In this document: in pieces, positions 1-64,000 of the stretch | How positions within the stretch are numbered: the stretch's first letter is position 1 | Layout: each line of letters starts with the position of its first letter | Notes under the pieces: generated by a model | Database searches by the model: none | Seen by the model: only the letters and a program-made list of their open reading frames with translations | Told to the model about the DNA's origin: nothing | Assembly (NCBI GenBank): GCA_025449115.1 | Contig: JAHLKC010000015.1 | Location: 1-64,000 of the forward strand | Length of the DNA stretch: 64,000 nt | Direction: 5' to 3' | DNA from: Chytridium lagenaria | Taxonomy: Eukaryota; Chytridiomycota; Chytridiomycetes; Chytridiales; Chytridiaceae | Position numbers and translations under genes: made by a program

Positions 1-1775
1 TTTGACGGAAAATCCGCCAATCCTATAGTAAACATAAATTCCATGCTACCCATTTGAGTCATACAATATACATTTGACGGTGTTTCTGACATCTCTGCAA
101 AATTTGAGCAAATCTGACCATTAGATCTTGCCGCAGGACGGCGACAAGTCTACTAATTAATACTTAAGAAAATTTGTAACTTCCGACGCTTGTACGTCGC
201 TCAATTTTGACAATTTGATTGAGGGTTAAACCGGTTTCGAGATCGTCGCAACCAGGGCTACATTTGATATTAAGTCAAGTCACACAAAAAAATCGATAAC
301 CCTGTGGGGACCCCCATGTACCCAAGTCAATTTTATTGTGGTTTATATATAAAAAAGTACCTAACCTTCTAACCCACAGGCCCATTTAACCCTTAATTCC
401 CGCGTTTATGTAGACCATCCCGTTTCCTAAGTACTCTGGCACTCGGGAAGGGTGAACCTTAATAGAGTCACCTTGTATCACCCTAATTTGAGTCATCCAT
501 ATCGTTCCTGGTATTAATATCTATGCTTGTGCAAAGTATCAGCAAATTCTGACGATTTTTTTCCACGTTATACAGACTTGAAGTTAGAAATGTCCCGATT
601 TTGACGGATAATCCGCCAAACATATAGTAAACATAAATTCCATGCTACCCATTTGAGTCATACAATATACATTTGACAGTGTTTCTGACATCTCTGCAAA
701 ATTTGAGCAAGATCTGACCATTAGATCTTGCCCCAGGACGGCGACAAGTCTACTAATTATTACTTAAGAAAATTTGAAATTTCTGACGCTTGTACGTCGC
801 TCAATTTTGACAATTTGATTGAGGGTTAAACCGGTTTCGAGATTGTCGCAACAGGGGCTACATTTCATATTAAGTTAAGTCACACAAAAAAATCGATAAC
901 CCTGTGGGGACCCCCATGTAGCCCGTTCACTTTTGTTCCCATTTCATATTTCTATTTCTTGTTTTTTTAATTCATGTTTATAAGTTCATGCATATATTTA
1001 TTTCTAATTATTTATTTAGATATTCATACTATTTCTTAATGTATTTTCCTTTATTATATAATAAAAATACTGTATATTATATGCTCTCTTTTTCTTTTTT
1101 ACTTTCGTTGACTATTCTTATTTCGTAATTCAGTTTTGTTACATTCATCGGTGATTATATTTACTTTATCGTATGATGCAATTTCTGTCGATGATCTTAC
1201 GGCAGGTTTATATATAGAAAATACATAACCTTCTAACCCACAGGCCCATATAACATTCCCGCATTTATGTATACCATCCCGTTTACTAAGTACTCTAGCA
1301 CGCAGGGAGGGTGGACCTTAATAGAGTCACTTTGTACCACCCTATTCTGAGTGGTGCATATTGTTCCTGGTATTGATATCTATGCTTGTGCAAAGTATCA
1401 GCAAATTCTGACCATTTGTTTTCACGTTATACAGACTTGAAGTTAGAAATGTCCCGATTTTGACGGAAAATCCGCCAAACATATAGTAAACATAAATTCC
1501 ATGCTACCCATTTGAGTCATACAATATACATTTGACAGTGTTTCTGACATCTCTGCACAATTTGAGCAAGATCTGACCATTAGATCTTGCCGCAGGACGG
1601 CGACAAGTCTACTAATTAATACTTAAGAAAATTTGTAACTTCCGACGCTTGTACGTCGCTCAATTTTGACAATTTGATTGAGGGTTAAACCGGTTTCGAG
1701 ATCGTCGCAACAAGGACTACATTTCATATTAAGTCAAGTCACACAAAAAATCGATAACCCTGTTGGGACCCCCAT
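1..1775. repeat. Three tandem copies of a long non-coding repeat
   Basis: The same block starts at 1, about 601 and about 1457. Each copy opens with TTGACGGA(A/T)AATCCGCCAA, an imperfect palindrome with 8-base arms, and continues through the same landmarks: a motif around TTTGAGTCATACAATATACA, the AGATCTTGCC..AGGACGGCGACAAG stretch, GACGCTTGTACGTCGC, and a closing GTGGGGACCCCCATGTA. Copies differ by scattered substitutions. The first period is about 600 bases; the second is about 856 because of an extra AT-rich segment; the third is cut off near 1775. No protein-coding signal is visible. It could be a satellite-like array or the non-coding end of a transposon. Confidence 0.9.
918..1208. other. 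AT-rich insertion inside the second repeat copy
   Basis: About 290 bases of very AT-rich sequence sit in copy two at the point where copy one passes directly from the CCCCCATGTA motif to the GGTTTATATATA motif. It has no open frame of note. It is either an insertion in copy two or a deletion in copy one. Confidence 0.6.
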
Positions 1776-2633
1776 GTAGCCTAAGAGGCATAAATGCGTC
1801 GCTTATATAGACGTCGTGCCCTTATTCTTATTTCCTTATTCCCGTTCCATTCTTTTCCCTCTCGGGGTTTTTCATAGTTTTTCCCCATAGATACGAGAGA
1901 CGTTTTTATAGAAGGAAGGGCGGTCGACGTGGTATGCCAACTTATGACATGCTACCACGTTGGTCAAGATGCCTGTTGTTGTTATTGATTCCCCTTTATG
2001 TATTGTATTATTATTTGAAGAAAGTTGAATAGATTTACGTGCACCTCTGTAGTCCTGGATTGATCCCACCCATACATCCAGGCATGGCTGCCCTTGGGCC
2101 ATGCTTTCTTCATTCTTCTGTTATTCAATATTGTTTATTTAGTTGTACCTGCGGGCGCTCAGGGATTACGCCGCTGAGGGAGACTACACCTTGAACCAAG
2201 ACACTTGAGTCTAAGAAGGCCTGAGCCCTGGATAGACGCCTCTGTGGCATGATTCCTTCGAAGGTTTGGGTAGTATAACCACCTCTGCTCTATTCTCGAT
2301 TGCGATGACTGGCTATCTAGTTGCCTGTGAGTGGGAGCGCGGCATGAGCAGGGCCTTAGGTAGAAGAGATCAGATGAGAACATGTTAAAACGGCTTATTG
2401 CGGCGATTGCGAGGCCTTGTACACTACTAGGAGCGGATGGACTCCCTCCTTGATGACCCTTCCACTCTGGCGCGTTGGATCTCCGCCTGAGTACCTTTTT
2501 CCTTCCTTTTTCCTTCCTTTCTTTCATTTAGATTAGTATTAGAGCAGAACCACAGCAACTTAAATCCCCACTGTCACTAAAGGCAGAATAGGGCTTGACT
2601 CTTGATCTAGGAGTACCTCCTAGACGCTAGTCT
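1776..2633. other. Region between the repeat array and the copia element
   Basis: Short open frames lie on the minus strand (for example 2159-2527), but none has recognisable domains. The stretch near 1848-1915 resembles, in inverted orientation, the stretch near 9187-9240 beyond the copia element, so both may belong to an older sequence that the copia element split. I see no RNA gene here. Confidence 0.4.
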
Positions 2634-3221
2634 TGTCAGAGTGGGAACGTCAGTGTAAGTGAGGAGAGGAATAAAATAGTAGTGAAAATCTTGGATTGAA
2701 CAAGAAGATCACCTGGCCGTTTTTATAGGCAACAGTGTGCTGTTTGTGCTTAAACAGGAAGTCTCGTTGAAAGGGGAACTGTGCAAGTTCTTTCCTTCTA
2801 AGGTTATTTTATCTCCTTCGCGTTGAAGGGAATATCACCCTTTAAGTGACAAATTAATTTACGGTCAAAATAATGTTTGTGTAACCAGAAATTTCTGATT
2901 TTTGCTAAGTTCTTTTAACTATGACTTTCATGCAGATAATATGATTTCCTCACTTACACTAACATACCCTTGCAAAACTACAACCCTTAGTTCGGTGGAT
3001 ATCACCGAGGTTGATGATTATTTTGCAACGATAGTTAGTGTAAGTTGGGCCCAAATCATAATATGTGATGTAGTTAAGTAGCAGAGATGATTAGCGTGTC
3101 TTTAGAAAACTTACGCCAAATGGCGTGAAAATTTTCATCTAACCAAATCAATAAACATTTAAACATGACGACTTAAGTAAAGCAGTTTATTAAATTGGTT
3201 GCGTATGAACAGGATTTAACA
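2634..3221 (-). repeat. Left LTR (3' LTR of the copia element)
   Basis: A 588-base LTR starting TGTCAGAGTGGGAACG and ending GGATTTAACA. It matches the right LTR nearly base for base; visible differences are one- or two-base indels near its start. Confidence 0.93.
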
Positions 3222-3233
3222 CTCCCCCGCAAT
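3222..3233 (-). promoter_or_regulatory. Polypurine tract of the copia element
   Basis: Read on the minus strand, TTGCGGGGGAG abuts the 3' LTR. A purine-rich tract directly upstream of the 3' LTR is the expected primer for plus-strand DNA synthesis. Confidence 0.7.
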
Positions 3234-3342
3234 TTAAGAAAACTGCGGCTCTATTAAAGTTCGGCTTGTCGGAACAAACCCATGCTTTTACAATGTCTAG
3301 CGTGTGTTGACGCGTTGAGCGGCTTTGTGAAAAGATCCGCGA

Positions 3343-6300
3343 TCATGTTTTCTGACCAACAGTACCAGAGTTCAATTCGCTTTTCGTCGATTTGCTGGTT
3401 AATGTAGCGGTGTTTAACGTTGATGTGTTTAACACGGTGGTGATGAAGCGGGTTTTCGCGATGTCTATGGTAGAATCGTTATCTTGATAAATCACGGACA
3501 CACCGGGATGTGTCAGACGAGATTCTGTCATCAAGTTTTGATACCAAATCATTTCGCGTGTAGCTTCGTTTAAAGCGATAAGTTCAGCTTCACTCGAGGA
3601 TTGAGCTACAACTGTTTGCTTTTTGGATTGCCAGGAGATGGCGGCTCCACCGAATAAAACAACGTAACCGGTACGTGATCTGAAGTCATCTTCGCAGGCA
3701 TGACTTGCGTCTGCATAACAGATGGGAACTTCAGTGAGACTTGTGATAACGTGTTCGCCGTTTTGCAATCGTGAGATTGTCTTTGTATGAGCTTTTGTGT
3801 AGAAAAGACCCATGTCATAAGTACCGATGAGATAGCGTAAAACTCGTATAACCGCAGCGAAGTCGTGTTCATTGGGTTTGGCCTGATATTGGCCGAGTTT
3901 GCTTATTACAACGCAAGATCAGGTCGCGTTTTCTGTGCAAGATACGCGATACGTTGTAATAGTGATCGATACTGTGTTTGGCCATCTGGTGTGAGTGGCT
4001 TAGCATCTGGATCATGTTTCCAGTTGACAGCCATAGGGGTTGGCTTAGCCGTAACACCGGTTTCCCATAAGCCGCATGATTCTAATAAATGCCGAGTGTA
4101 GAACTGTTGGCAAATAAAAGTACCGTTATCTTTACGAATGACTTGGATTTTGGTTATCCAGTCCACCGCGCCTGAGGAACCAACTTTAAACCTTTCATCG
4201 GCGCGTGCAATGAATTGTTTGATAGCTGATTCGCGTTCAGCGAGTATAATGATGTCATCGACATATTGAATAGTATGGACTAAACAATCGAATTCCTCAA
4301 AATACTTCAGGAAATGGCAGACATCAGCACGATTGATAGTAAAACCGTTTTCTGAATACCATTGTTTAAGAGTATTGTACCACTCTCTTCCTGATTGGTG
4401 TAAACCGTAAAGAGCTTGAATAAGCTTGCAGACATAAGGAGTTCCGTCTTCTGTGAATCGCTCGAAACCATGAGGCATAATTAAGTAATTAAGCTCGTGT
4501 AAGGTTCCGTTGAGGTATGCACCTGTGATATCTATCTGATAGATAAACAGATTGAGTAAAACCCCAAGTGCTAAGAAGAAACGGATAGTCTTTGAGTTTG
4601 CTACTGGGGAGTAGACTTCGGTGTATTCCGTTCGGAATTTGGCTAAAACCCCGAGCGACCCATCGGGCTTTGAAACGGATCAAGTAGCCTTCTTGGTCGA
4701 ACTTGTGATCAAAGACCCAACGACCATCGATAAGATGTGCGTTGTCGGGTAAGACCACTTCTTCCCATGTTCCTCTGTCTTTGAGCTCATTGTACTCTCG
4801 AAGCATTGCGGCATACCAGTATTTGGCTTCATCAGGCCGAGACATAGCTTCTTCCACGGTAAGTGGGAGAGGTTTGATAGCTGACATTGGAATCCGTTCA
4901 GGTGGAACGGAGCTTGGAGCTGGAGTCGGGAAGACTATGTGTGCCGCGGAGGATTGACGCACTCTATGTGCTTCTTCATTCTCAAAAGTGATCTGGAGTA
5001 TTTTGGACCATTCTGGCGCAGGCGCCATAGATCGAGTCCGCGTGTATACTCCATCATCGCTTTCGGAATCAGATGACGGTTCTGGACTCTCTGGGGGTTC
5101 AATCCCTTCGTTGAGTTCATCATCATATGCTCCTCTGTCTGATGAGAGTCTGCATCTTCGTTATTAACGGAAAGAGGACTGAAGGAAGGTCCCGCGATGC
5201 TGTCTGAACTTGGTTCAGGTGACGGTTGATGTTCGCTAGCTGACGGTATGATTAACGTAACTGGATCAAAGGTGATCGTGTATTCAGTTTCGTCGTCATC
5301 ATCTACTTCCGTTAGTGGAATGGAAGTGTCTAGCATTGTATCCTCATCAGGTGATTCCCGAGATGGTGTTCTTTCTCTTTCTGCGTCTGGTGCATGTAGA
5401 GATTTCAGAGGATACGTGAACAATGCTTGTTCGAGGGTTTTCTGGCTAGGTTGATAACCAAGAAACACGTCTTTATGAAAGTAGACGTGATAATAATCTG
5501 GACGCGTCGGGTCCGGTAATTATAGACAGTTACAATTTTCATTGATTGTCCTTCATACCCCAGAAATAATCCTAACTCTGTTTTAGCATTTGTTCTTAAC
5601 GCGCGGCGCTGTTCCTTAAACAAGTATATGCTAACAAGAGTGCCGAAGGCATGGATTTTTGATAAATCTGGTTGACGATTGAGAAATCGTCGGTATGGAA
5701 TATCCTTAATGGTTGAATGCCATAGGACGTTCTTCGTTAATGCACCATACTCTAGTGCATACGAGTATAATGACATAGGCAGCTTTGCCTGTGTAAGCAT
5801 ACATGAGGCGATGATTTTCAAACTTCTAATTGATCGTTCAGCTAACCCGTTAAATTCTTTCGAATAGGGTGGTGATGGAACAACAGATATAGGTGGAAGT
5901 TTGTTAGAGCAGAAATCACGAAGAGTATTCGTGAGGATTTCACCAGAATCGGTTCGGAGTTCAGCGACGTGTTCTCCTGATTCATTCTCTAATTGACAGA
6001 TCATCGAAATAGTAACGGAGACGATTGCGACTTATCCTTCACAAAGCGGATGTTTATGAAGCGCGTGTATTCGTCAACGAAAGGTATCCAGTAATGTTCA
6101 CGTTGTATGCTTTGACACGGTAGAGGTACTGTATCAGCGTGAAGTCGGAAAAGTTTCCGTGGTGCTGGATGCGTCGTCGCGTATATTGGACGCTGGACGG
6201 CTTTGTTTTGAGCGCAGATTAAACAGTTTTCAATAATTGAGGAGTTAATGAAATCAATGTTTGTGCGTCAAAATGCAGTTTATTTAACTGTGCATCTACA

Positions 6301-8441
6301 TGAGTCATCGTTCGAATGATAATTCGGGGATGAACGTGTCCAAATCGTTTGTGCAGTAAAACGATCTCCTTTATGAACGCGTCTGTTCTTCTTTCTAGAA
6401 GTCCAGCTGTAGAAGTACGATTAGTGTGAGCGACTATAATCGGTTTGACTAAACTTACATCAAAGTCAATAAGTTCAGCGTCACTTGCGTCGGTACTGAC
6501 TGCGTTCCCAAAGGGACTCCAGTACTGTGACCTTCCGCGTCTGTAGTGTTGCAACACTCAATCCAGGTTTCGAGATCGAAGTCCTGGTCAGACGAAGGGT
6601 GAATGGGCTGAGAAGCGTCCATGACGGTTGAAGATGCTCGGTGGGCTTCAACCGTTGTATCCATCGGAGCCGGAGCCGTGGAGTATGATGAGAGTAGGTG
6701 ATAAAGGTCACCAACACGGCGGCCGATATTGATACTCCTGCCTTCTCTGTTAAGATATAAGTATACCTCGTCGGCGGAGAAGACGATAAGATCCTGGGAT
6801 CCCTCAATCATCCCAAGGACAGAGCAGAGTGGTTCTGCAAGGTCAGGAACAAAGAGAACGTTTTTGATGACGCGTTGATGATCACCAAACGTGTAGACAA
6901 TATCCCCATACCCGCGGACAGGTACGGTTCTATCATCTGCAAGGTAGACCTTGCCTTCACTGTCTGCGGGAAGATAGTGGAGTCGTTCAAAGAGGTTCTC
7001 ATCCGGTGTCATCCAAGTGGATGCACCTGAGTCAATGAGAGATCCGACTTTGACGTTAAGAGCCTTATGAGCCTTAAGTTCAGCAACGATCTGATCGTTT
7101 ACCTCACTTGGAATGGTCTCAATAGACTGTTGATGCCGAACGCGATTGCCTTTGAAGTGCCGTTTGACGATTGCCGTGATGTCATCATTGCTGAGGGGAA
7201 TCTCAACGTGATTGGCTTTTGTCTTGGCCTTGGTGGCTGTCGGTTTGGTTGTATTGTTGTCGTCCACCTCCATTGCGTCGGATCTTGTCTTTGCTTGCTT
7301 GGCGTCGGCGATGATCGACTTGAGAACAGGGCAGTCCTCAGCCTTATGCTCCTTCTTGCAGATTCCACAATGAGACTTTGACGTTGGCGTGTTATGCTGC
7401 TTCTTCTGCTTTGTCACCCGACCCTTGGAGTTCTGTTTAGAACCCTTTTGGGCGCGACACTCGCGATCATCATGAAAGCATTCACCGTGGATGGTGCAGT
7501 GCTTGATCTCCCGCAGCGATGACTTCGGCGTTTTCCTGTTCTTGCTCTCAACTTTTGCTTTACGAGCCCTGGCGTTAAGGACGTGGTTTTCAGACAAAGA
7601 TGCATTGGCTTCAAGTTGCTTCAAAGCTGTTTGCACTTTCGTCTTAAACTGGTCCACACCTTGGGTGTAGTAGTTAGCAGGTGCCGGAGCACCCTCAGCG
7701 AGAGCAGGAAGGAAGGATGCCGAGCCACCATCATTGACCTTGACGGCAAGGCCAGTGAATTCAGGGACTGATGGAGTGTTATGGGTGAACTTGGCGACAA
7801 GAAGATCGAGCATTTGCCGTTTGTCGGTGTCGTCGCGTAGATCCGCTCGTGAGCTTCCACTAAGTCAATGACTGACTCCAGGTAAGTGATGATCTCCTGA
7901 AGGGAAGCCGATTCACGAAGTTGGAGTTGGGACCATCGCACGTTCCACTGCTGTCCAGCCTGACCGTCCAGATTTCCAACAGTATAGAGCTGACGAAGGG
8001 CAGTTACTTGCTCGGAAGCGTTCACCAATCCTTCAACACGTTTTCGATCACCGGATTGAAAACACTCATCAAGGATAGCCTTTGCAACCTCGTTGGACTG
8101 CAAAGCCTTCTCCCGACGCGTGAGTTCACGATCAAAGTGTGCACGCTCTTGTTGGTAGCTATTAGACCGAGCGGTCCAGTTAGCCATGAGGAGTCGGAAA
8201 TCCTCAAAATCAGCGGGATCAGCTGGAACAACAGGTGGATCGCCAGGAGCGGGAATGACGGGAGGAGCAACGGGAGGAGGAATAACAATACCAGCATCGT
8301 AAAGATGAGAACACCTTTGGATTGCGCGTAAATACGCACTTTCCTCATGTGTTCATCAAACTCAACAACAGTGGTGCCCTTAAACCTCGGCGGACGAAGA
8401 ATGGAAGAGCCAGTTGAAGAAAGGGAAGTGGTAGTAGACAT
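3343..8441 (-). pseudogene. Copia Gag-Pol coding region, frame-disrupted
   Basis: The polyprotein starts at 8441 (MSTTTSLSS) and runs through several frames. Gag occupies about 8441-7400; zinc-knuckle-like cysteine clusters (for example CGICKKEHKAEDC) lie near 7340-7380. The protease motif LIDSGAS is near 7030. The GAG-pre-integrase signature LLHKRFGH is near 6350. Integrase core residues, including the E in the NGLAERSIRSLK segment, lie at 6004-5405. Reverse transcriptase spans about 4950-3900 with YVDDIII near 4260. RNase H spans about 3813-3343 and shows the usual SSSEAELIA segment. At least five frame changes are needed, including one soon after the Gag start. With LTRs this similar the insertion should be young, so the disruptions are either sequencing indels or very recent damage. 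Confidence 0.88.
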
Positions 8442-8470
8442 GGTGATGTACCAAACTTAAGGTAGTTTTG

Positions 8471-9056
8471 TGTCAGAGTGGGAACGTCGTGTAAGTGAGG
8501 AGAGGAATAAAATAGTAGTGAAAATCTTGGATTGAACAAGAAGATCACCTGGCCGTTTTATAGGCAACAGTGTGCTGTTTGTGCTTAAACAGGAAGTCTC
8601 GTTGAAAGGGGAACTGTGCAAGTTCTTTCCTTCTAAGGTTATTTTATCTCCTTCGCGTTGAAGGGAATATCACCCTTTAAGTGACAAATTAATTTACGGT
8701 CAAAATAATGTTTGTGTAACCAGAAATTTCTGATTTTTGCTAAGTTCTTTTAACTATGACTTTCATGCAGATAATATGATTTCCTCACTTACACTAACAT
8801 ACCCTTGCAAAACTACAACCCTTAGTTCGGTGGATATCACCGAGGTTGATGATTATTTTGCAACGATAGTTAGTGTAAGTTGGGCCCAAATCATAATATG
8901 TGATGTAGTTAAGTAGCAGAGATGATTAGCGTGTCTTTAGAAAACTTACGCCAAATGGCGTGAAAATTTTCATCTAACCAAATCAATAAACATTTAAACA
9001 TGACGACTTAAGTAAAGCAGTTTATTAAATTGGTTGCGTATGAACAGGATTTAACA
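8471..9056 (-). repeat. Right LTR (5' LTR of the copia element)
   Basis: A 586-base direct repeat of 2634-3221. For this minus-strand element it would carry the promoter. The primer-binding site should lie just left of 8471, but I could not match it to a tRNA with confidence. Confidence 0.93.
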
Positions 9057-9429
9057 GTCTTGTCACCTATTACGTGGTTCTCTACCTCTGTATGCCGGGG
9101 CTTAGGCAGAGGGGGCCATAGAGAGAACTTCACAATATTCACACACACATAAACGGCACATATGCGCGCCACCTCCTTCAATAAAATCCTATAAACGTGG
9201 GAAAAAGTATATATGAAAAACCCAAAGGGAAAAGAAGGAAGGATTCAATATGATGCTTAAATATACGCGTCAACCCAGGATATAACGGAACTCAACGGAC
9301 TTAGACAAAATTTCTTTATGAGTCATAGGCCATGTGAATAATGTAATTCTTCACAGGTAGTGGAAACTAGCCTGACCAAAACGCTCATGCCAATTTTTGA
9401 GCTTCTGATCTTTGTAGAAAAGTAGGAGG
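9057..9429. other. Flank of the copia element, no gene seen
   Basis: No convincing reading frame. The stretch 9187-9240 is an imperfect inverted match to 1848-1915. Confidence 0.4.
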
Positions 9430-11328
9430 AAGCAAGGTTAGCAACACGAGGTGCATTTAGTCAATGTCAAACCCTTGCGGTCCCCCTTTTCGCTAATTAA
9501 TGGCTTTTTCCCCAACTTTCTAATGTTAACGGTCATGGTGGCATGGTCAAACCAGACGTCATGTTCTTGAATCAATATTTTATAGACTGATAAAAGAGAT
9601 TCCGAGATTTCAGAAGATATCTCCACGTTATGTAGAACAATACCCCTTGAACGGGAAGTTTAACTGTTTCCCCCGTCGTCGTTAGCGTATGATTGTTCGC
9701 GCTTTGATAGACTAAAGGGTTGGTCATTGGACCGGCTATGGCATGGTCCAGTCGCCGACGTATGAGGTGTCCCGCACATCCCAAATCTACGCTGTTGGAT
9801 CCTGACGCGTACTTAGAGCTCAATAAAGACAAATGTATGTATATGATCACTTATTTTATTACATTGGAAAACCTCGAGTTCTTATACTAAGAGCTGGCAC
9901 AGTCGGCACAGGCCTAGCACAGTCGGCAAAGCCGCTGTTGTCATCACTGTGCCTGCACAGTCGCAGCACAGTTCCCGCACAGTCGATGACATGGAGGATA
10001 ACACGAAGAACAAAAACCAAGTAACTAAACAAACAGTAGAAAGACCAAGAGTCATTAACCAACATAATAGCGAAAACTAACAAGTGCATATAAGTGAAGA
10101 TGTAAAACCCAACATACGCAAGCACGTTCACGTTCTGGTGTAGGGGCACACTGAGAATGCAACGCGACAAACTAGACGATTTACAGATTGACAACCAGTA
10201 CACAAATGGGGTAAGGAGGCAGTGTAATAGGCAGAGGAAAGTTTATTGTCTTCAAGCACATCATCCTGGAACGTGGTTCCCCAACTCAAAACTGTACTGT
10301 CCTGTGAACTTTCCCCCCTTCCCTGCCACCCTTACCGGTCAGAGCCGGTTGATTTTGCGCATAAAAAAGGATTGCAATTAATTGTTTGGTGACCATGACA
10401 GCCACAATTTTTCGCAGGTATGGTAATGTCGATTTTTCCTCAAGCTGCTGCAATTAGGCCCCCGCAAGCACGGGCAGGGTGTCAATGGAGTCGTTGTAGG
10501 ATGAGACGTAGTTGGGGCAGGCAGAAGTTTGTTGTCCAGACAATGAGCCCGTGCATCAACTCCAGGTGATGGGCCAGCAGGTCCCGGTCGAATAAACGCA
10601 GCATGTCGGTCTTTAGCCAGAGTTTGCGAAGCATCTAGTTCGTGGAGGTAACCAATCACCTTGGAAAGCGTCGAATGCTTGTTCTGCTTGAAGACATTCT
10701 TGAGGCCGATGGTCTCATCCTTGTAAGGGGTCAACGCAAGCAGGAAATCAGGGTAGTAAGTCTCATCAGTCACCGGATGCCCAAGAGCCGCGAGCTTGTT
10801 CTTCCCTTCATCGAATTCTTCGGCCAATCGAAGAGGAGTCCAATGTTCCTGACAAAGCCAACCCAGTTCAGCCTTGATCTTGCCGATTGTCTGAGAAGAG
10901 TCATGCTGAAGAGAGATCTCAAACGCCTTGTATCGTGAACGGACAGAGTCATATGATTAAGCCGAGAGAAACCGCCTTCTCATCTTGTCGTCCATGTGCC
11001 CTACCATGACGTTCTCGATGGATGTCTCAACCTCATTCCACTGTCGAATCTTCTCCACCTCCGTAATGATTTCAACTACATTTGTGACAGCTCCCGTTGC
11101 GGCGTCTATGATAGCGGCAGGAACAATCGGAGCCGCTGTAACCTTAATGAGTAGATGAGACGGCTTGAGGACAGAGACCGCAAAATATCTCGTCGGTAAG
11201 GAGACATTATCAACTCGCTTGAGGACATGTACCTTCCACTCAGGGAAGTACTCCTTTGCATTTGCCTTCGTAAGTAGGCGATACGTTGACTTTGGATGGG
11301 ATGGATGGGATGCACTGGACGACGACAT
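9430..11328 (-). pseudogene. Degraded second copia-like Gag/protease relic
   Basis: Minus-strand pieces read as an older retroelement. 11328-10957 starts MSSSSASHPSHP and with 10952-10378 gives a Gag-like helical region containing LAALGHPVTDETYYPDFLLAL, typical of the UBN2/retrotransposon Gag family. Further along, about 9800-9440 encodes a protease-like section (DLGCAGHLIRR, then GETVKLPVQGV and ISESLLSVYKILIQEHDVWF) that follows the usual copia pattern from the protease active site to the NLLSV segment. Several stops and frame changes separate the pieces, and no integrase or reverse transcriptase follows. Its sequence differs from the intact neighbour, so it is another family. Confidence 0.6.
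9893..9990. repeat. Short GCACAGTCG-type repeat cluster
   Basis: The nonamer GCACAGTCG or close variants occur at about 9897, 9916, 9954 and 9976, with GCACAG and the reverse form CACTGTGC between them. It lies between the Gag and protease parts of the relic. Confidence 0.6.
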
Positions 11329-11339
11329 GGTTGGAGATG

Positions 11340-11864
11340 GTTCCGCAATTTAGTGATGCCGGAGACCAAACAAGTCGAAAGTCCGTCAATCCATGATCCG
11401 CTTACACCACCAGCCAAAACAACCTCACCGACCGAACGATTCCTCGCTTCGTCAATTGGTTGTTCGAGCTTTTAACTCAGACTCTTAATCTGTAAGCTAA
11501 GGTCAATAACCGTGAAGCTACAGGTAACACAAGTACCATTATATGTGGTGCAAATCTCAACCAAGAGAACTAAGTACATGAAATAAAGAGATACTGAAAG
11601 TTAACACTTACATTCCCAGTGTTTCTATTTTTCTGATAATTATTGCGTTTTTATAGTTTGAGGTTTCCGGTTGCATTTTTATGTACGTTTCGGTTCAATG
11701 TACAAAAAGGCTATCGGGTTCTCTTTCAAATCCTTTAAAGACGTCCGTGCTGCCATCGTCACCGCAAAAGTCCCTCCAAAACAACCAAGCATATACATTC
11801 AAACCCTTTCATTGCGATTCAATCCTCGTCATTACTATCATCGTCATCAACAAAACCCACCACA
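11340..11864. other. Intergenic, no gene seen
   Basis: No domain-bearing frame is visible. Its right end probably contains the promoter and leader of the gene starting at 11865. Confidence 0.4.
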
Positions 11865-12605
11865 ATGAACACCACTGCAAGAGCACAACCAATTTCTCCT
11901 TCCTCCCCACCCCTCGCTGAACTTGAAGTCGACACGGTCGACATTTCAGAAATGTACCGTCTTGATACCAATACTCCTTCAACACGACTCCCTCAACCTC
12001 ATTCAGCAGGCGACCGACCTTCCCGCACCATCTCCCCATCCGCTTTCCGAGTAACAGCCTCAAATCTTAAAACAACCCACAGCAGATCCCTGCCACCACC
12101 TCATTCAACAAACAATAAACCCATCTCCCCATCCACTGTTCCCATCACCACATCAACTTCACCTCCTCCAACTCTCACCAGGTCCCCGTCCCCTCCTCGT
12201 CGATGGCATTCCAACGCTTTGAAATTACAGACACCATGACCGAACACACCGACGAAGAAACATCAGACTTCTCCACAAACCTCCAACCCGTCTCCTTCCA
12301 CGCCCTCCTCGTTTCTATCTTCCCTCTCAACCTCGCACTGTCGGGCGTATGGGTAAAACTAATTTCACGAGTGGCTACTCGAACAGAGGATCTCTTCCCT
12401 ACCCTGTTCCAATGCGGGAACATTTGGGAGAGGAAAAGCTGTGCGTTCCATGCAACGTGGAACCCTTCCTTACCCTGTTGTCAACACTCAGAAAGAGGCG
12501 AATCAACGATGGTGTCGCTGCTTTTTGATCACGTTGGGGATCGTTCTCTTGGTCGTTGGTGGGATAATGGGACCCGTTCTCGCGTTGGTCATTTTTAAGA
12601 AATAA
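11865..12605 (+). CDS. Small proline/serine-rich protein with C-terminal membrane anchor (copy 1)
   Basis: I do not recognise the family. The N-terminal part (11865-12239, MNTTARAQPISPSSPP) is low-complexity and rich in Pro, Ser and Thr. The conserved end, recovered by comparison with the second copy at 16932-17299, is a basic segment (LTLLSTLRKRRINDGV) followed by a strong membrane span (ITLGIVLLVVGGIMGPVLAL) and a short tail ending in two lysines. That layout suggests a tail-anchored or single-pass protein with a cytoplasmic, disordered N-terminus. In this copy the frame must shift between the Pro-rich part, the middle and the anchor; the middle shifts occur at positions where copy 2 has a one-base different run. 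The extent is therefore approximate. Confidence 0.55.
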
Positions 12606-12862
12606 CCGTGCCTTTTTATTCTTATTTTATAAGGCCATATTTTCTTTTTTTCTTTTTTCTCTCTGTTTTTGACTTTGTCGGTGTTTTAGTTTTTTGAGGT
12701 TTCATAGTGAGTGTTTTATTAATCCCTTCAATTCATTCTCAGTTTGTTACTTCTAATTCGAGCGTCAAATGCCTTTCGTTGTTCTCTCTCCTATCCGATA
12801 TACTTTACTCCCGTTTCTTCTGAAATACAATTTCACGCTACCCTTTCCATTCAATCTCTCGT
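12238..12862 (+). repeat. Direct segmental duplication, copy 1
   Basis: This block matches 16943-17550 along its whole length, covering the 3' half of the small membrane-protein gene and about 250 bases of its downstream flank (including TTATTTTATAAGGCCATATTTTC). The two copies enclose the LRR-SAM gene. Confidence 0.85.
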
Positions 12863-13088
12863 GGCATGATGCATGTATGGGGCAGTATAGCCTAGCTCTC
12901 AAATATATTTCGCTCTCACTCAACCTCCCGTTTTCGATAGCTCGTTGCGCCTTTTATTTTTTCGATAAAGAATTGTAACCAAACATACATTATGCATGGA
13001 CTCGTCAGTGAATCTACACGTTGAGTCAAAATCCTTTTTTCGTTATTACAATCTACAATAAGTAACCTCAACCTTTTGTACAATAAAA
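12606..13088. other. Intergenic between small membrane gene and LRR gene
   Basis: T-rich 3' flank of the upstream gene. No coding signal; the first half belongs to the duplicated block. Confidence 0.4.
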
Positions 13089-16000
13089 GTGGTCCTCATG
13101 CCGATATTCTCCATAACGTATCACCTATTTGACTCTGGCAAACTGAATGTCAATAGGTGCGCGTCAAGGCGACGCGTGAAGAAAATCTGTGTCTGCCCAC
13201 ATAAAGTTTTCTGGGTTCCATCATTTTGTGTTGGAGCACAAAATGATGGAACCGGTTGGTATCACTCACTTTACCATCTTTTATTTTGTGCTCCGTTGCT
13301 GTTGAAAGTCGAAAGGATGTCGTCGAGCAGCGACTGCTCCGTCATGTCATTGGCGTTTCCGTCGCTACGCATAAGTGCGTCGGGATGCTGTGGGAGTTCT
13401 GGAATCCAATGCGATTCAACAGGGCGTATTACTAGACTGTAAGTTTATTATCTGTTCTTCATCCTTCCATAATCGGATGCTCGATGCCAATCTCTGAACC
13501 ATCATGCTCATTAAAGTCTTCATTTGTTGCAGAGATCTTGGTGGTAACCAGCTCGGAGGGACCATACCGTCACAATTGGGCAATCTTAACAATCTTCGAC
13601 AGCTGTAAGTTCATCATCTGTTCATCATCCTTTCGTAATTGGATGCTCGATACCATTTTCTGAACCACCATGCTCATTTGAATCTGCGTTGTTACAGATA
13701 TCTTAACAATAACCAACTGACAGGAGCAATACCGCAAGAACTGGGTAATCTTAGAATTCTTCGAGAGCTGTAAGTTCACCATCTGTTTATCATCCATCCA
13801 TTATTCGGAATCCCGATTAATATTTCTGAACCATCATGCTTATTTGATCTCATTTGTTGCAGAGGTCTTTATAATAACCGACTGACAGAACCCATACCGC
13901 CACAATTGGGGAATCTTAGTAATCTTGAATATCTGTAAGTTCATCATCCATTCTTCATGCTTCCATAATTGGATGCGTTACTCAATTTTGAACCAGCATG
14001 CTCATTAACATCTTCCTTTGTTGCAGAAGTCTTGCTGGTAACCGACTGACAGAACCCATACCGCCACAATTGGGGAATCTCAGTAATCTTGAATATCTGT
14101 AAGTTCACATCTTTTCTTCATCCTTCTACAATTAGATGCGATACTCATTTCTGAACCATCATGCTCATTTACATCTTCCTTCGTTGCAGAGAACTTGACA
14201 GTAACCAACTGTCAGGAGTCATACCGCCAGAATTGGGCAATCTTAGTAATCTTCAAATTCTGTAAGTTCATCACCTGTTCTTCATCCTTTCATAGTCGAT
14301 ACTCAATATGCATTTCTGAACCATCATGCTCATAATCATCTTTTTTTATTGCAGAGCACTTGACAGAAACCAACTGGTAGGACCCATACCGCCACAATTG
14401 GGTAGTCTCAATGATCTTACACAGCTGTAAGTTCATCACCTGTTCTTCATCCTTTCATATTCGATACTCAATTTGCATTTCTGAACCATCACGCTCATAA
14501 TCATCTTCCTTTGTTGCAGACGTCTCAACGATAACCAACTGGAAGGGACTATACCCCCACAACTGGGTAGTCTCAGTAGTCTACGAGAGCTGTAAGTTCA
14601 TTATCTGTTTGTCATCCTTCCATAAGTTGGAATCCCGATTATTATTTCTGAACCATTATGCTTGATGTCGTCTTCGTTAACAAACCTGCAACGAATATTT
14701 CATTTCCAAAAACAGTTACCTCGATAACAATGATCTTTTAGGTGTTGTCCCTGAATATGTTTCAAATCTATCTGTCAAAAGGTATTTCATCATATTTGCT
14801 TTTTCTCCCCCTGTACCATGAAAATGAACTCCCACTTCAATATTGCTTAAATTTAACAGTTGAAAGTTTGAAGTCCTACATTTTTAAAGCTTTACCACCC
14901 CTACCTCACATATTTTTTACAATTGATCCGTCACTAACAGCACTTCGTCCTGACAGAATTCAAGGAAATTGTTTTTCTGATATTCGTAATTCCTCGGCAT
15001 ACAACAAGTGAGCTCCTTTTTACATTTATACCCATGGAATCGCGCTTATAGTGTGCTTCGTATATGCATTAGTATTACCCAGCGAAGCTACGAAGACTGC
15101 CAGCGCAATTCCCCTGCACTTACAACATCAAGCAATTCCCCTGTACTGACAACATCAAGCTCTGTCACCTTAGTCACCCTCCTTTCCACAGACGCTCTCA
15201 TCACCGAAACCTCTAAAGCAGTCTCCACCAGTCTCACACCTTCGGACTCTGCCGCACCAGTGACCTCCATATCACCAGACACTTCATTAGCCTCCACCTC
15301 CAATGTGTATCTCCTGGTCTAATCACAGGCGTCGTTCTTGGAATAATCGTCATTCTTGGAGCCATTGCCGTCACTTTCCATATGCGCCGCCGCCGCTGTC
15401 GTCACAGCACCGATGTTTCCACAAAGTTACCTATTTCCGAGAGTGACCCCACTCCAAGCTCGTCAAACCATCCTCCAGCTGTTCCCCCCAAGATTCATGA
15501 CATGGTGGCCACTGTTACTCGTCCTTCTTTGCCAATCCCGACTCTCCAATTAGAACCGCTCCCCCCACCTGACGACCCTCGCAACTCGAAATCTACCTTT
15601 TTTTCCGGATTGAACGCGATCCCAACGGGCAGCTCCTCACGCATTGATAAGGATTACGATGTGATCCCAGCAGTGACAGATGTGCTAAACGAAAAGGCGG
15701 AGGAATTAACGCATTTGGGTTCTGTGACTCTTGATCGGGCGCAAGGTTCGTCTCGTTACAATAAAGCGAACGAGGCTAGGATGGATCGCGTGATTGCTCC
15801 AGCTCGTGGATCGAGTATGATGGTTATGACGTCTGGGACAGGGCAGAGGTCGAGGAATTACGTCGCATCATGGTCTTGTGAGGATGTTGAAAATTGGTTG
15901 TCTGAGAATGGGTTCGCGCTAGTTGTGCTTGAAAAGTTTAAATGTATGAAAGTCCAAATATTTTCTTTGATATTATTTAATATTAATTTTTCTAATGGTT

Positions 16001-16207
16001 TTTTCGGCAGCCCATCAAATTGACGGATATCAACTTCTTCTGCTTTCGTCGAATCGACTTGTTGAGATGGGAATTACTGTGGAAACTATGCGAGATAATC
16101 TTCTTTACGCTGTTGAGCGACTACGAGTTCCCATGTCGCCTGGTATTGGAGTTTCAACCGCAGGAAGTATGACGTTTGCGAACGACGCCCCGCCGCAGTA
16201 TACGTGA
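13089..16207 (+). CDS. LRR receptor-like protein with TM and SAM domain (gene 1)
   Basis: Single-pass receptor-like protein. The first exon (to 13438) ends in an N-terminal LRR cap, SDCSVMSLAFPSL..CCG..GIQCDSTGRITRL; a hydrophobic stretch (LYHLLFCAPLLL) precedes it and may be the signal peptide, so 13089 rather than 13317 is kept as a tentative start. Seven LRR exons follow at 13533-13604, 13698-13769, 13863-13934, 14027-14098, 14190-14261, 14355-14426 and 14520-14591, each 72 bases, one 24-residue repeat of plant-type consensus (NxLxGxIPxxLGNLxxL), joined by phase-2 introns. 14716-14781 is a partial eighth. Exons 14957-15007 and 15088 onward give a Cys-containing cap and Ser/Thr-rich stalk. 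The membrane span (GVVLGIIVILGAIAVTF) at about 15330-15380 is one frame away from the stalk. The cytoplasmic part ends in a SAM domain (WSCEDVENWLSENGF, then 16011-16207 HQIDGYQLLLL). Ligand and partner are unknown; SAM domains usually self-associate. Confidence 0.85.
13439..14591 (+). repeat. 165-base tandem array of LRR exon plus intron
   Basis: Exon starts are spaced 165, 165, 164, 163, 165 and 165 bases. Introns are 91-94 bases long and share sequence: GTAAGTTCATC.. at the 5' end, then TTCATCCTT.., then TTTCTGAACCATCATGCTCAT and TTTGTTGCAG at the 3' end. The repeat unit is therefore a DNA cassette of one exon and one intron rather than an exon-only repeat. Confidence 0.92.
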
Positions 16208-16931
16208 AAGTTTTCGTTGTTTATATTTTGTCGTCTTGGTGTAGAACTTTAGATAGCGATGTTACGGTTTCGTCTTTGATTTTGATTTGCTTTTTCCTCA
16301 TGAGCCTGCTATCACTATCATTTTATATTCTTGATATTTTCCTTCCTTACAATTTGTTTTTGTTTTAGAGCCTTCCTTCTTTTACTTCCAAACTTCATTA
16401 TTGCTGTCACAGCTCCGATTGGGCTATTTTTGCTTCACCACGTTTTCGTTTGGCTCTTTATTTCAGTTTAAATCGCGCTCTTAGTGCCTCCGCTTTCAAT
16501 ACTTTTTGTTGAATGCTCTTATTGTTATCTTACCAATCTCCTTTAAGCGGCCTCTTTGTATCATGAGATCACGCAACAGTAAAATTGTGTCGTTTAAAAT
16601 ACACTTTATTTGTTTCATTATTGAATTTACTGATTCTTCCGCGGCTCTCGAACCAAACAGTATGGCGGTTTTATTTGCGTTAGGAATGAGACTTCTTCGC
16701 TTTTGCGGCGACTCTTTGCTGACGTTGCGTTGCAATGCCGTGTTTTCACTCTCATGCACGCTCTCCGCGTCAATGACCTTTGACACCACCAATATAACTT
16801 ATAGTTGCTCAGTCCTCAACTTTCCTCTGAGTTCAATTAAGTGTATTTTCTTTCATAGGGTTGAATATTGTGCTGTAAGTTTCACATGATCAAGTTTTTT
16901 TGGGGATCCCTATTAATCAAAACTTCTGTAA
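16208..16931. other. Intergenic downstream of LRR gene 1
   Basis: T-rich 3' flank. An open frame at 16506-16889 on the plus strand has no recognisable features and is probably chance. Confidence 0.4.
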
Positions 16932-17299
16932 ATGCGAAGATCCAATGACCAAACATACAGACAAAGAAACATCAGACCCTCTCTACTAACCTCCAACCCT
17001 TCTCACCTTCCACGTCCTTCTATTTTCTCTCTTCCCTCTCAACCTCGCACTGCCGGACGCATGGGTAACGTCTACTTAAACAGAGGATCTCTTCCCTACC
17101 CTGCTTCCAATGCGGGAACATTTGGGAGAGGAAAAGCCTTTCGTTCCATGCAACGTGGAACCTTCCTTACCCTGTTGTCAACACTCAGAAAGAGGCGAAT
17201 CAACGATGGTGTCTTTTTTTGATCACGTTGGGGATCATTCTCTTGGTCGTTGGTGGGGTAATGGGACCCGTTCTCGCGTTAGTCATTTTCAAGAAATGA
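16932..17299 (+). CDS. Small membrane-anchored protein (copy 2, 5'-truncated)
   Basis: Second copy of the gene at 11865-12605. From 16932 (MRRSNDQTYRQR) it reads without interruption through RMGNVYLNRGSLPYPASNAG and TFLTLLSTLRKRRINDGV to 17220, where a T run breaks frame just before the membrane anchor (ITLGIILLVVGGVMGPVLAL, ending at 17299). Copy 1 breaks at the same T run, and one more T would restore both, so the break is either an old shared change or a repeated miscall. The Pro-rich N-terminal part of copy 1 is missing. Function unknown. Confidence 0.5.
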
Positions 17300-17550
17300 C
17301 CGTCCTTTTCCTTTTCTTATTTTATAAGGCCATATTTTCTTTTTTCTTTTTTCTCTCTGTTTTTGACTTTGTCGGTGTTTTAGTTTTTTGAGGTTTCATA
17401 GTGAGTGTTTTATTCATCCCTTCAATTCGTTCTCAGTTTGTTACTTCTAATTCGAGCGTCAAATGCCTTTTGTTGTTCTTTCTCCTATCCGATACACTTT
17501 ACCGTTTCTTCCGAAATACAAATTAACCCTACCCTTTCCATTTAGTCTCA
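16943..17550 (+). repeat. Direct segmental duplication, copy 2
   Basis: Matches 12238-12862. It ends at CCTACCCTTTCCATT, after which an inverted fragment of LRR gene 1 begins. Confidence 0.85.
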
Positions 17551-17745
17551 CAACATCGTCGCACTAATGCGCAATGACGGAAACGCAGATGACACGACGG
17601 AGCAGTCGCTGCTTGACAGACAAAAACAAGGGTTAGTGAGTGATACCAACCAGTAAAAAAAAGAAAAATAAAGAAATAAATTTTATAAACGTAGACACAG
17701 ACTTTCTTGACGCGTCGCCTTGACGCGCACTCAGTGAGACTATCG
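17540..17745 (-). pseudogene. Inverted fragment of LRR gene 1 first exon
   Basis: On the minus strand this matches 13142-13380: both contain CGCGTCAAGGCGACGCGT, GGTTGGTATCACTCAC and the coding stretch for SDCSV..AFPSLRIS. The LRRs themselves are absent and the frame is broken. It is a relic of the LRR N-cap, fused to the end of the direct duplication. Confidence 0.75.
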
Positions 17746-17750
17746 CTTTT

Positions 17751-18129
17751 CATAAATTAAGTTAAGAGTTTCGTAGAGCTCTGGCGTGAAGATTGTTTAT
17801 GCAAAAATAAAATGGACAGGGTTTGCTGGTTGTGCTTAAAAAATCGAAAAAAGGATTTGGACTCAACGGCTAAGACATATTATGAAAACATCATGGGAGT
17901 GTTAACGCATTTTATTCATAGGGTAACAACAAGAATCATTAGGGGGTATCAAAATTAGACAACATTAGAGGAAGCAGGGTTTCATAGGGAAATCACTGTG
18001 AGTTTCAACGCAAATGCAATGATCAGATAGAATACGAATTTGTGAATATGTGAAAGAAATAAGGAAGCGAAGCGAAGTGAGCTCGAATGTTGAGAGAATC
18101 GATAAGTAAAATTAATATGTCAGGTTTTG
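17751..18129. other. Intergenic, no gene seen
   Basis: AT-rich sequence without a usable frame; its right end holds the 3' flank of the minus-strand transferase gene. Confidence 0.4.
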
Positions 18130-19776
18130 TCATAAGACGCATTTCCCATTTTTAATTTTCCACATGCCCAGTTCCTCGAAAATCCATGTCTTGTTATCGG
18201 TGAAAACCCATATTCGGTTATCTGGCTTGTCCGCTTAAAAAAGGAAAGGAAAAAACAAACAAACGCGAAAAGGTTAGATCAGGAAAAGAAACGATATTGA
18301 CGAAGTGAATGACTTAAAAACCTTGAAAAACAAGAAGAAATTGTAGGAATAAGAGTTAGCTGTTACCATCCTTCCAGTAGTTCGGATGAAACATAACTTC
18401 CTTCTCTCCTCTCTCCTTAAGCTCATTGGTATATTTTTCCCATCCTTCCCCACGCTGCCCCGGTGGTGCCCATTGTGGCATCGCATTTGCATACGCAAGC
18501 TGACTTAGAATTCGTACACGTATCGGATCAAAATTGCTATCGACATTTGTCTGATTAAGAGGCTTTCTTAACTTGATGCCTGCGGGCAGAGGGTCGATCA
18601 TAACGGAAGGGATATGGTAGTTGAGAATATCATCCAGACCCCATTGATCATTGCCTCCAGATTCGAGAAGTGCGCTGTATAGGCGAGAAGTGCGAGGATT
18701 GGAACGAACAAAAAAAAAAACCTCCGCAGATCTTCGGGATGTGAGGTTGGCCTTCGTATGGATCTTGAAGAAGGTGGTATGGTTTTCGAGCGTCTGTACT
18801 GTAAACCTGAAAATGATAACTTTGAAATTAAAACAAGAAAAATATAGTGTGCAATAAAGTAGGAGTGACGTACAATATCAGGATAATCGCTTAAAAACTT
18901 ATTTTCAGGTTCCGATTTGAACCAGCCGAAATTTGAGGCCACTTTGTATCTATTTTCTGGGTTGGGAACACCATATGGAAGGTTCAGATCTTCGAAGGGA
19001 TTTGACAAATAGAATGTGTCGGCGTCAGAGAAAAGCATGTTGATACCAATGCTATCAAGAAGACGCGTAAAAAACTGTGAATTTTAATTTAATACAGATA
19101 CAAAAATGTACTGAGGGGATGGAAGAAGTGGGGGAGGGGGATAAGTAAAAGAAAAAATACGCACGCTTTTCCGTAAGTTCATCATGCTTAAATACTTGTG
19201 CTGGTCAATTGTTCCGGACGCGAACACAGGTTCAGCGGTGGAGTCTGGCTCAAAGTACACCCCCAACGGCGATTTCCACGCCTTCATGGTTTCTCTTAGA
19301 CTCTGTTCATTCCTCCCTGTCCAGTCAAAAAATGATCCATCTAAAATCTCCTTCCTCCAATTCAATATCTCTGCGACAAGACCCTCGTCCAATGCCCAAA
19401 TGACAACATGGTCCAGCAGGTCTGGGGCTACATTCAGTAATGAGCAGATCATATTTTTGACCATTGGAACACTGGCAGTGTTGGCAGAGGTGATGAATAC
19501 TGTCTGATAGTGGTTCAAGCGTGACTGCCACCACCAGCGCTCCGTAGCAAATAGACTGGAGTCGGTTCTATTGAAAAAGGGCGAAAGGGATGATGGCTCT
19601 TCTGATGGATTGTTGATAAGGATCCTTTGAAACTGTCCGGATGGCTGCAGTTTTTCCTCATCTCCAACATCATACATTCCTAAAGTATTTGAAATGTTGT
19701 TCATACTTAAGAATATGATAAAAATGATGATGCTAGATATGGCCATCATGATGCCCATCGCGCTTCTCGCCAGCAT
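18130..19776 (-). CDS. Type II membrane nucleotide-diphospho-sugar transferase
   Basis: Four exons read cleanly: 19776-19165, 19074-18874, 18793-18367 and 18233-18130. The N-terminus has a short cytoplasmic part and a signal anchor (ISSIIIFIIFLSM), so it should sit in the Golgi or ER with a lumenal catalytic domain. The domain fits the nucleotide-diphospho-sugar transferase fold (PF03407 type): HYQTVFITSANTASVPMVKN at the start, QHKYLSMMNLRK, the DxD metal and nucleotide site in MLFSDADTFYLSNPFED, and the late VFFFVRSNP..LLESGGNDQWGLDDILN block. The C-terminal exon gives NRIWVFTDNKTWIF. Donor sugar and acceptor cannot be read from the sequence. All splice phases agree, so this is one of the undamaged genes. 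Confidence 0.82.
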
Positions 19777-20711
19777 GCTTGCTTTGATGTAGGTATACGA
19801 TATAGGTAAGTGATGTATCTCGAGTATCGCTAATCCGTAGGTAAGAAGGAAGGATGGGGGCTAACACTTTTTTTAGAACTTTCTTTTTGCAATTTCTGTC
19901 TTTGTGCACCCAGTCTAGAATAATTGCAACCCAAAATGACTTTTCTTTATTTATTACTTGTATCCCTCGTTTCAAACAGCCCGCCTCCGTCGCTCGCCGT
20001 TGTTCAAGGCCGTTATTACGTCTCCCCCGCGCACATTACTACTATATGACTCCAACATGGCTATTCATTCTTGCTTTTAGCAATACAACCTGATGAGTGT
20101 CATTCAATTACAGATATGCCCATCTTTCTAATATCCATCCAACCTGCCCTTCTATTTCCAGCTAGCCGTAAAACAGCCTCCTCTAAATGCTAGGGAGAAC
20201 GCTTTGAACAATGAACGACCACTTAGTCTACAGCTGTTCTTTCTTCGTCACTTTCTTCGTCACAAAGCATTCTGTCCACCATAAATGGCTCCCATGAAAT
20301 AATGCAGCATTCTGATGTTGTCGAGGTTATCCTCTATTTCTTCTATGAAGAACTCACCAGGGTTGACAATAGACGTTCAGCATCCTGACGATTCCATGGT
20401 GCTCATAGGGGTTTAAACTTTCATTGACCAACGGCTAATGGACAAGGGGCTGAAGGGGAGGGGCAGTTGTGGCCATGCAGGGTGAACAGTTGCCTCCACT
20501 ACACAAATTAATCCTTATCAACAGTAAACAATTATGATATAATCACCTTTGTTCTGCTCTTTGAGCCTCTCTTTGAGGGGGGACACAAACTGGGTTTTTG
20601 AGGACCACTCATTATTTTATTTAATATATGATGACGGTTTTTTTTTTTTTTTTTTTTTTTTTTGTCTTCTTCATCGCCACCACCACCATCACTAGCACCT
20701 CATCCCTTACA
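19777..20711. other. Divergent promoter region between glycosyltransferase genes
   Basis: Shared upstream region of the minus-strand transferase and the plus-strand gene at 20712. It includes a 20-base T run near 20638-20662, directly upstream of the latter. No additional gene seen. Confidence 0.45.
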
Positions 20712-22114
20712 ATGTCGTCAGTACTATCAGCTATCACTTCTACGCCGAGGCTCACCATCCTCCTGGCAGTCTCCCTCATTGTCGCCCTCCACATCTTCTA
20801 CATCCAATCAAGCTTGTGGGCATCTCCGCAACAACAAGCACTACAACAACAAGAGCCTTCTCTCCTTTATCCCTCAACCACTACATCTCAAAAGGCCGTC
20901 CCATCCGTCGCATCCGTTCCATCCCTTGGCCACGTTCGTCCTCGAATCGTCGTCTCCCTTTCAACTTTTGGCCACAGATCTTCAAAAATTCATAACACCA
21001 TAAAGACCATCTACAACCAGTCACGAAGACCCGATGCCATGTACCTCCACATTCCGGAAAAGATTGAGAGAATCCAGGCGGGTGCAGCGGATGCCACTAT
21101 TGTTAATGAATTGGTCGCTGAGTATGATGGCTGGTTGATTGTAACCCATCCAAAGATTACGGACCAAGGTGATTGATAATTTTTTTTTCATGGTTTAAAA
21201 TCGATGGACTGAACGTATATATAGCACCAAACTTCTCGGCTCTCTCCTCGTCGAAAAAGATCCCGAAACCATCATCATCACAGGTATACACCCAAACTCA
21301 AACACCTACGCACACCTCATCATCATTTTCCCCAGAACTCCCCTCTTTATCAAAACCACTCCTTTTCCTGAATGAAGAATTTACCCTTTTTTTTTCCTAG
21401 TTGACGACGACACCTCCTACCACCCCAACGTCGTCAAGTCCTTGTAGGCGCCATCGAGCTTCACTCTGACGCCATCCCTTGCTTTATCTGCGAATATTGG
21501 TTTGAAGGACACGCAGAGTATCTTAGGAAGGAAGACTTTTGTGATGGATGGGGAACGCATTTGCTGGCATGGCATATCGGTCGGATATTTTGAGGAGAAT
21601 GTTTTCAATTATACAGGGGTGCCTGATGGATGTAAATTGTAAGATTTTTGATTTTCTTTTCAATTTTTTATCTTTCCATTTACTATTTTTTTTCTATTAT
21701 ACTTTTTTGGACGATTTCATTATTCATTTATTCTATTGCTTTTCGATACTTGCTTTATTTTTTCTGAATATTCTGTATTATATAATTATTTCTGTTTGAC
21801 CTTCACTGTATTTCTTTTCCCTCTTCTTTTCGTTTTCCCTTTTTTCCTTCTTTCCCAAACCTAACGCTTTCATCTCCATTCGCGTATTCCTATCTGACTT
21901 TCTTGCCTGCCTCACCACCTCTCATAGACACGACGACGTCTACCTTTCAGGCGTAGCACGTCGACTCGGCTTCAGGCCATACGTCATTTACCCCGGTTTT
22001 GAACCTATCACCGGCACCCAGGGCCACTCAAACTTAAGCATTAACGCTGTTCCTAATACGGAGGCTGGATATCGGAACCCGTGTATTGAGTATTTCAACT
22101 ATTTTAAAGGATGA
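20712..22114 (+). pseudogene. DYGP/DDD-type glycosyltransferase, tandem copy 1 (frame-disrupted)
   Basis: Putative Golgi-type glycosyltransferase. Exons match copy 2: 20712-21168, 21225-21283, 21401-21638 and 21928-22114. It begins with a signal anchor (LTILLAVSLIVALHIFYIQS) and the RPRIVVSLSTFGHR block. Relative to copy 2 it lacks single bases in several short runs: the A run near 21153 (CCAAAG versus CCAAAAG), the A run near 21438 (CAAGTCC versus CAAAGTCC) and the G run near 21550 (GGGG versus GGGGG), and it differs by a base near 21583. These shift the frame, so as written it cannot give a full enzyme. The last exon keeps HDDVYLSG. It is a damaged gene or carries consensus errors. Confidence 0.75.
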
Positions 22115-23529
22115 GAAAGATTCTTATACGACGTTTATTGAACGGAAAATTTATTGGGATCATACCAGAGTTTGATGTGGAGTTGGGTGGGAGGGCGTGT
22201 GGTAGGCAGGGGTTTGGGGTTGAAATATGGGGCTTTCATGTTTTCATATATATTTGTTTTCCTCTTTGCACTTTTTTGAAGTTTTGAGTTCGTTAGCATG
22301 CAAAAAAAATGAATTTAATCTCATTCATAAGCAACCATTTTAATAAATCCGTTTTACTGCATTACGTATTCTCTGTTACGGCGAGAAACTATATTTAACC
22401 ACCATCACCATCAGCCATAGTCATTAAATTTTCAAAACCCACTACAGGTTTACAATTACTAGAGTACACCTTTTCAAAATGTTTAAAGAGCATCCGTCAC
22501 AACGCAAAGCTCCTGCATCTAATTGGTGCAATGGACGTAGAGTGAATTTACGGGGGCAAGTGACAGCAATATTGCCATGATGCGTGCATAGAGTATAAAC
22601 ATCAGCAAAATGAAAAATTGTATGTATGGTTTAATTAATGTTCAAGTGATGGTTGTTTTGGCGTCGGCGCGTTGGCGTCGGATGCCACAACCCAGAGTCA
22701 ACTTTGTGTCACCCTCCATTGAACAGGGCAAAACCATTGTGAATTCAGTACCTTTTTCTGAGCTGAGCTGGCGAGGGGCAATGGACTTTGGGCGTTTCTT
22801 TATTCGAACAATTAATACAAGCGAGTTATAAATATTCTTGAGTTCGGGTGCTCGTATAATGAATTTCGCAGTAACTTTTTGAACTATTTCAAATCACACG
22901 TGGATGGAAAAACAAGAGGACGGTGTGGTGGGAACTTTGAAAGAGGAAAGACGAGGTGAAAGAGAGGGGTTGGATGGCGGGGAAACGATGAACAGAGGCT
23001 GTGCGCAAGGAGTACACTATTGCAGAGAACGAAATAGATGAATAGTCGCTGGACCCTAACCCTTCAACGGTGTTTCGTGTTGTTGCCCTCAACTTTCTTG
23101 TTATTCATATATTTACATATTTATTTTTTCTTGGCTCCCCTTCTACAAATGTTGTCCAAATTCAAGCCCGTTCGAATCCCCATGCTGACATTATTTTCTA
23201 TTATGTATTTACCAATACATCACAACCATCTGGACAGATGCTACTGGGTGTAAGGCATACGTAAAGCCCCCTTCTATAAGGGAGATGAGTTCCAATTTCC
23301 CTTACATTGGGTTAAGATATCTACTCGAGATATTTATTTACTACATATTTAACCCCAATATTCATTAGCACAAGTTTGAACATACTTGACCATCTCCATC
23401 ACCTCTTCTTTCTGCTTCTTTTTCCTTGTTCATTCATCATCATTATCGTCATCATCATCTGCATTGATACCTCCACACATTGATACCTCCACACACCCAC
23501 CCCACCCATCGGCACCTCATCCTTCTGTA
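22115..23529. other. Intergenic between the tandem glycosyltransferases
   Basis: Short unconvincing frames only (for example 22610-22831). The part just before 23530 encodes low-complexity Ser and His codons and is probably leader. Confidence 0.4.
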
Positions 23530-24884
23530 ATGCCGTCTCTACTATCAGGCATCTCTGCCACTTCAAGGCTCACCATCCTCCTGGCAGTCTCTCTCATTGT
23601 CGCTCTCCACATCTTCTACATCCAATCAAGCTTGTGGGCATCTCCGCAACAACAATTACTACTAGAACAACAAACTTTTCTCCTCGATCCGTCAACCAAC
23701 CACCACAAAGGCATCTCAACAAATCAACATGAACAACAATCACCATCCTACGGGTACATTCGTCCACGAGTCGTCGTCTCTCTTTCGACATTTGGCCACA
23801 GAATTACAAGGATCCTAAACACCATCGACTCCATCTACAACCAGACTCGAAGACCCGATGCCTTGTATCTTCACATTCCGGATAAGATTGAGAGAATTCA
23901 GGCGGGCCCCGTGGATACCACTATTGTCAATGATTTGGTTGCCAAGTATGATGGCTGGTTGATTGTAACCCATCCAAAAGATTACGGACCAAGGTGATTG
24001 ATAATTTTTTTTCATGGTTTAAAATCGATGGACTGAACGTATATATAGCACCAAACTTCTCGGCTCTCTCCTCGTCGAAAAGATCCCGAAACCATCATCA
24101 TCACAGGTACACACCCCATATTCAAACACCTAGGCACACCTCCTCGTCCACTCACCTTTTTTTTTTCCAGTTGACGACGACACGTCCTACCACGAAGACG
24201 TCGTCAAAGTCCTTGTAGGCGCTATCGAGCTTCACTCTAACGCCATCCCCTGCTTTGTCTGCGAAGTTTGGTATGAAGAACGCTCAATGTATTTTGGAAA
24301 CGAGGACTTTTGTGATGGATGGGGGAACGCATTTGCCGGCATGGCATATCGAGTCAGATATTTTGATGAAAATGTGTTTAATTATGAAGGGGTGCCTGAT
24401 GGATGTACATTGTAAGACTTTATCCGCTAAAGTTTCTCTTTTTTTTTCTTTTCTTTTTCTGTTCTACTTCGATTTTATTATGTTTGTATATCCTCGGTAC
24501 TTGCTTTATTGCTTCTGTTTAAATTATAGTTTCTGTTAGATCTAAATTCATCTCTTTTTCTTCCCTCTTCTTCTCGTTTTCTCTTTTTCTCAAATATCCT
24601 CTCATTCCTTCTTTCTTAAACCTTACATCTTCATCTCGATTCGCATATTCCTATCTAATCTTCATGCCAATCTCACCCCCTCCATCATCTTTCATAGACA
24701 CGACGACGTCTACCTTTCAGGCTGGGCTCGTCAACGCGGCTACAAGCCATTCGTTGTTAAACCCGGTTTTGGTTCTATCATTCACGAAGAGGGCCACACC
24801 AACTTGAGTATAAACTCTGTCCCGAGTACGGAGAATGAATACCGAAATCCGTGTGTTGAGCATTTCAACTATTTCAAAGACTGA
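23530..24884 (+). CDS. DYGP/DDD-type glycosyltransferase, tandem copy 2
   Basis: Type II membrane protein with signal anchor TILLAVSLIVALHIFYIQS. Four exons: 23530-23993, 24049-24106, 24171-24411 and 24698-24884. The catalytic region carries RPRVVVSLSTFGHR, WLIVTHPKDYGPSTKLLGSL, IIITVDDDTSYH (probable metal-binding acidic cluster), EDFCDGWGNAFAGMAYR and HDDVYLSG. I infer a nucleotide-sugar-dependent transferase; exact donor and acceptor are unknown. One base appears missing in the A run near 24078 (GAAAAG where copy 1 has GAAAAAG), which breaks exon 2. The rest is intact. It is a close paralogue of 20712-22114 in tandem. Confidence 0.75.
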
Positions 24885-25695
24885 GAAAGTGGTTTAAAAA
24901 CGACGACTGTTGATGACTATTAGAATTTGTTGGGGGGTGGGTAGGAGGGATAGTGGTGTGCTGGGATTTGGCGTTGAATTTGAGTTTTATCATTTCGCTC
25001 TTTATTGTCCTCTTTGTTTTTTTTTTTTTGAAGTTTGTGTTGATTAGCATGCAAAAATATTAAATCTCATTCATCAGAAACCTATTTAACAAATACGCTT
25101 TTACATCATGTGTATTCATCGAGTTACCATTTCCAATCACTTTACCAGCCATCGCCATTCAGCCACAGTCAAACCCACTACTTGCATCCGTTAGTACACA
25201 ATAATATGCGTTATTGTTCCGAGTTCGGCTTGTGCTATCATTATCATCTTCAACAATCTAGCAATAGTTGGCGTCGATCCTTGCCCCATAACTTTGCGAG
25301 GAGCAATCTTGCCATAATTCTGGCATACATATTGTATAATTTTAATCAATATAAGGTCTGCGGGGCATCATAAGTTTGCCGACCTTTCCGGTATATTCGC
25401 CTTGCAAGCTTTACAGTCGGCAGGAGTTTTCATACCTGGTTCTGATGTTGTGGCGCGTGAGGTGCAGAAATGCCAGATATTGAACGGTGTCCTGTTAACT
25501 GTTGGCGCGTTTCAGTCCTTGTGTTTTCCAAAAATGTTATTTATTCATAATTGTACCACGTCTTTCTATATATAATAACCTATCATAAATTTGGTTCCAG
25601 AAGGACAAATTAAATTCCTCCAGTATTTTACGTACTCGATTTTACCTCAAGCAAGACCACCAATACCCGCCTTGCCTTCACAACCCATCACTACA
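24885..25695. other. Intergenic, no gene seen
   Basis: AT-rich 3' flank that resembles the flank of copy 1 (TTAGCATGCAAAAA near 25042 and 22295), so the tandem duplication included downstream sequence. Confidence 0.45.
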
Positions 25696-27988
25696 ATGAC
25701 CAAAGCCAGATGGATGGACTGCGGTATCAGATCAAAGCTACTTGCCTTGGTGGTGCTGGTCAATGTCATTCTTTTCATGAATGTGTCAATGTGGGATTTC
25801 AAAGTTGATAGCCAAAAGAAAGACGGCATTGCTGATGAAATTGGTGTGGGAGCTATCAAATCGGAGGATCCCGACACCCCAACGTTTATAGCACCAAATG
25901 AGATAGTGGATGCGTGGTTCCATCGACAGCATCCATCTTATCGCCCGTCCCATTAACACCTGCTACATCACCCACGCCCCAATTATACACACAACAAATT
26001 CCAAACACTATCTGGACATATTACCCATCCTCAAATCCCCCGCAGCTCATCAAAAAATCTTATCAGCACCTACAAACTTTATAATCCGAACCACACAGTC
26101 ACTCTACTCAATGACAACACTGTTTTCGACTATATACCTGCTCCTAACCTCGCTGCCCATGATCAGTTTGCATTTCTCTCTAAACAGGGTGAGTACCACT
26201 CTCACTACAGCTTATACCACTTCTACACTCAAATTACTCACTACTTATTATTTCATACGTCCTTCATTGCACCAAAAAAAAAAAAGACTTCAACGAATTT
26301 CCGGAAAAGGCGACTTACGTTGTCTTGCCATCCTCTCACTTTACGGCGGAATCTATATTGATCCTCTCACCCTCATCACAGCTCCAATCGACATCAAACA
26401 AGACTTTGTGTTTCACATCGATGTAGGAAAGCATCAACTCTTGGAATCTTTCTTTTTGGCCGCCCCTCCATCAGCACCATGGATCACTGCTTGGCGCGTC
26501 GAACTTATCATTGCGCACAGAAAAGGTTGGGGAGAGAATTACCATCGTCATCTCGCCGACAGAACTTAGTGAGAGTTCGTACCAATCTCTGGTGGATGGT
26601 ATCCCGTCTTCATACATTCTACATATCGCAGCGCACAAGGTATTCCAAGTAGACCGTGTTTCCCGGCCACATTCGCTCGCAGCCATCGACGGACCCTTTA
26701 AAATCTTATCAATGTAAATTGGGATGACCGTCGCGCTACCGTCATGCTCCTGGAACAGTGGAGCGAGGCTGTACCAAGAATTATCAAGCTGCGACAGGGC
26801 ACAGAATGGGCTTTATTGGATGATCTTATCAATAAGGGGTATAAAGACACTTGCATCTACAAACGATTCATTCAAAATGGGCAAGCATCTCTCGGGAATC
26901 TTACCATCTTTGGTTTAACTGAGGTGATATCCTACCAACCTATCCCAGCCAACTCTGCCCATCCCTACATTCCGAACAAGATTTGGACCTATTGGCATGA
27001 TGGACGACCGCCTCCTGTGGTTCTGGATATTATTTATGGTTGGAAGAAGGTTCACCCTGATTATACTGTCACAATCTTGACGGCCAAGAATCTTAAAAAT
27101 CACATTCGAGCCCCAATTCCGCCTTCCTTCGAGCACGCCGAACCCATCGCATTCAAGGCCGATTGGGTTCGTCTCGCTATCCTCGCAGAACAGGGTGGTA
27201 AGTGAGCCATTCTTTTTTATTCTTTTGTATAAGTTTGCCATCAATCTCATGATTTGTGGTATTTAGGTATTTGGATGGACGCTACCATTATTGTCACTTC
27301 ACCACTGACATGGCTTCCAAAATGCGACTCTTTCCTATTTCACCTCGACAAATTCACCAACAACCCCAAACATCCCGTCATTGAGCCATGGTTCATAGCA
27401 ACAGCTCCCTCAGCCCCCTACATCACAGCCTGGTTCAACGAATTGAACACCGTTTTCTCAAATTTCAGCGCATCACCCCACGAATATCACACCTACCTAA
27501 AACGAACCTTTGGAGAGCCGACATACAACTCCCTCGTCCAACTCAACGATCTTCCGTATTATTTGACTGTAACCATTACCGCCATGAAGGTCATCATGGT
27601 GGATAATGTCCCAGCTCCTTGCAGCACTTCAGCGGAAATGGAGCCATACAAGCGGATTGTAGCGGAGGAGTGGAATGATTTTGCGGTTGGAGTTGGGCTT
27701 TTGCACGGGGCGGCAGGGTCAGAACGGGTTATAAAGTTGAGACGGCGAGTGTGGGAAGCGCTGGTTGCGGTGGTCTCGAAGGTGGAAGAAGTGAAAGGTA
27801 GCATTTACGAGAAGTTTATAAAAGGGAATAAGAAATGGGTGGAGAGGCAGAAGCAGTTGAAGGTTATTGGGATTAATGAGATTTTGTTGATTCACGTCTC
27901 TGCGCCGATTTCGTTTCTTCCCTTCTATGTTCTTATCGATTACTTTTTTCTTTTCGCTTGCTATCATTTTTATTCCTTATTCAGTTAA
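25696..27988 (+). CDS. Two-domain capsular-polysaccharide-type glycosyltransferase (gene A)
   Basis: Type II membrane protein: MTKARWMDCGIRSKLLALVV.. gives a short tail and a signal anchor. Two catalytic units of the capsular polysaccharide synthesis/GT32-like family follow. Unit 1 (about 25930-26720) has NHTVTLLNDNTVFDYIP, and after an intron (26189-26286) GDLRCLAILSLYGGIYIDP, where the YGG..ID block is the family DxD-like site. Unit 2 (about 26940-27930) has IPNKIWTYWHDGRPPP, ADWVRLAILAEQGG, an intron (about 27200-27266), then IWMDATIIVTSPL and EPWFIATAPSAPYITAW. Frame changes are needed near 25925, 26188, 26567 and 26720; in each case the paralogue at 36090 supports the same protein order. 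The C-terminal end past LKVIGIN is uncertain. Substrate unknown, probably a surface glycan. Confidence 0.72.
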
Positions 27989-29028
27989 TATCTTTTTATT
28001 CAATTGCTTTGCTTTTCGGTTTAGCCACATGTCTTTTTTTTTTTTTTTCATCATTCTATTTCATTATCGTGAATGTAAGTGGGGTTTTTTTTTTTTTCTC
28101 TGATGACACATGTAATGGACTTCAAAAATAAAGGGTGAGGGCCTAGGGTGCCACTTTCATAACCTGCAAAAAACCGCCATATGGAATGCTTATTATTTAC
28201 CTAATTCGTTCTCATCCTGGATCATAGATTGTCAATGTAGGAAAGGCAGCGCTTGAGAATCCTGTAAGGTAGCTGCTCCCTACTCGAACTTACCTACACG
28301 ATCCGAGCCCTATCTATTGACGGCAGCTAGGGAACGTGCAAAAGGTGGTGTCCAGTGAAACTTTACAGTAAATGTCTACAAGGTTGCGCGCGTCTCACTT
28401 TAGCTTAAAGTAACGCGGTCGTGAACTCTTATTTCAAAACAAGGTCATTCCAAGATGATGTCGGCAAACCAGCTGATGTCCTTTCTCACAGCTAAGATAT
28501 GTCGGACTTGGAGCGGTGATTTGCCTCAAGAACTGGTCCCGTTTCTCTGGACACACAGTGTTCGTGTTCGAAAGTGTCCGAAACGTGTGTAACATATTGT
28601 GGCGAGTGTTCTATATTTAAATAAATATGCAATGCGTGATACCAAGTTAGGCAGGAAAACTTTGAATGCCAAGATCTCGTTTAGGAAGCATTTCCAACCC
28701 CAATCTTCCAATAAGGGGGGGGGTCTTGTGGCGGGTATGAAAACGGACATATTGAAAAGCCCTGTATACCTATATATGTAATATCTATTATCGGTTGGTT
28801 ACAATAATTTTAGTATGTATTTATTTATTGCGGGAACTGAGCAAAATTGGAGTCCGGCGGGTGAACTCTCCGCCGCAAAACTGATGCAATCATTTCCTCC
28901 GTGAAGTAGCTGATAGGCTCCTCATCCTCTAGTGGGATGACAAGTCTCATAATTTAAGAGTTCAATAATTAAATAAAGATAAATAATTAAACGCGGTGGT
29001 GGCCCAGAGTTAATCTTTCTTTGATCTA
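27989..29028. other. Intergenic upstream of the zinc-finger gene
   Basis: T runs, then mixed sequence without domain-bearing frames. A run of nine G occurs near 28717. No RNA gene was recognised. Confidence 0.4.
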
Positions 29029-30537
29029 ATGATACCCGCCGAGAGCTCTATCACCAAACTATGCGGGGGTGGTGATCCATCAAAAGGATGCGGTGAATCC
29101 GCTGTTGCTTGCAATCACCGATGTCCTTCTTGCCATGTTGTCGTGCATCCAGTTTGCGGACAGGTGCTTGGCGAGGAGTCTTTGACATCTCCTGTTCTTT
29201 GCAACCATTGCAAGAGCAGCTTCGAAACCCACGATCCGTTGAATACGCTGAACGATCCTTCCTTGCGCCAAATGAATTCGCCATCCATGCCAGCACTGAT
29301 GGCAGCCGATCCAGTTAATCCAGCATCTAACGTTGACATCCTCTCGTCGAGCACTCTTAGTGCAGTTACACCACCTACCAAGAAAGCGAAACGTTCTGCC
29401 GGCTCTGCTAAAGGGAAGAGACTGTCTGAAGCATCGACATCGAGTGATACTCTTCTGAATGTTGTTGTGGTATTTAAATTCAAAGATTTCCAAGGAAACC
29501 GAACAAAGCCAACGGCGAGGGAGATAATTCCTGCGGACAGCATTCAAAACTTCTACTTGCGTGTCTGGGAACGGGCTAAACCGCATGTCCAACGACTCGT
29601 AACGGTGCCAGAGGAAAAAAATGGAATAATGGAGTGGGATGCGAGAACGGAATATACTGTTGCTGACTTGAGCAACTTTATTACCTTCAGTGATGACAAG
29701 GGGCATCGTAGTTTCCCAGAAGGTGTTCTACCGCCGTATGGCGACCTTCTACCATTTAGAGCCACCATTGATCCATCATCAGCAGAGCAAAAAATATTAA
29801 CGATACATGTTCACGCTTATGGCAACGCAATTGTTGACAAAACCACATACGACAAGCTCGTGAAGACGCTGTTGAAAAAAACCAACGTGGATCGTTCTGG
29901 CGCAACCAATGCCGAAGGTATCAAGCAAATTGTAAGTAATATATTATATGGTATTAAAGCACTTCTAACAAAATGTAGCAAGCTCGGTTGATGGAAATGC
30001 ACAAGGAAAACTATGCCGGAACGGTTTTTTTTGCGTTAAAGAAATATTGTACTAATATAATTAGACGCATGCATGGTTTCAATTGGCGGCTACAATTGCT
30101 AGCAAACCAAAAGACGAGCAAGAGGGTCTTATCTTGTGTCCCTCGCAACTTGACGACATTAAGAGATTTCAAAGGCCCGCCGACAACTTTGAGGCGGCCC
30201 ATCGGCATTTTGAAGTGGCGACTAAAGTAGCTCTAAATGAAACGCGTTCAGGGAGGAGGTTGCTGGGGCGGTATTCCGACAAACTTAACCATCTGAAGGG
30301 AGCTTTAAAGCGCAAGATTATCAGGTACACAACTTTAACATTACAACATATTGACGTCTAAGCTGGGTTGACGAGGCGTTTGAACCGCTGTTTAATGAAA
30401 TAGTTCAAGATGATCACGACATTCAGCAGCGTGACGAAGTGATTCAAAATTTCTCGTCAATGTTTAATTGTATAGAATACGGAAGTAGCGCCTCTATTTT
30501 GGAACGGGTGGTGGACCAAGGTGATCTGGATCATTAA
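29029..30537 (+). CDS. Zinc-finger protein of unknown function
   Basis: Four clean exons: 29029-29931, 29979-30023, 30065-30324 and 30363-30537. The first 65 residues hold a cysteine/histidine cluster (CGGGDPSKGCG, CNHRCPSCHVVVHPVCG, CNHC) resembling a PHD/RING-like zinc fold. A Ser-rich linker with a basic patch (PPTKKAKRSAGSAKGKR) could be a nuclear localisation signal. The rest is a mixed alpha/beta region with no motif I know, ending in an acidic helix-rich part. It converges on the transposase gene 197 bases downstream. It may be an accessory protein of that transposon or an independent host gene; the sequence does not decide. No frame damage. Confidence 0.65.
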
Positions 30538-30733
30538 GCTCTTCCTTTATTCCCGTCTTTTTCTTTATTTGTTACGTTTTATATGGCTTTCATGTGTTTT
30601 TGTCCCTCCTATTCTTTCTTATCATCAATGTCAGTTTACTAGCTTCGCTTCCATCTCACTTTTAACATGTTGCCCGCCTCCTATTCATTCATATTAAAAA
30701 ATAAATCTTAAGTGAAACTCTTTATCAATAACA

Positions 30734-31745
30734 TCAATATATTTTGTTTTCCATTACTACAGTTCCTCCCTGAGGATCGCGTGAAAGAGTCGTTGGAGCG
30801 TCGTCATCGTGATCAGAAAAGTCATAACCTGATGCACATTGCCTAAATGCCACGTCGGGATCAAAACCCCACGGAAGGTAGCCGCAGCTTTCAAAAATAC
30901 TCGAAAAATCATGACGGTATTGTAAGAAGGGTTCCATCGCGTCCAAAATCGTTGAAGAGGGATCAGCCTTCGTATTTTCAAGATATATTCGCTTCATCTT
31001 CGTTTTCAAGAGACCAAAGAAGATTTCGATTGGGTTGAAAAATGGGCAGTATGCGGGTAAAAAGATGACGCGGATGCCCAGCGATAAAAGATAGTAGGTG
31101 ATATTGGGATCCGTATGAATTCTTGCGCCATCCATTATCCATACAGAATGAAGTCCTGGGTATTCAAATACCTATATTGGATACAAATAAGAAACAATCA
31201 ATAAGATAAAATATATACCTTACGACTATTGAGAGCGAAATCCCGACAGCAGTCTAGAAAAATGTGTCTGGTAAACGTTCCTTCTGTTGGGTATGATTCT
31301 AATACACCGTCAACTCCAATGAAACATAATAGAGATGTCCGAGCCTTCCGTATAAATTCTCCTCGGAAGAATAACTTCTCTCCCTGCACAAAAGTTTCAG
31401 ATTATAGTGAAAAACGTTCCCTAACCTTGATGCCGAAGCCTTTCCGTCGTATCATGTCACGATTGTCGAAACCAACCTCATCAAGAAAAACTAGGTTGTG
31501 ACTAATCCATGGAAGCTCGTTTAATTCATTCCAGAAGCGTATAACGTAAGCTATTGACTTGAATGGCACCCGTTCCAAAACTTCCAGTGTAGCCTTCGGA
31601 ATGCAGGATTGATGAGAGCACGACTTGCTGATGGACTTTGCGAAATGTTCTTGAAAGGCATGTTGAGCTATCCAAGTACAAATAGGATTTTTGTCGTAGA
31701 GCCGTAATCCACTTTCTCTCCCCAGCAGAGAACTCCTGTATACAG
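30734..31745 (-). CDS. DDE transposase (Tc1/mariner-IS630 type)
   Basis: Minus-strand exons about 31745-31426, 31383-31219 and 31171-30734, with consistent splice phases. The DDE triad is visible: first Asp in HNLVFLDEVGFDNRD, second Asp in SVWIMDGARIHTD, Glu in YCPFFNPIEIFFGLLKTK. The segment IRVIFLPAYCPFFNPIE is the hallmark of the DDE_3 endonuclease family. The N-terminal DNA-binding part should lie upstream, but I could not define it between 31746 and 32080; the start is therefore partial. Terminal inverted repeats were not found by eye. Because the catalytic residues and frames are intact, the gene may be active or domesticated. Confidence 0.8.
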
Positions 31746-34656
31746 TAACCTTTCTATTTAACGTCCGTTTTTCTCAAAGTCATCGATCCAATTTGTATGG
31801 TGGATGGACCTTTAATGCTGTAAGATTGAGATGTTTTTTACGAAATTACTTTGAAGAAAGCTTGCCAGCCTCGTTTTTTAACTCCAAGAAAAAAGTACAT
31901 ATAAATGCAGTATTCTTTCACTGCACGGGATGCGTGTTGATGGTGACGGCATGCATTATTGTAGACATTTCTTTATTGACGGAGATGTGGTACACAAAGT
32001 TCTCCGCAAATTCCAATTTCAACAGGATCGCAATATTACTATTGAAAACTTGTCTCCTTTCCAAGCGTAAATACAACGAACTATGCTGACGACGACGACG
32101 CCTTCTTTATGCCACGCACATGCAGCATCATCATCATCATCATCGTCACTGTCTCTGCCAGAACATCACGACGCATACTATTACTGCCTTGCAGCATCCA
32201 TCTCACAAGTTTCCCACTCCTCCATCACCACCACCACTAGCACACCACTACCACTCTACCCACATCCGATCCATCATCCTCATCATCACTACCCCAACCT
32301 CCATCTCTCCAACAACCGCAACACATTCTGACCCTCTATATCCTCCATCTACACCTCCACCGCCTCCCAACGCTATTCGAAGCCCACGTTTCAACGTCTG
32401 CAAAGACTCGACAATGCCAATTCATTCCATCCTTCATCACGTCTGGAATGATACGATCAAGAACGCAATCCAATATGCAGAGTTTACGATTTGGTCGATA
32501 CACATGCGTTGAATTGAAGGATGTTTATAAGGCCTATCCGTTTTGGATGAAAAGTATGTAAAGACGGAGGTTGATGCTCGAGACTTGATTCTCTTTCTTC
32601 GTTTTAAGCTATTACCACCTTTTTTTTTTGCCCTACTCTACTACCCATTCTTTCACCATCAATCGTACACTAATTCTTCCATTTCATATCCATCTTTAAA
32701 AAAAATAATAGTCCTCATCCGCTTCACATGTTACTGTTGCTGAAGCAGAAATGCATTGCATGTGTCGGACAATAGATTGTTGAAGCATGTCGATCCCAAC
32801 AGTATTTTAAGAATGGATTCCGTCCATCGAGCCTAGACCTTCAAAGATACCTGGAATAGGAAAGTATAAGGTGGTTAATATATTTATTGCTATACTTGCT
32901 ATTCATAATTTATGCATCTTAATAACATCTGTTTTTTAAATGGAAAAAAAAAACACTCTCAAAACGATCAATAGCTCGGCATCCTTTAATGATCCACGGC
33001 CAACTCGACGTTCTCGAAACGTCAGACTCCTTCTTAATGAACTGACGATGCTCCCCTCATCTTCATCCACATAGACGTGCATTACAAAGACCTCCATAAC
33101 GCGTCGAAGCTCTCATTCGCGAACGCGAGTCCGCATGAACAAACTCCGCGACCCGACACCTCACCTGTTCCAGGAAGTGTATATTGCCATACCAGGTATA
33201 TGGAAGATGGACATTGACTTTGGTGGGTGCAATTGAGTGGCTTTGGGAGATGATGGATATCGATGTGATCATTTTATCAACCTTTCGGCTTTAATCTGCC
33301 GTTGAGGAAGGAAGGGAATTCAGAGGATTCTGTCCATGCCGAAATATGCGAATCACAGTTTTATTGATTACTTTATCGATCAGGTACATCAGTCTCCACA
33401 TGTCACGTTATTTTTTGTTTCGACTAGTCGTTCCTTAAACTAATCACGTTTATTTCATCACCTATTTCTAAAGTCATCTGCATCCGCCTTATGCTCCCCA
33501 CTTCCACCTCTGAGCATCACGACAAGACGAGATCTTTTACCCACAAGAAGCGGGCCTCCTCTACCCCCCAACCCGCTGGCATCCTTAAACAACATCAATG
33601 GATGATCTTAGCAGAGACCTCATCATCTCCGTCATAGCGCGGAAGCAGCACGTTTTAGCCTATTCCGATACCAGTTTATCCCAGATGAGCGTTTTTCTGC
33701 TATGGTAAAAACCTTTTCCCTTCCTGCCATCCTTTTCGTTTTGTTTTTTTTGTTTTTTTTTGTCGCCCACCAGGTTTTTCTAATACCCTATTCCTTTGTA
33801 TCCTCCTCAACACGCCTCACCTCTCCCAACGTCTCATCAACTCCAACAAACACTACCTCTCATTTCCGCACAACAGCTACCACCCAAAACAGCTCGACTT
33901 GTCAGATATCGATGAGATCGGTGACGGTAATTCTGAGAATGAGAGGGATGATCCCCGGTTCTTGTTTTGAGAAAGGTGGATGTGAGTAAAGAAAACGGGA
34001 GGGATCTTTGGGAATGGATCAAGGAACGACATTTGCAGCGCTATTTGAAGAGTGATGAGGAGTATGGGGAGTTGGGGGGTAAGGCGTTTGTAGGTGTGGA
34101 TGGATAGTGTGACCGTTTGTTGTTTTTTTTCGTTGTTGACTGTTGGAGATCTATTCTACTTCATGTTTTGGTAAAGATTCACATGCGTTTTTAAGTTGTA
34201 TTTTTGTAAAAAAAAAAGTTTGAACCAGGTTTATTCCGAAAAACATTTGTAGCAGAGATGTAGCGGTGTCTACCCGATCAAGAAGCTATCGTGCGATACC
34301 ATGAATGAATAACAAAGGCTTAAACGGCGGGAAAGTAAGCTTTGGATCCGCGTAGGGGAAAATATCAGATTGACGCAATCACTATCAGCAGTGTCAAGGT
34401 GTACTTGAAGGTTCCCGTCCGCTTTTCATCAATCCCTCATTTACTCTGCATCACCAAAGCTTCCTGTCTATGACGCGAAAATCGAGCTCGTTCTGCCAAG
34501 GTCCTTCAGTCGCGTCATACACCGCTTGAGCGTGGTGGCGGGACAGTTAACACGAGGCCAAATAAAAACCAAAGTTTGAGAGGTTAAGCTCCGAGTCAAG
34601 GGGTGGACCCTCAACCTGTAAAAACTTAAGGGGAGGCGCTCAATGACGCGTGATTC
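31746..34656. other. Gene-poor region with possible coding debris
   Basis: Low-complexity His/Ser/Pro-coding DNA near 32090-32400, then scraps such as LIFIHIDVHYKDLHNA near 33055-33105 that vaguely recall the acidic-cluster region of the tandem glycosyltransferases. No frame continues far and no splice pattern restores one. I cannot support a gene. Confidence 0.35.
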
Positions 34657-34758
34657 CCAATGCGCCTTCATGAATGACAGGGAACGTATACCAATGCGCC
34701 ATCATGATTGGCAGGGAACGTATATCAATGCGCCATCATGAATGACAGGGAACGTATA
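34657..34758. repeat. Three tandem 34-base repeats
   Basis: Three consecutive units, 34657-34690, 34691-34724 and 34725-34758, each (C/T)CAATGCGCC(T/A)TCATGA..G(A/G)CAGGGAACGTATA with few substitutions. Confidence 0.9.
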
Positions 34759-36089
34759 CCAAATGCACGAAAGTGGTGGATGAAGACGATGTTAGAGCCA
34801 CCAAGATAGAGATGAGCGGCTTGACCAATTTGTTTCTTGTGTTTTTAAGGGATATTGATTTTTTTAATAAAGTTTTGCGGTATCTTTTTTTTATGTTGTT
34901 TTGAGTACACATAAAGATATGACATAAAGATATGTAAAGTATAAAAAAGTATTATTATTATTAATTTTCTAAGTATTTAAAACATTCCGTCTGTTTCTAA
35001 TACGTTTCATAAAAAATAAGAAACAAAGACAGAAAGAGACAAGGCGTGCAAATCCATTTTGCATTTTATTTTGTTTGATCCTCCGCCTTGCCATCCGACT
35101 TGCCTTGTCCTCCGCCTTTGCCCTTCCGCCCCAATCAGGTTTCCATGAAATAACCATGTGTAACAAGGTAGATACCCTAGAGTATATACCTATCCAGTTG
35201 GCTTATCTATAGGATAAGCCTAAAACTGTGGGCGTCCCTCTTTACCTAATACATACACTTATAAAGGCTGACCACGACAAAAGGTATATACCTCAGTATG
35301 AAATAATATTTTGACTTGGCGTTTCTTTGTGTTTCCTCTTGTACTACATTGCATGCTACCAACATGTAGTACACGTGTAATACACATGGTTTATTCTATT
35401 TATAATAAATAAACAATAATTATAATAGAACTTATGCAAAACCTGCCCTTCAGGAGGGGTGAAACCGTGATAAAATAATAATAGTGTTTCAGTGTCAAGG
35501 GCAGTACCTATCACTTCAAGGCAGGCAGGTTTCAGAAGAATTAAAATAAAATAAAATAAAATAAATAAATAATAAACAATAATAAATAAATATCAACTGG
35601 GTTTTTGTGGCTTGCCACAGAACAAAAAGAACACAAAAAGAACACATACAAAAGGGAACACAAAACAAAAGAACCGACACCAAACCCAGCCCTTAATAAA
35701 ATAAAATAAAATAAAATAAAATAAATAATAAATAAATTTTGTCTCTATTTTCTGTAAAATATTCCCCCATTCCCCTCTCCCTCACTAACCCATTCCAGTT
35801 CTAGAGCCCCCCCCCTTGTCTCCACCTCCCTCCTTCTTTCTTCCTTTTCATATATAAAATACATTATTCGTATCAATTTTCAGCACCAGTTCAATTTATA
35901 AAAACGTCTCCATCCCCCACACCCACCACCAATGTCAAGGACAAGGTCAAGGTCAAGGTCAAAGACACGGTCAACCATGACAGGCATCAACACCTCATCA
36001 TCATCACCTACATCATCATCACCGTCATCTCCTTTATTTTCTTCCACATCATCACCCCATCATGGTTTTCACGCACTCTCAAAACATTA
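34759..36089. other. AT-rich intergenic with AAAAT/AAAT microsatellites
   Basis: Simple repeats of AAAAT and AAAT at about 35541-35592 and 35697-35738. A short upstream reading frame (35931-36089, MSRTRSRSRSKTRS..) ends just before the glycosyltransferase start at 36090 and includes a repeated AAGGTC motif; it may be leader sequence. Confidence 0.5.
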
Positions 36090-38169
36090 ATGGATCCTAG
36101 TGTCCGAACAAGGATGCTCGTCTTGGTCGTCGTGGTCAACGTCATTACCATTTTAAATCTGGTCGTTTGGGGGAGAGAGGTGATGAGGGACAGATGGGAA
36201 AGTTGGGGGGGTATACCGGGAATGATTCATTCGATTCGACATGGGATTCGGTCGAGTCAGCATCCATTCCATCCATCCCAATCCCACCCAAAATCTGGAG
36301 CTACCACCACAACTTAATCAAACTACCGCAGCTTTTGAAAAACGACATTTATGCGTACAAAAACCTGCATCCAAACCACACCGTCACTATTGTCACTGAT
36401 GACACCTTGTTTGATTATATTCCAGAGAATAGAAATGGGTTCCTTTTCAAAAAAGGGTGAGTTGGATACTGACAACTACCCACTCCCACCTTCCTACCCT
36501 TATTGAAAAAAAACATCCCTCACCCACCACCATCTTTTCAAATCATGTTTATACTAATCTCCTCATTCAACCTCGTCCTCTTAAAATTAGACTACAACGA
36601 CTTCCGGATAAGCCCCTATACGTGAGTCTCGCCCTCCTCTCCATCCACGGCGGCACCTCATCGACCCCTACACCGTCCTCACAGCCCCCATCAACATCCA
36701 CGCAAATTTTGCCTACCACCTGTCCTATGGCAAACACAATTTCCTCGAATCCTTCTTCCTTATGGCGCCCGCAAAGCCCCATGGATCGAAGCATGGCGCA
36801 AGGAAATCATCGTCGCCAGTGGCAAGGGTTGGGGAGATGCCTACCTGTCCCATCTTGAATCTATGTTGGGCAAACGTACCTACAAGGCGTTCAGCGACGG
36901 GATGCCAAAAATCTCATCCCTCAGGTCACCGCCCACAAAGTCTTTATGGTAGACGGTGTTCGCCGCCCATACACCCTTTCCGCCTCCGATGGACCTTACA
37001 AAATCCTGATAGAAGCGAAATGGGACGGACGTACAAGTCTCTAAAGTCCTCGTCGACGAATGGAAAGCCCCCGTCCCCCCCGTCATCAAAGTCCGTCCCG
37101 AATCCCGTGTCCCACTCATTGAAAACGTGGTCGAAAAGGGTGTCAACCAAAACTCTCTCTACAGCGATTTATTCGTGGAATTCTACCAGCCAATGTCACA
37201 GGTCTCCCCTCACCAACCGAATCTATCGCTCCTCTCCCCAATTCAACCTACCCTCACAAATTCCCGAAAAAAATCTGGACGTACTGGCATGAAGGAGAAC
37301 CACCCAGCATCATCATCGAGATTATTTACGGATGGAAGAAATTAAACCCAGACTACACTGTCACGCTCTTGACCGCCAGCAACCTTAAGATCACGTCAAC
37401 ATCCCACCCCCAGCTTCCTTTGCCCACGCCGAACCTGTCGCATTTAAAGCCGACTGGGTGCGTCTCGCCGTCCTCTCTGAGCAAGGCGGTGAGTGCTACC
37501 CTCTTACCCCACCTCACTTGAATTTTAAACTAATTTTTTTTTTGGTTTTTTTTTAGGTATATGGATGGACGCCTCCATTATCCTCACAGCCTCCTTCAAC
37601 TGGCTCCCATCCTGCAATTCCTTCATGTTCTACCTCGACGGCTTCACCGCCAACCCCGCTCACCCCGTCATCGAACCCTGGTTCATCGCCACCTCCCCCA
37701 CCGCCCCCTTTATCATTGGCTGGTTCAACGAATTAAACCGTGTCTTCTCCAACTTTAACGCCGACACCCATGCCTACCATGACTACCTGAAACACGCCTA
37801 CGGAGACGACATGTACTCTGCCATCCTCCAAAGAATCGGTCTCCCTTACTACCTCACTGTCACCGTTGCCGCCATGAAAACCATTGTTGCCGATAAGGTG
37901 GAGCAGCCTTGTACTATTCCTGCAGAGTCGGAACCGTTGAAGGCGTTGCTGGCGGAGGATTGGAGGGATGGGGGTGTTGCGGTGGGGATTGCTGATTATG
38001 TTGCGGGAGTGAACGGATTATTAAATTAAGAGGGGGTGGGAGAGACAACCTTGTTCTATTTGTGGGGAAAGGGGATGGAGTTCCTGGAAGTGTGTATGAG
38101 AATTACCTTAAAGGAAATCGGGCATGGGCAAAGAAGAAGGGATTGAAAGTTGTGGGGATTGATTCTTAA
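36090..38169 (+). CDS. Two-domain capsular-polysaccharide-type glycosyltransferase (gene B)
   Basis: Paralogue of 25696-27988. The signal anchor is MLVLVVVVNVITILNLVVWG. Unit 1 has IPPKIWSYHHN, NHTVTIVTDDTLFDYIP, an intron from about 36459 to 36590, then LQRLPDKPLYVSLALLSIHGG; its ID block is off frame. The inter-unit part YKAFSDGMPK..AHKVFMVDGVRRPYTLSASDGPYKIL matches gene A. Unit 2 has KIWTYWHEGEPP, ADWVRLAVLSEQGG, an intron (about 37488-37557), then IWMDASIILTASFNWLP and EPWFIATSPTAPFI. The C-terminus LKGNRAWAKKKGLKVVGIDS ends at 38169 after a frame change near 38029. Frame changes are also needed near 36225, 36660, 36900, 37260 and 37385. As written it is damaged, but conservation of both units with gene A shows what was selected. 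Confidence 0.7.
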
Positions 38170-38885
38170 ATGGGTATTGTTTTTTTATTTTTAATGTTTT
38201 ATTTTCGTTTCCCTATTTCTTTTTATTCTGTTTGTTTTTTATTATTGTTTGGTTGTTGTCTTGTATGTTGACTTTTGTTTTTCCGATGAACGAAGAGAGT
38301 GGGCTTCCCCTTTCCCCCCCTTTCCTTCTTTTTTTTTTTTATATATCGGGAAAAGGGAGTTTGAAGAAAAATTCGACTTGATAATAGCAGCTTGAATGAA
38401 TGCTTACGTTGATTTTAAATGACCCATAGAACACCGCCCCCCCTCATAACGCTTGAAACCCTATGCCCCTTCGTCAACGACGATCCCCTCCCCCATCAAA
38501 AACCATACCTCAACAGAATATTTAAACTAAAACAATACATTCACCTCTGGTTTTTACTTTTATTTCCACATTCTCCTTTGGTTTTTTACTTTTATTTTCA
38601 CAAACTTGGGACACTTGACCACTACTTTGATTGCTGTTTTCTTCGCCCCTCCTTATTGTTGGCCGGTAAATAGGCTAGTTAATGACTTTGCATGGAGTTC
38701 CAGCGTATACCAGTACGAGGCATAGGTTTGGCGTACAGCAAGGGCAGGTCGTGGAAGGTGAAGGGATAGACATGGATGGGTTGAAGTTTCAAGTAATTTT
38801 TAAGTTATTCAAGAACAAGGTCGTCCAACCCTGCACACAGACGATGACTTTTGGGTCAATTTCTCATTAACAAACCACACAACGC
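38170..38885. other. Intergenic, no gene seen
   Basis: T-rich 3' flank followed by sequence that may hold the signal-peptide exon of the next LRR gene; I could not identify that exon. Confidence 0.4.
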
Positions 38886-41272
38886 ATGACCGACTGCCCG
38901 GCTCTCATTAGAGCTTTCCCAACGCTCGCACGATCAAACCCCAACGACTGCTGCCAACCCATCCTCGGTGTAGTCTGCAACAGTGCGGGTCGGATAACAG
39001 AATTGTAGAGGTTTTGATTCAAAGCAAGTCTCACCATGATACATAGGAGGGTTGCCAATGCGGTGAGAGCGGGTGGAGCGACTATGGGTGATCTGTCGAG
39101 TTTGACGGAACTCACTGTATTGGATTTATCGAATAATCAATTCACGGGGGCGATTCCTGGATGGATTTATCAGTTGACCAAGTTGACGAATTTAGTGGGT
39201 GCCTTTGGACACTTTTTGTTGCAGGCATTAACGCTCTTTTGTGTAGAGGTTAGGTGCGAATCGGTTGACGGGATCTCTATCAAGCTCCATTGGGAATTTG
39301 CTGGAACTACAAGAACTCAATGGTACAGAAACCCCCCCCCCCCCACTCAACCCCGCCGTTTTTTAACGTGACTTAGTATTCTCGAATCAATTGTCAGGAC
39401 CGCTACCAGCATCTCTCAACCGCCTCACCCAGATGAGTTTGCTAAGTAAAGCCGATCTCCATTTAAACCTCCAGCTCAAACCTTTTTTCAGTTTTATCCG
39501 CCAACTCGTTCTCTGGAAACGTCCCTAATCTATCAAACCTTAGATCATTGGCATCATTGTACGCATCCACCCCTATTTTTCTTTCAACGTTAACGTTCTC
39601 TAGGCAACTCCCGATAATAGATCCTTGGGCGGTGTTTTCCCTCTAACCGGTACTTTCCCGACTCTCGCAACTTAAGCAGTACGGCGCTCTCCCCCCTCCC
39701 AGACATCCAATTAACACATATTAGTCTCGAACACTGCTATCATGGGGTTATTCCCAAACGACTTTCGGGCTGATGGGATGATTGTCTTGTAAGAAAAGCA
39801 TGAATGTTGGAGTGAGAACGGTTTTTTTTTTAACACTCTTTACACAGAGGTTTGGCGGACACTAATATGGCGGGTCCACCTCCTGCTCGATTCGCGTCAA
39901 AAAGCATGTGAGTCACCCTCCCCCGCCCCCCTGTCCATACGATGAATAACGCATCCTAGAAACATCGGCAACTCTTGCTTTGAAGACATTGATCCGGTTT
40001 TCTCTGGCCCAAGTACGTTACCTCGTTCACGTTTGCGTTTTCTTGTTCTTTTCCTCTTCTTTTTCTTTTTTTTCTTGATTTTGTTCTTGTTATCTCCTTT
40101 CTTTGGATGTACTTAACCTTCCATCGTTCAGCACCGCCCAAAGATCCGACGCCGATTGCGCTCAATGGCGCGAAGCAGCTAGACCAGGTTCACCCCCTCC
40201 CCCCCAAAACCCATCCCCCAATCCAGACAACCCAGCAACCCACCATCACCAAGCGTCCCCACCAACCCTAACGATCATCCATCTCAACCAGAGACACTGT
40301 ATCCACAGACCCCGCTTCAAGGTCAACGGAAGGACCAACATCCATGAACACAGGTATCCCCAGTCTCCCCTTCCAATTCACCGTCTACTTGGCCCCGCAA
40401 ACGGACCGGGAGCATGGACGGACGGTGAAACTTCCACCCTCATCCCAACCAACCCTGGAGGAGGTCCCGTCACCGCCGTTGGATCACCCTCTTCAGGACC
40501 CTCTGGAATGCCGTCCTCCCTAGCCGTCACCGTTGCTGTCCCTATCGTCGTGATCGCCATTCTTGGAAGTTTGGTGGCATTAGTTATTGTACGGAGACGA
40601 CGGAGAAAATACATGGAGAACCATGACACCGTATCACCCCCCAATGGTGTACCTTTCATACCTCATCAAGGTGGAACGGGGTCACAACGCGTCAACAATG
40701 TACCGTCAACCCATACCCAATCAAAAGGCATCTTCATGTTCCCAGACGCCATCCCATCGTCCCATGAAAAAACCCCTCCATCCATCCCCGTTACGATGTT
40801 TGAGAAAAAACAACCCCCGCTTGTCCATACACGCACCACCGTGTACCCACCACCCACGTATTCAAAAGAGGAGGAGGCAAAAAGACAAGCCATGGAGTCT
40901 ACATCAAGTGCATCAACCATCACGTCATTGGTGGTCCCCCCACGAGAAGGAAGTAGCAGCGCCACCGTTCCACACCGAGATTTACGCGTCTCGGATGTGT
41001 CTCAATGGACCATTGGAGACGTGGCTGAATGGTTGGTGGGTGCAGGGTTAGGTCAACTTGTTGGACCGTTTCAAGGTATGTTGTTGATGTTCTCCCATCG
41101 CTGAATGTTTTTTTTTTTAGAACATTGTATTGATGGGGATAAGTTTTTGATGCTTTCTGAGGAGGGGCTTTTGGGGATGGGGATTTTGAATGCGGATATG
41201 AGGGCTGTGGTTTTGTTTGCGGTGAGTCGGGTGAGAGGGGATGGGAGGGAGGAACCTCCAGAGTATTCTTGA
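38886..41272 (+). CDS. LRR receptor-like protein with TM and SAM domain (gene 2)
   Basis: Same architecture as gene 1. The N-cap exon 38886-39004 reads TDCPALIRAFPTL..DCCQPILGVVCNSAGRITEL. LRR exons follow from 39047 (LTELTVLDLSNNQFTGAIPG) through NRLTGSLSSSIGNLLELQEL, NQLSGPLPASLNRLTQM, NSFSGNVPNLSNLRSLASL and more divergent repeats to about 39910, then a Cys cap (GNSCFEDIDP). From about 40140 comes a Pro-rich stalk, a membrane span (LAVTVAVPIVVIAILGSLVAL), a basic stop-transfer RRRRRK, and a long cytoplasmic tail. The SAM domain is split: VSQWTIGDVAEWLVGAGLGQLV to 41075, then 41121-41272 (HCIDGDKFLMLSEEGLLGMGI). It ends EEPPEYS. Some LRR exon boundaries do not keep phase, so the ectodomain may be partly degraded. 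No signal peptide was found. Confidence 0.75.
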
Positions 41273-41499
41273 TGAGATGTGTGGTTTTTTTTATAATAGA
41301 TAAACGATAATGGGATTTATTTTTATCCTTAAAGTCACGTATACTTCATACACTTTTGATAGAGTATGTTATTTTGGGTTTTTGCTTTGTTTTGCGTTGT
41401 TCTCATCACGCCTGTCAAACTGATATAAAGGGCTATAATACGTTTTGCCTATATACATACGAGTTTCAGTGAGGAAGGTACTTGATATTTTTGAGAAAC

Positions 41500-41990
41500 T
41501 TTACCATCCATCAATTGAGCGATGGTAGGTTCTCCGAGAACCGGAAGCCATCCAGTCATACGGGGTTATGGGAAATCCACCTAATGAAAGCCAAAACATC
41601 AAGATTAAAAGTTTAGAACATGAAGGAACCAAAGAAAAAATCAAAGTCTTATATAGATTTCGTCTGCTTCCGATCGATCCAGAAGCTCCTAGCATTTGTC
41701 CATAAACCAATTAGCAACAACTCAAACATTTGACAAAACAACACCACCTGCTCAAAAACACTGGAGGAGAGTCCCGCTAAAGCCGCCAGCTATTCTTCCA
41801 ATCATAATATCGCACGATGGTGGGTCCAATAGACTGATTAGCATGTAACCCACGGGTCCGCAGATCTCTTAAATTCCCGATGGATTCAGAGACGCGACCT
41901 CGCAACCTGTTTCTTCCGTGAGTTTGTTGAAATTCCATATGAATTCTGGAATTTTACCGGGCTGGATGGTTTGGTTAGTTGAAGTGTAGA
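41500..41990 (-). pseudogene. LRR gene relic
   Basis: On the minus strand, isolated LRR pieces read KIPEFIWNFNKLTEE near 41930-41980 and NRLRGRVSESIGNLRDLRT near 41860-41915, then a divergent piece LSLGGFPITPYDW near 41550-41590 similar to a late LRR of gene 2. No N-cap, membrane span or SAM domain accompanies them. It is a remnant of another family member placed tail-to-tail with gene 2. Confidence 0.55.
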
Positions 41991-42335
41991 GTTAAGGGTG
42001 GTTTGGTTTTGTTTTGTTTTTTTTTTCCGGCGATGTCTACTATACGGAGTTCTGTGCGGACGGAGAGATTGAGGAAAGTCGGGGGTGAGACCACGTAGAT
42101 TAAAGTGGTTTATCCAATATTCGGTGTTGGAATGAGAGATGAAGACGAATGGGAAGGTGGATAGTAAATCAATGATGCTAGATGCGCGCGAAGGAATCCG
42201 AAAAAGAATAATAGACAGTAGTTTGAGGGTAAAGTTTAAAACTGTTTTTACCCCCCTTCATGCGTATTTGAAAACAAAAGGTATATTCTGTATATAATAT
42301 CGTATAATATATGGTAAACATGGTGAACCATATCT

Positions 42336-43514
42336 TCATGAATACTCTGGAGGCGGTTGATCCCCATCGTGACTCCTCCCTAGGGTCCCCGTCGACGCGC
42401 TTCCCATTCCCCCCATCCTTAACCGATTCACTGCAAACAACAAGATTGCTCTCATGCTCGCATTGAATATCCCCATCCCCACGAGCGATTCCTCTGAAAT
42501 CAACAAAAACTTGTATCCGTCCATGTCGTTCTCTGTATGTTTATCAAAAGAAACCCGGTCAGAATCGTTGACACTATGTAAAAAGGATGGAGAGGGAGAA
42601 GGAGGAGGAAAAAGAAACAGAGATAATTAACGCGATGAAAAAAACTTACCCTCAAACCTCGCAACAAGTTGACCCAAGCCTACACCTACCAACCTCTGAC
42701 ACCTCTGCAACACTCCATTTCGCCACATCGCTCATCCCAACCTCCCCTTGCACTCGTCAACGTCCCTACCCTTCCAACCAAAGTTTGATTCCTCATTGGT
42801 GGTAGTGATGGTGCATAGGTCTGTTCCTGGGAACGTATGCGGGAAACCGTTGTTTGACTAATGCCCTTTTTTCTTTCCGGCTCACATTTCGCTGCGAAAA
42901 GACTGAAATATCATTATAGTTTTTTTCTTGAATGGTGGCGTCGTCATAGGATATGGGTTGGGCCAGTTTAATATCGTTTTTCGGTTGATGATAGTGGTGG
43001 GGAGGGATGTGTTGGAGTTTCGAGTGTTCAACTGTGTAGGTTATTGGCATAAGTGATGTCATCTCTCCTCCGCGATGGGCGTTGTAAGGAGGTGAAATAG
43101 AAATCTCGATTGGCTTCAAACCAAAAGGGGTACTAGAGGACGTCATCTCATATTGCACATTCTCTTCTCTGTTTTGCCGCCACCCGCAAAAGTATCTATC
43201 GGTGATAGTCGTCGTTGTATCCGATTCGATGGCTCTTTGGTCTCGTTGTCGTTTTCTGCAAAAGAGCATGCCGATGATGGCACCGATGCCAATGAGGATG
43301 AGGAGGGTCACAATGATGGTGGGGTTAAGGCCCGGGGATGCGGGTTGATCTGACAATGTTGAGGCGGGAGTTGTTTGAGGCGATGGAGTTGTGTTGATGG
43401 TGGGTATAAGACCGAGGGATCTGTTGATGATGATGGTGGTGGTGGTGGTGCTGACGACGGGATGGCCGTCGGGTGGCCAATGGTAAGGACATTTGAGTGG
43501 TCACTTGGGATCAA
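42336..43514 (-). CDS. TM and SAM domain protein lacking LRRs (gene 3)
   Basis: On the minus strand a Pro/Ser-rich extracellular stalk (43514-43400) leads into a membrane span (PTIIVTLLILIGIGAIIGMLF) with a basic RKRQRDQR stop-transfer, a cytoplasmic tail to about 42800, and a split SAM domain. The first SAM half (SDVAKWSVAEVSE, then LVGVGLGQLVARFE after a one-base slip) ends at 42650; the second (42532-42336) reads DGYKFLLISEESLVGMGIFN and ends QPPPEYS. That terminal PPEYS is shared with gene 2 and resembles the APPQYT end of gene 1. No LRR exons are seen upstream of 43514 within about 400 bases, so the ectodomain was lost or lies beyond a longer intron. Frame breaks near 42700 and 42800 make this copy doubtful. 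Confidence 0.6.
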
Positions 43515-44355
43515 AGTATTCGCATAAATATTTATTAAAAGCAGTAGTATAATTCGTGTGTCTCGCTAATATTGGTATGTAGAGAGAGTGGAGGAGGAGA
43601 AATCGACCATGGAGCGCGAAGAAGGCAAGCGCGATCATGATGTTTGCGGCAACTGCACATTTGACAGAAAGTTACACAAACACTATCTATTTATTTGTTT
43701 ATTGGCTGGATACCATGCTTGGTCCACCGCATAATACTTACAGGTCTGTCACCCGAACCTTCGGATGCGGATACGGATATTGTTGTTTTCTATTGTGTTA
43801 AACATGCCATGTCCAATAATTGACAAATACCATGATAAATTATTGAAAACTGTTCCGTGTAAAATCACAAACATTCTTGTTACAGCGTGCATTTCAATAG
43901 TGCAAAACTCAAAACATCATAAATAGAGCAATGCAATTAATGTCATTCCTCAGCTACATACGCACAACGAGCAAGAGACAGTGGCAGAAACAATCACGAA
44001 AAAAAGAAACATGCGAAAGGGTGAATACATGAATACAAAAAAATACAGCAAAATGTGCAGCAAGTAAAGAAAAGGATACCAGGGAGAGTTGAAAAGAGAA
44101 CCTTCTTTCAACAATCCATGCAAAGTGATGTGAAATTAAATCATCAAAAGGAGCTATGGGTATATACGTGACGTTAAGATTTAGCAAAACAGCGAATAAG
44201 AATATCTGAAAAACATTTAGAGAAGCAAAACGTCAAAAACAAAAAGCAACGCGACAAAAAATCAAACAAAAAAAAAAACACCAACATGGACGCAACAATA
44301 AAATAGAAAGGAAAAACGGCATCAAAACAACACCCCAACATCCGCAAACACTTTA
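43515..44355. other. Intergenic, no gene seen
   Basis: AT-rich with A runs. Two short minus-strand frames (43954-44187, 44174-44359) encode Phe/Cys-rich peptides typical of chance reading of A-rich DNA. Confidence 0.4.
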
Positions 44356-47300
44356 TCAATCATCACTTTCCCGAAATCGATCGCACAACTTCTGCATCTC
44401 TTCCGCAATCTCCCGCGGCTTATCATCCTGCAACACATCCGCAAGTGCTAACCCCGTCGTATCCACCTCCCTATCTTTCAACTCATTATACTTTTCCGCA
44501 TATTTTTCAGGCATCTCACTCGGCAACTCGCACTGAACAGAATCCAAATGCGACACATAAAAGTAGGATCGCCCATGTCCAATCGAAGCTGAATGGAAAA
44601 CATAAAACCCATCACCAAACCACGAGTGCCCAAACTGCTCCATCTCGTTTCGATCAATCCTCGCCTCACACACTCTATCGTTCACAAGAAATTTGACAGA
44701 AAAATGATCCTCAGCCTTCGTAGTATCCATCCAATCGAAATTATACCCATCTTCATGATGACTTATAACATACGCTATATGTGTGAAATGTGAACACGCA
44801 ATATGATCCAATATAAACGCCACGCATTCAATGTCCTCTCTCTTCCTCCCCCACCTCTCTTCATCAAACGTCCACTCCTCCTCTTCTTCAACATTACCAA
44901 CAATCTTCTCCATCGTCCCCATAATCCCTTTCCACTGATAATGCACATCCTCAATATCACTCTTCTTCACCATCACGCCATCACAAAACCTCTCCCTCCC
45001 CTTCTCACTCAATTCCCTCCACATCCAATACACATTCACTTTACATATCGTCGCCGTCCTCCCATCCCATTCAATCTCCTCCTTGAACCCTGCCTTCCTC
45101 TTCTTCATCCACTTAACTGCCAAATCATATGAGAAACCCTTTATGAAAACTTGCCTCCCACCGCCCCCCATCGCCGCGAACGCCGCTACAACAGCACAAC
45201 ATTCCTTCCATCTACTCGGTGCAGAGCTTTTCCATACGTCAATCAGGAAACGGGACGACGCTGCTGGGACTTGGTAACGTCCTAAAGACATTGCTCTACT
45301 ACGACCATCAACAGAAAGTTTCCAAAGGTCACCGTGTTTCAAGATAAAACCGAGATCCGTTAGCACCGTAAGTGTCCACGCGATTTCATCGTCCGACGGT
45401 CGAACGAACCAAGGGAACGAATCGATATCACCATTGTACATGTCGATGATAGAGAGGAGAAAGATATCAAGCTGCGAATTTTTTTAGTGTTTATTATTAA
45501 AAAAAAAACCGAAAAAAAAGAAAAGTGTCCCAAATATCAAAAATACCGCTTTTACCTGCTCGGGTCTAGTAAACGTTTGATGCTCAAAATTCTGTGCCTC
45601 TTTTTCAGAATACAAGCGATAACAGTTCCCAGGCCCCAGCCGTCCCGCTCTTCCCTTTCTTTGCAAAGCAGACACTTTCGTCTAAAACCCCCCAAAACCG
45701 AATGAAATAAAGATTAGCCAGACCATCAAGGAACAAAAAAAGACCACCCACCGTATGTCTCAACCCTGTCCTCTGTATATTCATAATCGGCAACCTCTCC
45801 ACACTAAACTGTAACCCCACATCCACCACATACCCAATCCTCGGAAACGTCAAACTCGTCTCCGCAATATTTGTGCAGAAAATCACACGACGCGTATCAT
45901 CTTCCTCAGAGGACTCGGTTGTATCTTGTATCCGGAGCTTTGCGATGCGTTTCGTAAGTTCTTTGACACGCGATTGACGGGTGGGTAAAGAGGGAGTCGG
46001 GGATGTGGTAATAGGGTCGTCCACGTCGTCGGCCCACTTTATAGATGGATCATAGTTGAAGGTGACGGGCGGCGGTATGGGTAGGAACAGAATTCTCATC
46101 CTGTTTGTTGGCGAAAAGATTGTCGCCAAGCCATACTTCATCTAAGGAATCGATCAGACAAGGACAAATTTCATAAAATAAAAGGAACTGACAGAAATCA
46201 CCATTATCAGAATCCTCATCACCAGACTCCTCGCTTTCCTCACCCTCATCTCCCCCCTCCAACCTCTCACAAATTTCCCTCCATTCCTCCAAAGACCCTC
46301 TTTTCAACACAAAGTCCTTCTCCATATCCGTCACTTGCGAGTGTAATCCAAATGGATAAAGACCTTTTATCTCTTCTTCCGCCAGCGTCTGCACGCCATC
46401 TTCAATGTCCGTCGTTGTGGGAAGAAACACGAGTATATCGCAATTCCCCTTTATTGGAGTGGTTTTGTGGATTTCGCGGACAGTATCGAGAGCGTTCATA
46501 GAGAACTCTTCACGGATGGTGGTGATGGGACCTCTATACGTTTCATCGATGGGATAAATTCTACCGTCAAGCTACAGTCGAAAAGTTAATCCAAGGTGAA
46601 AAGAGGAATAAGTTAAGACACAATATGGTATTTGAATATCGAATCATTACCTCAACCACCTGGCATCCATCAAAAAACCCAGAGATCTTCCCCGCGTCCA
46701 CTTTCGCAGACATCAACACCACCTTCAACTCCCTATTCCTTTCCAACGCTGTCTTCAATACCGAAAACAAAAAATACAAATCCCCCGCATCCTCATGCAC
46801 CTCATCCAACACAACCACCGAAGCCTCCACAAATGCTGGATCCATCTTTGCATAATTCAGCAAACCCCATAAGTCGTGCAATGCAACACTGTCCGATGTT
46901 TAGTGACCCTCGGAGGGCTTCGGCCAATATGGACGCCAACGTCTTCACCGATTTTGCAGCGACGCGAGGTTGCGAGATGGCTCGCGAGGGAGAGTGTGGC
47001 TTGTCGACGGGGTTGGGAGATGAATATAGGTTTTGTTGAGGTGCCACGGAGGAATTGGTCGGTGTAGAGAAAGTGCGGGATGCATGTGGATTTTCCGCTA
47101 CCAGTTGAAGAGAGAACGAGAGTAACACGTGAGCCGTTTATGGTTTTCAAGAGGCTATCGCGGGCTTCATAAATGGGCATACCGCTATTGGCGAAAAAAT
47201 ACAAAAAAATTCAGTATTGATGACAGAGCGAATAATATTTACCTTTCAAACATCTCCAACTCATGTTTTAAAATAACCGACACCTTTTGAATAATCATAC

Positions 47301-50071
47301 TCGCCTCAGGTTTCGCCTCTACATTAACAAGTATACGATAACAACCCCTCACAACCTCCTCCAAAGCTTTATAACAATCCATCGTCCTTTTCGCCGTTTT
47401 ATCAAGCAACGCAAGCCTCTCAAACCCATCCAACTTCCCAATCGTCTTGATATCCATCATCGCCTTGATTTTTGCAAATTCGTTATGATGCATCTCTAAC
47501 GCCAGCTTCGACTCTAACGCTACTTTGCAGCAATGCAAACAAATATCTTGGGAAAGGTACCTTAGAAATGTCGCACTAGTCTCTTCATCGATAAGATGCG
47601 TCACTTTGGGAACTTGGAGTAGACGTTCGCCTATATTTGCCAACTTTACGCCTAAATCCACGTTCTCACGATGCAACGGTGGGATGAATGTCGACACAAA
47701 ACCAGGAGAAACCCAAGTACGATCTTTATCAACAGATTCCTCAAAGAACGTCCACACGACCTCCATGTGTTCGTTTTCATGTTTAATTTGTTTCAACGCC
47801 ACGTCCATGGACGAGAGGGTTGCCTTAAGAAGTTCAGAGAGAGGTGTTGCCTGTGATGTCCAGTTTGATGTGATAGCTTTTTGGAGACTGACGAGAAGAT
47901 GATCGACTGGAAAGGAGGTGAGGTTGTCAATCCCGAGAGAGAAAAGAGCGTTGAGGGTGTTGCAGAGGAACGTGAACATGGGATTTGATTTTGGGGTGAA
48001 TTTGCGGAGGTCAGAAATCAGGGGAATCCCAGACGTCCGATGTACGGGGTGTTGGAAAATGCAGTAAGGAGGGAGATAAGATTGGGTTTTGTCAACGCTG
48101 ATGTTTGTTTGCGTTTTAAAGGATCAACTACGAAAGTCGGTTAGAAAAAGACTTTTGATAACATTACCTTCCAGTTTTAGTTTAGTTGATGCGTCGTCCA
48201 CTAACTCCAGTAAAGCATTTTGACGGTAATCAAACGGTTCATGTTGTTTAATGGACGACACAATACGATCATCCCAAATCACCAAGAACACATCCCCATC
48301 CAAATCCCCACCGTTACACATATCAGCAGCAGGTCGCGTCCCTTCCACCGAAAAGACAAGCACGTCCACCAAATGATTGAGATGCGGTTGATCCACTGCC
48401 TCTAAAACAACAATATCACCAGGGTGATAACACGGATTCCTCATCACGCACACTTTTCCGCGAATCGTCTTTGCAGTTGGCCCTTCAGAACTCGTTGATG
48501 GCATCGAAACCCTCACGAAACACTGTCCTTCACGCAGCTGACCCCACACGTCTGCAACACCAAACAGACGTCGCGAGCCTAGCAAAGGAAGGAAAAATCT
48601 ACGCCTGGAATCTTCAAAGTCCAACTCGCCGTCATCGTCGTAAGAATTATCTTTTAACCGTTTGGACCAGCTCGACGTCTCAGAGTCTCGGAATTGCTTT
48701 AACCCACGCCACATTTTGCGGAGCGTTACTTCACGGAGGTTGTCTTCTTCAGGAAGACGGAGCGTTAAAACCAGCTTGTACAGAACATCATGGCGGCCCC
48801 GGAGGAAGAGGAAGTCCATCGCGGCCCACACATCGGCCAACATGTGGGTGAGTGCGGAAACGTATTGCGCGTAAAGGTTCTGAAGCGTCTATTGTCATAA
48901 ATGACGTCAACAAAGTTCATATACATATACATACAGAAAAAAAAAAACCTACCGTTGCGTTGACCCCACGTTCCAACAGCAGCGCTGCGACTTGAGCGTT
49001 GATGATCCCGCATGCCTCTGGTTTCGAATGGCCTATAATGGCCAGATGCAGCTTTGGACCATAGAGTACAGACGTGAGCTTTTTTGTCTGCATTCGATTC
49101 CTCATTTCATTCGCAATAGCTTCATCCGCTGCAGAACTTCCTCCAGGAGACCAATAGTCATAGCTCTCTAAGCTTAATTTTGGATCTTGGACCTCCAATT
49201 TTCGCATAGACTCTCGAACAACGATAGTACGTTTTCCCGACATCTTTGGATCAACAACTAACACTCCCTTAACACCTGCCATACGAATCTGCAAAACACT
49301 CGGAATGGACGTAGAATTAGAATTGTTGCCGGAAGACACAACACCGCGGTGTTGCTCCCACAGAAAAGATGCAGCATCCACAGAGACCCTTCCACACCCA
49401 TCCGTAAAACAATACCCATCTCTTTCGATATCCACTTCTACCTTCACCTCCATCCTTGACAACGTCACCACTTTTGGAAGATGATTGAACAGCAATCCAG
49501 CGTATTTTATGTATTTCGCTGCAGTCTTGCATCGCGAGAGTCCTAGCACCTCCTGAATAGGTTCAACCAATTTCCGGGGTGCCATGATACAACCACGCGA
49601 TCCATTGCTTTGACTCTTTGTGAATGCCAAAAAGCCCCATCGCTGATACCCTTTATCGAGAAAGGATGCATAGCTTTTGAGGTGGTCGTGGTTTGAGAGG
49701 TCGCCGTCGAATCTTACATAGATATAGTGCTCTCCTATCTGCAGAAGCTTTGACGCTATGCAGTTCAAAGCTTCACCACTCCCCCGAGCAGCATCGGCGT
49801 ACTTGATTTGGTTCGGACGGAATGATAGGATGGCTTTTCCCACCCGCTTTTTCTTGTCCCCGTTGCGGGTCTTGTTTCTCCCGCCATTGAAGGACGCAAC
49901 CAAAACTTTTTCAAGGTTCTTTGTAGACTGTTCTTGCTTTGATGATGTTGATGGTAGAATTCGCATGATTCGGATGTTTTGGATGACGGAGTCAGGATGG
50001 TCAAGGGACGGACTTGACGTCGCTGGCTTTAAGCCTTCACCTCTCTGTCCTGAAGACGACATTTTCCACAT
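44356..50071 (-). CDS. RNA-dependent RNA polymerase joined to a DEAH-box helicase
   Basis: Minus strand. Exon 50071-48953 holds the RdRP neck and first core part (KYIKYAGLLFNHLPKVVTL, GYCFTDGCGRVS, PSVLQIRMAGVKGVLVVDP). Exon 48888-48168 holds the second core part with the catalytic loop GGDLDGDVFLVIWD and CVMRNPCYHPGDIVVLEAVD, diagnostic of the eukaryotic RNA-silencing RdRP family. Exon 48127-47242 carries the RdRP tail and a helical linker. It splices in phase (donor 47241, acceptor ending 47185) to exon 47184-46651, which begins the helicase: GMPIYEARDSLL, SSTGSGKST (Walker A), QPRRQA, VVLDEVHE (DEVH), SAK. Exons 46571-46202, about 46141-45752, 45681-45556 and 45471-44356 add FLPTTTDIED, CTNIAETSLT, QRKGRAGRLGPG and an HA2-like tail. 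One-base slips are needed near 48018 and 46885, and the 46202/46141 junction is out of phase. The probable role is double-stranded RNA synthesis in silencing. The RdRP N-terminus is short for the family. Confidence 0.8.
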
Positions 50072-50222
50072 TCACCATCATGACACGTGCATGATGTTAT
50101 TTTAATGATGCGACACCTGTGGGAGGCGGTGTGGGAAGCGCCTACACCTTTCTGAAGACGACATTTTCCACATTCACTATATGCATGATGTCATCTAAAT
50201 GATGCGACACCTGTGGGAGGCG
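50049..50222. repeat. Partial tandem duplication over the RdRP gene start
   Basis: 50049-50131 and 50152-50222 share TGAAGACGACATTTTCCACA, GCATGATGT and ATGATGCGACACCTGTGGGA. The first copy covers the predicted start codons (50071 and 50062) and the adjacent leader; the second lies further upstream. Confidence 0.8.
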
Positions 50223-50665
50223 TTTTCGGCAGCGACTCTGCACGCAAAGAATTTTCGTTGATGGCAAGCGAGACAAGCAACAAGCAACAAGCAGCAGTCA
50301 GTTCTGAATTCCTCAAAGCTGTTTTTACTTGAAGTCGCGCCAATAGATTTTGCGTGAGAGTCACTCATCATCATTGATATAACATAATAACACGCTCGTA
50401 CTTCAACAACCGCGTTTTATATAAATAAGAACACCTCGAACATTGCAGAAAGCGGAAAACGTCCGAATGAAGGAGGGTAAAAAAGAGAAAGAATGTCGCA
50501 ATACGTGATCAGCGCAATACTCGATTGAAAATGAATGGAAAAAACGAAGCGAATGAAAATATAATCACATAATTTCTTCAGGCATCGCTCATGATTCCTT
50601 GTAGATAGTAGTTATATATAAAAGTCACCAAGCTTCACTTCACCAACGACCCTAAAATTACATCC
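50223..50665. other. Upstream region of the RdRP gene
   Basis: No gene seen. It is the 5' flank of the RdRP-helicase gene and the 3' flank of the minus-strand gene ending at 50666. Confidence 0.4.
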
Positions 50666-51228
50666 TCACCCTTTCTCAAAAGCCTCCCAATCCTTATAAA
50701 AGCCACCCCTCCACTTTCCAATAACAAATAGTCCGATTTTTAATGACTTAAAAAGAGATAAACGATCAACGGCTTCCATTAAAGATCTCGCGCTTTCCAA
50801 GGGTGGCGGAGTATATTGGTGTGTGAGTTGGGCATGCAGACGGGGAAGTTTCTCGGCGACGGAAATGAGTTGGACCGTAAGGAGGGTGTTTAAGGAGGTC
50901 TCGTGGAAATTCTTAAGCATGGATTTGTTTAACGGCTTGGAGACTGTTGTGTGAAAGTGATTATTGAATCGTGCAGATGGTTGGGAGAACGGTGTCCGAT
51001 ATCTCGTCATACGGAGACCTTGCTGAGTGTTAAGCGTGGATCGAAGGAGTACGGGACTCGGAATCGAGTTTGGGCTTCTTGCTTAACGCCGAATTCTCGT
51101 CATCGAGTTCCCTCATTTCGTCGGCCGTCTTTTTTTCATCTAGTCGAAAGTGGTATCGTCCTCTCTGACCGCGGAATCGCTGGAAGAGGGGCTCGATGGC
51201 GGGAGAGTGTTCAATAGGGTCGACATGA
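50666..51228 (-). CDS. Hypothetical small protein, frame-disrupted
   Basis: Three minus-strand pieces line up as one small protein: a Ser/Pro-rich acidic start (51228, MSTLLNTLPPSSPSSS), a charged middle (DEKKTADEMRELDDENSALS, then KKPKLDSESRTPS, a possible nuclear signal), and a helical end (KSMLKNFHETSLNTLLTVQL .. EKLPRLHAQLTHQY) finishing YKDWEAFEKG at 50666. The pieces need two frame changes or small introns that I could not place. I do not recognise the family. The layout suggests a small nuclear protein with a disordered head and a helical tail, but that is inference. Confidence 0.4.
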
Positions 51229-52081
51229 TTTGAACGGAATGATATTCCTTCTAGATAGTTTGGTCCAAGAAATTCGTGGTTCGCAAGGAGCGATTATGGG
51301 AGTTGCCCTAAATGGAGAAGAAGAGATTTTGTTGAAACTACGAGGCGTTGTAAGAGTTCCTTAAGAGGTTAGAGAGGAAATGAGGGTGTGTAATGTCAAA
51401 GAAACGACGCGACAGTAGCAGCCAATAAATCTAGAGAGCGTGCTGTCCAAAGCTTAAATTTATGATGATTCAAGTCAGGTTACGTTATCGTAGATGTGAT
51501 GGAAAGCTTTCAGCAGGTCCAAGTGAGATGAACATCAAGCCAGGCCAATGAGGAAAACGTCACAATTATAATGTGCTCGACTCGATCAACTGACTTTGTT
51601 CGACCTGACCCGCATTCCAGCATTCAGAGACTCTTGTCTATGGCCGGTGTATCTTAAGTGTTTATACATCAAAGCGGCTTATTAGTGAGTTTATTCCGTT
51701 GGAAATAGCATACACCTCATATCAACTTCTTTCCCAAGTACATCAGGCACTTCCATCGCCAACATAGTATTCTGATCACAATTCCCTACCCTCATTGCAT
51801 TTTGTAGAGCGTTACAGGGAATCGCAAGGACTTGAGGATCTGTAAAGGCTATTGCAAGCATCTCTCTGATGCTTTCGAAGAGGTGGCAAGTCGTGGTAAA
51901 AGTGGTAAAGGCAAATTCGATGGCTTATAATTGTACAGCCTCCAAGTGAGGCTGTCCCAATCGTAAATAGAACAAATTTCTTCTAGAAGAGTTTCTGAGT
52001 GTCTCCATCTGACCCCCGCTCTTTTCTGATGCCGTTCTCGCTGACGGGAAGTGGGCGGTTTCGACAAGAACCTGACACCAC
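51229..52081. other. Upstream region of LRR gene 4
   Basis: No supported gene. A minus-strand frame (51849-52067) has no features. A signal-peptide exon for the LRR gene at 52082 should lie here or at 51999-52081, but I could not identify one. Confidence 0.35.
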
Positions 52082-54149
52082 AATGACATCTGCCGCTGCG
52101 CCGGATTCAGATTGTCGGGTGTTGGCCGACGGGTTTCCTTCCCTCAACTTTGATGGCGGGTCATCGGATTCAAATGAGTGCTGCCAGACGAATGCTGACA
52201 GGGTGAAATGCGATACGGCGGGAAATGTTGTCGTATTGTAAGTAATAATTGCCTTTACTTGGATTTAAATAGCGGGGAGGGTCTCTTGGAGTCTATATGT
52301 GTTTAAATTTGCTTGCATGCATGGTGGAGTGGTCTCTTACTTAATTCTGGTGAAGGAATCTCTCGGGAGCAGGATACAAAGGTGCATTACCGGCAATCAA
52401 TAGTCTCGATAAACTTCAAGAATTGTAAGTGATATCCTGTGTTTAGTTATTGCAGAACGTCTTTTGCTAAAACTCTCGGTGGCATGGTGGCGTAGGAGAA
52501 TTGACGGTAACTTTTTCGTGGGATCGCTGCGACCATGGATTGGGGATCTGACCGCGTTGACACTACTGTGAGTTTCACTATTTCAATCATGCTATGCGTT
52601 AGAGAGAGAGCTTCTCCAGTTTGAGGTTTTTATGCGTTACAGAGAGAGTTTTCTCCAATTTGAGGTTCTTTCAAACTTACTATAATTGCTATGCAGGAAT
52701 GCCACGAACAGCAATTTCACCGGAGTCATTCCAGATGAAATTGGAAAATTGCAAGCGCTCCGCACTTTGTGAGTTCACTCATGTTGTTGTTTCTCTTATT
52801 CGCTGAACTATAAAGTTGAGGTTTCTAAGCGTGTGTTCCTTATATTCACACAGATCCTTATCGCGGAACAGAATCGGTGGCCGTATTCCAAGTACGATTG
52901 GAAGCTTGGAACGCGTTGTGACGATGTGAGTCCATGTGGTATTTTGGTTCACGGTTGCACTAGATAACCCATATTGCAATTGTAGAGACCTTTCTGATAA
53001 TGGGTTACGTGGCAGTCTCCCAAGCGAGCTCGGCAACCTTAGTCTTTTAACAACCTTGTAAGTTCACAAACTTTTTCTCCGTCATTTAATTTCTCTCGAC
53101 TAAAATTACACTACTCAGGCTGTTAAACCGGAATTTGCTCAGTGGCCCGATTCCAGATTCGCTTTCAAATCTTACTCAACTCGAACAGCTAGGTTTATCA
53201 TCGAATAAGCTTGATGGAGAGCTTCCTTCTGCATTGGGAACATTACCCAATTTGACCATGATGTGAGTCTAACCCGAAATTTGTCTTTTGTTGTTTAATC
53301 CGTTAATTTAGTGACGTGGGCTATAATTGCTTGATACCAGCATCTTTTCCGCTCTTGCAATCTCCAGATTCGAGGTGAGTCTCGGTTGTTTAATCAGGGT
53401 TTTTTAGTATCTTTGCTGAGGAGTCCCTACGCTTATAATAATCCATTCTTGTTAGATATATCCCCCAGTATACAAATTGCACCAAAGGGTTTTCAGGGGA
53501 ATTAGGAGCCCCCGTTGCCATCCCCCACTACGCAATTATCTTAATGAGTGTACTCATCCCCCTCCTGCTCGTCGCTGCCATCTGCCTTATCATCCGTTTT
53601 GCCTTCCCACATCTGTGCACCAGCGATGACGATCGCCAGTGGGAAACAATGAAGGAGCAGCTGAAACACGCAGTCCCATCAACCAGAAAAATATCACCGC
53701 CACCACCCGCTTCCATTAACACTAGCAACTTGGCCAGCGTCCCACCACCACATATGTCCTCCGCCGCCCCACTTGTCAAGTCCCATCCATCGGTATACAT
53801 TGAACCTTCACCGCCCCCATCTTCGATTCCACAACACTCCCCATTGGCATTTTCTCCTCAGGCATCCCCGTCCGCAAATTATGTCGAGCCCTCTCCTCCA
53901 CCTTCATCTTTCCCGCAAAATCAACTGTCACCTATACCATCATCCTCCACCGCTCTTGCGATCAGCCCGCCACCGAATTACTTTGCACCCGTCGTTCCGC
54001 CAAGAAAGGATCAACCGGCTATCTCGACGGCGGTGACGACAGCGAATGCAGGGGATTTGACCTCGGCGGTTCTGAGAACTAATGACAACGGCGACGCACC
54101 TGTTCAGCCTGTACCGCCTTCAAGGGGTGTATCAAAACCAACGGGTTGA
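52082..54149 (+). CDS. LRR receptor-like protein with TM and proline-rich tail, no SAM (gene 4)
   Basis: Nine exons with every phase in agreement: to 52237, 52356-52424, 52496-52567, 52697-52768, 52854-52925, 52986-53057, 53119-53262, 53312-53374 and 53456-54149. The N-cap reads SDCRVLADGFPSL .. ECCQTNADRVKCDTAGNVVVL. LRR exons are 69-72 bases, one repeat each, with phase-2 introns; exon 53119-53262 is 144 bases and holds two repeats, as if an intron was lost. Typical repeats are NFTGVIPDEIGKLQALRTL and LLSGPIPDSLSNLTQL. A Cys cap (YNCLIPAS, NCTKGFSG) precedes the membrane span (ILMSVLIPLLLVAAICLII). The 190-residue cytoplasmic tail is rich in Pro and Ser (repeated PSPPPSS), suited to SH3 or WW binding (inference). 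No SAM domain follows. The start is uncertain (51999 is also in frame) and no signal peptide is evident. Confidence 0.82.
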
Positions 54150-54805
54150 AATTGCTGTAAACAGATTTGCTTTAATTCGCCCTTTTTTTTTTTTTTCTTT
54201 TATTGGTGGACGTGGGGGGAAGGGGGTTGTTCGTGTCTTTAGGCTGGGGATCGAACTTATGTTTTCATATGAGAGAGTTAAATTGACCCCTCTACTTTTT
54301 TTTTTTTTTTCTGTTTGTTTTTCTCTTTTCTTTTGCATACCAGTCAAGTGATTTTCTCCAAAGTCTGAACTTCTTCATTTACGGAGTTGCTTTTTACTTT
54401 TTTGAGAGTTTACTCGGTTTTTTTTTCCAACATCTCCCACTTTTTCTAATATATATCTAAGTATTTTAATGTTTTATGCAACAATTACATTGGCTATAAG
54501 TGATATTCTGGTTTCTAATATTTATTCCCTTACCCTGAACATTTCATTTACGTATTCATTTCTGAGCAACTTTCTGCACAGTTTCTGAGGTGAGTTTTTA
54601 TCAAGTTTTTTTTACTAGTTATTCAATTGAATGAATTATAAGCCCATCAGCTTTCTCTATAGTATTTAATGTATTTTAAATGTATTTATTAAAAGAACAT
54701 TCTTTTTTTTTGCCAAGTCTTTTTTTAAACCCATTTTTCGTATTACTTCCACTCCTGTCCGTTTCTAGTTCTACTGCCATCAGTCTTCGTTGACGGACCT
54801 GTGCG
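54150..54805. other. Intergenic, T-rich
   Basis: 3' flank of LRR gene 4 and promoter of the GH1 gene, with several long T runs. No gene seen. Confidence 0.45.
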
Positions 54806-57618
54806 ATGCTCGTTACCAATCTACTCGCCACTCTTGTGGTGGCCTTGGGCTCATCAACTGCGCTCGTCAGTGCTCAAGCGGCTCCCAACCTTAATGTGGC
54901 TTGGGGCTTTGGTGGATGTAAGTCTCTGACTTTATTATTATATCAGGCTCTCTCCCCCGCTCATCTCTCCACTTTGTCACTGCGGATATAAGGAAGAAGA
55001 TGCCTTCAGGTATCTGTCTGTACTCGGTCACTGGTGGATGCAGACGACGGCACACTTGAGATGGCTGTGAGTCAGTGCCATCTTATGGCATTTCTAAGTT
55101 TGGGAGGGTCGTGCGATATTCATTCAAGGGGCTGTCTCAAATCACTTTCTGTTTCAAATGGACTGATGTATTTTTCACAGCTGCCTTTCAACTTGAAGGA
55201 GCATGGAATGTGGATGGTAAAGGTGTTGGCATCTATGACAGTAAGTGTCCCTTCTCCATTTTCACTGTGATTCTTACTCCTCCCCGTTTTTCTCTTCCCC
55301 GGCGATAGAATTCTATCAAGAACAGCCTGGTCATGCGAATGGAAACATTGCAGCGGGTCATTAGGTAAACAATAAAATGCCATATACACAATACTAATAC
55401 GTTCTTTTTTCTAGTAACTATCCGATTTTCTTGTTGCTGCGTAGATTTCGTCTTTCTGTCAAATATGGTACACTTACACGCCTTTCTTTACTTTCAGTGA
55501 ACGCATGCCATCCGATGTTGCCTACCTAAAGCAGTTTGGATCTACGCGTATCGGTTTTCAGTCAGGTATGAGCCACATTCCAAATTAAAACCTGATGTCG
55601 CGTCTCTTCTTTCAGTTGGCCGCGTATTCTCCCCAACTGTGGTGGCCCCGTAAACCCGCTCGGTATTGAGTTCTACAGAAAGATGCTTGATGAAGTTATC
55701 GCGAACGGTGCCGAGCCTTACTTTACAATGTTCCACTGGGATCTTCCGCAAGGTGAGTTCGTCCTCTTATCTATCATAGTCCATGTGATCTTTCTCTAAT
55801 TACCAGTCACGTCTACGTAGCATGCCAGGATCAGTTTGGTGGATTCGGGGACGAGAGAATTATTGAGGCGTTTGTCGAGTACGCTAAAGTCCTTCTGGAG
55901 AATTTTGGAGACAAGGTTACATATTGGCTTACCATCAATGAACCGGAAGCCAATTGCAAGTTTGGGTGGGAAATGGGGTTAGTTTTACTATCTTAAGTTC
56001 AATATTTTTTTTGCACTTGCACCATTGACCAGATTACTTTTCGGCAAACTTTATCCCCTTTGTATAACTTACCTTTGCCTTTTCATATTCACAGGAATAT
56101 TTGCGCCTGGAATGAAACTTGGTACCCAGATTGGAAGATTTAATTGCTTTAAAGTGGAGCCATATCATTCATGGAAGAATCGTGCAGTACGCGAGGCAGA
56201 ATTACCCTAAACCGTGGATGAAATTTGGCGTGCCTTCCATTGTTTCTTGGTACCAGGCGGGTGGTACTCAATCTCCTGCTGGTAAGTCTTCGGCATCGTT
56301 ACGCTTCTGTTTGTTCACAGTTAGCCATGCTATTCCTTTCTTGATTTTTTAATTTTGTTTTTATGAAATAGATCTTGCTGCCGCGGATTTCGTCCAGCAG
56401 AGAGATCTTTCTTGGTTTTTCGACCCCACTGTTTTTGGTGACGTAAGTTTCTCCTATTTTCTCAATTTTTTTAATGGCATTACCAATCTTTTTTTCCAAT
56501 GTCAGTGGGGAGACGCCGCAAAGTCTGATCCCAACGAAGGCAGCTTTGTACAGAACGCAGCGTTCTCGGCAGCTGAGCAAGATATTATCCGGAATACGAC
56601 TGATTTTATCGCTTTAAACTATTACTCAACCTCTGGTATTAAGTCTAATGGTGTGGCTGGTGGTTATGAGGGTGATACTCCTCCGATATCTTACGTGAGT
56701 TTGGTCTTTAAGGTTGGTTTTATTAAACAAGGTTTATTTTTCAGAGTTCTGGAAGTTGGTGGCAAAATGTTTACGCGCCTGGATTGAGATTGCTCGCAAA
56801 TTATGTTCACAAGCGGTACAATATTGATATTCATATCACCGAGATTGGTAAGATTTCGTCTCTCTTTTTCTTTTTTCCATCGAGTTGTTCGGCGTCTTTG
56901 GCTGCTCAAATAATTTTTTTTAACAAACCCTATTATATCTTTACTCGATGGCTTCGCCTTTATTAGGATACGCTGGTATTGACGAACAGTTGATGACCGT
57001 GGAGCAGTCTGTAAATAACCCGGAGCGGTTGAGGTTCTGGAGAGAGCATCTTACTGAGCTCCAGGCGGCCATTTTGAGGATAAGCTTCCTATTCGTTCGT
57101 TCCTTGCGTGGTAAGTTAGATACTCTTTTTCTAGTATCACATTTCGTTTGCTAATATTTTTGTTTTCATAAATTAGGGCGATCATGGTAATTATTCGAAT
57201 TTATCATCTTACCTTTGCTGCTGGTATTAATATGCTACTAATTTAGGATAATTTGAGTGGATTCAATACAATTCTAAATTCGGTGCTATCCACGTCGACT
57301 TTGCAAGCCCGAATCTAACGCGTACTGTCAAGAACTCAACTTACTACGTGAGGCTTTGCTTCTTTATGTTTATATTGACGTTGTTTCCCAGCTATCTGAA
57401 TTTTTCAGTAACTCGAGATCGCCGTTCCTGCTCGTCAAGCCATTTCGAGTACCACGAATGCAGTTGCTACTGCTTCTGCGACGATAACATCAGGTGGCAC
57501 TGTGAGCTCGACGTTGCCTGTTCCTGGAGCTGTTTCGACCAAGACTAGTGGATCTATAGGGAGAGTTGGAGGTTGGGTGGCAATTTGGATTGGTGTATTG
57601 GGGATGATGTTTGCGTAA
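54806..57618 (+). CDS. GH1 beta-glucosidase-like protein, secreted and GPI-anchored
   Basis: Signal peptide MLVTNLLATLVVALGSSTALVSAQA. Exon 54806-54917 splices to 55181-55240 giving WGFGGSAFQLEGAWNVDGKG, the GH1 substrate-site start. Later exons give MPSDVAYLKQFGSTRIGF, WPRILPNCGGPVNPLGIEFY, PYFTMFHWDLPQ, YWLTINEPEANCKFGW (acid/base Glu in NEP), FIALNYYSTSG, and IDIHITEIG at about 56820-56845 (nucleophile Glu kept, but TEIG instead of the usual TENG), then MDNFEW. The C-terminus is Ser/Thr-rich and ends in a hydrophobic tail (GGWVAIWIGVLGMMFA) typical of GPI anchoring, so the enzyme should sit on the outer surface. One-base adjustments are needed near 55365, 55565, 55980 and 56140. Substrate could be beta-glucosides or related; damage makes activity uncertain. 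Confidence 0.82.
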
Positions 57619-58177
57619 AATATTTGTTCTATTGATTCGTTTTTGCGGTTCTTTTTTGATATGCGGTTATACTTTTCTTTCACGTACCTTTTTTTCTGTT
57701 GCTTTTACATCCGTTTTTCCTTTTTGTGATTTTAGGCGTTCTTTTGATGTGTTTAATCCTATGCAGCTTTATTTCAATTGATTACTATATATGGCTATAT
57801 GAATGAACATGTTGCGTGTAATGTATACCGTTCGCCAAAGAATCACCCTTGCGCGACTCAATCGGTTGTAGTAACATATAAACAGAGGATAGTTGGAGGA
57901 GGAGCGTTGTTGGAGGTGTGATGTGCAAAGTTAATATTTAATGAATGTAACTTTTCACCCAAAATGAATTTAAATACCTTTTTTCAGACTCCAAGTCAAT
58001 GACAAGGCTACAAAGTTGGCGCTACTGCAGGTGGACCGTGGACGACATTTCATAATATTTCATCAGAAACAAATAAAAAATTATTGATATAAATACAATT
58101 CATTTTAAGTATTTAAGTAGACCAACCCTTCTCCGTCACTTCGATCATCACCATCAACACACCTCCTACACATAACC
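57619..58177. other. Intergenic, no gene seen
   Basis: AT-rich 3' flank of the GH1 gene and leader of the acetyltransferase gene. Confidence 0.4.
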
Positions 58178-59062
58178 ATGTCCACAGCAGACACACCCCA
58201 ATCCCTCTCCTTGACACTGGCTACGACCTCACCCTTCTCCTCCCCAGCGACGCTCCAACCCTCACACCGGATCCTCCAAGATCCCTCATCTTTGCACACA
58301 CCCTCAACATTCCCTCCCCGTACACCCTCGACCATGCAAAAGGCTTCATCACCTACTGCATCGACAAGAACAATGCGGGCGGAGGGTTCGGAGCTGCATA
58401 GGTGCATAAGGGAACGGAGTACAGGAGAGGTTGTAGGGTGTATTGGGGTGGTGTGGAGGTTGGGAAACATGTAGCGGAGCTTGGGTATTGGTTGGATGAG
58501 GCACATAGGTATGTGTTTTGAGTTGGGCTCTTAGATCAATTATACTCAAACTGCAGAAGGAATCAGTTTGTTGGCCGTTAATCATGAAAAGCATGAATAC
58601 TTTGTTTGATGTTAAAACATATTCTCCCACACCCATAGGCGATCGCATTCCGTCATCCTCATGCATCCACTTAACAACAACAAACACTTAATTTCTAACT
58701 AATTCCTTTACCTCCAATTTCACTTTGAACAATAGAGGTAAAGGCCTAATGCCTCTCGCCACCCGCGCCATGTCCCGCATTGCCTTCTCTCCCCCCTACA
58801 ACATTCATCGTCTCCAAGCGGGCACATTCCCATTCAACAAAGGTAAAAAAAACAAAAAAAACCTCCCACTTTTTTAAAAACTAAACTTGTTGTTGCAGCA
58901 TCTCAACGCGTGCTCTTGAAAAGTGGGTTCAAGTTTGAGGGTGTGTTGAGAGATTATCATTTCAAGAGATTTGATGGAAAGTATTATGATGGTGCAATGT
59001 TTTCGTTGTTGAGAAGTGAGAGTGGGGAGAGTGGGGTGACTGGTGAGGGAGTTGGATTATGA
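58178..59062 (+). CDS. GNAT-family (RimJ/RimL-like) N-acetyltransferase
   Basis: Exons 58178-58508, 58736-58842 and 58899-59062. The protein shows the Acetyltransf_3 order: PYTLDHAKGFITYCID, RERSTGEVVGCIGV, VAELGYWLDEAHRGKG (the R/Q-x-x-G-x-G/A acetyl-CoA loop, here RGKG at the splice junction), MPLATRAMSRIAF, NIHRLQAGTFPFNKASQRVL, SGFKFEGVLRDYHFKR and DGKYYDGAMFSLL. It should acetylate an amine, either a protein N-terminus or a small molecule. The first exon needs frame changes after the start, near 58397 and near 58450; exons 2 and 3 are clean and in phase. Confidence 0.82.
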
Positions 59063-60059
59063 AGACTATTTTGAACTTAAAAGTTTATGTAAAGCTACAT
59101 ATCTATATCTATTAAGAAATATTAACGAATTCTTCAACTTTATATATGGAATGTCGTTGATGAGAATAATATTATTAATACAAAGTTAAAATACGCATGG
59201 TCGGGATTACATCGAGACATCTCCCGAGGGGTTAAGATGGCTAGAGCATTTATACATACGTACATTTTTACAATAGAACGTTAAAACACATAAACTCAAT
59301 CGCAGGATATATACTCCAGGGCCAAGTCGTAGCTGTAGCCCCAAACACGTCGCTAGAATTCTGCGAATGGCCAAACCTTTTCCGGGTCCAATAACATACC
59401 TGTGGAGGATGTGAGTGATTGCATATGGGAAGGATGGACTGGTGTCGATAAAAAAAACATCAAAACATGTAATGTGAGGGCGTTTGGTTGACAAAAGAGG
59501 TTTGATGAGCGAGGTAGTGTTCGCCGTTGTATATGATCATAAGCAATGGGGAGCAGTATGGTTGTCGTCAGGAATACTGTGGTTGGTTGTGGTTGTAGTT
59601 GACGTGAAAGATGGGTGGGCAAGGGCGGTTTTGCGGGAATCAGGTTTGCCTCTGTTGTGATAAAGAGGGGGTATCGAGATAAACTTGTGTGGTTGTTATG
59701 CCAAAGAACGGCTTGTTGTTTGCTATTGTTGGTTCTAATGAATTACGATTCTGGCCATAAAGGGTTGATGTATGGTAATAGTCGTGAATCCGGTTGGTAA
59801 TAACAACTATGAAATGAGTTTTCCGTCTGTGATTATTGTTTCATGATGGGTAAGAGATGCATCGATCAACAGATCTCGAATATATTCAAAGCCTATCATT
59901 AACGTAAAAGTCCGTCATCCATATTCCCGCACCTACTGAGGGACATTTTCAATCTAAACTGCAAACGGCCTCAAGCGGCAGCATCACCCAAAACAACCAA
60001 TACACGTGACTGCGATCGTCGCCAAAAAAAAAAGGGTAGGAAAAAACATAACCCCAATA
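59063..60059. other. Intergenic, no gene seen
   Basis: Several short frames on both strands (59207-59622, 59615-59800) without motifs. Probable promoter of the GT71-like gene at the right end. Confidence 0.4.
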
Positions 60060-61819
60060 ATGCGTCAGAACCTTCGTCAGGCAGTACGCTGGCTCCTCAT
60101 CCTCACCTTCTCCTTCTTCATCGCAACACTCCTCCTTCGCTTCTCATCCATCGTCATCTCGAAAATCCCATCATCGAAAACCAGCATGAACCCCAAGAAA
60201 ATCCAAGACCTCCACCACCTTTACTTCCTGTTCCCAATGCATCTCCATCAAAAGAGGATGCGGCTCCAGTGAAATCAGATGGAGCAGATGGAAAGGGATC
60301 TGTGGATATGAAGCCGGATGCATCCGTCATCAGCAAGCCCTCAACACCGAAAAGCATCCCTCCAAACACAACTCTAAACACCACCATCTCGCTCGGCATC
60401 CCTTATATCCCCCTCATTGCAAAAGAATGCACACAACATCCCCACCATCCATAGAAGACGACGACGATCCCCCCAAAAAATCCAGCTCAAAGTCGCAACA
60501 ACACCCCACCATCCTTCAAAACCCATCTTTCCTCTCTGACCTCTCCCAACGTCGCAAAGCATGGCAAGACTGGCTCACCACCGACTTTCCCGAAAAGCAC
60601 TCCCTCACCTCCGCCATTGACGTCCTTAAATCTCACAATCAACCCATATTTAACGGCACAGGCATCGTGATCATCATGTCAAGTCCTCACAATAACAACA
60701 CAGACCCACTCGCGTTTCTGGATTTAACACTCGCACTACTTCGCGATAAGTTTCATTGCAATTTACCAGTGGAGGTATGGGCGTTCAAACGCACATTATC
60801 AGCATCGTTGCGATCACGGATATCAGATGCATCTACAGTGGAACGACCCGTCAATCTCCGGTTCGCAGATGACGCAAGAAACTACGTTGCGATCGAACTT
60901 GAGCCCGAAGAAAGCGAATTCGCAGGTTACGTACTCTCCGACGCTCTCAAGCCTCCATCTTTATCAGCCCGAGCACCCATTGATATCCCGTCCCCGGTTA
61001 ACATCCCGTCAAAGACATCGGGAGATGGCGGAATTGATAAAGGTGTCAGCGGCAGTAAATAGTGGGTTTGAGAGGTTTTTGGTGGTGGAGGATTCGACGA
61101 CTTTTTTGAGAAATCCGGAGGCGCTTTTAAGAAGTGTAGAGGAGGTGAGGACGGGAGTTTTTGGGGGGAAGCCGGCGGCGATTTTTTGGCCTGGCAGAAG
61201 GAAGATGGATGGAGGGAGTCTGGCGTGGAGGTTTTTGTGAGTGTGGATTGTTTGGTTTTTTTTTGTTGTTTTTTTTTTGTCGGATGGATGAAGAAAAAGT
61301 AGGTTTTGAAGATGTAAACTGATTAATTGTTTCTTTCACTTTGGTTTTCTATTATAGTGGGATACCGTGTCGTGATGAATGGGAGCAGGTGGGGGTTTTC
61401 TTAATTTTGTTTGCTCTCCTTTTTTTTTGGTTTGTTAGTGACAAAACATTCCAATGATTCTTCTCTTTAATTTCACATTTATTACGGCTTGGTTTATTTT
61501 TAATATGGACACGACAATGCGGCTTGAGAAATCCAAGAAATTAACTTTTGTTTTTATATCATAAAAGGACCCCTCTATTATGATTATCGACAAAACCCCA
61601 TCCTGGAAATCCCTTATGCTCGCCTGGTACCTCAATTCAACGCCATCCTCCCGTCGTTTTCGTCGTCTCATCACCACCTCCTCTCTCCATCGCCACACCC
61701 ACCTCGCCACCCAAACGCCTCACCACCCGATCCAACACTTTCCCGGTCTCGCCGGATTCATGCTGGACGAGGGGCATCAGCGGTCGTTCTGCGGGGTGGC
61801 GATGGTGCAGGGGATGTGA
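60060..61819 (+). CDS. GT71/MNN2-type mannosyltransferase-like protein
   Basis: Type II membrane protein: MRQNLRQAVRWLLILTFSFF.. gives a basic tail and a signal anchor, then a Pro/Lys-rich stem. The catalytic region follows the fungal alpha-mannosyltransferase (PF11051, MNN1/MNN2) order: FNGTGIVIIMSSPHNN, LALLRDKFHCNLPVEVWAF, a partial KVSAAVNSGFERFLVVEDST, FLRNPEALL, KPAAIFWPGR, then small exons GIPCRDEWEQ (61356-61389) and PSIMIIDKTPSWKSLMLAWY (from about 61570). The usual DxD-containing LDADN segment is replaced by VEDST, so metal binding may be altered. Frame changes are needed near 60170, 60440 and 61030. The end is uncertain: the frame closes at 61819, and the next frame downstream could belong to the same protein. 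Confidence 0.7.
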
Positions 61820-62019
61820 GGGGACGGGTTGCGGGTGTAGGGTTAGAAGAGGTTTGGAGGGTTGTGGGGAGGGTGGGAGGGGTTTTGGGAGACGCACCCT
61901 ATGGTGAGTGTTGTGAAGAGATATTTGCCGGTTTATAGGATGTGGGGGTGGGAGGATTTTAGGTTGCCTGGGGGGGAGGTGAGGGAGGGGTTGGGGGTGG
62001 GAAGGCTGGAGAGAAGGTG

Positions 62020-63951
62020 ATGGTTGCGACTTTGGAGAAGATGACGAAGTCTGTAGAGGAGATGGGGAAGGGGGAGGTGGGTGGGAGTGATGTTGGCGCG
62101 GAGAAGGGGAAGGTCGTTTATGATGCGGTTGAGAAAAATGAACATGATGTGATAGACGGTGGGAAGCAGTTGACGAAGGCGGAAAAAGGTCAATTGAAGG
62201 AAGGCGATGCAAAGGATGAGTGGACAGGGAAAAGTGGTAAGGAGAAGGAGGGAGGAAATGGGAAGGAGGGAGATGGGGAGAACGCGGAGGACAAAGTGAA
62301 AGTGGTGAAGGAGGGTGAAGGGATGAGGGGAAAGGATTTAAATATCTTGAGGGATACGAAAGATGATAAGGAGGTGAAGGGTGATGGGGCAAAGGAGGGG
62401 ATGAAGGGGAAGGATTTGAATATTCTAAGGGATCCGAAAGATGATAAGGAGGTGAAGGGTGATGGGGCAAAGGAGGGGATGAAGGGGAAGGATTTGAATA
62501 TTCTAAGGGATCCGAAAGATGATAAGGAGGTGAAGGGTGATGGGGCAAAGGAGGGGATGAAGGGGAAGGATTTGAATATTCTAAGGGATCCGAAAGATGA
62601 TAAGGAGGTGGAAGGTGATGGGGTAAAAGAGGCGATGAAGGGGAAGGAATTGAATATTTTACGAGATCCGAAAGATGATAAGGAGGCAATGGGTGATGGG
62701 GCAAAAGAGGTGATGAAGGGGAAGGATTTAAATATCTTGAGGGATCCGAAAGATGATAAGGAGGCAATGGGTGATGGGGCAAAAGAGGTGATGAAGGGGA
62801 AGGACTTGAATATTCTACGAGATCCAAAAGACGATAAGGAGGTAAAGGGTGATGGGGCAAAGGACGGGATGAAGGGGAAGGACTTAAATATTCTACGAGA
62901 TCCGAAAGATGATAAGGAGGTAAAGGGTAATGTGGTGAAGGAAGGGATGAAGGGGAAGGACTTAAATATTCTACGAGATCCAAAAGACGACACCGAAGAA
63001 GTGAAAGTGCTGACACCAGCTAAGGCCGCAGAGATGGTCAAAGATGCATTAAAAATTAAGGACCCAAAGCCGGATGGCAAGGAACCGATGAAGGGAAAGG
63101 ACTTGAATGTTATGAAATTTACGCATGACGATAATATATCTTTGGAGGACAACTATGCGAAAATGAAGGCAGAGGAGGAAGCAGAGGATGCAAGGATCGC
63201 CAAGGACATGAAAGCCGTCAAGGATCTTAAAGTGATTAAAGCCAAGGATGTGCAGAAACTAGCAGGAGATGTTCTACCTGTAAAGGATGATCATCATCAC
63301 GACCATAAAGACACGCCTCCTCAAAACCTTGCCCGTCGTGATCAAAGGAACGGTGAACCCCCGCAGGTCTCTAAGAGCACCGTTGTTCGCATCCCGTCCA
63401 TCCTCGCTGACCCGCCCATCGACGCGTGGTACGTTACACGGAACTCCCGTCTTTTAGATCGCCCCACCACTTCGACCCCCGACACGCTCCTCTCCTACGC
63501 GTCGACGGCAGGGTTCGCCATTACCCGCGTGACGCGAACAGGAAAACCCTACGGCACGTCAGGGACTCCTGCAGACATTTCCACGTTCACCTGCTACGAC
63601 CTCATTGACCATCGCAGCGATGAGTTGTTTGGGGATACCGTGCTGGCAGTGCGTTTTGAATCTGAGATGTTTAGTTTATCCACTGATGATGATGTTGGGG
63701 TGGAGGTGTCGTCGTTCCCCCTTAAAAGCCTTGGTGTTCCTGATGGGTTCCCTACTCGTGTATTTGGGGTGTTTGAGGGGATGGTGAAGGAGGAGAGGAG
63801 GAAGTGGGAGGAGGTGGAGGGACGGAAACGCGTTGGAGGAGTGGTGGTTGGGGTGGCGGTGATGGGGTTGCTGCCGGTGTTGGTGGGGCGTGTTGGTGGA
63901 TTGGTTATAGGCTTTTGGTGGGGAGAGGGGAGGAAGGAGGGTTTTTGGTAA
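62020..63951 (+). CDS. Lysine/aspartate-rich repeat protein with C-terminal membrane segment
   Basis: One long open frame of about 640 residues. After a charged start, nine consecutive 26-residue repeats with consensus MKGKDLNILRDPKDDKEVKG fill about residues 102-325, followed by a degenerate tenth (MKGKDLNVMKFTHDD). Next come a Lys/Glu-rich helix region, a His/Asp cluster (DDHHHDHKD) and a globular-looking domain (STVVRIPSILADPP, YVTRNSRLLDRP, STFTCYDLIDHRSDELFG). A hydrophobic segment (VGGVVVGVAVMGLLPVLVG) closes the protein. I do not recognise the family. The repeats look soluble and highly charged. It directly follows the GT71-like gene and could be its extension by a missed splice or frameshift. 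Confidence 0.6.
   Translation: MVATLEKMTKSVEEMGKGEVGGSDVGAEKGKVVYDAVEKNEHDVIDGGKQLTKAEKGQLKEGDAKDEWTGKSGKEKEGGNGKEGDGENAEDKVKVVKEGEGMRGKDLNILRDTKDDKEVKGDGAKEGMKGKDLNILRDPKDDKEVKGDGAKEGMKGKDLNILRDPKDDKEVKGDGAKEGMKGKDLNILRDPKDDKEVEGDGVKEAMKGKELNILRDPKDDKEAMGDGAKEVMKGKDLNILRDPKDDKEAMGDGAKEVMKGKDLNILRDPKDDKEVKGDGAKDGMKGKDLNILRDPKDDKEVKGNVVKEGMKGKDLNILRDPKDDTEEVKVLTPAKAAEMVKDALKIKDPKPDGKEPMKGKDLNVMKFTHDDNISLEDNYAKMKAEEEAEDARIAKDMKAVKDLKVIKAKDVQKLAGDVLPVKDDHHHDHKDTPPQNLARRDQRNGEPPQVSKSTVVRIPSILADPPIDAWYVTRNSRLLDRPTTSTPDTLLSYASTAGFAITRVTRTGKPYGTSGTPADISTFTCYDLIDHRSDELFGDTVLAVRFESEMFSLSTDDDVGVEVSSFPLKSLGVPDGFPTRVFGVFEGMVKEERRKWEEVEGRKRVGGVVVGVAVMGLLPVLVGRVGGLVIGFWWGEGRKEGFW
62323..62994 (+). repeat. 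78-base coding minisatellite
   Basis: Nine units of 78 bases (26 codons), each opening ATGA(A/G)GGGGAAGGA(T/C)TT. Internal units are nearly identical at the DNA level, and two carry GAGGCAATG in place of GAGGTGAAG, which marks a sub-block duplicated as a pair. Confidence 0.93.
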
Positions 63952-64000
63952 AAAGGGGGGATAGATTGAGGTACAAAGTGTACAAGAGTTTGAAGGGGAG

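Follow-up and report, generated by a model that had tools for sequence, protein, structure and literature searches.

The minus-strand gene at positions 50,071 to 44,356 of a 64,000-nucleotide stretch of the Chytridium lagenaria genome (hereafter the window) encodes a predicted protein of about 1,750 residues, in which a silencing-type RNA-dependent RNA polymerase (RdRP) is followed by a helical linker and a complete C-terminal DEAH/RHA helicase (Table 1). Comparison establishes this architecture, the catalytic motifs of both halves are intact, and the helicase probably serves the polymerase as a built-in motor.

Table 1. Exons and junction intron of the RdRP-DEAH gene in the window.
Feature	Position	Strand	Content
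Exon 1	48953..50071	-	N-terminal extension and first half of RdRP, predicted start; PF05183 positions 69-261, E 6.1e-26; spliced model
Exon 2	48168..48888	-	Catalytic half of RdRP; PF05183 positions 333-473, E 8.6e-42; GGDLDGD at ~48311-48291
Exon 3	47243..48127	-	All-helical linker, preceded by the last part of the RdRP region; one-base slip near 48021; spliced model
Junction intron between RdRP part and helicase part	47185..47242	-	58 nt, GT..AG (GTAAAT..TAG), phase 2
Exon 4	46651..47184	-	RecA1 of DEAH helicase with motifs I (STGSGKST) and II (DEVHE); one-base slip near 46863; PDB sequence matches PRP43/DHX8/HrpA; spliced model
Exon 5	46193..46571	-	Start of RecA2, carrying an acidic insert; 3' end approximate; spliced model
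Exon 6	45752..46141	-	RecA2, motif V NIAETSLT ~45871-45848; 5' boundary approximate; PF00271 E 1.3e-4, just under curated cut-off; spliced model
Exon 7	45556..45681	-	Motif VI QRKGRAGR ~45663-45640
Exon 8 and stop	44356..45471	-	DEAH helicase C-terminal region: winged helix, ratchet-like bundle, OB fold; AlphaFold and Foldseek

A preliminary description of the window had placed RdRP and DEAH motifs on the same strand, and this is borne out: GGDLDGD, STGSGKST, DEVHE, NIAETSLT and QRKGRAGR are collinear on the minus strand. Its phase-keeping junction exon, drawn from 48127 to 47242, was right within one base (the intron starts at 47242, the exon ends at 47243 and the next exon runs from 47184), but this exon is not open, as a one-base slip lies near 48,021. 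Likewise, the motifs of the full DEAH core that it had read are all present, but it had missed a second one-base slip near 46,863, between motifs I and II.

In the RdRP half of the window gene, PF05183 scores 91.7 and 144 bits against a curated cut-off of 23.8, and the DxDGD catalytic loop is present as GGDLDGD in all six own-genome models and in 11/11 aligned chytrid relatives. The catalytic half aligns with plant RDR2 (7roz, E 2.3e-31), where the alignment shown covers the DLDGD loop, and also with QDE-1 (2j7n, E 2.6e-14). On sequence grounds, this half belongs to the PF05183 silencing family, and polymerase activity and a role in small-RNA pathways are predicted for it. The helicase half contains motifs I, II, III, V and VI of a DEAH/RHA helicase, with motif II reading DEVH instead of DEAH; motifs I, II, III, V and the core of VI are invariant in the 11 chytrid relatives. 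Per-exon Pfam matches are weak across this half, the Pfam HA2 and OB models gave no sequence match to exon 8, and the HA2 profile search of the genome did not match the window locus: The region is too diverged for the HA2 model and was identified by structure instead. The AlphaFold model of exon 8 (pLDDT 84.4, pTM 0.83) retrieved, among the 50 Foldseek PDB matches listed, DEAH helicases or complexes containing one as judged by their titles, with Dhr1 (6h57, E 1.4e-7) at the top, and the modeled structure comprises the C-terminal winged helix, ratchet and OB fold. The PDB sequence matches of the window helicase (best 60 of 70) and of the family profile (best 60 of 77) are, as read from their names, DEAH/RHA proteins. 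These PDB matches confirm the earlier assignment of the helicase to the DEAH/HA2 type and, together with its C-terminal position, rule out a Dicer-type helicase; AAA_11/AAA_12 helicase domains were not found in Pfam scans of eight window pieces and 19 fused relatives. By analogy with the DEAH/RHA family, the window helicase is predicted to unwind RNA in the 3'-5' direction.

The preliminary description had suggested looking for proteins with both PF05183 and DEAH domains in relatives, and such proteins were found in other chytrid genera and beyond. Both domains occur in 39 of the 234 retrieved proteins (among the matches listed; the second contributing protein search supplied the best 120 of 424), and by best-scoring match all 39 have the RdRP N-terminal and the DEAH helicase C-terminal. 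They come from ten chytrid genera (Chytridium included) and from Aphanomyces, Clytia, Convolutriloba, Seminavis and Polarella. Pfam scans of 19 of the 39 agree with this order except for the P0012 model, which has an extra DEAH region in front; P0122 and P0215 show RecA1 but no RecA2 above 30 bits, and their models end there. Judged from these sequences, RdRP-DEAH proteins are a widely spread family across fungi, oomycetes, animals and algae. Several of them are annotated as PRP43/DHX15, and some relatives as splicing helicases.

The fused helicases form one group, with a support of 98/96 in the tree of 34 fused versus 38 unfused DEAH proteins. Because the unfused rows came from family-seeded searches with a lower length limit, which shut out short DEAH proteins such as Prp43, eight own-genome DEAH helicases, joined from ORF pieces, were added; the group was retained (34 versus 46 unfused, 99/98) and appeared in 100% of 200 bootstrap trees. 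When all 101 rows were used for an initial DEAH tree, two unfused proteins on long branches were placed among the fused helicases, so that the label needed two changes instead of one; these two were left out of later DEAH trees. The DEAH tree omits P0006 and P0121 (without anchor motifs) as well as P0012, P0104, P0106, P0108, P0113, P0122, P0215 and L011, and the careful DEAH trees also omit six long-branch rows (P0034, P0042, P0071, P0093 and P0096, unfused; P0123, fused) and 23 near-identical unfused rows.

In the RdRP tree, subgroups A and B are each supported at 100/100, and A+B, the grouping of the fused RdRP halves, falls short of strong support (96/79); a first quick tree had left the relations of A, B and the SF1-type proteins unresolved. 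In a tree of 34 fused and 28 unfused rows, proteins labelled "fused" are not confined to one side: Eight changes of the label are needed, six of them forced by starred branches, because seven helicase-less models (P0114, P0117, P0216, P0217, P0218, P0220, P0222) sit among the fused proteins. Some or all of these models are truncated, which is shown for P0117 and likely for P0114; P0219 and P0221 are further helicase-less models outside this tree. Nine fused rows were left out as N-terminally short or defective (P0005, P0009, P0011, P0012, P0106, P0108, P0123, P0213, P0214), as were P0121 (anchor motif missing) and L011 (near-copy of L010); the unfused rows are the 28 of 42 named that had the anchor motif, and the careful RdRP tree is further without P0095 (long branch) and L010. 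For 29 fused proteins, the RdRP-half and DEAH-half trees share 16 of 26 splits, compared with a mean of 0.21 and a maximum of 3 in 2,000 label shuffles, which shows a largely shared evolutionary history of the two halves.

DEAH helicases such as Prp43, Prp22 and DHX36 translocate along single-stranded RNA from 3' to 5', which is also the direction in which RdRPs read their template. If bound to the template strand, a DEAH motor would therefore follow the same course as the polymerase. The helicase could melt structure and displace bound proteins ahead of the polymerase, whose long double-stranded RNA product would supply Dicer and Argonaute; overall, the protein would act in small-RNA amplification as an RdRP with a built-in template motor. 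Alternatively, the helicase might select or clear the substrate instead of feeding the polymerase: Like Prp43 on stalled spliceosomes, it would strip protein from aberrant transcripts and pass the RNA to the attached RdRP. We consider this unlikely on balance, if worth serious weight. Prp43/DHX15 are indeed the nearest solved relatives by sequence among the matches listed, but the own-genome helicase that we take, by eye, to be Prp43 (L026) groups with the unfused DEAH proteins and not with the fused ones. Passages of a review describe an association of the Cryptococcus silencing factor Rde1 with Ago1 and Prp43 (PMC7763443), which fits substrate clearing.

The two one-base slips in the window copy are probably assembly noise. 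That they instead mark a decaying pseudogene, with only some of the paralogues functional, is improbable. For decay speak, besides the slips, the close paralogue L009 on the same contig (85% DNA identity to the window gene over 2.35 kb) and the outcome of a search for another copy of this locus that could tell slips from errors, in which only this paralogue and weaker matches were found. L009 itself is open at both window slip positions, though it slips elsewhere. However, the splice models of the other five loci need 10 to 19 slips each, and between L010 and L011, a near-identical pair, there are 58 mismatches and 59 gaps, of which 50 are one base long and 34 of these 50 lie beside the same base: This is the pattern of assembly error. 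The pair is a better control for assembly noise than HSP70, where 13 of 32 matches hold stops, a weak result since read-through introns give the same effect. Moreover, the window model has no internal stop codon apart from the slips, and purifying selection acts on both halves (dN/dS 0.29 for the RdRP and 0.30 for the DEAH core; 0.29-0.33 outside the linker).

The genome holds six RdRP loci, the window gene included, all with the RdRP-then-DEAH order, and all 13 PF05183 matches of the genome fall within them. Every RdRP detected in this genome has a DEAH domain, so that any small-RNA amplification that may take place would depend on the RdRP-DEAH family. A function outside RNA silencing, such as RNA repair or turnover, is quite improbable: A study on Branchiostoma RdRPs does propose an RNAi-unrelated role for them (PMC6396948), but the C. 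lagenaria genome has matches to the Argonaute and RNase III families and the polymerase half falls into the PF05183 silencing family.

The reading of the window gene as a single polypeptide, already put forward in the preliminary description, is supported by its junction, by proteins from elsewhere and by the largely matching trees of the halves. In each of the six splice models of own RdRP loci, the junction intron is in phase 2 and interrupts the codon of the same residue; its placing in the other loci leans on the window protein, because that protein guided the models. When the intron is read through, stop codons are met. The linker encoded by exon 3 is modeled, with low confidence, as all-alpha (pLDDT 70.7, pTM 0.45) and shares 73% amino acid identity with L009 at a dN/dS of 0.51. 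Gene models in other genera are single proteins with the same domain order, and the ORFs P0121, P0123 and P0213, whose source names point to transcript assemblies, are joined in this order as well; relatives thus do not always keep the halves separate. That two adjacent genes merely appear joined is hardly credible and largely refuted, for although P0117 (881 aa), the deposited model of one own locus, ends ahead of the helicase and eight more relatives (P0114, P0216-P0222) are modeled without a complete one, P0117 omits stretches around frame breaks and stops short of helicase DNA that is present, and the shared codon split, the independent joined models and transcript-type ORFs and the matching trees speak against it. 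Chance juxtaposition was rejected on the six own loci and the 39 retrieved proteins.

Known RdRP-helicase fusions carry an N-terminal Dicer-like helicase or an SF1 helicase, and RdRP-DEAH proteins differ from them in helicase class and end. According to parts of one paper (PMC4791657), RDRs with an N-terminal helicase occur in Dictyostelium, peronosporomycetes, Hydra and Nematostella; in these proteins, implicated in siRNA production in Dictyostelium, a single polypeptide likewise contains both a helicase and a PF05183 RdRP, but the helicase is termed DEAD-box and considered in connection with Dicer, whereas that of the window protein is C-terminal and of the DEAH/RHA type with winged helix, ratchet and OB fold. 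The same parts describe Saprolegnia parasitica RDRs without the N-terminal helicase arrangement; Aphanomyces, of the same order (Saprolegniales), carries the C-terminal DEAH type. Neither feature of a Dicer-type (RrpA-like) fusion was found: By best-scoring match the helicase is N-terminal in none of the 39 fused proteins, and among the PDB matches listed it is not Dicer/RIG-I-like. The Dikarya proteins P0125, P0140 and P0163 also combine RdRP and helicase in one predicted protein, but they contain AAA_11/AAA_12, names that we read as SF1 and UPF1/Hrr1-like, have no DEAH RecA1 match and form a separate branch in the RdRP tree. QDE-1 and plant RDR2 share the catalytic half with the window RdRP, and we know of no helicase in these proteins. 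PRP43/DHX15, HrpA and DHX37/Dhr1 share the DEAH core and C-terminal winged helix-ratchet-OB region but are not joined to a polymerase, and the fused helicases form their own group. B-type fused proteins, with CxxC clusters near their ends, resemble DEAH11-type helicases (RBR/IBR, KH domains), and one of them, P0211, has a weak KH_DEAH11 match under the cut-off (E 0.0023); DEAH11-type helicases, however, have no RdRP and fall with other unfused DEAH proteins in the tree.

A full-text search of open-licence PMC papers (titles, abstract starts) found no description of a protein with N-terminal RdRP and C-terminal DEAH helicase, nor did passages of PMC12663654, PMC4290597, PMC4791657, PMC9926174, PMC5796279, PMC10080066, PMC6396948 and PMC7763443 contain one. 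Public databases already hold RdRP-DEAH proteins with both Pfam domains. The fusion is real, not peculiar to the window gene and apparently an old enzyme design. It is quite conceivable, if still tentative, that RdRP-DEAH proteins constitute a distinct eukaryotic RdRP class of single origin whose template motor is hard-wired. The class would then be of an age that lets fungi, animals and stramenopiles share it, would have been retained as the only kind of RdRP in some chytrids, and would have escaped notice since annotation can be dominated by the helicase half. In well-studied organisms, RdRPs are usually regarded as acting with helicases that are separate proteins, and to our knowledge little is understood of how template structure is handled in small-RNA amplification. 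With a natural fusion, both the class of the partner and its position are given, which makes the coupling testable on one purified protein, and Chytridium lagenaria carries several RdRP-DEAH copies. A single origin, if true, would make this an ancient design, retained in or transferred between lineages that are very far apart.

The fusion of a silencing-type RNA-dependent RNA polymerase (RdRP, PF05183) with a DEAH-box helicase reads as a single spliced gene of eight exons on the minus strand of the window (50071–44356), whose exons we placed by a homology-guided splice alignment written for this analysis. The DEAH motifs follow in order across exons 4–8, and the RdRP–helicase junction of the preliminary description agrees with the alignment to within one base (exon 3 ends at 47243, exon 4 begins at 47184). 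That description had missed two frame slips of one base each, at about 48,021 and about 46,863.

Exons of the fusion gene, placed by splice alignment, and other features of the window
Feature	Position	Strand	Evidence or appearance
Exon 1	50071-48953	-	PF05183 RdRP match, 6e-26
Exon 2	48888-48168	-	PF05183 RdRP match, 9e-42; GGDLDGD at ~48.3 kb
Exon 3	48127-47243	-	End of RdRP region and linker
Exon 4	47184-46651	-	DEAH part
Exon 5	46571-46193	-	DEAH part
Exon 6	46141-45752	-	DEAH part
Exon 7	45681-45556	-	DEAH part
Exon 8	45471-44359	-	C-terminal part of DEAH helicase
ORFs: gag-like, protease, integrase, RT, RNase H	3343-8352	-	By eye, looks like a broken Ty1/copia-type retrotransposon
Several ORFs	19-28 kb and 36.6-37.3 kb		By eye, resemble copies of a glycosyltransferase-like gene family
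Long ORF	61963-63951	+	About ten tandem repeats, charged unit MKGKDLNILRDPKDDKEVKGDGAKEG-like

The closest paralogue, L009, lies just beyond the window on the same contig (C15, ~65.9–71.9 kb), with 85% DNA identity to the window gene over 2.35 kb; the two stand head to head on opposite strands, ~16 kb apart, and are probably an inverted duplication. At both slip places L009 is open. Splice models of the other five loci each require 10–19 slips, although the alignment itself will have produced some of these where the sequences are diverged. Between the near-identical loci L010 and L011 we counted 58 mismatches and 59 gaps over 7.6 kb; 50 are single-base gaps, of which 34 adjoin the same base, a pattern that points to assembly errors. 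A second copy of the locus, against which the slips could be compared, was sought in the genome and not found; one or both slips may be real. The dN/dS values between window gene and L009 (RdRP 0.29, linker 0.51, helicase core 0.30, C-terminus 0.33) indicate that purifying selection has acted on both the RdRP and the helicase half.

The genome of the chytrid Chytridium lagenaria has thirteen PF05183 matches, distributed over six loci: one in the window, one on C15 at 66–68 kb, and one each on contigs C37, C158, C102 and C145. Those on C37 and C158 (98.0% identity) appear to be the same locus present twice. Linker and DEAH pieces follow the RdRP in the same order in all five non-window loci, and in splice models guided by the window protein the boundary intron (44–138 bases) falls on one and the same residue, in phase 2, in 6/6 loci; reading through it gives in-frame stops. 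A helicase-less RdRP was not detected in the genome at E ≤ 0.001. Piwi matches occur on five contigs; those to RNase III are spread over three, with two lying close together on C45.

The preliminary description had proposed looking for relatives with both domains, and such proteins were found: RdRP and DEAH RecA1 are called in 39 of 234 retrieved proteins (HMMs from the chytrid alignment, >40 bits each), a fraction that is not a prevalence, the 234 being matches listed by family-seeded searches. In 39/39 the best RecA1 match comes after the RdRP, on its C-terminal side. A full-length search gave 12 proteins from chytrids, each combining an RdRP with DEAD and Helicase_C domains; a profile search gave, among the matches listed, at least 21 further proteins with both RdRP and helicase domains, from further chytrids, Nowakowskiella, Aphanomyces astaci, A. 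euteiches, the acoel Convolutriloba, the hydrozoan Clytia, the diatom Seminavis, the dinoflagellate Polarella and others; a third protein search added six. The remaining fungal genera are chytrids. Individual models vary: P0012, with an additional DEAH region ahead of the RdRP, is probably a run-on gene model; P0122 and P0215 stop before RecA2; P0121, P0123 and P0213 are, as read from their source names, ORFs of transcript assemblies, but the standard catalytic motif patterns are missing from P0121. Five fused proteins (P0003, P0007, P0011, P0103, P0106) are listed in public records as the splicing helicase PRP43 or DHX15 and would therefore escape a name-based survey of RdRPs.

The motifs GGDLDGD, TGSGKST, QPRR, LDEVHE, LMSA and FCTN.AETSLT and the motif VI core GRAGR are invariant in 11/11 aligned chytrid relatives. 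Folded with 11 relatives, the C-terminal exon gave a confident model (pLDDT 84.4, pTM 0.83) with 107 PDB matches at E ≤ 0.001; the titles of the best 50 of these name DEAH helicases or complexes containing one, with Dhr1, DHX37 and HrpA as the top matches (317–389 alignment columns). By this structural evidence the helicase has winged helix, ratchet and OB parts, which the Pfam HA2 models miss. The linker is predicted to be all-helical in an uncertain model, and its conservation is moderate (0.31–0.49 per 50-residue block vs 0.60–0.77 in blocks of residues 801–1000).

The careful DEAH tree, built from 72 rows and 492 columns (all trees are unrooted), has one branch that separates 34 fused from 38 unfused proteins (98/96). 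Since a search length limit had excluded short DEAH proteins from the unfused rows, we added eight own-genome DEAH helicases, among which Prp43-, Prp2-, Prp16- and Prp22-like ones can be recognised by eye; the fused set remained undivided (34 fused vs 46 unfused; 99/98; 100% of 200 bootstrap trees). In a tree of all 101 rows, two unfused helicases on long branches were placed within the fused set. The 60-row careful RdRP tree contains two groups: A (100/100; 25 rows: chytrids, Aphanomyces, other proteins) and B (100/100; 15 rows: animals, diatom, dinoflagellate, others). A and B together separate from canonical and SF1-type RdRPs (those of Dikarya with AAA_11/AAA_12 helicase) at 96/79, below strong support; a first quick tree did not separate A, B and SF1-type. 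For 29 fused proteins the half-trees have 16/26 splits in common; 2,000 shuffles of the labels gave 0.21 on average and never more than 3. For the most part the halves have shared one history, which is best explained by a single fusion event; it may be older than the split of these lineages or have been passed between them.

The label "fused" requires eight changes on the RdRP tree, six forced by starred branches, because seven helicase-less models sit within A and B. One deposited model, P0117 (BC829DRAFT_448127, C. lagenaria), represents a fused gene in truncated form: its seven best tblastn pieces correspond to the C145 locus with 93–100% identity, and it omits stretches around frame breaks and ends ahead of the helicase, a fusion concealed by annotation. 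P0114 (Nowakowskiella), which stops inside motif I, is likely to be truncated as well. The models P0216 (Clytia) and P0217–P0222 stop within the linker or close to it; they may be incomplete, or they may be true separate RdRPs, in which case the helicase was lost, or gained, more than once.

Several CxxC clusters lie near the ends of the B-type proteins P0115, P0116, P0119, P0120 and P0210–P0213. They are suggestive of RING/IBR fingers; Pfam scans of four of these proteins (P0116, P0119, P0120, P0211) gave no RING/IBR match. With a weak KH_DEAH11 match in P0211, an RdRP-DEAH-KH-RBR architecture is possible. Separately, P0053 of Podochytrium is predicted as a single protein in which a canonical full-length RdRP has a protein kinase domain at its N-terminus.

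RdRP–helicase fusions are already known, built with differing helicases. RDRs of oomycetes, Dictyostelium, Hydra and Nematostella bear a DEAD-box helicase at the N-terminus, which PMC4791657 considers in connection with Dicer, whereas the chytrid protein has a C-terminal DEAH helicase; according to the same paper, Saprolegnia parasitica RDRs lack the N-terminal helicase. RDRPs of Aphanomyces, Achlya and Saprolegnia differ from those of other oomycetes, the available part of PMC10080066 mentioning no helicase. Branchiostoma has an RdRP with AAA_12 (PMC6396948, in part), and Dikarya have RdRPs that are, by Pfam domains of the retrieved proteins, joined to an SF1 helicase rather than a DEAH one. 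The C-terminal DEAH version adds a new form to this known kind; full-text searches among open-licence PMC papers gave no account of an RdRP-N/DEAH-C protein.

DEAH helicases move 3' to 5' along single-stranded RNA, and RdRPs read their template 3' to 5', so that a template-bound DEAH motor would run the polymerase's way. By analogy with Prp43, the main rival reading is that the helicase would clear or select substrates before the polymerase acts. We favor the helicase as a putative built-in template motor of the polymerase, which would melt structure or strip proteins ahead of synthesis and whose product would be long dsRNA for Dicer.
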